A DNA stretch of 38,402 nucleotides from a virus: IMG/VR virus record IMGVR_UViG_3300009151_004678, positions 1-38,402 of that record; one strand, 5' to 3'. Made by a program: the position numbers and the translations under genes. The first letter of the stretch is position 1. Each line of letters begins with the position of its first letter. The notes under the pieces were generated by a model, which made no database searches, was not told the origin of the DNA, and saw nothing but the letters and a program-made list of their open reading frames with translations. Shown here piece after piece: positions 1 to 38,402 of this stretch.

Positions 1-594
1 AATAGTTTTAACGGCACAACTAATCCTGCCACTCCAGTGATCGACATGAACGGAATTGATAATGTCAGCGTAGGCGATATGTTCCAACGTTCGAATCCGT
101 ACGCCACAGCACTCAAGCCGAGAATCAAACTCAATGACCTCAATGGTATTGCACTGGGTATGAATGTCAGTAACTTTGTATTCTGGAAAAATGGGTCGAA
201 CCCAGCAATCAATGCCAATCCTGCAAATGCTTTCAACCAGGCCAATCAATTAGCATTGGGAGTTTATCAGCGTACCTCTGGTATTACCGATGCCTTAACA
301 GACAACTCTACCAACATTACTTTGTTTACGTTTGATGCAATTTATATCAAGGCCATAAAGTTTGATTACACCATCGTGCGAGGCACGGCTGTGCGAACAG
401 GAAACTACACAGTGGTAGTAGGAACTGACTCGTCCGGTACAGGAATACAAGGTGTAGATGATGGCGTACAAAATTCTGTACCAGGTGTGACTTTTACTCA
501 AAGCGAATCTGGCAGTGTGGTCACGGTCAAATACACCACTACCTCAACTGGTAGTAACGGAACCATTTATTATTCAGTTACAAAACTAGCCTAA
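1..594 (+). CDS. Virion protein, C-terminal part (5' end outside window)
   Basis: The reading frame is open from the first base of the window, so the true start lies upstream. The GTG at 37 is only the first possible start codon inside the window. About 197 residues are visible. They are rich in Thr, Ser, Gly, Asn and Val, with alternating beta-strand-like segments, no cysteine and no membrane segment, ending in a Tyr-Tyr-Ser-Val stretch. This composition is usual for phage fibre, decoration or other surface virion proteins, but I recognise no family. The stop shares one base with the next gene (TAATG at 592-596), so the two are probably translated together. The virion assignment is inferred from composition and position. 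Confidence 0.6.
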   Translation, partial: NSFNGTTNPATPVIDMNGIDNVSVGDMFQRSNPYATALKPRIKLNDLNGIALGMNVSNFVFWKNGSNPAINANPANAFNQANQLALGVYQRTSGITDALTDNSTNITLFTFDAIYIKAIKFDYTIVRGTAVRTGNYTVVVGTDSSGTGIQGVDDGVQNSVPGVTFTQSESGSVVTVKYTTTSTGSNGTIYYSVTKLA

Positions 595-1019
595 TGTGGC
601 CTCGAACTTTTGCCGAAAGGCTTGAGAGTTGGGCACAACTCCGTCAACAAGCCGCCACCGCTGATGTAGAAACAGCACTCCGAGCCATCAATTCATGGTG
701 GTTTCAAACCCCCTGGCGAGCATATCATTTGCACTGGGACGATCGTGCCAGTTGGCCAGATCCCTGGCAATTATTGAGCGATGATATCTATTGTCCTCTT
801 GCTCGCGGACTAGGAATCCTGTATACTATAACTATGCTAGATCGTGCAGATCTGCAGGATGCTGTGTTGGCGGAGTTTGGTAGCGACAATTTAGTCCTGG
901 TTGCCAAAAAGAAATATATACTGAATTGGGATCCAGAGCAGATGTTAAATATCACTTTAGGGCGTTCCAAACCCCAACACAGCATTACGCAAGAGCAAAT
1001 ACAACAACAAATTAGGTAA
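594..1019 (+). CDS. Conserved phage protein of unknown function (Trp-rich)
   Basis: A 141-residue protein with no membrane segment or signal peptide. It is unusually rich in Trp, including a WW pair near residue 35 and WDDRASWPDPWQ near residues 48-59, followed by a short hydrophobic helix (around 70-80) and a Lys-rich YILNWDP segment. The type resembles conserved proteins of unknown function in T4-like phages of planktonic bacteria, though no function is known to me. It begins on the stop of the upstream virion gene and ends 2 nt before nrdA, so it lies in the same transcription unit. A role in virion assembly or nucleotide metabolism cannot be separated from the sequence. Confidence 0.75.
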   Translation: MWPRTFAERLESWAQLRQQAATADVETALRAINSWWFQTPWRAYHLHWDDRASWPDPWQLLSDDIYCPLARGLGILYTITMLDRADLQDAVLAEFGSDNLVLVAKKKYILNWDPEQMLNITLGRSKPQHSITQEQIQQQIR

Positions 1020-1021
1020 CA

Positions 1022-3337
1022 ATGAAGCAAATAACAGTACAAAAACGCAGTGGTCGCCGTGAACCACTAGCATTAGAAAAATGGCAGGCACAGATAGCCA
1101 AGGTTTGTGCAGGCATAGCAGATGTAAGTCAGTCAATGATAGAGATCAAAGCCCAGTTGCATTTTTATGATGGTATCACAACCAACGAAATTGATGGTAT
1201 CACGCTCAGAGCCATAGTGGATCTAATTGACGTAGAATCAAATCCCGATGTGGGGCACACCAACTATCAGTACGTGGCAGGCAAACAACGACTATCAATG
1301 TTGCGTAAGGATGTGTATGGCTCATACGATCCTCCTCACCTGTATGAAATTGTAAAGAAGAATGTGGAAACAGGACTTTACACTAGTGAACTATTAGAAT
1401 GGTATAGTGAAGAAGACTGGAATCGTATGGAAGACATGATTGATCATGGCAAGGACGAACAATATTCATATGCGGCAGTGGAACAATTGATTGAAAAATA
1501 TCTTGTGCGTAACAGAAGCACAAAGGAAATCTATGAAACGCCACAAGTTCGTTATATGATTGCGGCTGCCACGGTGTTCCACACGGAAGAACCCAACACA
1601 GCCCGTATGCGTTACATAAAGGAATACTACAATGCCGCAAGTGATGGATTATTTACCCTTGCTACTCCCGTGCTTGCTGGTCTCGGTACCCCTACTAAGC
1701 AATTCAGTTCGTGCGTACTCATTCGCAGTGATGATGACCTGGATAGTATTTTTGCTAGTGGCGAAATGATGGCCAAGTATGCCAGCAAACGTGCTGGTAT
1801 TGGCCTAGAGATTGGACGATTGCGTCCACTAGGCTCACCCATTCGTGGTGGCGAAATCATGCACACAGGCATGATACCATTTTTAAAGAAGTGGTTTGGC
1901 GACCTACGTAGTTGCTCACAAGGAGGTATTCGCAATGCAAGTGCTACTGTATTCTATCCTATTTGGCATCTTCAGTTTGATGATCTTATCGTTCTTAAAA
2001 ACAACCAAGGCACAGAAGAAACCCGTGTCCGGCACATGGACTATGGGGTTGTTCTTTCCGCATTTTTCTGGAGACGATTCAAGAACAAAGAAAACATAAC
2101 ATTCTTTGATCCCAACCAAGTACCTGAACTGTACGAAGCGTTCTATGCCAACACTGAACGTTTTGAAAAACTCTATGTGGAATACGAAAAGCGTCGGGAC
2201 CTGCGTACCAAGACCATGAGTGCAGAAGAAGTGTTCAAGTCAGGCATACTCAAAGAGCGTACTGACACTGGACGTATCTATCTTGTGTTTATCGACAACG
2301 TTCAGAACCAAGGACCGTTTGATACTGAATATCATACCATTTACCAGAGTAACCTTTGCTGTGAAATCTTACTTCCTACAAAACCTTTCAAACGTCTTGA
2401 CGATGCCGAAGGACGCATTGCTCTTTGCACACTGGGCTCAATTAACTGGGGTGCGTTCAGGAATCCTGAGGATATGCGTAGGGCTTGTAGAATTCTGCAA
2501 CGCAGTCTCTGTAACATTCTCGACTACCAAGACTTCCTGTCGATCCAGAGTCAGTTATCAAATGACGAAATTCAGCCGCTTGGTATCGGCATTACTAACT
2601 TGGCTTACTGGCATGCCAAGCGAGGACTGCAATATGGTAACAAAGACGCTCTTGGAGAGGTCAAATCTTGGATGGAACACCAGGCCTTCTATCTTACCGA
2701 AGCAACAGTTGAACTTGCTAAGGAAAGAGGCCGTTGCAAAGATTCTGACCGCACCTACTACGGTCGTGGTATATTTCCTTGGGAACGACGTGCCAACGGC
2801 GTAAATGAATTAACAGACTTCTCTCCTGAACTGAACTGGGAAGGCCTACGTGCCGAGATGCGTAGTTATGGAGTACGCAATGCTACACTGATGGCCATTG
2901 CACCTGTAGAGTCTAGTAGTGTAGTAATTAACTCTACCAATGGTATCGAAATGCCAATGAGCCTGATCAGTGTAAAAGAATCTAAGGCAGGGAGCCTTAC
3001 ACAAGTTGTACCTGAGTATCACAAGTTGAAAAACAAGTATCAAATGATGTGGGCACAGAAAGACTGCGATGGTTATTTGAAAACAGCGGCTGTGTTGGCG
3101 GCCTATGTTGATCAAAGCATCAGCACCAACACATTCTACAACCCAGCACACTTTGCTGACCGTAAAGTTCCAACAACGTTAATTGCCCGGAACTTGATGC
3201 AGGCACACCACTGGGGATTGAAAACATTCTATTACAGTTTGATTAACAAAGCAGGTAGTAAACAAACTGCTGAAGTGGCCCCTCTTGAAATCATTGACTT
3301 TGATCTTGAGGAAGACTGCGAAGCCTGTAAGTTATGA
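1022..3337 (+). CDS. nrdA: Ribonucleoside-diphosphate reductase, large subunit (class Ia)
   Basis: Reduces ribonucleoside diphosphates to deoxynucleotides for phage DNA synthesis, working with NrdB. At 771 residues it is full length. An N-terminal ATP-cone (about 1-90) is followed by the catalytic barrel. Expected residues are visible by comparison with the E. coli enzyme: redox Cys231 and Cys469, the N444-L-C446-C-E448 active-site segment with the thiyl Cys446, the Tyr737-Tyr738 radical-transfer pair, and a C-terminal CEAC (Cys766, Cys769) that would exchange with glutaredoxin. The E. coli tail pair is spaced differently. It is encoded upstream of nrdB and a glutaredoxin gene, so the full reduction chain is phage-encoded. 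Assignment is secure. Confidence 0.97.
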   Translation: MKQITVQKRSGRREPLALEKWQAQIAKVCAGIADVSQSMIEIKAQLHFYDGITTNEIDGITLRAIVDLIDVESNPDVGHTNYQYVAGKQRLSMLRKDVYGSYDPPHLYEIVKKNVETGLYTSELLEWYSEEDWNRMEDMIDHGKDEQYSYAAVEQLIEKYLVRNRSTKEIYETPQVRYMIAAATVFHTEEPNTARMRYIKEYYNAASDGLFTLATPVLAGLGTPTKQFSSCVLIRSDDDLDSIFASGEMMAKYASKRAGIGLEIGRLRPLGSPIRGGEIMHTGMIPFLKKWFGDLRSCSQGGIRNASATVFYPIWHLQFDDLIVLKNNQGTEETRVRHMDYGVVLSAFFWRRFKNKENITFFDPNQVPELYEAFYANTERFEKLYVEYEKRRDLRTKTMSAEEVFKSGILKERTDTGRIYLVFIDNVQNQGPFDTEYHTIYQSNLCCEILLPTKPFKRLDDAEGRIALCTLGSINWGAFRNPEDMRRACRILQRSLCNILDYQDFLSIQSQLSNDEIQPLGIGITNLAYWHAKRGLQYGNKDALGEVKSWMEHQAFYLTEATVELAKERGRCKDSDRTYYGRGIFPWERRANGVNELTDFSPELNWEGLRAEMRSYGVRNATLMAIAPVESSSVVINSTNGIEMPMSLISVKESKAGSLTQVVPEYHKLKNKYQMMWAQKDCDGYLKTAAVLAAYVDQSISTNTFYNPAHFADRKVPTTLIARNLMQAHHWGLKTFYYSLINKAGSKQTAEVAPLEIIDFDLEEDCEACKL

Positions 3338-3525
3338 ACAGTTTAGAAAAGATCTGGGCCCGGGCTACTGGGCACTTGATGGGCGAGTCTGATCATGATC
3401 GTCCAGATGTACCTATATTGACCTTGAGTGAAGCTCGCATTGCTTTGTTTTTGAAAACTTTCTGGGTAACCATACACGTGATAACTTGTTGTTTTATTAT
3501 TGCTGGCGTTGTAAGACACTGGTAA
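3334..3525 (+). CDS. Small single-pass membrane protein downstream of nrdA
   Basis: A 63-residue protein beginning in an ATGA overlap with the nrdA stop. The first 30 residues are polar and include a His-Asp-rich stretch. Residues about 38-60 form one hydrophobic segment with two adjacent cysteines, so a single membrane helix with a short C-terminal tail is likely. Small membrane proteins beside nrdA occur in several T4-like phages, but no function is known. The tight overlap suggests translational coupling to NrdA. Confidence 0.75.
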   Translation: MNSLEKIWARATGHLMGESDHDRPDVPILTLSEARIALFLKTFWVTIHVITCCFIIAGVVRHW

Positions 3526-3526
3526 A

Positions 3527-4777
3527 ATGAATATCCTATTTTCGTATCAATCTCACGTGATGACAATACTAATTGATAGTTTGTCTCGAGCTGGGCATAC
3601 TGTTGATGTTGTCGTGCCCGGCTGGGTTCCTGGTTTAAGAATAGAAGGATTGTCTAAATACAAAACTACAATTTGTAAAGATAGCAATGAGTTTCTGTCT
3701 ATTGTTAACAATAGTCTTGATAGCGGTCAATACGATTATTTTTATCCCAGCTGGTCAGATTTTGTTACATCAAAAGCAGTCGAAGCAAATGAACGCAACA
3801 ACTTGCCAACTATACCAGGTTCAGCCGCTGAATATATCAACACCAAGGATTCCTATTATAAAATTTTTGAACAGTTAGATATTCCTGTTCCCGAAATATA
3901 TGCAATGATACCGTTGGGTCAAAATCTTGATACAGTTCCTGACAACATAAATTTTCCTTGCGTTGCAAAACCCAGTCATGCAGTAAGCAAACCTGGCATG
4001 CAAATACTCAACAATCAACAAGAATTAATTGATTTTTTCTCATCACAATCTCAACGTATCAATCCTCAATACAATCCTCGTGGCAAGCCATATATGCTAC
4101 AACAATACATAGTTGGAGATGCATTTAGTATCATGGGGCATGTGGTTGATGGCCAAGTCACTATTGATTTTGCGTATGATATCGAAACTGACTGTAAGCC
4201 TTACGCATCCGAGACTGGTTGTGTATTTCCTAGCAAACAAAATACAGAGCAGTTGATTCCTTACATTCAAAAGTTCTTTGATCATATCAAAATAGATAAT
4301 ACTATTTGGATGTTTGATCTCATAGTTGATCAAGAACAAAAGTTTTATTTTATAGATTTTGGGGCACGAGCACCTACCAACCCGCAGTTGTTGGTCAAAT
4401 ACAGTGGCGAACCGGACTATGCGGCCAAAATAATAGACCGTTTGTTTAACCACAAGAAATTTGTGTTAAATAACACTCACGCAGTGATTTGGAGGCAATT
4501 AAAAATGCCAGCAGGGTTAATTGAGTCTCTAGAGTGCTATCGACCAGAACTAGCAGTAGAACTTAACTTGCCACAAGATGCAATTTGGACACCTACTAAT
4601 GATTACGAAGTACATCAAAATCCATATGCTGTAGTGGTTGCAGATACTTTGGAACAAGCAGAACAAAAGTTCATTGACTTACAACAATCGATTGTAGTAA
4701 AATACAAGATGCAGTTCAAAGATCGGTATTCTGAAATCTTTTGGAAAAAGAAATGTCAAAACAACAATATAATTTAA
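3527..4777 (+). CDS. ATP-grasp domain protein lying between nrdA and nrdB
   Basis: A 416-residue protein with the layout of ATP-grasp carboxylate-amine ligases: an N-terminal alpha/beta domain opening with MNILFSYQSH, a nucleotide-binding lysine segment (FPCVAKPSHA near 144-153), a PYMLQQYIVGD strand near 189-199, and a metal-binding FDLIV...YFIDFGARAPTNP segment near 265-290 carrying acidic and Asn ligands. Such enzymes join a carboxylate to an amine through an acyl-phosphate, but the substrates cannot be read here. It separates nrdA from nrdB and its 3' end overlaps nrdB by 25 nt. It looks more AT-rich than the flanking reductase genes, which suggests later insertion. No Shine-Dalgarno is visible before the ATG. 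Confidence 0.8.
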   Translation: MNILFSYQSHVMTILIDSLSRAGHTVDVVVPGWVPGLRIEGLSKYKTTICKDSNEFLSIVNNSLDSGQYDYFYPSWSDFVTSKAVEANERNNLPTIPGSAAEYINTKDSYYKIFEQLDIPVPEIYAMIPLGQNLDTVPDNINFPCVAKPSHAVSKPGMQILNNQQELIDFFSSQSQRINPQYNPRGKPYMLQQYIVGDAFSIMGHVVDGQVTIDFAYDIETDCKPYASETGCVFPSKQNTEQLIPYIQKFFDHIKIDNTIWMFDLIVDQEQKFYFIDFGARAPTNPQLLVKYSGEPDYAAKIIDRLFNHKKFVLNNTHAVIWRQLKMPAGLIESLECYRPELAVELNLPQDAIWTPTNDYEVHQNPYAVVVADTLEQAEQKFIDLQQSIVVKYKMQFKDRYSEIFWKKKCQNNNII

Positions 4778-5853
4778 AAACAAAAACAGATTATCTAAAC
4801 CGTAAAATGTTTCTGGACCCAGCAGGCCCTGTTACAGTCCAACGGTTTGAAGAAGTCAAGTATAACAAACTGGTCAAGTACGAACAAGAAGCACGTGGGT
4901 TCTTTTGGGTACCAGAAGAAATCTCTTTGACCAAAGATGCACAAGACTTTAAAGATGCCAGTGACACTGTCAAACATATTTTTACATCAAACTTACTACG
5001 CCAAACAGCACTAGACTCGTTGCAAGGCCGTGGCCCCAGTCAAATCTTTACACCTGTTGTATCGATTCCTGAACTTGAAGCCTTGATCTACAACTGGACC
5101 TTCTTTGAAACCAACATTCACAGTCGCTCATACAGTCACATTATTCGCAACATCTACAACGTGCCCAAGGATGTGTTCAACACAATCCACGAGACACAAG
5201 AGATTGTGGATATGGCATCGAGTGTGGGCAAATACTACGATGATTTGCACCGGTTCAATTGTAGTGTTGAACTAGGCATTACTGGTAGCGAACCCGAACA
5301 TATCAAGGCAGTTTGGCTGGCACTGAACGCAAGTTACGCATTAGAAGCATTCCGCTTCATGGTATCATTTGCCACAAGTTTAGCCATGGTGGAGAACAAA
5401 ATCTTTATCGGCAACGGTAACATCATTCAGTTGATCCTACAAGATGAAATGCTACACAAAGAGTGGACTGGGTGGTTGATCAATCAAGTGGTCAAAGAAG
5501 ATCCAAGATTTGCCGCTGCCAAAGCCGAATGCGAAGGCGAAGTGTATCAGATGTATCTGGATGTGATCCGTGAAGAAAAAGCCTGGGCTGACTACTTGTT
5601 CAACAAAGGCCCGGTGATCGGACTTAATGCTAACATTCTCAAAGACTTTGTGGACTTCACAGCATTCAACGCACTCAAAGAAATTGGCATCAAGTACACA
5701 CAAGAGCATCCACGTTCAACGCCTATCCCTTGGTTTACCAAGCACGTGGACACCAGCAAGAAACAAACAGCATTACAAGAAAACGAAAGCACCAACTATG
5801 TTATTGGTGTCATGAGTGACAGCATTGACTACGACGAGTTACCAGAACTATAA
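4753..5853 (+). CDS. nrdB: Ribonucleoside-diphosphate reductase, small subunit
   Basis: The radical-generating R2 subunit, 366 residues from the ATG at 4753. A TTG at 4741 is also in frame, but the ATG fits the family start better. Di-iron ligand motifs are present: Asp88 in LDSLQGRGP, Glu119, His123, the ALEAFRF glutamate near 205, and DEMLH near 237-241. Tyr127 in HSRSYSH is the expected radical tyrosine. Oddly, Glu119 and His123 are four residues apart, where E. coli has Glu115 and His118, so one residue is inserted inside the EXXH ligand pair. The gene overlaps the ATP-grasp gene by 25 nt and is followed 14 nt later by a glutaredoxin. Confidence 0.95.
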   Translation: MSKQQYNLKTKTDYLNRKMFLDPAGPVTVQRFEEVKYNKLVKYEQEARGFFWVPEEISLTKDAQDFKDASDTVKHIFTSNLLRQTALDSLQGRGPSQIFTPVVSIPELEALIYNWTFFETNIHSRSYSHIIRNIYNVPKDVFNTIHETQEIVDMASSVGKYYDDLHRFNCSVELGITGSEPEHIKAVWLALNASYALEAFRFMVSFATSLAMVENKIFIGNGNIIQLILQDEMLHKEWTGWLINQVVKEDPRFAAAKAECEGEVYQMYLDVIREEKAWADYLFNKGPVIGLNANILKDFVDFTAFNALKEIGIKYTQEHPRSTPIPWFTKHVDTSKKQTALQENESTNYVIGVMSDSIDYDELPEL

Positions 5854-5867
5854 CAAGGAGAATAAAA

Positions 5868-6092
5868 ATGAAAGCAATTGTATGGTCAAAAGACCAATGT
5901 CCCTACTGTGTCCAGGCCAAGGCATTGTTAGAGTCAAGAGGAATTGAATACGAAGAGCGAAACATCAACAACGGCTGGGACAAAGAAGATTTGCTAGCCG
6001 CCGTACCTGGTGCTAGAACATTACCACAAATCTTTTTAGATGAACAACTTGTGGGTGGATTTACTGAACTAAGAAAGCGACTAACCGAATGA
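5868..6092 (+). CDS. Glutaredoxin
   Basis: A 74-residue dithiol glutaredoxin. The CPYC active site is at residues 11-14, the cis-proline segment TLPQIF is near 52-57, and the GGF glutathione-binding turn near 63-65. It most likely re-reduces the C-terminal cysteine pair of NrdA after each catalytic cycle, as its place directly after nrdB suggests. A strong Shine-Dalgarno (AAGGAG at 5855-5860) precedes the ATG. Its stop overlaps the next start (ATGA at 6089). Confidence 0.93.
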   Translation: MKAIVWSKDQCPYCVQAKALLESRGIEYEERNINNGWDKEDLLAAVPGARTLPQIFLDEQLVGGFTELRKRLTE

Positions 6093-6388
6093 CATTCGAA
6101 CAAAATCAAGTGTACACTTTTAAACTCAACTCCGGTGAAGAGTTGATTGCTCGTGTTGAAAAACCCGGCACTGAGTGGATCACTATCAGCGATCCTGTGA
6201 GCGTGGCTCCTGGACCACAAGGCATGGGACTTGTGCCCAGTTTGTTTACCGCAGATATCAAGCGGGAAATCCAACTAAATATCAACAGCATATCACTTTA
6301 TGCCTATGCTGAAGATGCTGTTAAAATGAAATACATTGAAGCAACTACAGGCATCAAAGTTCCAGACAAGAAACTCATACTAGGATAA
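6089..6388 (+). CDS. Conserved phage protein, possibly Sm-like fold
   Basis: A 99-residue protein starting in an ATGA overlap with the glutaredoxin gene. The pattern VYTFKLNSGEELIARVE followed by WITISDPVSV resembles the two-strand start of an Sm/LSm-like small barrel, and the rest is mixed alpha/beta with a Lys-rich end. Similar short proteins occur in T4-like phages of planktonic bacteria without a known function. If the Sm resemblance is real, RNA binding is possible. This is a weak inference from strand pattern only. Confidence 0.7.
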   Translation: MTFEQNQVYTFKLNSGEELIARVEKPGTEWITISDPVSVAPGPQGMGLVPSLFTADIKREIQLNINSISLYAYAEDAVKMKYIEATTGIKVPDKKLILG

Positions 6389-6389
6389 A

Positions 6390-6680
6390 ATGCCAGCAGT
6401 ACAGAGAGACGGTGATCTAAATGATGCAGGCGGAGCAACTTCCGGCGGCGTAGCCTCTGTACGAGTAAATGGCATTCCGGTTACTGTAAACGGAAATCCA
6501 GTGTCTGAACACGCACCCTGGAGTCCAAAAGCCGCTCACGCACCTCACATAGCGGCTGCTACTGCTGGCGGGTCAGGATCGGTCAGTGCTGGAGGCATAC
6601 CCATAGTGTATACCGGTGCTAGTGACACCTGCGGTCATTCGCGCACAGGTGGTAGCGACAACGTGAATGTGGCCGCATAA
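6390..6680 (+). CDS. PAAR-motif tail spike tip protein
   Basis: A 96-residue PAAR-type protein. It is Gly-rich with repeated short beta segments (VASVRVNGIPVTVNG, SGSVSAGGIPIVYTG) and conserved His and Cys positions (His near 41, 50 and 53; Cys80 and His82) suited to holding one metal ion at the tip. PAAR proteins form the sharp cone on the central spike of contractile tails and pierce the outer membrane. This agrees with a myovirus and a Gram-negative host. The stop overlaps the next start by one base (TAATG), so the large downstream protein is probably its structural partner. Confidence 0.88.
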   Translation: MPAVQRDGDLNDAGGATSGGVASVRVNGIPVTVNGNPVSEHAPWSPKAAHAPHIAAATAGGSGSVSAGGIPIVYTGASDTCGHSRTGGSDNVNVAA

Positions 6681-8719
6681 TGGCCACTATTACTAGTCCT
6701 TTACAGTTAACAGTATTCGCTGCCTTGGCTCAGAACCAAGGACTCAAGCCATTCCCTCCAGCCTTGGCTGCCGCAATTGCCGCATTCAATGCCACCACAG
6801 TGATGCAAAACTTTTTTGCGGCTGTGAGTTTTTACAAAGCACAAACATTTGCCACACAGTCCACACTGACCAGTTTGTTGAGCATTGGTAACTCGGTATG
6901 TCCGGCACTGGGCAACAGTATCCCAGTTAGTCCTATTGGAACATATCCTTACCTGAATAGCGAATATCTGATCAATTATCTTGGTGCAGTAGATGGATCC
7001 ACAATTGATCCGTCGGGCTTTAGTATGTTGATAGAACAAACCTGTGCCGCTTACCTTGGCAATGGCGACGCTAGTAAATTTGCCCAAGGGTTTATGGCTG
7101 TACAAGGTTATATTACCAGCACCAACAAATATATCAACAGTTCTGTAAATGCCAATCAGTATCTTGGTCCATTGTTTACCAACATGGATAATTTAACAAC
7201 AGCCAACATATCCAGCATGACCACTGATTTACCCAGTTACGGAGTTGATCTTGCCAATCAGGGTAATCTATGGAGCATGAAAAAATTAGACCTGTACGGA
7301 ACACCGGCTGGGCTGTTACAACAAATATCTTCGCTGGCAGGGATCAAAGCACGTACAGTACCAGATTTACAAAATGCCTTGCTTGCCCAAGGACTGTCTG
7401 CAACGGATATTGCCAATCTAGTCAATGATAATCGTGTGGGTTTAAACAAACCCAATGGATTAACACCAAACGAATTTGATAAATTACAAATATCAATTTA
7501 CAACGCCATGGCCAATGTATCAGGTGATGCATTAACTCAAATACTAGACATCTTGGGAGTGACCACCCCAAATGTTAATACTCTTGCTGACTTATTAAAT
7601 CCTGTGATTATGTTTCCCTTGAGTTATGCGTCATTGCAGACACCCAGTCCCAATGGTGCCATACCAATCTTTAATTCAACCGGCGCAGTAAATTCCAACA
7701 TTACTCCCATAGTCAACAGTTATCTACCCACAGCATCAGGATGTGATGAACTAGGCAAGATCATTCCGCCGGCACAGGCCACCGCCAACAAAGCCATTCA
7801 AGTGGCATTCCAACAAATTAACAATGTGCCTAACACCACGTTGCCACGATTGGCTGACGCTGTATTAGGCACGGTTGATAATCCTTGGATGGTCACACAA
7901 CCATACTTGGCAAATACCGTGGTCAGCTACGGCAGTCCTGTACCAAGTTATTATCGCGCCATCGTTGATGTTCCAGCTGGCATTGATATTAACAATACTG
8001 CTTATTGGTCTCCTACCACACTAGGAGGTCTTAGTACCATGGCCGACTTGCCATTGATACAGGCGCAAACTACACCAGTTGACAGTTCGGTGACTGATTA
8101 TATTTCAACCACAATGGCCACAGGCACAGGCCCTGATGGTACCATTACCACTTATGATGTATTGGGCCTGGCTATTGACAGTGACAACTTTGCCGCACAA
8201 CTAAACACCGCCACTGCCGCGATTAATACGTTGCAAGGTGCAGGCAGTCTTGCTACATTGAATACCGCTTACATAAACATCTTGTCAGCAGTGAGTGATG
8301 CCAACGTACAAACACAAATTACCAATGCCAATGCGGCCATTGCCGCACTCAGTGCCAATCCAAATGTAACCACATTGAATTCGGCCTGGACCTACATGGC
8401 CAACCTGATGAATCTCTCGGCTAAATACACTAGCCAAGCAGGTATTGATTATTTCAACTTGCAATCCAGTGATAAGAACAGCGTATACAGTTTTTCACAG
8501 AACTTGGCTTATTATGGATTACTCACAGCCAATGGCGATGCGGCTGAGTTTTTGGAAAACATCGCTGACATCACGACCCTAGGTGGCCAAGCCATTGTGG
8601 GTGCCATGCGTGAAGGTCGCAACAATGCAAGATTGGGTGCGGCCAGTTTATACAATACCAATCAGATTCCTAGCAATCCTGAAGTAGCGCCGATCCCAGT
8701 AATTACACCAATTACCTGA
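6680..8719 (+). CDS. Large virion protein, probably baseplate or tail (VrlC-like)
   Basis: A 679-residue protein following the PAAR gene with a one-base overlap. It is dominated by Ala, Thr, Asn and Leu, has long helical stretches and is nearly free of charge clusters. Residues about 395-445 read like a small carbohydrate-binding module: PWMVTQPYLANTVVSYG, then PSYYRAIVDVPAGIDI, then a Trp (W...Y.....V.Y....YYRA......W pattern). Large VrlC-annotated virion proteins sit beside PAAR genes in T4-like phages of planktonic bacteria, and this fits by length and place. A baseplate or host-contact role is likely. The sugar-binding module is an inference from aromatic spacing. Confidence 0.7.
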   Translation: MATITSPLQLTVFAALAQNQGLKPFPPALAAAIAAFNATTVMQNFFAAVSFYKAQTFATQSTLTSLLSIGNSVCPALGNSIPVSPIGTYPYLNSEYLINYLGAVDGSTIDPSGFSMLIEQTCAAYLGNGDASKFAQGFMAVQGYITSTNKYINSSVNANQYLGPLFTNMDNLTTANISSMTTDLPSYGVDLANQGNLWSMKKLDLYGTPAGLLQQISSLAGIKARTVPDLQNALLAQGLSATDIANLVNDNRVGLNKPNGLTPNEFDKLQISIYNAMANVSGDALTQILDILGVTTPNVNTLADLLNPVIMFPLSYASLQTPSPNGAIPIFNSTGAVNSNITPIVNSYLPTASGCDELGKIIPPAQATANKAIQVAFQQINNVPNTTLPRLADAVLGTVDNPWMVTQPYLANTVVSYGSPVPSYYRAIVDVPAGIDINNTAYWSPTTLGGLSTMADLPLIQAQTTPVDSSVTDYISTTMATGTGPDGTITTYDVLGLAIDSDNFAAQLNTATAAINTLQGAGSLATLNTAYINILSAVSDANVQTQITNANAAIAALSANPNVTTLNSAWTYMANLMNLSAKYTSQAGIDYFNLQSSDKNSVYSFSQNLAYYGLLTANGDAAEFLENIADITTLGGQAIVGAMREGRNNARLGAASLYNTNQIPSNPEVAPIPVITPIT

Positions 8720-8750
8720 TCAAATTGGCTATTTTGAGATTGATTTCCTA

Positions 8751-8779
8751 TTGACTTAGTACTAACACGCATATATAAT
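8751..8779 (+). promoter_or_regulatory. Sigma70-type promoter of the outer-membrane barrel gene
   Basis: TTGACT at 8751-8756 and a perfect TATAAT at 8774-8779, separated by exactly 17 nt. It lies in the 104-nt gap after the tail gene, 44 nt before the barrel ATG, and is followed by AAAAGGAAA as ribosome binding site. Confidence 0.85.
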
Positions 8780-8823
8780 ACAGATTGACTCACGTCATTC
8801 TACTTTTAAAAGGAAAAAACTAA

Positions 8824-9378
8824 ATGAAGAAAATCTTCGCAATCTTGGCTTTGGCCATTACAGGTTCTGCTTTTGCGGTCGACAGCGTTACTGTTGAATC
8901 ACAGAATATCAAAACCATCAATAGTAGCACAGCACAACACGCTTATGTTTTGGGTGTGAAACACGACTTCAACAGCACATTTGCTGGCGACGTTGCATTC
9001 ACCAACACACAAACTGACAGCACCTATGCATTAGGCACACGCCTGGAAGCAGGTTTAACCGCTACTCAACCATTGTTTGGTTCAGTCAAAGGTTACACTC
9101 GCGTGGCTTTGGGCGAGAAGTACAGCAATACTGCCGCTACATCTTTCTATTCAATTGAGCCAGGTGTAACTACTCCAATCGGTCCATTCACTGCAAAGTT
9201 GGGTGTGCGCTGGCGCAGTGCCATTGACTCTGGTGCAAACAATGACCAGACTCACACAGTTCGTGCAACATTGGGTTACCCATTGACTGCTAACGACAAT
9301 GTTTACATTCGTTATGATCGCATCCGCGGCGATAGCGAGCAAAACTCTGTTATTGTGGGACTTACACACGCTTTCTAA
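8824..9378 (+). CDS. Small outer-membrane beta-barrel protein
   Basis: A 184-residue exported protein. A Lys-Lys signal peptide (1-18, ending SAFA) is followed by alternating polar and aromatic strands (for example AYVLGVKHDF, TAKLGVRWRS, NVYIRYDRI). It ends in a C-terminal phenylalanine (LTHAF), the usual signal for BAM insertion. About eight strands would fit. The gene has its own near-consensus promoter and strong terminator and no close neighbours, so it is a self-contained accessory gene. It could change the host surface, for example to block a receptor, or serve uptake. Which one cannot be decided from the sequence. Confidence 0.8.
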   Translation: MKKIFAILALAITGSAFAVDSVTVESQNIKTINSSTAQHAYVLGVKHDFNSTFAGDVAFTNTQTDSTYALGTRLEAGLTATQPLFGSVKGYTRVALGEKYSNTAATSFYSIEPGVTTPIGPFTAKLGVRWRSAIDSGANNDQTHTVRATLGYPLTANDNVYIRYDRIRGDSEQNSVIVGLTHAF

Positions 9379-9400
9379 AAAGTAATACTTTAGTACTACA

Positions 9401-9430
9401 AAAACCCTGCTCTATGCAGGGTTTTCTTTT
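9401..9430 (+). terminator. Rho-independent terminator of the barrel gene
   Basis: A perfect 10-bp stem AAAACCCTGC / GCAGGGTTTT (9401-9410 and 9416-9425) with loop TCTAT, followed by CTTTT. It lies 22 nt after the barrel stop. Confidence 0.92.
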
Positions 9431-9432
9431 GG

Positions 9433-9461
9433 TTGACCGATAATTGCTCTTTTGCTATAAT
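9433..9461 (+). promoter_or_regulatory. Sigma70-type early promoter
   Basis: TTGACC at 9433-9438, a 17-nt spacer, and TATAAT at 9456-9461, just after the terminator. It drives the 46-residue gene at 9493 through a leader ending AACAGGAGCCAAA. The same promoter-plus-leader pattern recurs at 9630. Confidence 0.85.
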
Positions 9462-9492
9462 ATAGACATAGAGTAACAAAACAGGAGCCAAA

Positions 9493-9633
9493 ATGACTGT
9501 AGCAGACTTGATTGAAATACTCCGCACCATGCCCGCAGACGCTCGTGTGGTTGCACATGACAGTGACTGGGGTTACACTGTGCCACTGGTAGAGGTGGAT
9601 GGTGACGGCGAAATTGTAATCTCAGCAGGTTGA
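9493..9633 (+). CDS. Small conserved phage protein (46 aa)
   Basis: Starts with ATG after the ribosome binding site AGGAG (9482-9486). The 46 residues follow a common phage pattern: a short helix LIEILRTMPADARV, an acidic turn HDSDWGYTV, then two strands (VPLVEVDGDG and EIVIS). Many phages encode such tiny proteins of unknown function. It has its own strong promoter and its stop overlaps the -35 box of the next gene. Expression early in infection is likely. Confidence 0.78.
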   Translation: MTVADLIEILRTMPADARVVAHDSDWGYTVPLVEVDGDGEIVISAG

Positions 9634-9658
9634 CCCGAAATTCCCAATTTGTTATAAT
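9630..9658 (+). promoter_or_regulatory. Sigma70-type early promoter overlapping a stop codon
   Basis: TTGACC at 9630-9635 (its TGA is the stop of the 46-aa gene), a 17-nt spacer, and TATAAT at 9653-9658. The leader ends AACAGGAGCCCGAA before the ATG at 9689, nearly the same as the leader of the preceding gene. Confidence 0.85.
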
Positions 9659-9688
9659 ACTTGTATAGAAACTTAACAGGAGCCCGAA

Positions 9689-10000
9689 ATGGAACGACTC
9701 ACAGATATTCAGCAAATTAATTCTTCTATCATGTTTGGCAAGTGGACCGACGTTGAACTTCGTAGCATGGCAGACGCCATCCGTTTTTCCCAGATTAATC
9801 TTCGCAAGCAGGTCAAACGTAATCTGGATGTGGGCGTTCGTGTTCGTTGGGTTAGCACTAAGAACCCCTCAGGTGCCACAGGCACAGTCAAAAAGATTGC
9901 TATCAAGTATGTCACGGTCCGTAATGACCGAGACGGTGGCTTGTGGAAGATCCCGGCCAATATGTTGGAAGTAGAGTCAGGACAAATGGAGGCAGTATGA
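9689..10000 (+). CDS. Conserved phage protein with SH3/KOW-like C-terminal half
   Basis: A 103-residue protein with a helical N-terminal half (1-45) and a basic beta half: VGVRVRWVS, then GATGTVKKIAIKYVTVRN, then LWKIPANML. This spacing resembles small SH3-like or KOW-type barrels that turn up in short phage proteins and often bind nucleic acid. Function unknown. It follows its own near-consensus promoter with a strong AGGAG site and overlaps the next gene by ATGA, starting a chain of four small early genes. Confidence 0.75.
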   Translation: MERLTDIQQINSSIMFGKWTDVELRSMADAIRFSQINLRKQVKRNLDVGVRVRWVSTKNPSGATGTVKKIAIKYVTVRNDRDGGLWKIPANMLEVESGQMEAV

Positions 10001-10227
10001 ACAGGTTAGCACCACGTAGTTTTACATTCAACGTCATAGTAAGAGAAACCGCAGATGGAAGAGTAACCAAAAGCTCTCAAGGTGGTCCTTGGTTAAGATT
10101 GGCTAGAAAAATGGTCAAGAATGGTACAGCCAGGTTGACCAGTGTAGATGGTGGGTTTTATGGATATGGTGCTTCCTATGATGTTGGATACCATAAGGTA
10201 GTTTATACTGTGACGGAGACCGTATGA
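9997..10227 (+). CDS. Small basic phage protein, unknown function
   Basis: A 76-residue protein starting in the ATGA overlap at 9997. An in-frame upstream ATG at 9943 lies deep inside the previous gene and is less likely. It is basic and rich in Gly, Tyr and Arg, with no membrane segment or cysteine. The C-terminal YDVGYHKVVYTVTE looks like a beta hairpin. I do not recognise a family. It is coupled to genes on both sides by 4-nt overlaps. Confidence 0.7.
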   Translation: MNRLAPRSFTFNVIVRETADGRVTKSSQGGPWLRLARKMVKNGTARLTSVDGGFYGYGASYDVGYHKVVYTVTETV

Positions 10228-10379
10228 ACTTCCGCTCTTGGTGCAGAGAAAAGTGGTACGAGCACGTTGACGAACTGATCAGTTACGGGCTTGAACCACA
10301 GTTTACCGCACAAGAATATTTCGATCGATATAAATTTTGGCTCAAACGTGAATTTAAACACCAGCAAGGAGTAAGGTAA
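10224..10379 (+). CDS. Small phage protein, 51 aa, aromatic and basic
   Basis: Begins in an ATGA overlap at 10224 and ends in a TAATG overlap with the next gene. The 51 residues carry WCREKWYEHV near the start and EYFDRYKFWLKREF near the end, an amphipathic aromatic-basic helix pattern seen in tiny proteins of T4-like phages. Function unknown. The tight overlaps and good codon continuity support a real gene despite its length. Confidence 0.68.
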   Translation: MNFRSWCREKWYEHVDELISYGLEPQFTAQEYFDRYKFWLKREFKHQQGVR

Positions 10380-10735
10380 TGGGTCTCGATATGTATGCAT
10401 ACACCGCCGCCAAAGAACAGGCAGACTACGAAACTGGTCAACGTGAACTCGCCTACTGGCGTAAACATCCTAATCTGCACGGTTGGATGGAACGACTTGC
10501 CAAATCTAAAAATGTAGAGTACAATTCATTTAATGGTGTTGAACTGGAACTCACTTGGGAAGATCTAGATGAACTAGAACGTGCAGTAACGCACAATCAA
10601 TTGCCCTCTACCCAAGGTTTCTTCTTTGGTAATGAGTCAGATGATTTCTACAAAGAACAAGATCTTGAATTTATCAGGAAAGCCCGAGCAGAATTGTTCA
10701 TGGGTTTAAAAGTGTTTTATAACTCCTCGTGGTAA
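10379..10735 (+). CDS. Conserved phage protein (MGLDMY family)
   Basis: A 118-residue protein. It starts MGLDMYAYT and carries YWRKHPNLHGWME (about 26-38), an ELTWEDLDELE segment, LPSTQGFFFG (about 75-84), and ends LKVFYNSSW. This set recurs in a family found in many phages and some bacteria, sometimes misnamed phosphoglycerate kinase in databases. No function is established to my knowledge. It has the ribosome site AAGGAG at 10366-10371 inside the preceding gene. Confidence 0.8.
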   Translation: MGLDMYAYTAAKEQADYETGQRELAYWRKHPNLHGWMERLAKSKNVEYNSFNGVELELTWEDLDELERAVTHNQLPSTQGFFFGNESDDFYKEQDLEFIRKARAELFMGLKVFYNSSW

Positions 10736-10747
10736 TCACGTAAATAT

Positions 10748-12121
10748 ATGAATGAAACAGACTTCTCAAACGAAAGGTTTGACAGCATAGTGGCGGCAGG
10801 GTGGATCCGTGATCTAGAAAGTTCGGACAGTCGCATACACAAAGAAAAAACAATTGAAAAAGCACTTATGGCCGCCAAGTTGGGCAGTGCCGATGCACAA
10901 TGTTTCCTCTTTAATTGTTATCAGGCTTACAATCCTTTCTACACCTTTAACATCCGTCAAGTGCCCGAGACTGAAGGCTTGACTGGTAGGCCTAACCCTT
11001 GGACAAAATTTTGGGCCTTGCTAGAAGCCTTGCGTACAAGATCTACTACAGGTAATCGTGCTCGCGAAAGCATTGAATCGATGAGTCAGATGTTTGACTC
11101 AGACGAGTGGAACAACTTGGCTCGCCGTGTGATGATCAAAGATCTACGATGCGGTATCTCAGAAAAAACACTTAACAAAGTACTGGGCAAGACTGAGTAC
11201 CGGATTCCTGTGTTTACTTGTCAACTGGCACAAGACTCCACAGACCAACCCAAGAAACTCCGAGGCATCAAACGCCTGGAAGTCAAACTGGATGGTGTGC
11301 GTGTGTTAGCAGTAGTTGACGGTGACAATGTTACCTTGTTCAGTCGCAACGGTAAAGAGTTTGAAAACTTTCCGCAGATTGCAGATGTTATTGAAGATGT
11401 TCGAAAGCACTTTCAATGGGGTCGTGGTACCGGTGGTCGCTATGTGTTAGATGGTGAGATTGTGGGAGAGAGTTTTCAGAAACTCATGAAACAAGCACAT
11501 CGCAAGAGCGATGCTGTGACTGATGGTATGATGTATCATATTTTTGATATCATCCCGTTGGAGTCATTGCAAGAAGGACATTGTAACCTGCAACAGTACA
11601 AACGCATCGAGTGGCTCGAAAGGTCCAAGGAACGTCTTTTGGAAACCTCTTGCCTGCGTATCATGAATGGCCTAGAAGTGGATCTGGACACAGCCGAAGG
11701 GCACGATATAATGCAACGATTTGCTGAAGCATCAGTAGCCGAAGGCTTTGAGGGCATTATGATCAAGAGTATGGATGCACCTTATGAGTGCAAACGTTCG
11801 GACTCGTGGATGAAATGGAAACCTACAATAAGTGTTGATCTCAATATTGTGGGTTTTGAACAAGGTACTGGTCGCAATGCTGACCGGTTGGGTGCTATAA
11901 TTTGTGAAGGAGAAGACAATGACCGTAGAATTCGTGTTAATGTTGGTAGTGGGTTTAGTGATACTCTTCGTGATGAGTATTGGGCCAATAGGGATCAGTT
12001 ACTTGGTCACTTGGTTGAAGTCCAAGCGGACGCAGTCACCCAAAATCAAGACGGAACCTACAGCCTCCGATTCCCCCGGTTCTTGAGATTCCGTGACTTT
12101 GAAGCAGGAGAGAAAGTTTGA
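10748..12121 (+). CDS. ATP-dependent DNA ligase (T4 gp30 type)
   Basis: Seals nicks during phage replication and repair. The 457 residues hold an N-terminal helical domain (1-170), then the nucleotidyltransferase core. Motif I is LEVKLDGVR with the adenylated Lys180, motif III is VLDGEIVG, motif IV EGFEGIMIKS and motif V WMKWKP, followed by an OB-fold domain (about 360-450). Length and order match T4-like ligases. The ATG at 10748 has no Shine-Dalgarno. A TAAATA sits only 1 nt upstream, too close to be its -10 element. The stop overlaps the next start by one base. Confidence 0.95.
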   Translation: MNETDFSNERFDSIVAAGWIRDLESSDSRIHKEKTIEKALMAAKLGSADAQCFLFNCYQAYNPFYTFNIRQVPETEGLTGRPNPWTKFWALLEALRTRSTTGNRARESIESMSQMFDSDEWNNLARRVMIKDLRCGISEKTLNKVLGKTEYRIPVFTCQLAQDSTDQPKKLRGIKRLEVKLDGVRVLAVVDGDNVTLFSRNGKEFENFPQIADVIEDVRKHFQWGRGTGGRYVLDGEIVGESFQKLMKQAHRKSDAVTDGMMYHIFDIIPLESLQEGHCNLQQYKRIEWLERSKERLLETSCLRIMNGLEVDLDTAEGHDIMQRFAEASVAEGFEGIMIKSMDAPYECKRSDSWMKWKPTISVDLNIVGFEQGTGRNADRLGAIICEGEDNDRRIRVNVGSGFSDTLRDEYWANRDQLLGHLVEVQADAVTQNQDGTYSLRFPRFLRFRDFEAGEKV

Positions 12122-12312
12122 TGACCCCTCTATATGATGTTGTACTAGTAGCAGTCATGGTAGCACATAGTGCGTTTGGACCTGCACAACTGGAATATCA
12201 ATCAGTTGATTATTATAATTCTTGGACTCGGTGCAATCAAGAACAACGTCGATTGAGCCAAAAACAAGACAAACGAACTGCATATATTTGTTTAAAAGTT
12301 GATAGGAATTAA
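12121..12312 (+). CDS. Small exported protein, unknown function
   Basis: A 63-residue protein whose ATG shares one base with the ligase stop, behind AGGAG (12106-12110). An N-terminal hydrophobic stretch with Ala-His-Ser-Ala near residues 10-18 looks like a short signal peptide or anchor. The rest is polar with two cysteines (near 38 and 57) that could pair after export. No family recognised. Confidence 0.65.
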   Translation: MTPLYDVVLVAVMVAHSAFGPAQLEYQSVDYYNSWTRCNQEQRRLSQKQDKRTAYICLKVDRN

Positions 12313-12316
12313 ATCA

Positions 12317-12544
12317 ATGACAGCAAAACCAGCTGATGGTGTTCGAGGACATCTACTAAATCTAATTGACGGCACAGTAGTATTCCGTGTGTATGATGAT
12401 AAACACAACTTTGTGGACTATGACATACATCACAGTGACTTGTGTGTTACAATCACAGATCCTGATGCATACTTTTATCGCCAAGATGATCAGGACATAC
12501 TAGATCATGCTCCAGTGACTCTGGGGACACAAGATGGTACTTGA
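12317..12544 (+). CDS. Conserved small acidic phage protein
   Basis: A 75-residue protein. The ATG at 12317 follows AGGAA by a normal distance and is preferred to an upstream in-frame ATG at 12299. The pattern FRVYDDKHNFVDYDIHHSDL near 24-43 looks like a beta hairpin with metal-type residues but no recognised site. It is followed by an acidic FYRQDDQDILD tail. Similar short proteins occur in T4-like phages. Function unknown. The next gene starts inside its 3' end. Confidence 0.7.
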   Translation: MTAKPADGVRGHLLNLIDGTVVFRVYDDKHNFVDYDIHHSDLCVTITDPDAYFYRQDDQDILDHAPVTLGTQDGT

Positions 12545-12653
12545 AATTCTTTTATACGGGTTTGTAACAGCATTTGGTTGGTGGGGTGCCAATCACTATG
12601 TAATCGAACCTTACTTTCCTCCGCCTATTGAAAAGAAAGTGGAACAAAAATGA
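12534..12653 (+). CDS. Tiny conserved membrane protein (39 aa)
   Basis: The ATG at 12534 lies inside the preceding gene, and the stop overlaps the next ATG (ATGA at 12650). One membrane helix (residues 3-18, LEILLYGFVTAFGWWG) is followed by ANHYVIEPYFPPPIEKK. The GWWGANHYVI..YFPPPIEKK pattern recurs in tiny membrane proteins of T4-like phages of planktonic bacteria, which supports it as a real gene. Function unknown. Confidence 0.75.
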   Translation: MVLEILLYGFVTAFGWWGANHYVIEPYFPPPIEKKVEQK

Positions 12654-13090
12654 AAATTGGGCTAAGTTACAGTCGTTGTGTTCGTGATATCGTGGACGGT
12701 GTGGTAGACATTGATGATGTATTAGTTCTCATCACTCGTACGGATTTTGATCCGCATGATGACGACCAGTGGCGAGGCATTTGGATCGGTTATGGCGGTG
12801 GTACTGAAAATGCTTACAGCCGTGGATTCTTTAGCCAAAGCAATCCTGAATGGGCCGGCTATCACGATGAGGATCAATTCCGCAGTGTCAGCATTGAACT
12901 TTGGGAAACTGGTAAGTTACATCAGCCACGCAAATTTGGTTCGAAGCCTGCTCGTCGTCCTGAGATATGGTTGGAAACTGTGTTACCAGATTCAGAGATG
13001 ATGAATCGTCCTGCAGTGAAAGATGCTTGGGATCAGTTTCAGACCATCGCAGGTTTGACCAACACCAAACTAGATCGTAACTACAGATGA
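12650..13090 (+). CDS. Conserved phage protein of unknown function
   Basis: A 146-residue soluble protein. It starts MKIGLSYSRCVRDIVDGVVDIDDVLVLITRTDF, typical of a conserved phage family of unknown role. A Gly-Tyr-Gly-Gly stretch (about 46-51) and a Trp-rich middle follow. The C-terminal third is helical. It has no membrane segment and is linked by ATGA overlaps on both sides. I know the type but not its function. Confidence 0.78.
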   Translation: MKIGLSYSRCVRDIVDGVVDIDDVLVLITRTDFDPHDDDQWRGIWIGYGGGTENAYSRGFFSQSNPEWAGYHDEDQFRSVSIELWETGKLHQPRKFGSKPARRPEIWLETVLPDSEMMNRPAVKDAWDQFQTIAGLTNTKLDRNYR

Positions 13091-13197
13091 AGATTTCATC
13101 TAAAAATCTTGAAATACAGTTGCCATGGGAACCGGGCCTACTAGAATGGTTGCAAGAACACTATCCAGTTTCGGGATATTTTTTAATAGAGGAATAA
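13087..13197 (+). CDS. Possible tiny protein (36 aa)
   Basis: Starts in an ATGA overlap with the preceding stop and ends 1 nt before the next ATG. The 36 residues contain LPWEPGLLEWLQEHYPVSGYF, a plausible short folded segment, and its 3' end carries the ribosome site for the next gene. The chained position supports it. There is no homology I recognise, so confidence is moderate. Confidence 0.5.
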   Translation: MKISSKNLEIQLPWEPGLLEWLQEHYPVSGYFLIEE

Positions 13198-13198
13198 T

Positions 13199-14122
13199 AT
13201 GGCCACAGTTAAAGAACAAGAAAAACTATTAGAAGTTTTAAAATTTACACCACGCACCTACAAAATCAATATGTGGGGGTACGGTGGTGAGTATGTTATG
13301 GGCACCGTGGATCGCAAGATTTACGATTACTTCAAACATCGTAGACTAGATCTTAGCGACTTTGCGTGGGATTCAGACTATGCAGAAGAAAACAATATTC
13401 CCGAAGAAATGTGGCCATTTCCGCCGGGCAGTTATTATGACTGTGACGATATGGGTCACATACACGGTGTTGATCGTGCGGCTGGCACACTTCAAATCGA
13501 TGACGAAGATGGTGAAACAGTTTATCAACGTGAATTGTCTGACATCTCGGGAGACGAAGAAGATGACCCTCAATGGGGTGGCGGAGAAGAAGTTTGGATT
13601 ACTAGCCAGCCCGCAGGCTATGTGGTGTTCCTGGGCGTGAGCAACGAGAAAGGCACATTCTTTGAAGGCGATATCCATCTCAATACACCGTTTGATATTT
13701 CCAAGCTCACAATCAGCTACGACGAGTTTGACGGTAATGATATTATCACCGGAGTAGAATATGATGGTGAATCAGTTGACAACTACGGCGGCGACACCAA
13801 TGGTAAGAGCTCAGACTTTGGGTTTTACTTGATCAAAGATTCAAACTCCTGGGAAAAATATTCAAATATGAATGATATTGAATACTCAATGACCGATTGG
13901 TTTCCTAAAAAAATCAAACCAGCGTATGTGGGCAACTACTTGGTCAAGACTGCTGGCAAAAATTCTTGGACACATCAGTGTATGTGGACTGGAAAACAAT
14001 GGGTAAATATGTGGACTGATGAAAAAGACTACGACGATCCTGAAAAAGCAGTTAAGATAAAAGAGTGGCAAGGACTAACACAGGATCCAGATGCTACCGA
14101 GTGGCCAACCAATAGACCTTAA
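13199..14122 (+). CDS. Acidic conserved phage protein, unknown function
   Basis: A 307-residue, strongly acidic protein with Asp/Glu-rich stretches (DDEDGE near 101-106 and GDEEDDPQWGGGEE near 117-130). An early KINMWGYGGEYVMG segment precedes a Trp-rich C-terminus (WTHQCMWTGKQWVNMWTDEKDY). No membrane segment or signal. Proteins of this build occur in T4-like phages of planktonic bacteria. The acidity could mimic DNA, but that is only a guess from composition. Ribosome site AGAGGAA lies just before the ATG. Confidence 0.72.
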   Translation: MATVKEQEKLLEVLKFTPRTYKINMWGYGGEYVMGTVDRKIYDYFKHRRLDLSDFAWDSDYAEENNIPEEMWPFPPGSYYDCDDMGHIHGVDRAAGTLQIDDEDGETVYQRELSDISGDEEDDPQWGGGEEVWITSQPAGYVVFLGVSNEKGTFFEGDIHLNTPFDISKLTISYDEFDGNDIITGVEYDGESVDNYGGDTNGKSSDFGFYLIKDSNSWEKYSNMNDIEYSMTDWFPKKIKPAYVGNYLVKTAGKNSWTHQCMWTGKQWVNMWTDEKDYDDPEKAVKIKEWQGLTQDPDATEWPTNRP

Positions 14123-14133
14123 AGGAGAAAACT

Positions 14134-14823
14134 ATGAATGATACCCTTATATTTAATGACGAGCAATACCGTTCGGCTGAACAAATCAACTCGGCTATGG
14201 GCCGTGTTTACGGACACATGAGTCTAGCAGTGATTGTGTCAATGCTGGTCAGTTATTTGGTAGGAACCACACCTGAGTTGCTACAGTTCTTTTTCACTGG
14301 CGTAATAAAGTGGATTGTGATCTTTGCACCGCTAGCGGCCATATTTGGTGTGAGCATGGTGCTGGGCAACGATCCGAGTAAACCAGTGGCACAGTTGTGC
14401 CTACATGGCTTTGCGGCCCTGATGGGCCTGAGTTTCTCAATGATCTTTGCTGTGTTTGCCATGGGATCAATTGTTAGTGCATTTATGGGCGCGGCCATCT
14501 TGTTTGGTGTTATGAGTGGCTATGGCTACTTTACCAAGCGCAGTCTAGACAGTGTTGGTAAGTTTATGTTTGTGGGTTTGATCGCCATCTGTATTGCCAG
14601 TATAGTCAACATCTTTATTGGCAGCACCGTGATGCAGATGGTGATCTCTGCACTTGCTATTATAATCTTTCTTGGCCTTACTGCCTATGACACACAACAG
14701 ATCCGCGAAGAACTTGTGTACGAAACCAACGATGCCGCAGAAGTGCGTGGTGCGCTAACTTTGTACATGGACTTTATTAACTTGTTCTTGAATTTGTTAC
14801 AACTATTTGGTGATAGGAAATAA
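14134..14823 (+). CDS. Bax inhibitor-1 / YccA-type membrane protein
   Basis: A 229-residue protein with about seven membrane helices and the family's C-terminal signature: TAYDTQQIREE near 194-204 and GALTLYMDFINLFLNLLQLFG near 206-226. Bacterial members such as YccA and YbhL act in the inner membrane. YccA is known to inhibit the FtsH protease, and other members conduct calcium. A phage copy might protect phage proteins from FtsH or alter membrane stability. That role is inference. It has the ribosome site AAGGAG at 14122-14127. The next gene starts 2 nt after its stop. Confidence 0.88.
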   Translation: MNDTLIFNDEQYRSAEQINSAMGRVYGHMSLAVIVSMLVSYLVGTTPELLQFFFTGVIKWIVIFAPLAAIFGVSMVLGNDPSKPVAQLCLHGFAALMGLSFSMIFAVFAMGSIVSAFMGAAILFGVMSGYGYFTKRSLDSVGKFMFVGLIAICIASIVNIFIGSTVMQMVISALAIIIFLGLTAYDTQQIREELVYETNDAAEVRGALTLYMDFINLFLNLLQLFGDRK

Positions 14824-14825
14824 TC

Positions 14826-15209
14826 ATGGCTACCTGGGTACTAACAACCACTGAAAAGAAAAACGTTGAAGAAATTGAATTTTGGTACAAAGACGGAAAG
14901 ACAATCAAACGCACCACTGGGTTTCGTTGGGGCACAGTGTATTGTGAAAGCGATGAACGTCCTGATATTGATTTAGCGAATCCAGACGGTCTTGAAGTAT
15001 TTGCTACTGATTATGACTTTGAACTTGATAACTTGGATGATGGACATTACTGCGATGTTGAATATCCAGACGACATGAGCGAGGAAGAACAAGAACGCAT
15101 GGATGAACTATGGGATGAAGATTCCTACGGTGCCTGGGAAGAAGAGGGTTGGTCAAATGATGATACAGAAACTTGGTTCAATGGCCCACTAGATTTAGAA
15201 CAACAGTAA
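14826..15209 (+). CDS. Conserved acidic phage protein (MATW family)
   Basis: A 127-residue acidic protein. MATWVLTTTEKKNVEEIEFW, the RWGTVYCESDERPDIDL segment (about 38-54), and a highly acidic end (MSEEEQERMDELWDED...ETWFNGPL) match a protein common in T4-like phages of planktonic bacteria. Function unknown. It is soluble. It begins 2 nt after the Bax-inhibitor-like gene and is followed directly by a promoter, so it closes this early operon. Confidence 0.8.
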   Translation: MATWVLTTTEKKNVEEIEFWYKDGKTIKRTTGFRWGTVYCESDERPDIDLANPDGLEVFATDYDFELDNLDDGHYCDVEYPDDMSEEEQERMDELWDEDSYGAWEEEGWSNDDTETWFNGPLDLEQQ

Positions 15210-15210
15210 G

Positions 15211-15240
15211 TTGACAACGCCACTACTTTCCTTGTATAAT
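15211..15240 (+). promoter_or_regulatory. Sigma70-type promoter before a long structured leader
   Basis: TTGACA at 15211-15216 and TATAAT at 15235-15240, separated by 18 nt. Transcription would begin near 15247 and run through about 190 nt of hairpin-rich leader before the ATG at 15440. Confidence 0.8.
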
Positions 15241-15430
15241 GTACGTGTGCATGAGCAAGGAGATTGGTGGCGATCTAATGGTGTGAGCGGGGTGATTGAA
15301 CGCCCGGGCCCGACACAACCGTGGCAGGTAGATATAATGCCCACAAGGTTGAGACACTGTCCAAGATCCGGCAACGGATCAAAACCGGCTGATACCCGGT
15401 GTATGCTCAAGTTGGAAATCACAGTGAAAG
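15241..15430 (+). ncRNA. Candidate structured leader RNA or small RNA
   Basis: The stretch between promoter and next gene folds by eye into several helices. GTGT/ACAC and CGGG/CCCG enclose one arm (about 15280-15320). GTGG/CCAC plus CA/TG with a bulged C form a second (about 15322-15344). A perfect GATCCG-GCAA-CGGATC hairpin with a GNRA loop lies at about 15364-15379. ACCGG / CCGGT (about 15383-15400) is a fourth, and TTGAG with CTCAA (about 15350 and 15408) closes the last two into a junction. It matches no riboswitch or ribozyme class I know. One frame here is open as weak protein, so an RNA role is inferred. Confidence 0.42.
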
Positions 15431-15439
15431 GAAGTTTAA

Positions 15440-15757
15440 ATGTCTGTTAAAATAGAAGCCTCTGATTCCACGCTTCCGTCCCTTGACTCTCTTAAAACAA
15501 CGGCTTTGCCCATGCACAAATTATATTTCGAATTGTCTAGTGTGGACACATGGTATACTATCATGCGAGAAGCACGAGCACAGTTTGGCAAGAACTGGCG
15601 TAGTCAGGCACACGTCAAACGGCGACTAGAACATGCCGCACTTTGGCGACTAAACGACCAAGCAGAACGTGTATGGTTTGAAGTGCCAGATCCTAAGTTT
15701 GGAACCTGGATAGCAATTAAACATGCTGTTAGACAGGTTGAACCCACCGGTAAATAA
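15440..15757 (+). CDS. Phage protein of unknown function
   Basis: A 105-residue basic, soluble protein with a ribosome site (AAAGGAAG about 8 nt before the ATG). The N-terminal 30 residues are Ser/Thr-rich. The middle (WYTIMREARAQFGKNWRSQAHVKRRLEH) is a helical basic region and the C-terminal part ends in a short beta segment FGTWIAIKH. The leader upstream may regulate it. I do not recognise a family. Its stop contains the TAAATA element of the next gene. Confidence 0.72.
   Translation: MSVKIEASDSTLPSLDSLKTTALPMHKLYFELSSVDTWYTIMREARAQFGKNWRSQAHVKRRLEHAALWRLNDQAERVWFEVPDPKFGTWIAIKHAVRQVEPTGK
15751..15756 (+). promoter_or_regulatory. TAAATA late-type element at a leaderless start
   Basis: TAAATA, overlapping the upstream stop codon, ends 7 nt before the ATG at 15764. 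No Shine-Dalgarno is present. The spacing would place transcription start at or next to the ATG. Confidence 0.5.
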
Positions 15758-15763
15758 TACTCT

Positions 15764-17320
15764 ATGATATTTGGTTTTAGCATCCTGGCCACAGCAATCT
15801 TACTCAGTTGCGTGGCCGCTTATTATTCTGTAGCAGGCTTAACAGCCATCTTCAGTGCGGCAACCATACCAGTTATCATCATGGGTGGCAGTCTAGAACT
15901 AGGCAAAATTGTGGCCACTGTATGGTTGCACAATAATTGGAAACGTGCTGGAATCTTGTTCAAAGCATATCTAGTGCCTGCGGTAGCGTTCCTAATGCTG
16001 TTGACATCAATGGGCATTTTTGGCTATCTCTCCAAGGCCCATTCAGATCAAAGCCTAGTGTCAGGTGATGCAGTAGCAAAGGTAGCAATCTACGATGAAA
16101 AGATCAAGATATCTCGTGACAATATTGAAGCCGACCGCCGGGCACTTAAACAGATGGATGAGGCTGTGGACCAAGTTATGGGCCGATCAGCAGATGAAAA
16201 AGGTGCCGACAAAGCAGTTGCAATACGAAGAGGCCAGCAACGAGAACGGTCTAGGATACTTGCTGACATCGAAGCCGAACAGAAAAAGATTACTGGTCTT
16301 AATGAAGAACGGGCGCCATTAGCGGCCGAGTTCCGCAAGGTTGAGTCAGAAGTAGGACCAATCAAGTACATTGCGGCCTTGGTGTATGGCGACAATCCTG
16401 ACTCAAATGTACTAGAACGTGCTGTACGACTTGTGATCATCATGATTGTGCTGGTGTTTGACCCGCTAGCCCTTACCTTAATTCTAGCCGCCAACAAACA
16501 ATTTCAATGGGCAAGAGAAGGCACCGGAGGCTTTGTACACGACGAGCCCAAGTACGATCCCGACAATGGTCCATTAACTGAGGACCAAATAGAACAAATA
16601 AAAGTGTCAGTGCCAGAACCACCCGATGATCCTATACCTTGCTACAAATGTGGTACACCATTGGTTGACGCTCCGGGCATTGGCCTGTTCTGCCCCAACA
16701 AGGAATGTGATGTTATAGACAATGTCAACGGTGAAGAACCTGTTAAGTTTGCACCAATTGAAATTGAATACAAGTTTGTAGACGAACACCACGAATCTGA
16801 TTATGCTCCAGCCCTTCACGTGTACGATGATGAACGACTGGTATCAAAGTTTGACAAGATACAGGCGATTGAGCCACCAGACGATGAACTTGACGATGAT
16901 GACGATGACGAAATCAAGATTGCTATTAAAAAATGGAAGACTGCCAACCCTGATGATACCATAAAGAATCAACGCTACAAGTTTATGCGTGGAGAAATAT
17001 CCGAATTGCCTTGGATGGGACTTGTGGCTGATAACACAGGCGGTAGAGAAAGCCGCAGTGGTTTTGGTATTAGTTTCCCCGAAACTCCCAACAAAGGTGA
17101 TACCTTTGTACGAGTAGACGTTATGCCTAGTGCGGTTTACAAGTACAACGGAACAAACTGGATGGCTGTTGACAAAAACCTAAGCGACAGTTATACTTAC
17201 GACTCAGCTTATATAGAACACCTGATAGATAAAATAAGTACTGGTGAATATGATCCGGACTTGTTGAGTGATAGTGAACGTCAACAAGTAGCAAATTACT
17301 TACAAACAAAACAATCCTAA
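15764..17320 (+). CDS. Membrane coiled-coil protein with a zinc ribbon
   Basis: A 518-residue protein. Three membrane helices fill residues 1-90, a long charged coiled coil runs from about 105 to 200, and a fourth membrane helix lies at about 221-243. A CYKCG...FCPNKEC ribbon (Cys293, 296, 310, 315) could bind zinc. An acidic run of Asp follows (about 372-382). The C-terminal 100 residues have a GGRESRSGFGISFPETPNKGD segment like a small virion beta domain. Proteins with this layout are found in T4-like phages of planktonic bacteria. Function unknown. It may act at the inner membrane. It ends in a TAATG overlap with clpX. Confidence 0.75.
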   Translation: MIFGFSILATAILLSCVAAYYSVAGLTAIFSAATIPVIIMGGSLELGKIVATVWLHNNWKRAGILFKAYLVPAVAFLMLLTSMGIFGYLSKAHSDQSLVSGDAVAKVAIYDEKIKISRDNIEADRRALKQMDEAVDQVMGRSADEKGADKAVAIRRGQQRERSRILADIEAEQKKITGLNEERAPLAAEFRKVESEVGPIKYIAALVYGDNPDSNVLERAVRLVIIMIVLVFDPLALTLILAANKQFQWAREGTGGFVHDEPKYDPDNGPLTEDQIEQIKVSVPEPPDDPIPCYKCGTPLVDAPGIGLFCPNKECDVIDNVNGEEPVKFAPIEIEYKFVDEHHESDYAPALHVYDDERLVSKFDKIQAIEPPDDELDDDDDDEIKIAIKKWKTANPDDTIKNQRYKFMRGEISELPWMGLVADNTGGRESRSGFGISFPETPNKGDTFVRVDVMPSAVYKYNGTNWMAVDKNLSDSYTYDSAYIEHLIDKISTGEYDPDLLSDSERQQVANYLQTKQS

Positions 17321-18534
17321 TGAAATCTAACGAATCAATCAACACTTGTAGTTTTTGCGGTAAACACAAAGATGCGGTGGCCAAACTCATAGTGGGCGAA
17401 CAAGTTGCAATCTGCAACGAATGCGTAGAGCTCTGTGAGACCTTGCTTCACGATGAAAACATAATCAAACCCACAGAGGCCGTAGATCTTGACCCAGAGT
17501 TGATTAAAGAGCATTTGGATCAATATGTGATTGGTCAGGACCGAGCCAAGCAGGTGCTAAGTGTAGCAGTGGTCAATCACTACAAACGTATTACTAATCC
17601 CAGCCCTGAAGTAGAAGTCGAGAAGTGTAATATTCTCATGCTTGGTCCAACAGGCTCGGGCAAAACATTGTTGGCCAAGACTGTGGCACGTTATCTAGAT
17701 GTGCCATTTGTTATTGCAGATGCTACCAGCTTGACCGAAGCCGGTTATGTGGGTGATGACGTAGAAAGTTTAATTTCTAGATTATTTGCGGCCGCAGGCG
17801 GCGACATTGCTAAAACCCAACGTGGTATTGTGTTCATTGACGAAATTGATAAAATTAGCCGTCGTAGCGAGAGTGCCAGTATCACCCGAGATGTATCCGG
17901 AGAAGGCGTCCAACAGGCCTTGCTTAAATTGGTAGAAGGTACCAAGTGCAGAGTCACTCCCACAGGAAGTCGCAAGCATCCTTCAGGGGACATGATTGAG
18001 ATCGATACCACCAACATCTTGTTTATTGCTGGTGGTGCGTTTGTTGGCTTGGACAATGTGGTTAAAAATCGTGTACAGGGAACCAGCATTGGTTTTGGTG
18101 CTAAAATTAAAAATGGCGCCATAACACATTTGGATCAAACTACCCCTGAAGATTTGATCAAGTTTGGTATGATTCCAGAGTTTGTGGGACGTTTTCCTAG
18201 TTGGGTAGCACTTAGCGAACTTAACAAAGAAGATTTAATCCGTATTTTGCTAGATGTCAAACACAGTTATATAGAACAGTATAATTGGTTGTTTGGGCAG
18301 GACAAAGTAGAACTAGAATTCTCATCCGACGCCTTGGAAATGATTGCAGATCGCACTATTCTAAACAAAACTGGCGCCCGAGGTTTGCATAGCGAACTAG
18401 AACGTGTGCTATTACCCCATATGTTCTATTTGGCCCGTTATCGTAGAGAAGGTATTAACCACGTGTTTATTGACGCAGATCAGGTAAATACTCCTACAGA
18501 ATTAAAGGAAGCCAATGCAAAAGCTCAGGGGTAG
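17320..18534 (+). CDS. clpX: ClpX, ATPase of the ClpXP protease
   Basis: Unfolds tagged proteins and feeds them to ClpP. At 404 residues it is near full length. The N-terminal zinc domain (Cys10, Cys13, Cys32, Cys35), Walker A GPTGSGKT (109-116), pore loop GYVG (142-145), Walker B VFIDEID (171-177) and sensor-2 [10 protein letters not shown] are all present. The ClpP-docking IGFG loop is kept (257-260), so it should bind a ClpP ring, either the host's or the phage ClpP at 37243. It is linked by a one-base overlap to the upstream gene and overlaps the bS21 gene by 20 nt. Confidence 0.96.
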
Positions 18535-18739
18535 ATCAGTACTGGTTCAAGACGGCAATGTAGACAAAGCTCTACGCAAGTTCAAAAAGAAGATCCAAGA
18601 AACAGGACTGCTGAACGAACTCCGTGACCGTGAATTCTATACCAAACCCACCACAGCTCGCAAACTCAAGGCATCGGCCGCACGTAATCGTTGGCGCAAG
18701 AAACTCAACGAACAGGCTTTGCCAAAGAAACTTTACTAG
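18515..18739 (+). CDS. rpsU: Ribosomal protein bS21
   Basis: A 74-residue bS21 homologue with the family pattern [35 protein letters not shown] followed by a basic RNA-binding tail ([13 protein letters not shown]). bS21 sits by the 3' end of 16S rRNA and helps mRNA selection. Phage copies are known in other large phages and are thought to enter host ribosomes. The ATG at 18515 lies inside the clpX 3' end, so it is probably translated by coupling. Its presence is notable beside many phage genes lacking a Shine-Dalgarno. Confidence 0.95.
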
Positions 18740-18760
18740 ACTAATTCTTTCGTGTATAAT
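18732..18760 (+). promoter_or_regulatory. Sigma70-type promoter of hsp20
   Basis: TTTACT at 18732-18737, a 17-nt spacer and TATAAT at 18755-18760. It overlaps the last codons of the bS21 gene. The transcript would start near 18767, directly before a hairpin. Confidence 0.78.
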
Positions 18761-18769
18761 AAATAACAA

Positions 18770-18829
18770 TGTAGTGCCGATGGTCGGGCTACACAACAAG
18801 TCATCTTGCTTATATAAAGGAGAAAACAA
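18770..18829 (+). promoter_or_regulatory. Candidate ROSE-like RNA thermometer in the hsp20 leader
   Basis: Two stems can form. The first is TGTAG/CTACA extended by CCGA/TCGG (18770-18793). The second pairs CUU-G-CUU (18805-18811) with AAGGAG, the Shine-Dalgarno (18817-18822), leaving one bulged G and an AUAUA loop. UUGCU opposite an AGGA-type site, with an unpaired G, is the hallmark of ROSE thermometers of small heat-shock genes. The fold is by hand and its temperature response is inferred. Confidence 0.45.
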
Positions 18830-19282
18830 ATGACAAAAACTCTCACCCTTCGTTCTTTCGATATTCCCGCACTTCACAAATTTGGTATCGGTTTCGATAA
18901 CATGTTTGATGATCTCATGCGTGTGAGTACTCAGCAGTCTACTTCAAACTACCCACCCTACAACATTGTGCAAATCAATGAAGATGAGTACATGATCAGT
19001 CTTGCTGTGGCCGGCTTTGGGCTTGATAATCTTTCAGTTACCAAGGACAAAAAGTTCTTGATCATTGAAGGCAAAGAGTATCACCCTGACAGTGAAAAGA
19101 TTGAGCCAAACTACTTGCACAAAGGTATCAGCAACAGAGATTTCCGCAGAGAATTCCAACTTGCAGATCACGTGGAAATCAGTAATGCACACCTTGAACT
19201 TGGTATCTTGAGCGTTCACTTAAAGCGTGAAGTGCCAGAAGACGCCAAACCAAAGACTATTGCTATCACCTACACAGTGTAA
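18830..19282 (+). CDS. Small heat-shock protein Hsp20
   Basis: A 150-residue alpha-crystallin-type chaperone of the IbpA class that holds unfolding proteins. A short N-terminal region with FDNMFDDLMR is followed by the alpha-crystallin domain from about residue 44 (YNIVQINEDEYMISLAVAGF, then LSVTKDKKFLIIEGKE, then DFRREFQLADHVEI and AHLELGILSVHLKRE). The tail ends in ITYTV. Such genes are common in T4-like phages. Its leader may be a temperature switch. It lies between bS21 and ClpS, in a protein-quality cluster. Confidence 0.94.
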   Translation: MTKTLTLRSFDIPALHKFGIGFDNMFDDLMRVSTQQSTSNYPPYNIVQINEDEYMISLAVAGFGLDNLSVTKDKKFLIIEGKEYHPDSEKIEPNYLHKGISNRDFRREFQLADHVEISNAHLELGILSVHLKREVPEDAKPKTIAITYTV

Positions 19283-19288
19283 TATAAT
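19260..19288 (+). promoter_or_regulatory. Sigma70-type promoter of clpS
   Basis: TTGCTA at 19260-19265 (inside the hsp20 3' end), a 17-nt spacer, and TATAAT at 19283-19288 directly after its stop. It would start the clpS transcript near 19295. Confidence 0.72.
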
Positions 19289-19300
19289 AGTAAATACAGT

Positions 19301-19317
19301 GGGGGCGTGGTGCCCCT
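19301..19317 (+). promoter_or_regulatory. 5' hairpin in the clpS leader
   Basis: GGGGC (19302-19306) pairs with GCCCC (19312-19316) around a GTGGT loop, only a few bases after the expected transcript start. The ribosome site AAGGAA follows outside the stem. It may protect the 5' end from decay. It is too close to the start and lacks the T-tract of a terminator. Confidence 0.5.
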
Positions 19318-19338
19318 GCTGAACAACAAGGAACTGAA

Positions 19339-19650
19339 ATGGCGCAAAGCGATACAAGAACACGAATTAAACCTGCCGAAGACTTTAAAGAACCACCAAT
19401 GTACCGTGTTGTATATCTTAATGATAATCAAACAACATACGAATTTGTGGTCGAAACGCTGATAGAGTATTTTGACTATACCGCAGACACAGCACACACT
19501 ATCACGACAGATATTCATGATGCTGGATCAGCCTGTGTGGCAGTATTACCTTATGAAATTGCCGAACAAAAAGGCATTGAAATAACCATGCAAGCCCGAG
19601 CTCAAAACTATCCATTGCAAATCAGAGTCGAGCCCGAAGGCGCAGTTTAA
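19339..19650 (+). CDS. clpS: ClpS-like N-degron adaptor
   Basis: A 103-residue ClpS. The core reads PPMYRVVYLNDNQTTYEFVVETL..., with DIHDAG and a VLPYEIAEQKGIE segment. In bacteria ClpS hands proteins with N-end degrons to ClpA, not ClpX. The binding pocket can be aligned to E. coli: Asn34, Asp35 and His66 are kept (Asn28, Asp29, His60), but Asp36 becomes Asn30, Pro39 becomes Thr33 and the gatekeeper Met40 becomes Tyr34. The degron choice may therefore differ. It has its own promoter and leader hairpin. Its last bases overlap a convergent gene. Confidence 0.9.
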   Translation: MAQSDTRTRIKPAEDFKEPPMYRVVYLNDNQTTYEFVVETLIEYFDYTADTAHTITTDIHDAGSACVAVLPYEIAEQKGIEITMQARAQNYPLQIRVEPEGAV

Positions 19651-20438
19651 AATTCTATAACAATTCGTTGGGGATAATATACAGATCGAGAATACGGTGT
19701 ATCTCCCCTGCCTCGACAGTTATTTACAAAGCGTATTCCTGATCTAGTTTGGTCTATTGAGCCGTGATAGTGACCAAAGCACCAGGTGTGTAGTTTGTTT
19801 TCGATGTCGGCTGCCATGGCCTGCATCATGACTCTGTTGCCCATAACGTTAAATCTCATGGTACCGTCCAGTTCAATGTCGTGTGCAATTAGCGCAGGAT
19901 CGGGCACAGTATGAGTAATCATTACAATCTTTTTAACATCTTTATGAGTTTGCAATTTGGCCACACTAGAGATCATATAAGTGGCATCGGTGTTGCTCAT
20001 TCGAGCAATACCTTTGGTAGCACTCTCGCTTAGGTGATATTTTTCTCTACACCATTGTGCAGCCTGTTCGGGATCAATCCCAAGGTCAAAGTCAAATCCC
20101 CACCAGCCGTTGGTACCCAAAATAGCCACACCGTCCACAATGACCACGTTGTCTTGGAGGTAAACAACATTGGGAATACGACGCAGGCGTTGAGCAAGAT
20201 CGGTATAACTGTATCCTAAATCCTCCAATTGTCCAAAGTGTTCATCGTTGCCGTCGATGTAAAACACCGCTTGGTAACACTTGCCCAGATGTTTAAGGGT
20301 TTGAACCACAAGATCTCGATCACGGCAGATATCTCCTGCTACCACGCATACAGGACTGGTGGCCTGGTATCCCCAGTCAAACTCCCCTGCCCAGGTTTCG
20401 AGATGTAAATCAGAAATTAAATCAAATGCTAAACTCAT
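19647..20438 (-). CDS. Calcineurin-like metallophosphoesterase
   Basis: A 263-residue phosphoesterase with the two-metal motif set: DLHLE (Asp10, His12), AGDI near 34-37, GNDEH near 63-67, the MITHTV histidine near 171-176, and GHYHG near 219-223. These proteins cleave phosphomonoesters or diesters. The substrate is not evident. The ATG lacks a Shine-Dalgarno and a TAAATA ends 6 nt before it. It converges on clpS with a 4-base overlap. Family assignment is firm; the substrate is unknown. Confidence 0.88.
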   Translation of the reverse strand: MSLAFDLISDLHLETWAGEFDWGYQATSPVCVVAGDICRDRDLVVQTLKHLGKCYQAVFYIDGNDEHFGQLEDLGYSYTDLAQRLRRIPNVVYLQDNVVIVDGVAILGTNGWWGFDFDLGIDPEQAAQWCREKYHLSESATKGIARMSNTDATYMISSVAKLQTHKDVKKIVMITHTVPDPALIAHDIELDGTMRFNVMGNRVMMQAMAADIENKLHTWCFGHYHGSIDQTRSGIRFVNNCRGRGDTPYSRSVYYPQRIVIEF

Positions 20439-20444
20439 GATACA

Positions 20445-20450
20445 TATTTA
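20445..20450 (-). promoter_or_regulatory. TAAATA late-type element (minus strand)
   Basis: On the minus strand TAAATA ends 6 nt before the ATG of the phosphoesterase (start at 20438). No Shine-Dalgarno lies between, so the transcript would begin at or near the start codon. Confidence 0.48.
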
Positions 20451-20462
20451 AAAGGAAATGCA

Positions 20463-20819
20463 ATGAACATAATATTTGGCGACTCTCTCAATCTCATACC
20501 TGATCAATATACCGTTCTAGAATTAGATACGTTTCGTTCTACAGGACAAGTTGAAACAAAAACAGCATATTGTCTAGTCGAAAAAGTGGCAGTAGACGAA
20601 TTTGTTACTATGGAGTCTTACAAACAGATTCATGCTGATGTTATCAAGTACTATAAACAGCGTCACTGGAATTATTGTGAACAAGCAATACAAGGACTTA
20701 TGGGAAGATGGGGCGGAGAATTAGATAGTTTTTACACAGACTTACTTGGGCGTGTGGCTAGTTATAAATTAAAAGAACCCCCTGATGATTGGGACGGTGT
20801 AAGAATTAAAATTGATTAA
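20463..20819 (+). CDS. Conserved phage protein, unknown function
   Basis: A 118-residue soluble protein with the ribosome site AAAGGAAA. It starts MNIIFGDSLNLIPDQYTVLELDTF, contains KTAYCLVEKV and ends with the helical LMGRWGGELDSFYTDLLGRVASY. The same build is found in T4-like phages. Function unknown. Its start is divergent from the phosphoesterase, and its 3' end overlaps the next minus-strand gene by 14 nt. Confidence 0.78.
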   Translation: MNIIFGDSLNLIPDQYTVLELDTFRSTGQVETKTAYCLVEKVAVDEFVTMESYKQIHADVIKYYKQRHWNYCEQAIQGLMGRWGGELDSFYTDLLGRVASYKLKEPPDDWDGVRIKID

Positions 20820-22032
20820 TTATTAGTGTATGTCGCTGGGTCAACTGTTCCATTGCTAATTTAAAATTTTCTCGGTATTCATTGATGATCGAACTTTGCC
20901 ATTCAGTTGAAAAAAACAATTCTTGATTGTAGCGAGCAATCTCTCGCAGGTCAGCATAGAGTTTTTGTTTTTCTGTTGAGCCTAAACTAGCAATGCGTTG
21001 CAATTCAGTAACCACTGCACATAATCGGTCTGCAGGATCTAGGATTGTGTCATATGTCTCGATTATGATCGGATCAAATGTTTTAAATCCATACTGACGA
21101 AGGTACTCAAGACTACCCATAGTAGATACCAATATAAACGGATGTCCGCAGGCGATAGGTCTTAGTATTTTTTCAGTCAATTGCAGTCGATCGTCATCAA
21201 ATAATGTTTCTAAAACAACTTCTAGTTCGGTACTCTGGTAGTCAATTGAGTTGTAATTTGCACTGGCTGAACTAGGGGTATCATTGTAAAAAAAGTATTT
21301 CTCAAGATCTTGACGTTGTATCTGTAAAGCAGGATTTTGAAATCGATGTTGTCGATAGTCGCCCGAATCATCACTATTAAACCCCATGATACAATGCTCA
21401 GACAATTGATTGTCCACTAGTAATTCAGCAAATTTCAAACGATATTCCCTGGTGCCGCTCCAGGCACGATTGTATATCAAAAAGTCTTTTTTTGGTGCAC
21501 GATTTTTTAACAAACAATCGTGTTCGGCATATCTAAACCAATCTCTTGCAATTATAGCATGGCACCACCAGTACACTCCAATAAAGTCTATATTTTCGTA
21601 TCTTTGTAAATTTCGTGAACGTTGCTCAGAGTGTACCAATAGTACCGGTATTTTCCACAAGTCATCGCGCATCTCTACTACTTTAATGTTTAACTCTGGC
21701 ATTTGTAACATTAACAAACTTTTGTACATCTCTACTAGGTATTCATCGGATAAGCCAACACGATTCTGTTGAACCAATTGATCAACAAACTCAACAGTTG
21801 AATACAAGTCAAAATTTAACGGCTCTTGATCGTGCATAAACACGTATTTTTTATTCACGACATCTTTGACTGGAGTTGTCCAGTTTTCTAATTGCACACG
21901 AGCAGAAGGCACTAGTTTTCTAAGATCTGTGATTTTTTTTGACCCATGTGGGAAAAACCGATAAATTATTAGATCATCACGACTTGCAATGTCTTGCAAA
22001 AAATTGTATAATCTATCTAAAGGAACACTCAT
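20806..22032 (-). CDS. Glycosyltransferase-like protein (exostosin-type, tentative)
   Basis: A 408-residue protein from the ATG at 22032. An in-frame ATG 72 nt further upstream would lie inside the divergent gene. No signal or membrane segment. The C-terminal half reads like exostosin or family-47-type glycosyltransferases: LTEKILRPIACGHPFILVS followed by GSLEYLRQYGFKTFD, the usual place for nucleotide-sugar binding. The N-terminal part (YVFMHDQEPLNFD) is less clear. It abuts the divergent sugar dehydrogenase gene base to base, which supports a sugar role. It looks AT-rich beside its neighbours. The transferred sugar is unknown. Confidence 0.6.
   Translation of the reverse strand: MSVPLDRLYNFLQDIASRDDLIIYRFFPHGSKKITDLRKLVPSARVQLENWTTPVKDVVNKKYVFMHDQEPLNFDLYSTVEFVDQLVQQNRVGLSDEYLVEMYKSLLMLQMPELNIKVVEMRDDLWKIPVLLVHSEQRSRNLQRYENIDFIGVYWWCHAIIARDWFRYAEHDCLLKNRAPKKDFLIYNRAWSGTREYRLKFAELLVDNQLSEHCIMGFNSDDSGDYRQHRFQNPALQIQRQDLEKYFFYNDTPSSASANYNSIDYQSTELEVVLETLFDDDRLQLTEKILRPIACGHPFILVSTMGSLEYLRQYGFKTFDPIIIETYDTILDPADRLCAVVTELQRIASLGSTEKQKLYADLREIARYNQELFFSTEWQSSIINEYRENFKLAMEQLTQRHTLIINQF
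21984..22012 (+). promoter_or_regulatory. Sigma70-type promoter of the sugar dehydrogenase
   Basis: TTGCAA at 21984-21989, a 17-nt spacer and TATAAT at 22007-22012. It lies wholly within the N-terminal codons of the opposite-strand gene. The ribosome site AAAGGAA follows before the ATG at 22033. Confidence 0.75.
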
Positions 22033-23271
22033 ATGAAAAAAATTGGATTTATTGGTATCGGCAAACTGGGACTTGATTGTGCCGAAGTTATGGCAGAGAA
22101 GCATGAAGTCAGAGGCTACGATATTTACCCACGAGTCAGCGACTCAGTAAAAGTTTGCGATATTGACGAATTGGTCAATGAAAGCGAATGGATTTTTATT
22201 GCAGTACCCACCCCACACGCAGAAGGCTACGATGGCTCAGTGCCAAGCTCGCATATGGAACCTCGAGACTTTGGCCACGATGCTGTGATTGATGCCATTA
22301 ACAAAGTTAATCAACATGCCAAGAGTCCTAAAAAGGTTGTGTTAATCTCTACAGTGCTTCCTGGTACCACACGTACCAAGTTTGTTCCTCTACTAGACAA
22401 GCAACATCAGTTTTTGTACAATCCTTACCTGATCGCCATGGGCTCAGTCAAGTGGGATATGGCCAATCCTGAAATGGTTATTATTGGTACAGAAGACGGT
22501 GAGCTCACAGGTATTGCAGGCGAATTGATTGAATTGTACAAAACAATAATGAACAACGATCCACGATATGAAATTGGCACCTGGGACGAATGTGAAGCTA
22601 TCAAGATTTTCTACAACACATACATCAGTGCCAAAGTTGGTATTGTTAATATGATCCAAGATTTTGCCATGAAGATTGGCAATATCAATGTTGATGTTGT
22701 TACCAATGCATTGGCTCGCTCAACAATGAGATTGCAAGGTCCCAAGTATATGACAGCAGGTATGGGCGATGCTGGCGCTTGCCACCCGCGTGACAATATT
22801 GCACTGCGTTGGTTGGCAGAACGCTATGAAATAGGCTATGATTTGTTTGACACAATTATGCATGCTCGTGAAATCCAAGCTAAAAACTTGGCCCTGTTCC
22901 TTGTAGAACAAGCCAAACAAAATGGTATGAGTGTTGTGATTCACGGCAAAGCATACAAACCTGATGTAGAATACTGTATTGGTTCATACAGCACCTTGGT
23001 AGGACACTATGTTAAAGAAGCAGGATTTGGTGTAAGGTATATTGACCCAATAGCAGATGATTCTACTGAAGTTGTTTCGGAAATAGTTGGGCCAGCAGTC
23101 ATACTATGGGCACACAATCGCAAAATCACTTACGAATACACAGGCGAACAAAAAGATACTCAGGCCTATTGTGAAATCCCAAAAGGTAGTATTATCGTTG
23201 ATCCATGGCGCAAACTTCCACAGATTGAGAATTTGACTGTGGTACATTATGGCAACACCAGAAATTCTTAA
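22033..23271 (+). CDS. UDP-glucose/GDP-mannose-type 6-dehydrogenase
   Basis: Oxidises a nucleotide sugar at C6 to the uronate, using two NAD. The 412 residues start with the NAD fold (GFIGIGKLG, 5-13) and the VPTPHAEGYDG segment. The catalytic cysteine is Cys250 in DAGACHPRD and the probable active-site lysine is Lys201. A C-terminal substrate domain has YKPDVEYCIGSYSTLV. The exact sugar (UDP-glucose or another) cannot be read. It lies head to head with a glycosyltransferase-like gene and upstream of an oxygenase and an amidinotransferase, so it may feed a surface-sugar or small-molecule pathway. Confidence 0.88.
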   Translation: MKKIGFIGIGKLGLDCAEVMAEKHEVRGYDIYPRVSDSVKVCDIDELVNESEWIFIAVPTPHAEGYDGSVPSSHMEPRDFGHDAVIDAINKVNQHAKSPKKVVLISTVLPGTTRTKFVPLLDKQHQFLYNPYLIAMGSVKWDMANPEMVIIGTEDGELTGIAGELIELYKTIMNNDPRYEIGTWDECEAIKIFYNTYISAKVGIVNMIQDFAMKIGNINVDVVTNALARSTMRLQGPKYMTAGMGDAGACHPRDNIALRWLAERYEIGYDLFDTIMHAREIQAKNLALFLVEQAKQNGMSVVIHGKAYKPDVEYCIGSYSTLVGHYVKEAGFGVRYIDPIADDSTEVVSEIVGPAVILWAHNRKITYEYTGEQKDTQAYCEIPKGSIIVDPWRKLPQIENLTVVHYGNTRNS

Positions 23272-23767
23272 ATATCATATTCCAAAGTTTTGGGATGATG
23301 AGTTTAAGAACCTTGTGTACGTAAATGAACAGTTCAATGACACAGTGAGTCTTGAACGTTGGGTTGCACAAGGCTATGCTAATAAGTTTACTGGGGACAT
23401 GTGCGACATGCGTAGCCCACAGCCCAGTTGGAATGAACGTTTTGTCAACATCTACACTGAACTAGGGTGGAAAGACATTGGCACCAGTTACTATAGAATG
23501 GGCACTGGTACCATACTTCCCACACATGGCGACTTGTATCTTCGCTATGTTGACTTGTTCAACCTTCAAGGACAAGAACAACGCATACGCAGAGCCATTG
23601 TGTTTTTGGAAGACTGGAAACCTGGACATTATTTTGAAGGTAACAATGTTGCCAAGGTCAATTGGCGAGCAGGCGATGTTGTTGAATGGTGCTATGACGC
23701 ACCACACTTGGCAGCCAACATGGGACTTGAGCCAAGATACACATTACAAATTACAGGATGGATATGA
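23249..23767 (+). CDS. 2-oxoglutarate/Fe(II)-dependent oxygenase-like protein
   Basis: A 172-residue protein with a jelly-roll pattern. The iron ligands look like His93 and Asp95 in THGDLY and His153 in DAPHLAAN, with Arg163 in RYTLQITG as 2-oxoglutarate anchor. These enzymes hydroxylate proteins, nucleotides or small molecules. The target here is unknown. T4-like phages of planktonic bacteria often carry several. It overlaps the dehydrogenase gene by 23 nt and joins the next gene by ATGA, so the three are probably one unit. Confidence 0.8.
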   Translation: MATPEILKYHIPKFWDDEFKNLVYVNEQFNDTVSLERWVAQGYANKFTGDMCDMRSPQPSWNERFVNIYTELGWKDIGTSYYRMGTGTILPTHGDLYLRYVDLFNLQGQEQRIRRAIVFLEDWKPGHYFEGNNVAKVNWRAGDVVEWCYDAPHLAANMGLEPRYTLQITGWI

Positions 23768-24681
23768 TCAGTAGTTACGATGAGTGGAGTCCACTCAAAA
23801 AGATTGTGGTAGGAACAGCTACCAATGCCAATTGGCCAGTAAATGATCCGGTGTTCTCTAAAGAGAGTGAAAAAACTACCTGGAAAGAAACACCTGTTCC
23901 GAGTGGACCTGTGCCCCAGTGGATAATTGATGAAGCCAACCAAGACCTAGATGGCCTAGCAACGACCCTGATGAGCCTAGGCGTAGAAGTAGTGCGCCCA
24001 GATCCACTCAACTTTCAAGCCCACGATGGCATGTATAATTATTGCCCACGCGACAGATTGCTGGTGCTTGGTAACACTATTGTAGATCCTGCCATGATGT
24101 ACCCTTGTAGAGATATGGAACTACAGTGCTACCAGGACATAGTAGACAGTGCTGATCACTATTTGTTTATGCCACGAAATGAAGGACTAGTACTTGATGC
24201 TGCCAACATACTACGCCTTGGTCCTAACAAACTGCTGTACCTAGAAAGTGCCAGTGGGAATAAAGAGGCATACTATTGGTTGTTGGCAAATCTGCCAACC
24301 AACACTAGTATTGAACTATGCAATTTTTATTCAGGAGTGCATATTGATTCGACCATTGTGCCTTTGCGAGAAGGCCTGGTCATGCTCAATGCTAGTCGTG
24401 TAAAGTTTGATAATGTACCCCAGGTATTTGATGGCTGGCACAAGATCTGGGTAAACGATGTTGTTGCCCAAGATTTTTATCAGTACCCGTATGCATCAAA
24501 GTGGATAGCAATGAATATGTTGGTGGTGGATCCACACACGGTCATATGCGACCGAAATCAACCCGAACTGATCAAAACACTCCAATCATATAAATTTGAA
24601 GTGATTCCGCTAGAGTTGCGCCACAGCCGAACACTGGGCGGAGGATTTCATTGTGTTACACTGGATCTAGTGCGCGAATAG
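23764..24681 (+). CDS. Glycine-amidinotransferase-like enzyme
   Basis: Transfers an amidino group from arginine to an amine, as in guanidinoacetate or related natural-product synthesis. The 305 residues match the AGAT fold, shorter at the N-terminus than the human enzyme. The catalytic triad is visible as Asp145 (GLVLDAANIL), His193 (SGVHIDSTI) and Cys297 (LGGGFHCVTLD), with YASKWIAMNMLVVD near 242-255. The ATG at 23764 is in an ATGA overlap. An in-frame ATG lies at 23758. The amine acceptor is unknown. It is co-linear with a sugar dehydrogenase and an oxygenase, which suggests a small pathway. Confidence 0.9.
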   Translation: MISSYDEWSPLKKIVVGTATNANWPVNDPVFSKESEKTTWKETPVPSGPVPQWIIDEANQDLDGLATTLMSLGVEVVRPDPLNFQAHDGMYNYCPRDRLLVLGNTIVDPAMMYPCRDMELQCYQDIVDSADHYLFMPRNEGLVLDAANILRLGPNKLLYLESASGNKEAYYWLLANLPTNTSIELCNFYSGVHIDSTIVPLREGLVMLNASRVKFDNVPQVFDGWHKIWVNDVVAQDFYQYPYASKWIAMNMLVVDPHTVICDRNQPELIKTLQSYKFEVIPLELRHSRTLGGGFHCVTLDLVRE

Positions 24682-24689
24682 AATTTGCG

Positions 24690-25097
24690 TTAGGTTGGAA
24701 ATGGAATGGTATTTGTTTCTTTAACCAGGCTAACAAATGTACCATCATCTTCTATTTCGACTATTTTAACATGGTACACACCTGGGTATCTAGGATTGTC
24801 TCCATTGACAATCAACTCATAAAACTCATTCACCGCCTCAAGAGTGTTGAATGTAAAGGTACCTACAGCATAACGCAAGTCCGGGCTGCCGTTAATCTCC
24901 GCCGGATAGACTGAATCCAATGGGCCCCAATAGCGATCAAATCCACCATTATCGATTACTTTTCGTCGAAATTCGTTATAAGCATTCCAATCGGGACGCT
25001 CTACGTCACGATCCTCGCCTATTCTAGTGCCCCAGTTCCAGCCCGCAGGTCCTGGAACAATTTCTGTATTTTCGGTTACTATAATTTGGTATTTCAT
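24690..25097 (-). CDS. Phage protein of unknown function
   Basis: A 135-residue soluble protein from the ATG at 25097. An upstream in-frame ATG at 25130 is less likely, as a TAAATA lies between, 5 nt before this start. It has an aromatic, Gly-rich N-terminal half (VPGPAGWNWGTRIGEDRD) and alternating strands in the second half (YAVGTFTFNT, YHVKIVEIED). No family recognised. It converges with the amidinotransferase gene, 8 nt apart, and has no Shine-Dalgarno. Confidence 0.7.
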   Translation of the reverse strand: MKYQIIVTENTEIVPGPAGWNWGTRIGEDRDVERPDWNAYNEFRRKVIDNGGFDRYWGPLDSVYPAEINGSPDLRYAVGTFTFNTLEAVNEFYELIVNGDNPRYPGVYHVKIVEIEDDGTFVSLVKETNTIPFPT

Positions 25098-25102
25098 GCA
25101 AG

Positions 25103-25108
25103 TATTTA
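25103..25108 (-). promoter_or_regulatory. TAAATA late-type element (minus strand)
   Basis: GATAAATAC on the minus strand, with TAAATA ending 5 nt before the ATG at 25097. It supports the shorter start of the downstream gene and a leaderless message. Confidence 0.5.
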
Positions 25109-25123
25109 TCTCTGACAATAGAT

Positions 25124-25152
25124 TTGACATAAAATAGCAGATCGTTTATAAT
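25124..25152 (+). promoter_or_regulatory. Consensus sigma70 promoter giving a probable leaderless uvdE
   Basis: TTGACA at 25124-25129, a 17-nt spacer and TATAAT at 25147-25152. Only 6 nt separate TATAAT from the ATG at 25159, so transcription would begin on or next to the start codon. There is no Shine-Dalgarno. Confidence 0.85.
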
Positions 25153-25158
25153 AAACAC

Positions 25159-26190
25159 ATGACTACACCCCAAATTGGCTTTTGTTGCAAATGGCTCAAT
25201 GACCCCGCAGAATGTGGGGGCATGAAAGTCAATGCAAAGGACCGTGACTTAACCGGCAGATCAACCACCATGCGTTGGCTTCGCGAGCACAAGAGCGAAG
25301 CTGAACAGCGGCAATGGGATATTATGAACCACAATGCCTCGGCCGCTGTACGACTGATCGAGCGTGTGGCCACACTGCCCCAAGGCCGTAGAATGGTACG
25401 CCTGGGCAGTGAAATGCTACAAGGCTACACTGAGAAAGATTGGATCGACTGGTGGCAACGCCGTGAAATACAAGATCACTGTGAAAAGATATTTGCCCCT
25501 GTAGGTGAAACTGCTCGCAGGCTTGGTGTTAGACTCAGTTTCCACCCCGGACAGTTCTGTGTGCTTGCAAGCGAGTCGGATGAAATTGTAGAACGTAGCA
25601 TACTAGAATTTGAATACCATGCGGACATGGCTCGTTGGATGGGCTATGGCTCAACGTGGCATGATCATGGATTTAAGATTAACGTGCATTTATCGGGCAA
25701 AGGTGGTCCCGCTAAATTCCTGAAGACCCTGGGTCGCCTCACTCCCGAGGCCAGGAACTTGATAACCATCGAAAATGACGAGATGACAAATGGACTTGAC
25801 ACTACTTTGGCTGTGGCTGATCATGTGGCTCTTGTGTTGGATGTACACCACCACTGGATCAACACCGGCGAATACATCGCGCCCACGGACGTTCGTACAA
25901 CTAGGGTTATTGACTCTTGGCGTGGCGTTCGTCCTGCAATGCATTTTAGTACTAGCCGCGAGGACGTTTTGGTCGACCATGTTCGAACAGTTCGACCAGA
26001 CCTTGCTGAACTTCTTGCTAGAGGTTATAAGAAACAGAAACTCCGAGCACACAGCGACTTCTGTTGGAATACGTCTGTGAATTCATGGGTACTGGGTTTT
26101 GCTGACCAGTTTGATATACAGGTAGAAGCCAAGGGCAAAAACTTAGCAAGTGAACAACTTTATGAACAATATATTTCTCAACATCTTTGA
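25159..26190 (+). CDS. UV damage endonuclease UvdE/UvsE
   Basis: Nicks DNA 5' to UV photoproducts and other lesions to start repair. The 343 residues form the UvdE TIM barrel with metal-binding segments in order: RLSFHPGQFCVLAS near 128-141, an ENDE near 198-201, DVHHHW near 221-226 and HSDFCWN near 301-307. Useful for a virus of sunlit water. It has a near-perfect promoter and apparently no 5' leader. Its 3' end overlaps the next gene by 29 nt. Confidence 0.93.
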   Translation: MTTPQIGFCCKWLNDPAECGGMKVNAKDRDLTGRSTTMRWLREHKSEAEQRQWDIMNHNASAAVRLIERVATLPQGRRMVRLGSEMLQGYTEKDWIDWWQRREIQDHCEKIFAPVGETARRLGVRLSFHPGQFCVLASESDEIVERSILEFEYHADMARWMGYGSTWHDHGFKINVHLSGKGGPAKFLKTLGRLTPEARNLITIENDEMTNGLDTTLAVADHVALVLDVHHHWINTGEYIAPTDVRTTRVIDSWRGVRPAMHFSTSREDVLVDHVRTVRPDLAELLARGYKKQKLRAHSDFCWNTSVNSWVLGFADQFDIQVEAKGKNLASEQLYEQYISQHL

Positions 26191-26449
26191 TTGGATACGC
26201 AGTGATTACAAAACTAACCCACTTAGGTTCGTCGTGGAAGTACTGGCTTGGGCTGTGTCTATTGGGTGCAGTATTACGATGGCTGCCACTGTACCTAATC
26301 CCCCTCTTGTGGTACTTTACCCTATATGGATTAGTGGTTGTGCTATGTATGCTTGGGCTAGTTGGACTCGTAAATCGTTTGGTATGTTGGCCAACTACTG
26401 CCTACTAGTCAGCATTGATACTGTGGGTTTGCTACGTATGATTTTGTAA
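26162..26449 (+). CDS. Small conserved multi-pass membrane protein
   Basis: A 95-residue protein from the ATG at 26162; a GTG at 26150 is also in frame. LNIFDWIRSDYKTNPLRFVVEVLAWAVSIG and a TVPNPPLVVLYPIWISGCAMYAWASW segment, each with a hydrophobic helix, plus a third near the end, suggest three membrane passes. The pattern recurs in T4-like phages of planktonic bacteria and faintly recalls nicotinamide-type transporters, too weak to name. Its stop falls inside the Pho box of pstS. Confidence 0.72.
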   Translation: MNNIFLNIFDWIRSDYKTNPLRFVVEVLAWAVSIGCSITMAATVPNPPLVVLYPIWISGCAMYAWASWTRKSFGMLANYCLLVSIDTVGLLRMIL

Positions 26450-26461
26450 CAAAATTGTAAC
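26444..26461 (+). promoter_or_regulatory. Pho box upstream of pstS
   Basis: Two identical 7-mers TTGTAAC (26444-26450 and 26455-26461) with an AAAA spacer, an 11-nt period. This is the layout of PhoB boxes (7-mer, 4 A/T, 7-mer). It lies 11 nt before a TAAATA and directly upstream of a phosphate-binding gene. A nearly identical box precedes plcP at the same distance. Confidence 0.72.
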
Positions 26462-26471
26462 ACAAATTAGC

Positions 26472-26478
26472 CTAAATA
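26472..26478 (+). promoter_or_regulatory. CTAAATA element of the pstS promoter
   Basis: TAAATA at 26473-26478, 11 nt after the Pho box, where a PhoB-dependent promoter has its -10 element. It also matches the late-type motif found elsewhere. A 23-nt stretch with the ribosome site AAGGAG leads to the GTG at 26502. Confidence 0.6.
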
Positions 26479-26501
26479 ATTGTCTAACAAGGAGACTTTG
26501 A

Positions 26502-27506
26502 GTGAAACAATTATTTGCAATCTTACTAGCGTCAATATCAATCTCAGCATCAGCACAGACTATAACAGGTGCTGGCGCAACATTCCCATACCCCATCTAT
26601 AGCAAGTGGTCAGAACTTTACAACAAAGAAACTGGCGTAGCACTCAATTACCAATCAATTGGTTCCAGTGGCGGCATTCGTCAAATTGATGCCAAAACAG
26701 TGACCTTTGGTGCAACTGATGCACCTGTAGCCGGGGACAAACTAGACAAAAATAGTCAAGTACAGTTTCCCGCTATCATTGGCGGAACAGTTCCTATTGT
26801 TAACTTGGATGGCTTCAAGCCCGGAGAACTACGTATTACAGGTCCTGTAATGGCAGAAGTGTTCTTGGGTGAAATCTCCAAATGGAATGATCCAAAGTTG
26901 GCGGCACTTAACCCAGGTAAAAAATTACCTGACTTAGAAATTACTATTGTGCATCGTGCAGATGGTTCGGGTACTACATTTAACTGGACAGATTATTTGT
27001 CATCTACCAGCGCCAAGTGGGCCGACAAGGTTGGCAAAGGTGCCGCAGTCAAGTGGCCAGCCGCAAGTTCAGTAGGTGGCAAGGGCAACGAAGGTGTTGC
27101 CGCTAATGTACATCGTGTTAAAGGCTCCATTGGCTATGTTGAATATGCTTATGTTAAAAAGAACAATTTGACTTTCTTGCAATTACAAAACAAGTCAGGC
27201 AAATATGTCAGCCCAGATGATCTAACATTTGCTGCCGCGGCAGCCGGTGCTGATTGGTTCTCAGTTCCTGGTATGGGTGTGAGCATTGTAGATCAGCGTG
27301 GTGATACAGTATGGCCTGTAAGCACAGCCAGTTTCATCATCATGTACAAAGACCCCACAGACAAGAAAGCCAGCCAAGACACATTGAAGTTCTTTGATTG
27401 GGCATTCAAGAACGGTAAGAAAGCCGCAGAGGAATTAGACTATGTGGCATTACCAGACATTCTAACAAAACAAATTCGCGAGCGTGTGTGGAGTCAGATC
27501 AAGTAA
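26502..27506 (+). CDS. pstS: Phosphate-binding protein PstS
   Basis: Periplasmic binding protein of the high-affinity phosphate ABC transporter. The 334 residues start at GTG behind AAGGAG and a signal peptide (1-19). Mature sequence ITGAGATFPYPIYSKW, the SSGGIRQI segment, FGATDAP and HRADGSGTTFNW are PstS hallmarks that contact phosphate. Phage pstS genes are known to raise phosphate uptake in starved hosts. A Pho box upstream agrees with control by host PhoB. A strong terminator ends the unit, so it is monocistronic. Confidence 0.96.
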   Translation: MKQLFAILLASISISASAQTITGAGATFPYPIYSKWSELYNKETGVALNYQSIGSSGGIRQIDAKTVTFGATDAPVAGDKLDKNSQVQFPAIIGGTVPIVNLDGFKPGELRITGPVMAEVFLGEISKWNDPKLAALNPGKKLPDLEITIVHRADGSGTTFNWTDYLSSTSAKWADKVGKGAAVKWPAASSVGGKGNEGVAANVHRVKGSIGYVEYAYVKKNNLTFLQLQNKSGKYVSPDDLTFAAAAAGADWFSVPGMGVSIVDQRGDTVWPVSTASFIIMYKDPTDKKASQDTLKFFDWAFKNGKKAAEELDYVALPDILTKQIRERVWSQIK

Positions 27507-27554
27507 TTAAACCGACCACAACGATAGAGTGGCGCTGGAACTCGTAACCAGCAG

Positions 27555-27583
27555 ATACCCCAAATTTTTGGGGTATTTTTTTG
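27555..27583 (+). terminator. Rho-independent terminator of pstS
   Basis: ATACCCC (27555-27561) pairs with GGGGTAT (27570-27576), with AAA/TTT extending the stem, followed by a T-run. It lies 48 nt after the pstS stop. Confidence 0.93.
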
Positions 27584-27611
27584 TCCGTGTTTAATGATTT
27601 GATCGCAGAGT

Positions 27612-27617
27612 TAAATA
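27612..27617 (+). promoter_or_regulatory. TAAATA late-type element at a leaderless start
   Basis: TAAATA ends 5 nt before the ATG at 27623. No Shine-Dalgarno is present. It supports this ATG over the TTG at 27581 upstream. Confidence 0.52.
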
Positions 27618-27622
27618 TCTAT

Positions 27623-27787
27623 ATGAGTTGGTTTAAGCGAATTCCACACAGATACCCTCCACAAACGCCTGCCTCTGCACCACATAGAACTAGCCCTGCC
27701 ACTGATCGAGCACTAGAAGAGTCTAAATTGCTGGGTCCAAAATCCCGTAAAAAAACTGTCAAAAAGCCCCCACTAAATACTGAATGA
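27623..27787 (+). CDS. Small basic Pro-rich phage protein (54 aa)
   Basis: A 54-residue basic protein starting MSWFKRIPHRYPPQTP. It has a Pro/Ala/Ser-rich middle (HRTSPATDRALEESK) and a Lys-rich tail (GPKSRKKTVKKPP). Short proteins with SPATxxxLEExKxxGPKxKK occur in T4-like phages, without known function. The ATG is chosen over an upstream TTG because a TAAATA lies 5 nt before it. Its stop overlaps the next start by ATGA. Confidence 0.65.
   Translation: MSWFKRIPHRYPPQTPASAPHRTSPATDRALEESKLLGPKSRKKTVKKPPLNTE
27773..27779 (+). promoter_or_regulatory. CTAAATA late-type element at a leaderless start
   Basis: TAAATA at 27774-27779 ends 4 nt before the ATG at 27784, inside the 3' end of the small upstream gene. 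No Shine-Dalgarno is visible. Confidence 0.5.
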
Positions 27788-28446
27788 AACCCACCATAGC
27801 CCTATTTTTGCACGACCCCAAATGTAGTGTACAAAGTGGCAATGGGCTCATGCGAGCCCTAGGCGATCATTACAAGTTCAAAATATTTGGTAAAAACAAA
27901 CTAGAAGATGTGTTCTTTGACGACGTAGACATGATTGCTGTACCCGGTGGCTTTGGCGATGCTGATTCATTTGACGGACTGTTCAAACACAATGCTGAAC
28001 GTGTGCAACAATTTCTAGAACGTGGCGGTCGATACTTGGGTATTTGCATGGGTGCATACTGGGCCGGCAGCGAATATCTCAACATCTTGGATGGTGTGGA
28101 TGCTGTGCAGTATATCCGTCGCCCTGGCACAGACACACATAGACCACATGCTAAAAACCTGCCTGTGTTGTGGCAAGATCGTTGGGGCAATATTGAGCCC
28201 TGGAAAATGTTCTTTTACGATGGCTGTGCATTGGTAGGGGACAAAACCAAGTTTCGAACCATGGCCACATATATGAATGGAGACGCCATGGCAATTATAC
28301 AAAACAATATTGGACTGATAGGTTGTCATCCTGAAAGCGAGCAGTTCTGGTATGACAGTTACTCCTGGATGCGGGGTCGATATCATAGAGGTCAACATCA
28401 TACATTGTTGTTAGACTTTGTGGATCAAATGTTTGTAACAAAATAG
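27784..28446 (+). CDS. Class I glutamine amidotransferase-like protein (BPL_N type)
   Basis: A 220-residue protein with the flavodoxin-like amidotransferase fold. A MIAVPGGFGDADSF segment (about 50-63), the nucleophile Cys88 in YLGICMGAYWAG, and a His-x-Glu (GCHPESE near 181-187) complete a triad. Members of the BPL_N group lie next to biotin-ligase-like or uncharacterised genes and few have known reactions. The partner synthetase is not evident here. Its stop lies inside the Pho box of plcP. Confidence 0.78.
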   Translation: MKPTIALFLHDPKCSVQSGNGLMRALGDHYKFKIFGKNKLEDVFFDDVDMIAVPGGFGDADSFDGLFKHNAERVQQFLERGGRYLGICMGAYWAGSEYLNILDGVDAVQYIRRPGTDTHRPHAKNLPVLWQDRWGNIEPWKMFFYDGCALVGDKTKFRTMATYMNGDAMAIIQNNIGLIGCHPESEQFWYDSYSWMRGRYHRGQHHTLLLDFVDQMFVTK

Positions 28447-28450
28447 TAAC
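28433..28450 (+). promoter_or_regulatory. Pho box upstream of plcP-agt
   Basis: TTGTAAC (28433-28439), AAAA, TAGTAAC (28444-28450), the same 11-nt period as the pstS box with one base changed. Both boxes are followed by ACA-AT, then by GCCTAAATA at the same distance. It overlaps the 3' end of the preceding gene. Confidence 0.68.
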
Positions 28451-28460
28451 ACAGATCCGC

Positions 28461-28467
28461 CTAAATA
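28461..28467 (+). promoter_or_regulatory. CTAAATA element of the plcP promoter
   Basis: TAAATA at 28462-28467, 11 nt after the Pho box and 4 nt before the ATG at 28472. It serves as the likely -10 of a PhoB-type promoter and gives a leaderless plcP message. No Shine-Dalgarno. Confidence 0.58.
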
Positions 28468-28471
28468 TTAG

Positions 28472-29266
28472 ATGCAGAAAACGTATCGCAGTATTTTTAT
28501 CAGTGATGTACACCTGGGCACAAGAGACTGCAAGGCAGAAGAACTAAACAATTTCCTAAAGCACAACTCCTGCAATACTTTATATCTTGTGGGGGACATT
28601 ATTGATGCTTGGAAAATGCAACAAAACAAATTGCGATGGAAACAAAGTCATACCAACGTTGTCCGTAGGGTTCTTGGTCACGCTAAACGTGGCACTAGGG
28701 TTGTATACGTGGCTGGAAATCATGACGAATTCCTGCGTCCGATGATACCGTATGCTGCCACATTTGGTACTGTGGAAATATGTAATCAATGCGAACATGT
28801 GGGTGCAGACGGCAAACATTATCTTGTGGTGCATGGCGACCTGTTTGATGGTATCACCCGACTGGCACCATGGTTGAGTTTTTTGGGAGACAAAGCATAT
28901 GATTTTATCCTGGGGCTTAATAGTAGATTTAATTGGATCCGCCATCGTATGGGTTTTGGTTATTGGAGTCTTAGCCAGTTTCTTAAGCATAGGGTCAAAA
29001 AAGCCATTGACTTCATGTTTCACTTTGAAAGAAACCTTGCGGCCTACTGCAAAAAAAGAGGATTTGATGGCGTGGTCTGCGGTCACATACACCACGCAGA
29101 AATAAAAGAAATAAACGGTGTAGTATATATGAATGACGGCGACTGGGTTGAAAGTTGTACTGCACTTGTAGAACATCATGACGGGCGTTGGGAAATCGTA
29201 ACATGGACACAAAAAAATGACCAAGAAGATATTGATAATAACAGACAACTTGCCGGATCAAATTAA
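28472..29266 (+). CDS. plcP: PlcP-type phospholipase C (metallophosphoesterase)
   Basis: Cleaves phospholipid head groups to leave diacylglycerol during phosphate starvation. The 264 residues show the family's metal motifs in order: SDVHLG (Asp12, His14), GDIID (Asp42), AGNHDEF (81-87), VHGDLFD (His121) and CGHIHH (203-208), then the DGDWVESCTALVEHHDGRWEI ending typical of PlcP rather than LpxH. Databases often label such proteins UDP-2,3-diacylglucosamine diphosphatase. The downstream gene is the matching glycosyltransferase and the Pho box upstream fits the known PhoB control. The lipase role is by family, not shown here. Confidence 0.85.
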   Translation: MQKTYRSIFISDVHLGTRDCKAEELNNFLKHNSCNTLYLVGDIIDAWKMQQNKLRWKQSHTNVVRRVLGHAKRGTRVVYVAGNHDEFLRPMIPYAATFGTVEICNQCEHVGADGKHYLVVHGDLFDGITRLAPWLSFLGDKAYDFILGLNSRFNWIRHRMGFGYWSLSQFLKHRVKKAIDFMFHFERNLAAYCKKRGFDGVVCGHIHHAEIKEINGVVYMNDGDWVESCTALVEHHDGRWEIVTWTQKNDQEDIDNNRQLAGSN

Positions 29267-30230
29267 TGGCGTGGTTACCACTTACAAGAACATTGAGGCT
29301 TGTGCGGTACTGGATGGTTATCATGTTGATTATATTGATCCCGGGCGGTTCCGCTACATTAATTGCCCTCGCTACCACGAAGTCAAGATTGCCTATCCCC
29401 GGAATCTGGGCGCGAAGATTGAGGAGATTGCTCCGGATTATATCCACATCGCCACCGAGGGTCCTCTTGGTTTGTGGGCTCGAGCATATCTTTCACTGGG
29501 CAATATTCGTCACAATACCGCTTATCATACTAAGTTTCCAGAGGGACTTAAGAAACTATTTGGGATTCCTGAATTCGTAACCTGGCGGTTTGTACGCTGG
29601 TTTCACAAACACTCAGGCAAGGTACTAACCACGACAGATTCAATGGTTCGAGAATTGCAAGCACATGGATTCAATGGCGAAGTGATTCCGTGGACACGTG
29701 GTGTTGACCGTGAGATATTCCACCCTGGCTATCGTGATCGAGAAGATGACCACAAAATATTATTATGCGTTGCCCGTGTGAGTAAAGAAAAGAACTTGGA
29801 AGACTTTTTTGAATTACAATATCCCAAGAGTCGCAAAATCATGGTAGGTGATGGCCCTATGCTAGAGAAATATCGAAAGCAGTATCCTGATGTGGAGTTT
29901 GTAGGATTTAAGACAGGCACAGAACTAGCAGAATATTATGCCAATGCTGATGTGTTTGTGTTTCCAAGTCAGTGGGAAACATTTGGCATTGTGATGATTG
30001 AAGCCATGGCCTGTGGTACCCCTGTAGCCGCATATCCATGCCAAGGTCCCGAAGATGTTGTGGAACCAGGTGTGACTGGTTATTTAGAACAAGATCTAGC
30101 CACTGCGGTGCATCGTTGTATCGGGCTCAACAGGGACCAAGTATTAGAGGGCAGCCAACGCTGGAGTTGGGAACGAGCCTGGCACATATTCCGAGACAAT
30201 CTCACTCCCAACCACTTGTGGACCAAATAA
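29217..30230 (+). CDS. agt: Agt-type glycosyltransferase for glycolipid synthesis
   Basis: A 337-residue GT4-type glycosyltransferase. N-terminal ILIITDNLPDQINGVVTTY, the IATEGPLGLWARAY segment (78-91), AYHTKFPE (102-109), TRGVDREIFHP (160-170), GDGP (211-214) and the E-x7-E pair (Glu254, Glu262) are all present. In bacteria Agt adds glucose or a uronate to the diacylglycerol that PlcP makes, replacing phospholipids with glycolipids. It overlaps plcP by 50 nt and is very likely co-translated. The UDP-sugar dehydrogenase at 22033 could supply a uronate donor, but that link is a guess. Confidence 0.82.
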   Translation: MTKKILIITDNLPDQINGVVTTYKNIEACAVLDGYHVDYIDPGRFRYINCPRYHEVKIAYPRNLGAKIEEIAPDYIHIATEGPLGLWARAYLSLGNIRHNTAYHTKFPEGLKKLFGIPEFVTWRFVRWFHKHSGKVLTTTDSMVRELQAHGFNGEVIPWTRGVDREIFHPGYRDREDDHKILLCVARVSKEKNLEDFFELQYPKSRKIMVGDGPMLEKYRKQYPDVEFVGFKTGTELAEYYANADVFVFPSQWETFGIVMIEAMACGTPVAAYPCQGPEDVVEPGVTGYLEQDLATAVHRCIGLNRDQVLEGSQRWSWERAWHIFRDNLTPNHLWTK

Positions 30231-30248
30231 ATTAATCAAAGGAAAAAC

Positions 30249-30857
30249 ATGAAAGAAATACTACAAACACTTCGCGAGCAACGTTGGGACGATCATCGTT
30301 ACTATCATCACAGTAGAATCAATCAATTTTTACACTTAATCTCAGCCTTAAGTTTCTTGATTGCCTATGTTTATCTGTTTATTGATCCTGTTGTGAGTGC
30401 ATGGATTGCTTGGTTGATTGCCATGACTACTCGTCAAGCCGGGCACTTTTTCTTTGAACCACACGGCTACGATGAATACAACAAGGCCACATTTGAACAC
30501 AAAGAAAAAATCAAAATTGGTTTTAACTTAAAACGCAAACGGGTGTTGCTCACATGCTGGGTCGCAGTGCCTGCCCTGGCGTTCTTTGATGCTGAACTAA
30601 TGAATCTGTTAATACCCAACAACGACCCAATGACATTTGTAAACCGTGTGGGTATGGGATGGTTATGGCTGGGTGCGGCTGGTGTGTTGTTTAGAATGAT
30701 CCAATTGACCGCACTACAGAGCAGACGGGTTGCGTTAGTTTGGTGCTTGAAGATCTTGACTGATCCATTTCACGATGTATGGATCTATCGCAAGAGTCCC
30801 ATATACTTGATGCAAGGACAGTTGATTGACCCTGATTTACGTCAAGATTACTCTTGA
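30249..30857 (+). CDS. Integral membrane protein, Mpo1/DUF962-like (tentative)
   Basis: A 202-residue membrane protein. Three to four hydrophobic helices are visible (about 28-65, 97-112, 135-155). The GHFFFEPHGYDEYNKA segment after the second helix has the GHxxxEP look of DUF962 proteins, and KILTDPFHDVWIYRKSP follows near 175-191. Yeast Mpo1 in that family is an iron-dependent lipid oxygenase, but the match is loose. Its site between agt and a desaturase suggests a lipid role. It has the ribosome site AAAGGAAA and overlaps the convergent desaturase by 10 nt. Confidence 0.6.
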   Translation: MKEILQTLREQRWDDHRYYHHSRINQFLHLISALSFLIAYVYLFIDPVVSAWIAWLIAMTTRQAGHFFFEPHGYDEYNKATFEHKEKIKIGFNLKRKRVLLTCWVAVPALAFFDAELMNLLIPNNDPMTFVNRVGMGWLWLGAAGVLFRMIQLTALQSRRVALVWCLKILTDPFHDVWIYRKSPIYLMQGQLIDPDLRQDYS

Positions 30858-31558
30858 TTGCGAAGTCTAGCAAGTCCTAGTATTCTAAACAGGCTGAGCC
30901 ACATCCAGCCTATATCGAATTCCCACCAAGTCTTAGAGAGGCGGGCACTCGCTGGTGCCAGGTGGTGGTTGTTGTGCAGTTCTTCGCCGCCAATAACAAT
31001 GCCCCAAGGACTAATATTACGACTACGATCTTTAGTTTCGCCATTTCTATATCCTATCCAATGTCCAATGCCGTTTATGACTCCAGCCGCCCAGAATGGA
31101 ATCCATATCATTTGTATACCCCATATAACCGGACCCCACCAACCAAACACTAGGGTGTTGAGCACAAGGAGAATGCCAATGCCAAGTCTACTGTGAGGCT
31201 GGTATATGTGAAGCTCCATCCAATCAGCAGGAGTACCAACACCGTATGCGTCAACCATGACACGATCTTTTGATGCTTCATGATACAGTACCGCTCCTTT
31301 AAAGAAAACTCTCTTGATTCCGTACACGTGAGGTGAGTGCGGATCACCTTCTGCATCACTGAATCTGTGATGCTTGCGGTGTATGGCCACCCATTGCTTG
31401 GTTACCATGCCTGTGGTCAACCATAACCAGGCTCTCATGAAGTGTTCAAGCACAGGATGAAATTCTATACCTCGGTGTGCTTGGCCACGATGTAGGTACA
31501 ACGTGACACAGATGATAGTAATGTGTGTCATTACCAGTGTTGCGATTAGTTCTGTCAT
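30848..31558 (-). CDS. Fatty-acid (acyl-CoA type) desaturase
   Basis: Introduces a double bond into acyl chains, using a di-iron centre. The 236 residues carry all three histidine boxes: His23-RGQA-His28, H60-RK-H63-H64 (HRKHH) and H195-NN-H198-H199, plus four membrane helices. Phages of planktonic bacteria carry such genes, and the neighbouring PlcP-Agt pair makes a membrane-lipid island likely. A TAAATA sits 4 nt before the ATG and there is no Shine-Dalgarno. It is opposite in direction to agt. Confidence 0.9.
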   Translation of the reverse strand: MTELIATLVMTHITIICVTLYLHRGQAHRGIEFHPVLEHFMRAWLWLTTGMVTKQWVAIHRKHHRFSDAEGDPHSPHVYGIKRVFFKGAVLYHEASKDRVMVDAYGVGTPADWMELHIYQPHSRLGIGILLVLNTLVFGWWGPVIWGIQMIWIPFWAAGVINGIGHWIGYRNGETKDRSRNISPWGIVIGGEELHNNHHLAPASARLSKTWWEFDIGWMWLSLFRILGLARLRNQE

Positions 31559-31562
31559 AGTT

Positions 31563-31568
31563 TATTTA
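31563..31568 (-). promoter_or_regulatory. TAAATA late-type element (minus strand)
   Basis: GTAAATAAACT on the minus strand; TAAATA ends 4 nt before the desaturase ATG at 31558. No Shine-Dalgarno. Confidence 0.5.
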
Positions 31569-31605
31569 CTCATATGTAGGTGCTTTTATTTTAAGCGATT
31601 GTTTT

Positions 31606-31611
31606 TAAATA
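31606..31611 (+). promoter_or_regulatory. TAAATA late-type element at a leaderless start
   Basis: TAAATA ends 6 nt before the ATG of the 46-aa gene at 31618. No Shine-Dalgarno is present. It faces away from the minus-strand TAAATA at 31563-31568. Confidence 0.5.
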
Positions 31612-31617
31612 TATGCT

Positions 31618-31758
31618 ATGAGTAGTATTTTTGAAGAAATAAACGATCTAATGACAGAGAATTCAATTAGCAAAGTATTGGGTATCACTTTGTTGATCCT
31701 TGTATTTTCTGGAGCAGTTGCTCTTGGGTTTGCCTATTGGATAACCCACAGGCATTGA
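31618..31758 (+). CDS. Tiny single-pass membrane protein (46 aa)
   Basis: A 46-residue protein: a short acidic start (MSSIFEEINDLMTEN), then one clear membrane helix (about 20-42, VLGITLLILVFSGAVALGFAYW) and a THRH end. It lies alone on the plus strand between two minus-strand genes, with its own TAAATA element. The clean topology and promoter support it. Function unknown. Confidence 0.62.
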   Translation: MSSIFEEINDLMTENSISKVLGITLLILVFSGAVALGFAYWITHRH

Positions 31759-31759
31759 G

Positions 31760-32536
31760 TTATCTTCCTAAATATTTTTTAGGTTCGGCTTCTAGTTGGC
31801 GTTGACGTTCAGACTTTGGAACCCAATCAGTACCCAGTTGAGGATACTTTTTGATTCTATCTTGTATCACAAAAGCCATCATTAGCCCAATCGACAATGC
31901 AATAACAATACCCATCACTCCCCATATGGCATTGGCCCAAATAGCATCCATACGTCGACGTCTCCTAACAGCACGAATGTGATCTTGTCGCATTTGTTTA
32001 GCAATAAGAATCTTTTGTTGCTTGCCCATGACCAGCATCATGTCTTCTACTTCAGTATGCAATGCACCCAGTTCAGGAGGTGATTGGTACACCATTATCT
32101 CACGCAATTCTGTGCCCATCTGTTCCAGTTGCTTACGCATCAGCACACGTTGTAAGGCACGTTTACCTAGACTAGCATCACCTTCGTATATCTCGTGCTG
32201 ACTATGTTTTTCTTCTTCTTCAAAGATGGCCATACACTTGTAGTAGTTGTCGTAGTAGGTACCCAGATGCTCGCCGAGTTCAGTGTAGATGCCTGTGGTT
32301 TCGCCGTCACGTTTGTTTAGTTCAATGATGCGATTTTTTTCTTTTACAAATTGATTACGTGCTTCTAAACTGGCTGGTTTTTCTGGAGGATGCAACTTGG
32401 CAAACTGTTCGTCGAGATCCTTGAGAACGTCCTTGACTTCGCCTGCCGCACCTTTGATATCTTTGTAGAGTTTACAACCGGCCTTGACAGCAGACACCGC
32501 CCCATTGGCCAAGGCAAAGAGGGTTATGGGATCCAT
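31760..32536 (-). CDS. Conserved phage membrane protein with coiled coil
   Basis: A 258-residue protein. The start MDPITLFALANGAVSAVKAGCKLYKDIKGAAGEVK is highly typical of a protein conserved in T4-like phages of planktonic bacteria. The middle is charged and helical (about 40-190, coiled-coil-like) with an Arg-rich run. One membrane helix is near 205-225. Function unknown; perhaps a membrane-anchored late protein. It follows an exported protein with a TAATG overlap and converges with the tiny membrane gene. Confidence 0.75.
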   Translation of the reverse strand: MDPITLFALANGAVSAVKAGCKLYKDIKGAAGEVKDVLKDLDEQFAKLHPPEKPASLEARNQFVKEKNRIIELNKRDGETTGIYTELGEHLGTYYDNYYKCMAIFEEEEKHSQHEIYEGDASLGKRALQRVLMRKQLEQMGTELREIMVYQSPPELGALHTEVEDMMLVMGKQQKILIAKQMRQDHIRAVRRRRRMDAIWANAIWGVMGIVIALSIGLMMAFVIQDRIKKYPQLGTDWVPKSERQRQLEAEPKKYLGR

Positions 32537-32787
32537 TACTTGCCATCCTTCTTAACCGTACGCCATTCGACACAGATCACAGTTCTATTGTTGACGTCGC
32601 CGATCCAGGCAGTTCTGACACATTCAGCTGTGCCTGTTGCTAGTTGTACTTGTTTAGGCGTGAATTCACGGGCAACACTGGGCCGATCGCCACCGTACAT
32701 GGGCGAACTTGAAACCATCGCAGAACCGCACAGTATTAGCAATAATACTAGGATTACAGTTCTGTAGATGGCTCCATATTTTTTCAT
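32536..32787 (-). CDS. Small exported protein
   Basis: An 83-residue protein with an N-terminal signal or anchor (residues 8-24, YRTVILVLLLILCGSAM). Cysteine 20 is not in a good lipobox. The mature part carries two more cysteines (CVRTAW and VICVEW) that could pair in the periplasm. Late-type TAAATA lies 34 nt upstream with the ribosome site AAGGAC. Function unknown. It is coupled to the downstream coiled-coil membrane protein gene. Confidence 0.65.
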   Translation of the reverse strand: MKKYGAIYRTVILVLLLILCGSAMVSSSPMYGGDRPSVAREFTPKQVQLATGTAECVRTAWIGDVNNRTVICVEWRTVKKDGK

Positions 32788-32821
32788 CGTACTCCGTGTC
32801 CTTGTTATTCAGGACTTAGAG

Positions 32822-32827
32822 TATTTA
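32822..32827 (-). promoter_or_regulatory. TAAATA late-type element with a leader (minus strand)
   Basis: GTAAATACTC on the minus strand, 34 nt before the ATG at 32787, followed by the ribosome site AAGGAC. A conventional leader is therefore present. Confidence 0.45.
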
Positions 32828-32856
32828 CAGGATCCTTGCGCTAGATTAAACTGGGT

Positions 32857-33402
32857 TTAAAACAATGTGGGAATCCAGAGCCAGATGGCCTGACTCATCA
32901 GCAACATTGCAATACCGCCTACATATAAACTGGCGGTGTACAGTCGATTGTTCACTGCCAATATACTAGCCGATAATAGCACAATGGCAATCTGGAATAG
33001 ACTTCCAGCAAACGTGTACCAAGGGCTACGTTGTTTTGCCACAGCACGATCTGCTTCTAACCCACGTGCTTTGGCCATGAGTTCTTTCTTGCCCTCACCT
33101 GTAGCAGGATCCGATTCATAACGTGCAATCTTCTTGCTGAGTGCGGCAACCTTGTTCACATCCTTGCGAGCCATGGCATCATCTAAGGCCATCTCGGCCA
33201 AGGTGCCTTTGATTGATTTGGCTTGATAAAATGCCCAAGTATTATTGGCCTCAATGGTGTCGTTTAGTATTCGGCCTGAGTTGCCGTTGCCCATATATGT
33301 GTTGATAGCCAAGAATGCGGCAAATACAACGATTACCCATCCTGCTTTGTCTTTGATTAGTGCTTCACGCTCTGAGCGTGATAATTGTTTTTGTTCTGCC
33401 AT
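32857..33402 (-). CDS. DUF4337-type membrane protein
   Basis: A 181-residue protein with three membrane helices (about 20-37, 125-145, 150-172). The signature ANNTWAFYQAKSIKGTLAEMALDDA (about 52-76) and the following Lys-rich coiled coil match DUF4337, a family found in bacteria and phages without known role. It has a strong ribosome site (AAGGAG) and a TAAATA element upstream. It belongs to a run of minus-strand membrane genes. Confidence 0.8.
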   Translation of the reverse strand: MAEQKQLSRSEREALIKDKAGWVIVVFAAFLAINTYMGNGNSGRILNDTIEANNTWAFYQAKSIKGTLAEMALDDAMARKDVNKVAALSKKIARYESDPATGEGKKELMAKARGLEADRAVAKQRSPWYTFAGSLFQIAIVLLSASILAVNNRLYTASLYVGGIAMLLMSQAIWLWIPTLF

Positions 33403-33421
33403 GTTTAGCTCCTTTGTGTAT

Positions 33422-33427
33422 TATTTA
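33422..33427 (-). promoter_or_regulatory. AATAAATA late-type element with a leader (minus strand)
   Basis: AATAAATA on the minus strand, 19 nt before the ATG at 33402, with AAGGAG in between. This is the closest match to the T4-type late box in this part of the window. Confidence 0.55.
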
Positions 33428-33434
33428 TTGGTCA

Positions 33435-33458
33435 ATAAAAAAGCCCCTTGCGGGGCTT
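33435..33458 (-). terminator. Rho-independent terminator (minus strand)
   Basis: AAGCCCC (33441-33447) pairs with GGGGCTT (33452-33458) around a GCAA loop when read on the minus strand, followed by a T-run. It ends the gene at 33461-33709. Confidence 0.9.
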
Positions 33459-33460
33459 GA

Positions 33461-33709
33461 TTAGTTTGCTGGGGTCTTCCGTGCTCGGGGCTTTCGGGCT
33501 GCCACTGCTGGTTTAACAGCAGGTGGTGCCTTGGGCTTGGCCGGTGCTTTTTTAGCAGGAGTAGTTGCTACTGCTGGAGCAGGTTCCGGGGCAATTTCAC
33601 TTGCCTTGGGAAACGGCCAATCACTAGCAGGTGCCTCAACTTTGTAAGGCGCCTCAGGTGCCGGTGCGGCAGGCTTGCCGAGAAAGAATTCCTTGATTTT
33701 GTTTAACAT
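33461..33709 (-). CDS. Pro/Ala/Lys-rich basic protein
   Basis: An 82-residue protein: the start MLNKIKEFFLGKPAAP, then a Pro-Ala-Lys repeat tract (APAKPKAPPAVKPA) and a basic end (ARKPRARKTP), like a linker or histone-H1-type tail. It probably binds nucleic acid or forms a flexible tether. The start pattern recurs in T4-like phages. It has the ribosome site AGGAG and a strong terminator downstream. Confidence 0.72.
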   Translation of the reverse strand: MLNKIKEFFLGKPAAPAPEAPYKVEAPASDWPFPKASEIAPEPAPAVATTPAKKAPAKPKAPPAVKPAVAARKPRARKTPAN

Positions 33710-33726
33710 AACGATCTCCTATAGAG

Positions 33727-33732
33727 TATTTA
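33727..33732 (-). promoter_or_regulatory. TAAATA late-type element with a leader (minus strand)
   Basis: TTAAATACTC on the minus strand overlaps the stop of the upstream transporter gene. It lies 17 nt before the ATG at 33709 with AGGAG between. Confidence 0.48.
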
Positions 33733-34350
33733 ACCCTGATCGGTGTTGCCCAAACGCTTCTTCATGAAGTTCAAAAGCAAGCCGTATGCTGGCAAGAACA
33801 CAACAAAGCCAACTAAAATCTTCAATAGACTTTGGCTCAGGGCAATCTCGGGCCAGTTAGCGGCCATGTACTCGTCAGCACCACCCGAGAAGGCAATACT
33901 GAAGAACACATAACTGTCGATGAAGTTGGCAACAACCATGCTGAGTGCAGGAGCCGCCCACCATTGCTGTGTGAACTTTTCGCGAACATATTGGAACACG
34001 TATACATCTAACAAGCAACCAATTAGGTATGCTGTGGCTGATCCAAAACCAATACGTAAGGCAACTGATTGTGGTGCGCCTTCTAAGAGAACAACAGCAA
34101 TACTACCAATGATGGCAAGTGGATAGGCAGCCGCAATAGTGGCTCGAGCAATACCTTTACCAATCAATCGTACTGTCAAGTCTGTAGCCAAAATTACCAA
34201 GGGATAGGTAAATGCGGCCCATGTCAATTTCACACCCATGATCTCAACTGGAATTGAAACTAGAGCATTGCTGATTACGATCACGAAGATATGTAATGCA
34301 ACCAATTTGGCCATCATGACCCGATCTACGCCTTTGAAAATATCAAACAT
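33730..34350 (-). CDS. Queuosine-precursor transporter (YhhQ/VUT family)
   Basis: A 206-residue six-helix protein of the VUT/YhhQ family, which imports 7-deazaguanine precursors such as preQ0 for queuosine. ILATDLTVRLIGKGIARATI (about 53-72) and ANFIDSYVFFSIAFSGG (about 140-156) are typical. Phages can use such precursors to modify their DNA with deazaguanine or to support tRNA modification. No queuosine-synthesis or DNA-modification gene is visible in this window, so the use is unknown. The ribosome site AAAGGAG precedes the ATG at 34350. Confidence 0.85.
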   Translation of the reverse strand: MFDIFKGVDRVMMAKLVALHIFVIVISNALVSIPVEIMGVKLTWAAFTYPLVILATDLTVRLIGKGIARATIAAAYPLAIIGSIAVVLLEGAPQSVALRIGFGSATAYLIGCLLDVYVFQYVREKFTQQWWAAPALSMVVANFIDSYVFFSIAFSGGADEYMAANWPEIALSQSLLKILVGFVVFLPAYGLLLNFMKKRLGNTDQG

Positions 34351-34388
34351 CTGTGTCTCCTTTGTATGTTGATCTAGTAGTTATGTTT

Positions 34389-34424
34389 CTAGTGACAGCT
34401 CACTAGAGAAATCGCTTGATTTCT
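34389..34424. repeat. Two adjacent perfect inverted repeats in a divergent promoter region
   Basis: CTAGTGA-CAGC-TCACTAG (34389-34406) is followed at once by AGAAATC-GCTT-GATTTCT (34407-34424), each a 7-bp stem with a 4-nt loop. The second covers the -35 element of the downstream promoter. They lie between the divergent transporter and the phasin-like gene and may be operators or RNA hairpins. Confidence 0.75.
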
Positions 34425-34445
34425 GGTGTTTTTTTCATATATAAT
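34416..34445 (+). promoter_or_regulatory. Sigma70-type promoter of the phasin-like gene
   Basis: TTGATT at 34416-34421, an 18-nt spacer and TATAAT at 34440-34445. The -35 lies inside an inverted repeat. The transcript would start near 34452, at the base of a hairpin. Confidence 0.72.
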
Positions 34446-34450
34446 ACTAC

Positions 34451-34478
34451 ATAGGACGCTGGATAGGCCGGGTCCTAT
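34451..34478 (+). promoter_or_regulatory. 5' hairpin in the phasin-like gene leader
   Basis: ATAGGAC (34451-34457) pairs with GTCCTAT (34472-34478), and CTGG with CCGG inside, around an ATAGG loop. It forms at the very start of the transcript. The ribosome site AGGAG lies 3' of it and remains free. Confidence 0.6.
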
Positions 34479-34505
34479 AGTAAACTCGCTTTATAGGAGA
34501 ACCAT

Positions 34506-34781
34506 ATGTTTACAGCAGACGCAATCATCGACACCGTTCAAACCGGTAAAAAAACTTTAGTTAACACATTCGTTACCAACGAAACAGCCAAAGAATCAAT
34601 GATCAAGTTCATTGACGCACAAGCAGACTATACCAAACGAGCCGCCAAGGTTGGAATGGACACAGCAACTACATTGACCAGTGAAATGATCAAACAAGTG
34701 GAAGCAGTGGCAAAGTATGACTATGCCAAAGCAGGTCAAGACTTCCTAAAGGCATTCCAGCCCACAACTAGTAAAAAGTAA
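34506..34781 (+). CDS. Small phasin-like helical protein
   Basis: A 91-residue, almost wholly helical protein with repeats of Ala, Thr, Lys and Val and no cysteine. The amphipathic pattern (TVQTGKKTLVNTFVTNETAKESMIKF...YTKRAAKVGMDTATTLTSEMIKQVEAV) resembles phasins, which coat polyester granules, and similar short proteins exist in large phages. Polyester binding is inferred only from pattern. It has a strong promoter, 5' hairpin, ribosome site and terminator, so it is likely made in quantity. Confidence 0.65.
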   Translation: MFTADAIIDTVQTGKKTLVNTFVTNETAKESMIKFIDAQADYTKRAAKVGMDTATTLTSEMIKQVEAVAKYDYAKAGQDFLKAFQPTTSKK

Positions 34782-34801
34782 TACCTTAGTATTACCTTTC
34801 T

Positions 34802-34829
34802 GAAAGGCCCCAATTTTTGGGGCTTTCTC
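34802..34829 (+). terminator. Rho-independent terminator of the phasin-like gene
   Basis: GAAAG-GCCCC pairs with GGGGC-TTTC around AATTTTT with one bulged G, then TCTCT. It abuts the -35 box of the next promoter. Confidence 0.85.
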
Positions 34830-34858
34830 TTGACCAATAAATGTCAAAGTGCTATAAT
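34830..34858 (+). promoter_or_regulatory. Sigma70 promoter giving a probable leaderless gene
   Basis: TTGACC at 34830-34835, a 17-nt spacer and TATAAT at 34853-34858, ending 6 nt before the ATG at 34865. An in-frame ATG at 34841 lies inside the promoter and cannot be used from this transcript. Confidence 0.82.
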
Positions 34859-34864
34859 ACGGTT

Positions 34865-35284
34865 ATGAATACAAAACTTTACTTTGGCTACGGCATGAAC
34901 ACCAATCTCAATGAGATGGCGTATCGGTGTCCTCGGGCACGAAGTCTTGGCCACGCACGACTATTAAATAGTGCGTTTCGCTTTGCTACTCACGCTGACG
35001 TGGTAGTGGTACCTGATTGCTATGTGGACGGAGTACTATGGTCTATCACTGAAGAATGTTTACAGAAACTGGATGCACTAGAAGGCTTCCCGCATTATTA
35101 CAATCGCATTGAGATGGCTGTGGAACATGACGGTGAAATAAAAGATGCCATTGTTTACTTTATGAACCCTGGTCAGGCAGATGGCTTGCCCAGTCAAGGC
35201 TATTTTGATCTCCTGATGGAAGGCTACACCCAACATGGTGTGCCAACAGAACAATTACACAACGCATTGGAACTGTGGGTATGA
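34865..35284 (+). CDS. Gamma-glutamylcyclotransferase-like protein
   Basis: A 139-residue protein of the GGCT/AIG2 type, which releases 5-oxoproline from gamma-glutamyl compounds. The YFGYGMNTN loop (6-14) and the catalytic glutamate in LDALEGFP (about Glu73) are present, with a YYNR segment after it. The substrate (glutathione-type or other) is unknown. It starts 6 nt after TATAAT with no Shine-Dalgarno. Its stop overlaps the next gene by ATGA. Confidence 0.85.
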   Translation: MNTKLYFGYGMNTNLNEMAYRCPRARSLGHARLLNSAFRFATHADVVVVPDCYVDGVLWSITEECLQKLDALEGFPHYYNRIEMAVEHDGEIKDAIVYFMNPGQADGLPSQGYFDLLMEGYTQHGVPTEQLHNALELWV

Positions 35285-35526
35285 TCCGTCGACTGTTACC
35301 TGTACTATTGTTGACTGGTTGTGCATCAACTGTGAGCTATGTACCACCACCCAGTGTCAATGCCATGCCTAATGATTGTGCAAATCAAACAGCAATGATC
35401 AATTGGTTAGAATCACAAGCTCGTATCCCGCGTCACTCAATGGAAAGGCAAGAAGACTATGAAATCAGCCGTGCATCGTTTCGCCATCGTATTTGGCACG
35501 TGCGTTATATGTGCCGTCCTGTCTAG
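35281..35526 (+). CDS. Small lipoprotein
   Basis: An 81-residue protein from the ATG at 35281 (a GTG at 35275 is also in frame). Signal peptide MIRRLLPVLLLTGC, with LLTGC as lipobox, so Cys14 would carry lipid. The mature part has one Cys pair candidate and a basic, helical C-terminus. Phage lipoproteins may block superinfection or act as spanins. Which is unknown. The gene behind overlaps it by 68 nt in another frame. Confidence 0.72.
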   Translation: MIRRLLPVLLLTGCASTVSYVPPPSVNAMPNDCANQTAMINWLESQARIPRHSMERQEDYEISRASFRHRIWHVRYMCRPV

Positions 35527-35788
35527 TGGATGTGCAACACAGATCAATCCCAATCGTGTGCCTATGCATACTGTGGATCTTAACACTTATCAGATCAACT
35601 GTAGACTAAAAGACCAACAGGTGGTATTTTTACAAAGTATGAGACAGTCACGTGAAGAACAGTTTGCCGCAAGGATGCGAAGCACTTTCCAACCGTTTAG
35701 TTGGACACACGACCACGATATTTCATACAACAACCCCAACAAGTTTATTGATTATCACCTTAACCAACTGAGCTATTGCATACAATGA
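35459..35788 (+). CDS. Second lipoprotein, overlapping the first out of frame
   Basis: A 109-residue protein with a signal peptide and a lipobox-like SSGC (Cys25 modified). The mature part starts ATQINPNRVP, is polar and holds a DHDISYNNPNKFIDYHLNQLSYC end. It starts 68 nt before the stop of the upstream lipoprotein gene, in a different frame. Function unknown. It ends in an ATGA overlap with the next exported protein. Confidence 0.7.
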   Translation: MKSAVHRFAIVFGTCVICAVLSSGCATQINPNRVPMHTVDLNTYQINCRLKDQQVVFLQSMRQSREEQFAARMRSTFQPFSWTHDHDISYNNPNKFIDYHLNQLSYCIQ

Positions 35789-36345
35789 AACGACTCTTGC
35801 TTGCTGTTCTAATCCCTGTGCTGGCGCAGGCCGAGTGTGTGATGACTGATCGTGTGACAACCGCGGCCACAGTTCGAATTGAAGAACGCAGTGATGTTCG
35901 AAAGGACATTGTGCCTAGCCCCACAGCAGGTTATCGCAGATGCCAGGTCAGTTACAAAGCCCGTATTGGTGCTCAATGGTACTTGGCTATGGGTGTGTAT
36001 GATTGGCCAGGTAATGCCCCAGATGCAGAAGCCTGTGCAGTGGCCATGAGTCGAGCAGATGCTAGTGTACGAACACACGTGGCTCCAGTAGGAGTTCGTG
36101 GAGAAAGCACAATGGTCTGTACCGATCGTCCCAATATGGATACCCTGAGAAAAACAGCAGTGGGCACACAAGGACGCCTGCACCAATTTAGGCCACATCC
36201 AGATTATCCCCGAGAGTTTTGGCACAATGGTACTCGGTGCCGTTGGTTCTTGGATACCGAATGGGCCCAAACCGATGTACAAACACGCCAAGGCATTATC
36301 TGCAGATTGGAAACGGATCAGTGGGTAGTGGTTGACAAAATATAA
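35785..36345 (+). CDS. Exported protein of unknown function
   Basis: A 186-residue protein from the ATG at 35785. A signal peptide (MKRLLLAVLIPVLAQA) is followed by a Cys-containing mature part with strands around RRCQVSYKARIGAQWYLAMGVYDW and several further cysteines that suggest disulphides (Cys near 88, 112, 152). Similar exported proteins are seen in T4-like phages. Function unknown. It continues the chain of exported genes and its stop overlaps the next promoter. Confidence 0.7.
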   Translation: MKRLLLAVLIPVLAQAECVMTDRVTTAATVRIEERSDVRKDIVPSPTAGYRRCQVSYKARIGAQWYLAMGVYDWPGNAPDAEACAVAMSRADASVRTHVAPVGVRGESTMVCTDRPNMDTLRKTAVGTQGRLHQFRPHPDYPREFWHNGTRCRWFLDTEWAQTDVQTRQGIICRLETDQWVVVDKI

Positions 36346-36360
36346 TCAATCCTGTATAAT
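36332..36360 (+). promoter_or_regulatory. Sigma70-type promoter of the LPP20-like lipoprotein
   Basis: TTGACA at 36332-36337 (inside the 3' end of the preceding gene), a 17-nt spacer and TATAAT at 36355-36360. The ATG at 36394 follows the ribosome site AAAGGT. Confidence 0.83.
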
Positions 36361-36393
36361 TGAACTATCGTTAAACTAACCTGAAAGGTATGT

Positions 36394-37194
36394 ATGTTAA
36401 TCAAGCATTTATCAATCGTGGCTGTGGCAGTGAGTCTTGTGGCCTGTGCCAGCGCACAAAAAGCAGAGATTCCTGCCACAGCACCTACTGCTCGAGTGGT
36501 TGAAATTGCGCCACCAGCACATCCTTACGCCTTGCCCCAGACACAGGCTCGAGTAGTACCTCAAGCACCTGCTTGGTATGTGCGTATGCCAGAAGATACG
36601 CCAGACATGGTGTTTTCAGTAGGTACCGCAACATCAACAGATGAGCAGATGGCCTATGACAAAGCACGTATGGCCGCAGAGCGTAAACTGGTCGAACAGA
36701 TGTACAGTCGGATCACAACACAGACCAACAGTTACAAAGCTGATCGTGGATCAGCCACAATTGAAAATTATCAACAAGTTACTCGTAAAAATGCACGTGG
36801 CGAGCTCAGTGGCGCACAACGAGTTGATAGTCAGGCCACATTTGATGGTCAGTTCTACAAGGTCTACGTGTTATTGCGTTTGCCAACAGGTGCCAACAAC
36901 ACAATGCAAACACGTCGTGATCAAGGCCGTTTGCAACGTGAAGCAGATATCCGTGGTCGTGCCGCAGAGCGTGACATGGATGCCAACGAGTCACGTGAGC
37001 AAAAGCAAGAACAGGAAAAAGAACAAGCACTTGAGCGAAGTTTAACTCCACAAAGCAAGGTTACTCCTGTAACTGTGCCCACAACATCAGGTGAAATCAA
37101 ATTACTTGACGTGGACAACGCTGAATACAAGCAAAAACGGGACGAAGCACTGGCCAAACCTAATGCAGTGATTGGTCAAACTGTCGTAAGATAA
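36394..37194 (+). CDS. LPP20-like lipoprotein
   Basis: A 266-residue protein. Signal peptide with lipobox LVAC (Cys18), a Pro/Ala linker (about 26-60), then an LPP20-type domain: APAWYVRMPEDTPDMVFSVGTATSTDEQMAYDKARMAAERKLVEQM (about 58-103), a beta part (DGQFYKVYVLLRLP) and a very charged coiled tail (about 175-215, Gln/Glu/Lys). LPP20 proteins lie in the outer membrane of Gram-negative cells with unclear role. It has its own promoter and a terminator, so it is probably expressed alone. Confidence 0.78.
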   Translation: MLIKHLSIVAVAVSLVACASAQKAEIPATAPTARVVEIAPPAHPYALPQTQARVVPQAPAWYVRMPEDTPDMVFSVGTATSTDEQMAYDKARMAAERKLVEQMYSRITTQTNSYKADRGSATIENYQQVTRKNARGELSGAQRVDSQATFDGQFYKVYVLLRLPTGANNTMQTRRDQGRLQREADIRGRAAERDMDANESREQKQEQEKEQALERSLTPQSKVTPVTVPTTSGEIKLLDVDNAEYKQKRDEALAKPNAVIGQTVVR

Positions 37195-37200
37195 ACGGCG

Positions 37201-37208
37201 TATAAATA
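37201..37208 (+). promoter_or_regulatory. TATAAATA T4-type late promoter box upstream of clpP
   Basis: A perfect TATAAATA, the T4-type late box. A start about 6 nt downstream would fall inside the left arm of the terminator hairpin, so a transcript from here could not form the full terminator. It lies 34 nt before the ATG at 37243. Confidence 0.5.
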
Positions 37209-37209
37209 G

Positions 37210-37235
37210 AAGCGGTGCCAAAAACACCGCTTTTT
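37210..37235 (+). terminator. Rho-independent terminator of the LPP20-like gene
   Basis: AAGCGGTG (37210-37217) pairs with CACCGCTT (37225-37232) around CCAAAAA, and a T-run follows. It lies 15 nt after the stop. Confidence 0.9.
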
Positions 37236-37242
37236 CTCTTTT

Positions 37243-37824
37243 ATGATCATGCCAATAATTGAAACTACCCAAACTGAACAAACTCACACTCAAGCACTTG
37301 CTGACACTGGCATGTATGTTTTTATGGGAGACGTGGATGATGAAAGTATCAAGCCAGTTGTGGAATGGATGCTGTATGAAAACTATGTGAGCAAGAAAAA
37401 GAAAAAAGAATTGTTACTCATGATTTGCTCCAATGGTGGAGACATGGGTGCGGCCTTTGCCCTAATTGATGTAATGATGAGCAGCCAAATTCCAGTAAAA
37501 ACTGTGGGCCTGGGAACCATTGCATCAGCAGGCTTGTTGATCTTTATCTCTGGCACTCACGGACGACGAGTTCTTACACCTAATACTTCAATTCTAAGCC
37601 ATCAGTTCTCCTGGTACAACGAAGGCAAAGCACATGAGTTGTTTGCTACCATGCGTGAGTTTGAACTCACACAGGCTAGAATGATTGCACACTATGAATT
37701 GTGTACAGGCCTGGGCCGGGAAGAAATACGCACGAACTTGTTGCCACCACAAGACGTTTGGTTATCAGCATCAGAAGCCCTGGCTCTGGGCATCTGCGAT
37801 GACATCAGTGTGGTCAAGAGTTAA
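37243..37824 (+). CDS. clpP: ClpP-like serine protease
   Basis: Proteolytic partner of ClpX or ClpA. The 193 residues keep the ClpP core: oxyanion segment ICSNGGDMGAA (61-71), catalytic Ser95 in GTIASAGLLIF, His120 in SILSHQFSW, and Asp171 in PPQDVWLSASEAL. The N-terminal part is shorter and Thr/Gln-rich. A second ATG at 37249 is possible. There is no Shine-Dalgarno. It lies 18.7 kb from clpX yet would match its IGF loop. Whether it forms its own ring or mixes with host ClpP is not evident. Confidence 0.88.
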   Translation: MIMPIIETTQTEQTHTQALADTGMYVFMGDVDDESIKPVVEWMLYENYVSKKKKKELLLMICSNGGDMGAAFALIDVMMSSQIPVKTVGLGTIASAGLLIFISGTHGRRVLTPNTSILSHQFSWYNEGKAHELFATMREFELTQARMIAHYELCTGLGREEIRTNLLPPQDVWLSASEALALGICDDISVVKS

Positions 37825-37858
37825 ATAGGTCTTAACCACCACGTGCGCTACGGTCTTG

Positions 37859-38402
37859 TTATTTTTTGTTTTGCTTCAGGTATTCCGCATAACTCATAGC
37901 CCTCTGTCCTGTTGCAATATCACGTGGTTGTTTTAGCCAGGCATCCACAGTATCGAGTTTTGTTGGTGCAGGTAATGCTTGTGCGGGTGCAGTTGTTGGC
38001 AATTGCTCTGGTTTGTTGTCTGTGTCAACTTGATTTATTTTATCCAATGCCTTTTTACCTAGTCCTGCTAGTCGTGCAATATCTCCTGGAGAGGTGGTGT
38101 TATTTGGATCAATACCAGCGTCCCACATTTTATACATTTTCTCGCGTACCTGGTCCGGGCTTAGAGCATTTGATAATTTGCTTGGATCGATATATTTCTC
38201 GCTGTCTATCTTTACAGGTTTACCACCGCTAGTGGCTGTGAATTTCGTATATTTGTGAAAACGACTACCCGAAGGCGAACCATCACTTCTTATTATACTT
38301 TTGAGTTCTTCAACTGGGTCAGTTTCACGATTATCTCTAACATAGGTGTCCCCAATATTTCCATCAAAGTCGGTTTTGTAAATTACAATTTTGTTTTCTT
38401 CT
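37859..38402 (-). CDS. Phage protein, 3' part (start outside window)
   Basis: On the minus strand a frame is open from the end of the window to the stop at 37859, without a clear start, so the gene continues beyond 38402. About 180 residues are seen: IVIYKTDFDGNIGDTYVRD, then KFTATSGGKPVKIDSEKY, then a helical ALSPDQVREKMYKMWDAGIDP, a Pro/Ala linker and an end MSYAEYLKQNKK. The ATG at 38137 is internal. No family recognised; a virion or replication role is possible. Confidence 0.68.
   Translation of the reverse strand, partial: EENKIVIYKTDFDGNIGDTYVRDNRETDPVEELKSIIRSDGSPSGSRFHKYTKFTATSGGKPVKIDSEKYIDPSKLSNALSPDQVREKMYKMWDAGIDPNNTTSPGDIARLAGLGKKALDKINQVDTDNKPEQLPTTAPAQALPAPTKLDTVDAWLKQPRDIATGQRAMSYAEYLKQNKK

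Follow-up and report, generated by a model that had tools for sequence, protein, structure and literature searches.

The closest described relative of the locus analysed here is bacterial. The PlcP-Agt pathway has been described, in the available parts of the papers, for Phaeobacter MED193, Ca. Pelagibacter HTCC7211 and P. aeruginosa, where it is encoded by PA3219-PA3218 (PMC4796936, PMC8528852, PMC8231724); it shares with our locus the two enzyme families, the gene order and, if the Pho-box-like repeats discussed below are Pho boxes, the upstream Pho box. Among phages, the cyanophages P-SSM2 and S-PM2d carry PstS and other PhoBR-controlled genes, with a cyanobacterial consensus that differs; no lipid pathway appears in the available text of that study, from whose main text the word "lipid" is absent (PMC10976474). 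The bacterial pathway is well known, and its phage version is, as far as the open-licence literature shows, what is new. To our knowledge, the phage phosphate genes known so far act on uptake or nucleotides. Roitman, in 2018, reportedly described cyanophage lipid desaturases, a phage-borne membrane-lipid gene, to judge by the title.

The plcP-glycosyltransferase locus

The locus lies in a virus record of IMG/VR (IMGVR_UViG_3300009151_004678); the whole stretch analysed, 38,402 nt long, is called the window. In its ORF list, plcP (264 aa) and a GT4 glycosyltransferase gene (337 aa) share positions 29217-29266 in different frames, which bears out the 50-nt overlap claimed in an earlier note on this DNA. 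All motifs quoted there were also found in the translations, i.e., SDVHLG, GDIID, AGNHDEF, HGD, GHIHH and WVESCTALVEHHDGRWEI in PlcP, and TDNLPDQINGVV, TEGPLGLWARAY, TRGVD and E254-x7-E262 in the glycosyltransferase. The features of the region are as follows:

26444 to 26461, plus strand: Pho-box-like direct repeat TTGTAACAAAATTGTAAC, 11-bp period, before pstS (pattern match)
26473 to 26478, plus strand: TAAATA promoter-like element, 11 nt past the pstS repeat
26502 to 27506, plus strand: PstS, phosphate ABC transporter substrate-binding protein (NF008171, 386 bits, cut-off 339)
27553 to 27578, plus strand: terminator-like hairpin and T-run after pstS (consensus scan; such sites are no more frequent than in shuffles)
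28433 to 28450, plus strand: Pho-box-like direct repeat TTGTAACAAAATAGTAAC before plcP (pattern match; similar repeats in relatives)
28462 to 28467, plus strand: TAAATA promoter-like element, 11 nt past the repeat and 4 nt before the plcP start codon
28472 to 29266, plus strand: PlcP-type metallophosphoesterase, phospholipase C family (PF00149, tree, active-site columns)
29217 to 30230, plus strand: GT4 glycosyltransferase, Agt/GTcp type, overlapping plcP by 50 nt (Glycos_transf_1, tree, residues)
30249 to 30857, plus strand: Mpo1-like protein, possible accessory (PF06127, E 3.3e-4, a weak match below its cut-off)
30848 to 31558, minus strand: DesA-like fatty acid desaturase, possible accessory (NF049918, 388 bits, slightly below the cut-off of 400)

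The same 50-nt overlap is seen again in the IMG/VR loci L001-L006, L008, L009, L012 and L014, and a PlcP relative is encoded in 207 of the 208 IMG/VR stretches matching PlcP patterns. The plcP-GT4 pair is confirmed as genuine and not a chance match. The earlier note did not include the Pho-box-like repeats, the neighbouring PstS and desaturase genes or the wide spread of the pair.

Distribution of the pair in viruses and bacteria

We compared the 80 viral PlcP loci nearest the window (set A) and the 80 nearest the PlcP of a Pelagibacter phage (set M), classifying the neighbour of PlcP within 1.3 kb downstream. The relatives kept were the best 80 of 207, 109, 351 and 414, and the sets overlap in contigs. 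The best 80 loci of set A comprised 40 with GT4, 37 with an unrelated GT2 and 3 at a contig end; the best 80 of set M comprised 45 with GT4, 14 with GT2, 12 with neither and 9 at a contig end. The search of phage genomes for the pair, which the earlier note had proposed, thus found a glycosyltransferase next to PlcP in 136 of the 148 resolvable IMG/VR loci (85 GT4, 51 GT2): 77 of 77 in set A and 59 of 71 in set M, with no such glycosyltransferase next to PlcP in the other 12 resolvable set M loci. At 90% identity the 160 viral PlcPs form 57 clusters, 48 of which have a glycosyltransferase partner (37 GT4 only, 7 GT2 only, 3 both and 1 GT4 or neither; a further 6 have neither and 3 are unresolved). 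Reciprocally, PlcP lies directly upstream in 78 of the best 80 GT4 loci, the contig beginning within 400 nt of the desaturase that precedes GT4 in the remaining two, and upstream in 79 of the best 80 GT2 loci, the last being at a contig start. Six of the 80 set A loci also have a RimK-like ATP-grasp gene, located between PlcP and GT4 wherever the locus shows the two. In viruses, PlcP and a glycosyltransferase thus form a module.

The GT2 matches TIGR04283 below the cut-off. It gave no hit at any of the best 80 bacterial PlcP loci, and in the bacterial family that carries plcP-agt its homologues were found in 2 of 120 genomes at E <= 1e-10, with 28-29% identity. Since an unrelated glycosyltransferase can occupy this position, the requirement of PlcP would seem to be for a glycosyltransferase as such and not for GT4; in bacteria, too, other glycosyltransferases follow plcP, according to the available part of PMC4796936.

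Among the best 80 bacterial PlcP loci, GT4 lies within 450 nt after PlcP in 43, and 37 have none next door. The 120 genomes are a draw from one family, that of genome G137, whose PstS is 76% identical to that of the window. PlcP is matched at E <= 0.001 in 90 of them, in some cases weakly, and this GT4 at E <= 1e-40 in 44; counted from coordinates, the two genes are side by side in 40 of the 44 (one pair convergent, one with an 846-nt gap), the exceptions being G137, G240, G255 and G323, of which G255 and G323 are on split contigs.

Upstream repeats and the proposed pathway

In the available part of PMC8528852, the Pho box is given as two 7-mers with an 11-bp period, CTGTCATNNNNCTGTCAT. This consensus has no match at up to 3 mismatches before pstS or plcP, and a strict Pho-box scan gave nothing relevant (3 matches vs 5.4 expected). 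Exact matches to TTGTAACNNNNTNGTAAC occur in the window only as the two repeats before pstS and plcP. In the 143-kb contig of locus L001, which holds the same region, the pstS repeat is the only match to TGTMAYN5TGTMAY; the plcP repeat escapes this strict pair pattern because its second half-site is AGTAAC. Some relatives have TGTCAC or TGTCAT versions of the half-site. The M and Y letters of the pattern were picked after the sequences had been seen, and with this pattern pairs were found upstream of PlcP in 18 of 50 set A and 4 of 51 set M sequences (each thinned by similarity from 80, short ones omitted), upstream of viral PstS in 11 of 18, and upstream of other ORFs of the same loci in 2 of 1193; upstream regions begin at match starts, not at mapped transcripts. 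Fisher values for these counts treat related sequences as if they were independent, and we do not use them as probabilities. The absence of an intact pair from most set M upstream sequences counts against Pho control. Half-site pairs 6-25 apart in set A are exactly 11 apart in 18 of 20 cases. The same kind of pair precedes bacterial pstS in 5 of 6 cases, and before bacterial PlcP half-sites are 22 apart in 14 of 78 and form an exact 11 pair in none of the 78. Over 15 whole virus contigs, the pair pattern matched 14 times vs 12 for the reversed pattern; since this is no excess over the control, only position speaks for the repeat, 6 of the 14 matches being directly before plcP or pstS (G016, G020, G022, G024 twice, G029).

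TAAATA occurs near the start in 185 of 1234 sequences upstream of genes of these phages, vs 37 of 1234 further up, and this frequency before genes suggests a promoter element in general use by these phages, presumably resembling T4 late promoters. Upstream of set A PlcP genes, 34 of 41 sequences place it 10-14 nt ahead of the start codon; among other ORFs with TAAATA, 10-11 nt is also the commonest distance (59 of 197), but before PstS it is 27-37 nt away in 10 of 11. If it were a -10 element, transcripts would start at or inside the start codon and plcP messages would be leaderless. The gaps between half-site and TAAATA in set A take only the values 11-12, 21-22, 32-33 and 41. We regard the repeats before plcP and pstS as candidate Pho boxes, or Pho-box-like elements, phased regularly with respect to a promoter-like phage element; predicted Pho boxes have been unreliable in a cyanophage, according to the available text of PMC10976474. 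The hairpin and T-run after pstS suggest that plcP needs a promoter of its own.

We consider it likely that the locus encodes a phage-borne lipid renovation pathway under host phosphate-starvation control, and the PlcP-Agt interpretation of the earlier note is supported at the level of sequence. Phospholipase C liberates the head group with its phosphate still attached and not phosphate as such. Upon infection of a phosphate-starved host, host PhoB would activate pstS and plcP-agt; PlcP would split phospholipids into diacylglycerol and a phosphorylated head group, the latter needing further processing by the host, and Agt would move a sugar from a UDP-sugar onto the diacylglycerol, whereby the membrane is proposed to stay intact. 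The freed phosphorus would go into nucleotide and DNA synthesis while PstS kept phosphate uptake going, and the products of the desaturase and Mpo1-like genes may adjust the acyl chains. Against this pathway stand Glu254 of the glycosyltransferase (see below), the mismatch to CTGTCATNNNNCTGTCAT, the leaderless messages that a -10 role of TAAATA would entail, the 12 of 71 resolvable set M loci without a glycosyltransferase partner, the release of phosphate in bound form, the finding of PstS, within limited flanks, in only 12 of the 160 viral PlcP loci, and the 37 of 80 bacterial PlcPs without GT4 beside them.

The main rival to phosphorus recovery, compatible with the same chemistry, is a membrane-property benefit: lipids would be remodelled to block superinfection, protect the cell, or aid assembly or lysis. 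In P. aeruginosa, PlcP-Agt glycolipids protect against polymyxin B (PMC8528852, available part) and the ability to remodel lipids alters membrane proteins (PMC9804370, available part), and a relative of the desaturase is present in 27 of the 80 set A loci (3 of 80 in set M). A benefit in phosphate is favoured instead by the presence of PstS in the window and of Pho-box-like repeats ahead of pstS as well as plcP, and we hold the rival benefit to be rather unlikely, though deserving of some weight.

The glycosyltransferase

The GT4 has a Glycos_transf_1 domain (Pfam, E 1.5e-27). In a tree of 93 sequences (homologues only, the characterised Agt itself not among them; rows under 280 aa were dropped and the 223 glycosyltransferase rows reduced to 90 by k-mer thinning), one clade, with a support of 99, unites 39 phage GT4s with 29 bacterial ones adjacent to plcP. 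The earlier note had named grouping with capsule or LPS enzymes as what would speak against its reading, and the glycosyltransferase instead falls with the plcP-adjacent GT4s. Outside this Agt-type clade are all 23 other GT4s, from six PlcP-carrying genomes, and two GT4s located 3.5-5 kb from plcP. Three of these outsiders, L189, L139 and L145, one of them from the 23 other GT4s, form its sister group, and Mpo1-like relatives (53-55% identical) lie beside sister-group GT4s in two bacterial plcP loci. The window GT4 is 37-47% identical to the 29 plcP-adjacent sequences (202-279 bits), vs no more than 157 bits for other GT4s; four intended outgroup rows (L190, L192, L194, L202) are set aside here and were omitted from the tree, as they proved to be plcP-adjacent enzymes already sampled from those genomes.

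GTcp is the Pelagibacter enzyme, in which, according to the available part of PMC8231724, mutations at G16, G82, G85, H104, R163, R190, K195, T257, F258, G259, E264 and W320 are inactivating. With residue numbers mapped onto the window by motif and offset, and not from the GTcp sequence itself, the window GT4 has the matching G18, G82, G85, H104, R161, R187, K192, T255, F256, G257, E262 and W318; the other phage GT4s vary at two of these sites, with Lys for R161 in 8 of 39 and Tyr for F256 in 4 of 39. The sole mutation-tested residue that is absent is the catalytic Asp256, in whose place the window has Glu254. Replacement D256E in GTcp has been reported to cost more than 90% of activity (PMC8231724, available part). 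At this position the phage sequences have D in 20 of 39 and E in 19 of 39, and the bacterial ones D in 28 of 29 and E in 1 of 29. Because of this substitution, we place the window GT4 on a variant branch of the Agt/GTcp clade and do not count it among the ordinary members. Judged from sequence, Glu254 is the main caution; it may reflect a different sugar donor or a compensated active site.

The glycosyltransferase could alternatively act on another acceptor, such as phage DNA, a virion protein or a polyprenyl carrier, with PlcP as a general phosphodiesterase. The breadth of the GT4 family, the Glu in place of the Agt Asp and the TIGR04283-like (below cut-off) GT2 that partners PlcP in some phages would fit such a role. 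We judge it improbable, given the placement in the Agt clade, the strict partnership with PlcP and the matches of the window in Pfam and PHROGs, none of which is to a DNA glucosyltransferase family; moreover, the window has H104, T160, R161 and W318, whose counterparts in GTcp bind diacylglycerol according to modelling, though that Arg is Lys in 8 of the 39 phage sequences.

PlcP and its distinction from LpxH

PlcP is a calcineurin-like metallophosphoesterase with a Metallophos domain (Pfam, E 5e-12). Bacterial genomes hold at least 591 PlcP relatives, of which the best 80 were kept, with 50-58% identity to the window. Identity to the 41 bacterial PlcPs included in our tree is likewise 50-58% (268-309 bits), vs 21-26% over short stretches, and 23-37 bits, for eight LpxHs taken from PlcP-carrying bacterial genomes. 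PA3219 is reported to be 47% identical to Phaeobacter PlcP (PMC8528852, available part), so that the distance from the phage PlcP to bacterial PlcPs is no greater than that between accepted PlcPs.

The tree of 97 sequences (47 phage, 41 bacterial PlcP, 1 Bacteroidetes-like and 8 LpxH) places all eight LpxHs on one side of a branch with a support of 100. It consists of homologues, including relatives from the genus Pseudomonas, and not of PA3219, MED193_17359 and PB7211_983 themselves; rows under 200 aa were dropped and 249 rows reduced to 96 by k-mer thinning. All trees are of the quick type, with SH-aLRT as the only support, and the very long branches of S-SRM01 (L083) and LR756511 (L376) make their placement in the PlcP tree unsure. 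Active-site positions 12, 14, 42, 83, 84, 121, 205 and 207 are invariant in the 47 phage and 41 bacterial sequences, D45 and D85 being kept in all but one, and the phage and bacterial PlcPs have GNHD (GNHE in one phage sequence) vs GNRD in all eight LpxHs.

The earlier note held that grouping with LpxH would undo the PlcP assignment, a reading under which the partner would be an LPS or capsule enzyme and the pair would modify the surface, i.e., the receptor. The homologues of phages Mosig and S-SRM01 were deposited under LpxH-type names, and the window PlcP does match two LpxH models weakly, with 48.4 and 35.4 bits; their curated cut-offs are 134 and 190. A separate LpxH above the cut-off is present in 8 of 15 PlcP-carrying bacterial genomes, in which 13 weaker matches to the LpxH models score 27-56 bits, and the four compared (L140, L125, L146, L088) coincide with PlcP loci. 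Given the scores, the separate LpxH genes, the GNHD/GNRD difference, the tree split and the identities, and a partner that falls with Agt-type enzymes, we rejected the LpxH/LPS reading, which is now very improbable.

Viral origin

The 142,901-base IMG/VR contig of locus L001 contains the same region, in which nine proteins of the window recur with 100% identity, and encodes a terminase (PF03237); the locus is therefore that of a phage. A terminase was found in 11 of the 16 virus records examined, and in the same check none in the window itself, which encodes a ribonucleotide reductase of phage type. Misbinned bacterial DNA, or a one-off acquisition, which the terminase-less window and a PlcP-carrying "phage" record that is bacterial by its genes (MT836169, L084) might suggest, is scarcely credible in view of that contig, the phage-type reductase and viral relatives numbering in the hundreds, and bacterial contamination was rejected as the source on the terminase evidence. 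MT836169, in whose ORFs we read TyrRS, polyphosphate kinase and exopolyphosphatase, was kept as a labelled row in the PlcP alignment and trees and excluded from phage counts.

Known records and comparison with described systems

PlcP matches were obtained in 5 of 50,697 deposited phage records, two of them being the same S-SRM01 genome, one the bacterial contamination and one a distant match of 27%; 30 match GT4, with no accession in common with the PlcP-matching records. In the open-licence literature, preprints aside, we found no description of a phage PlcP-glycosyltransferase lipid pathway, which agrees with the statement of the earlier note that no phage system of this kind had been described, but public records already contain phage PlcP homologues bearing LpxH names. 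Auxiliary-gene tables may accordingly list some viral PlcPs as "lpxH", a possible case being the viral entry in the Lake Baikal table (PMC9611531, available part).

If our reading is true, this would be, as far as the open-access literature shows, the first viral pathway to recover phosphorus from the host membrane via a complete two-step replacement, tied to the host starvation signal and spread among many environmental phages, and infected cells would be predicted to be measurably glycolipid-rich. It may also be, though here we lean somewhat towards doubt, that many phages turn the phospholipid membrane of a living host into glycolipid to pay for DNA, from hybrid promoters (host PhoB plus a phage late-type TAAATA) that wire host nutrient sensing into phage transcription, with PlcP as the fixed core and GT4 or GT2 as the second step.

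A named phage with a comparable gene is Pelagibacter phage Mosig EXVC030M, whose PlcP is 48% identical, adjoins a phosphate-binding protein gene and is annotated as a putative UDP-2,3-diacylglucosamine hydrolase, with no glycosyltransferase adjoining. S-SRM01 likewise has none directly beside PlcP, and several about 5.5 kb or more upstream. The cyanophage desaturases would, going by the title, change acyl chains without replacing the phosphate head group; the window has a DesA-like desaturase as well. In contrast to the bacterial PlcP-Agt pathway, the present one is phage-borne and its genes overlap, the TGTAAC-type repeat of the window is phased to TAAATA, the window glycosyltransferase has Glu for the catalytic Asp of Agt, and in 51 of the 148 resolvable viral loci an unrelated GT2 replaces GT4.

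Promoter-like elements and a candidate phosphate-regulated gene

Among the viral loci, the distance from the phage promoter-like element TAAATA to the ATG peaks at 10-11 nt (59 of the 197 ORFs bearing the element), a spacing that looks as if leaderless transcripts were numerous in the phages concerned. TGTMAY half-sites, which form the Pho-box-like direct repeat upstream of plcP and pstS, also lie 11 or 22 nt ahead of TAAATA upstream of a conserved unknown protein (MRLEDLAARLVAVEAKL...), at L042:7797, L353:5026, L437:3754 and L446:3348. Based on these upstream elements, this protein is a candidate for a further phage gene under phosphate control. Within the window, a promoter-like site of another type and four additional genes were recognized, the last three from a reading of the ORFs alone:

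25124-25152, perfect TTGACA-17-TATAAT promoter-like site, directly ahead of the ORF at 25159
33730-34350, queuosine-precursor transporter-like protein, scoring above the TIGR00697 cut-off
17320-18534, ClpX-like protein
37243-37824, ClpP-like protein
18830-19282, small heat-shock-like protein

Gene neighbourhoods of PlcP and GT4 relatives

A single viral contig, IMGVR_UViG_3300023243_000078, carries two distinct PlcP loci (L064 and L279) with ~5.4 kb between them; according to the neighbour classification, each PlcP is followed by a GT2 gene. In three other loci (L011, L013 and L030), genes identified by eye as GIY-YIG homing endonuclease-like lie directly 3′ of PlcP, ahead of GT4.

The human faecal record MT836169.1 (L084) is labelled 'Bacteriophage sp.'; we rejected this label, as its gene content is that of a bacterial chromosome. 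Its PlcP-like gene is followed by an apparent other glycosyltransferase and polyphosphate genes. In the bacterial genome carrying the nearest PstS (76%; G137), a GT4 relative (40%) is located ~5 kb from pstS (C1:2525305-2532402).

The window also encodes an Mpo1-like protein downstream of GT4:

30249-30857 (+), Mpo1-like protein

Its 53-55% relatives on two bacterial contigs (L139:10943-11527 and L145:5041-5625) adjoin, in divergent orientation, a sister-group GT4, which branches beside the plcP-adjacent Agt-type clade, ~5 kb or less from plcP. This bacterial arrangement hints that the Mpo1-like gene may be a member of the lipid renovation set.
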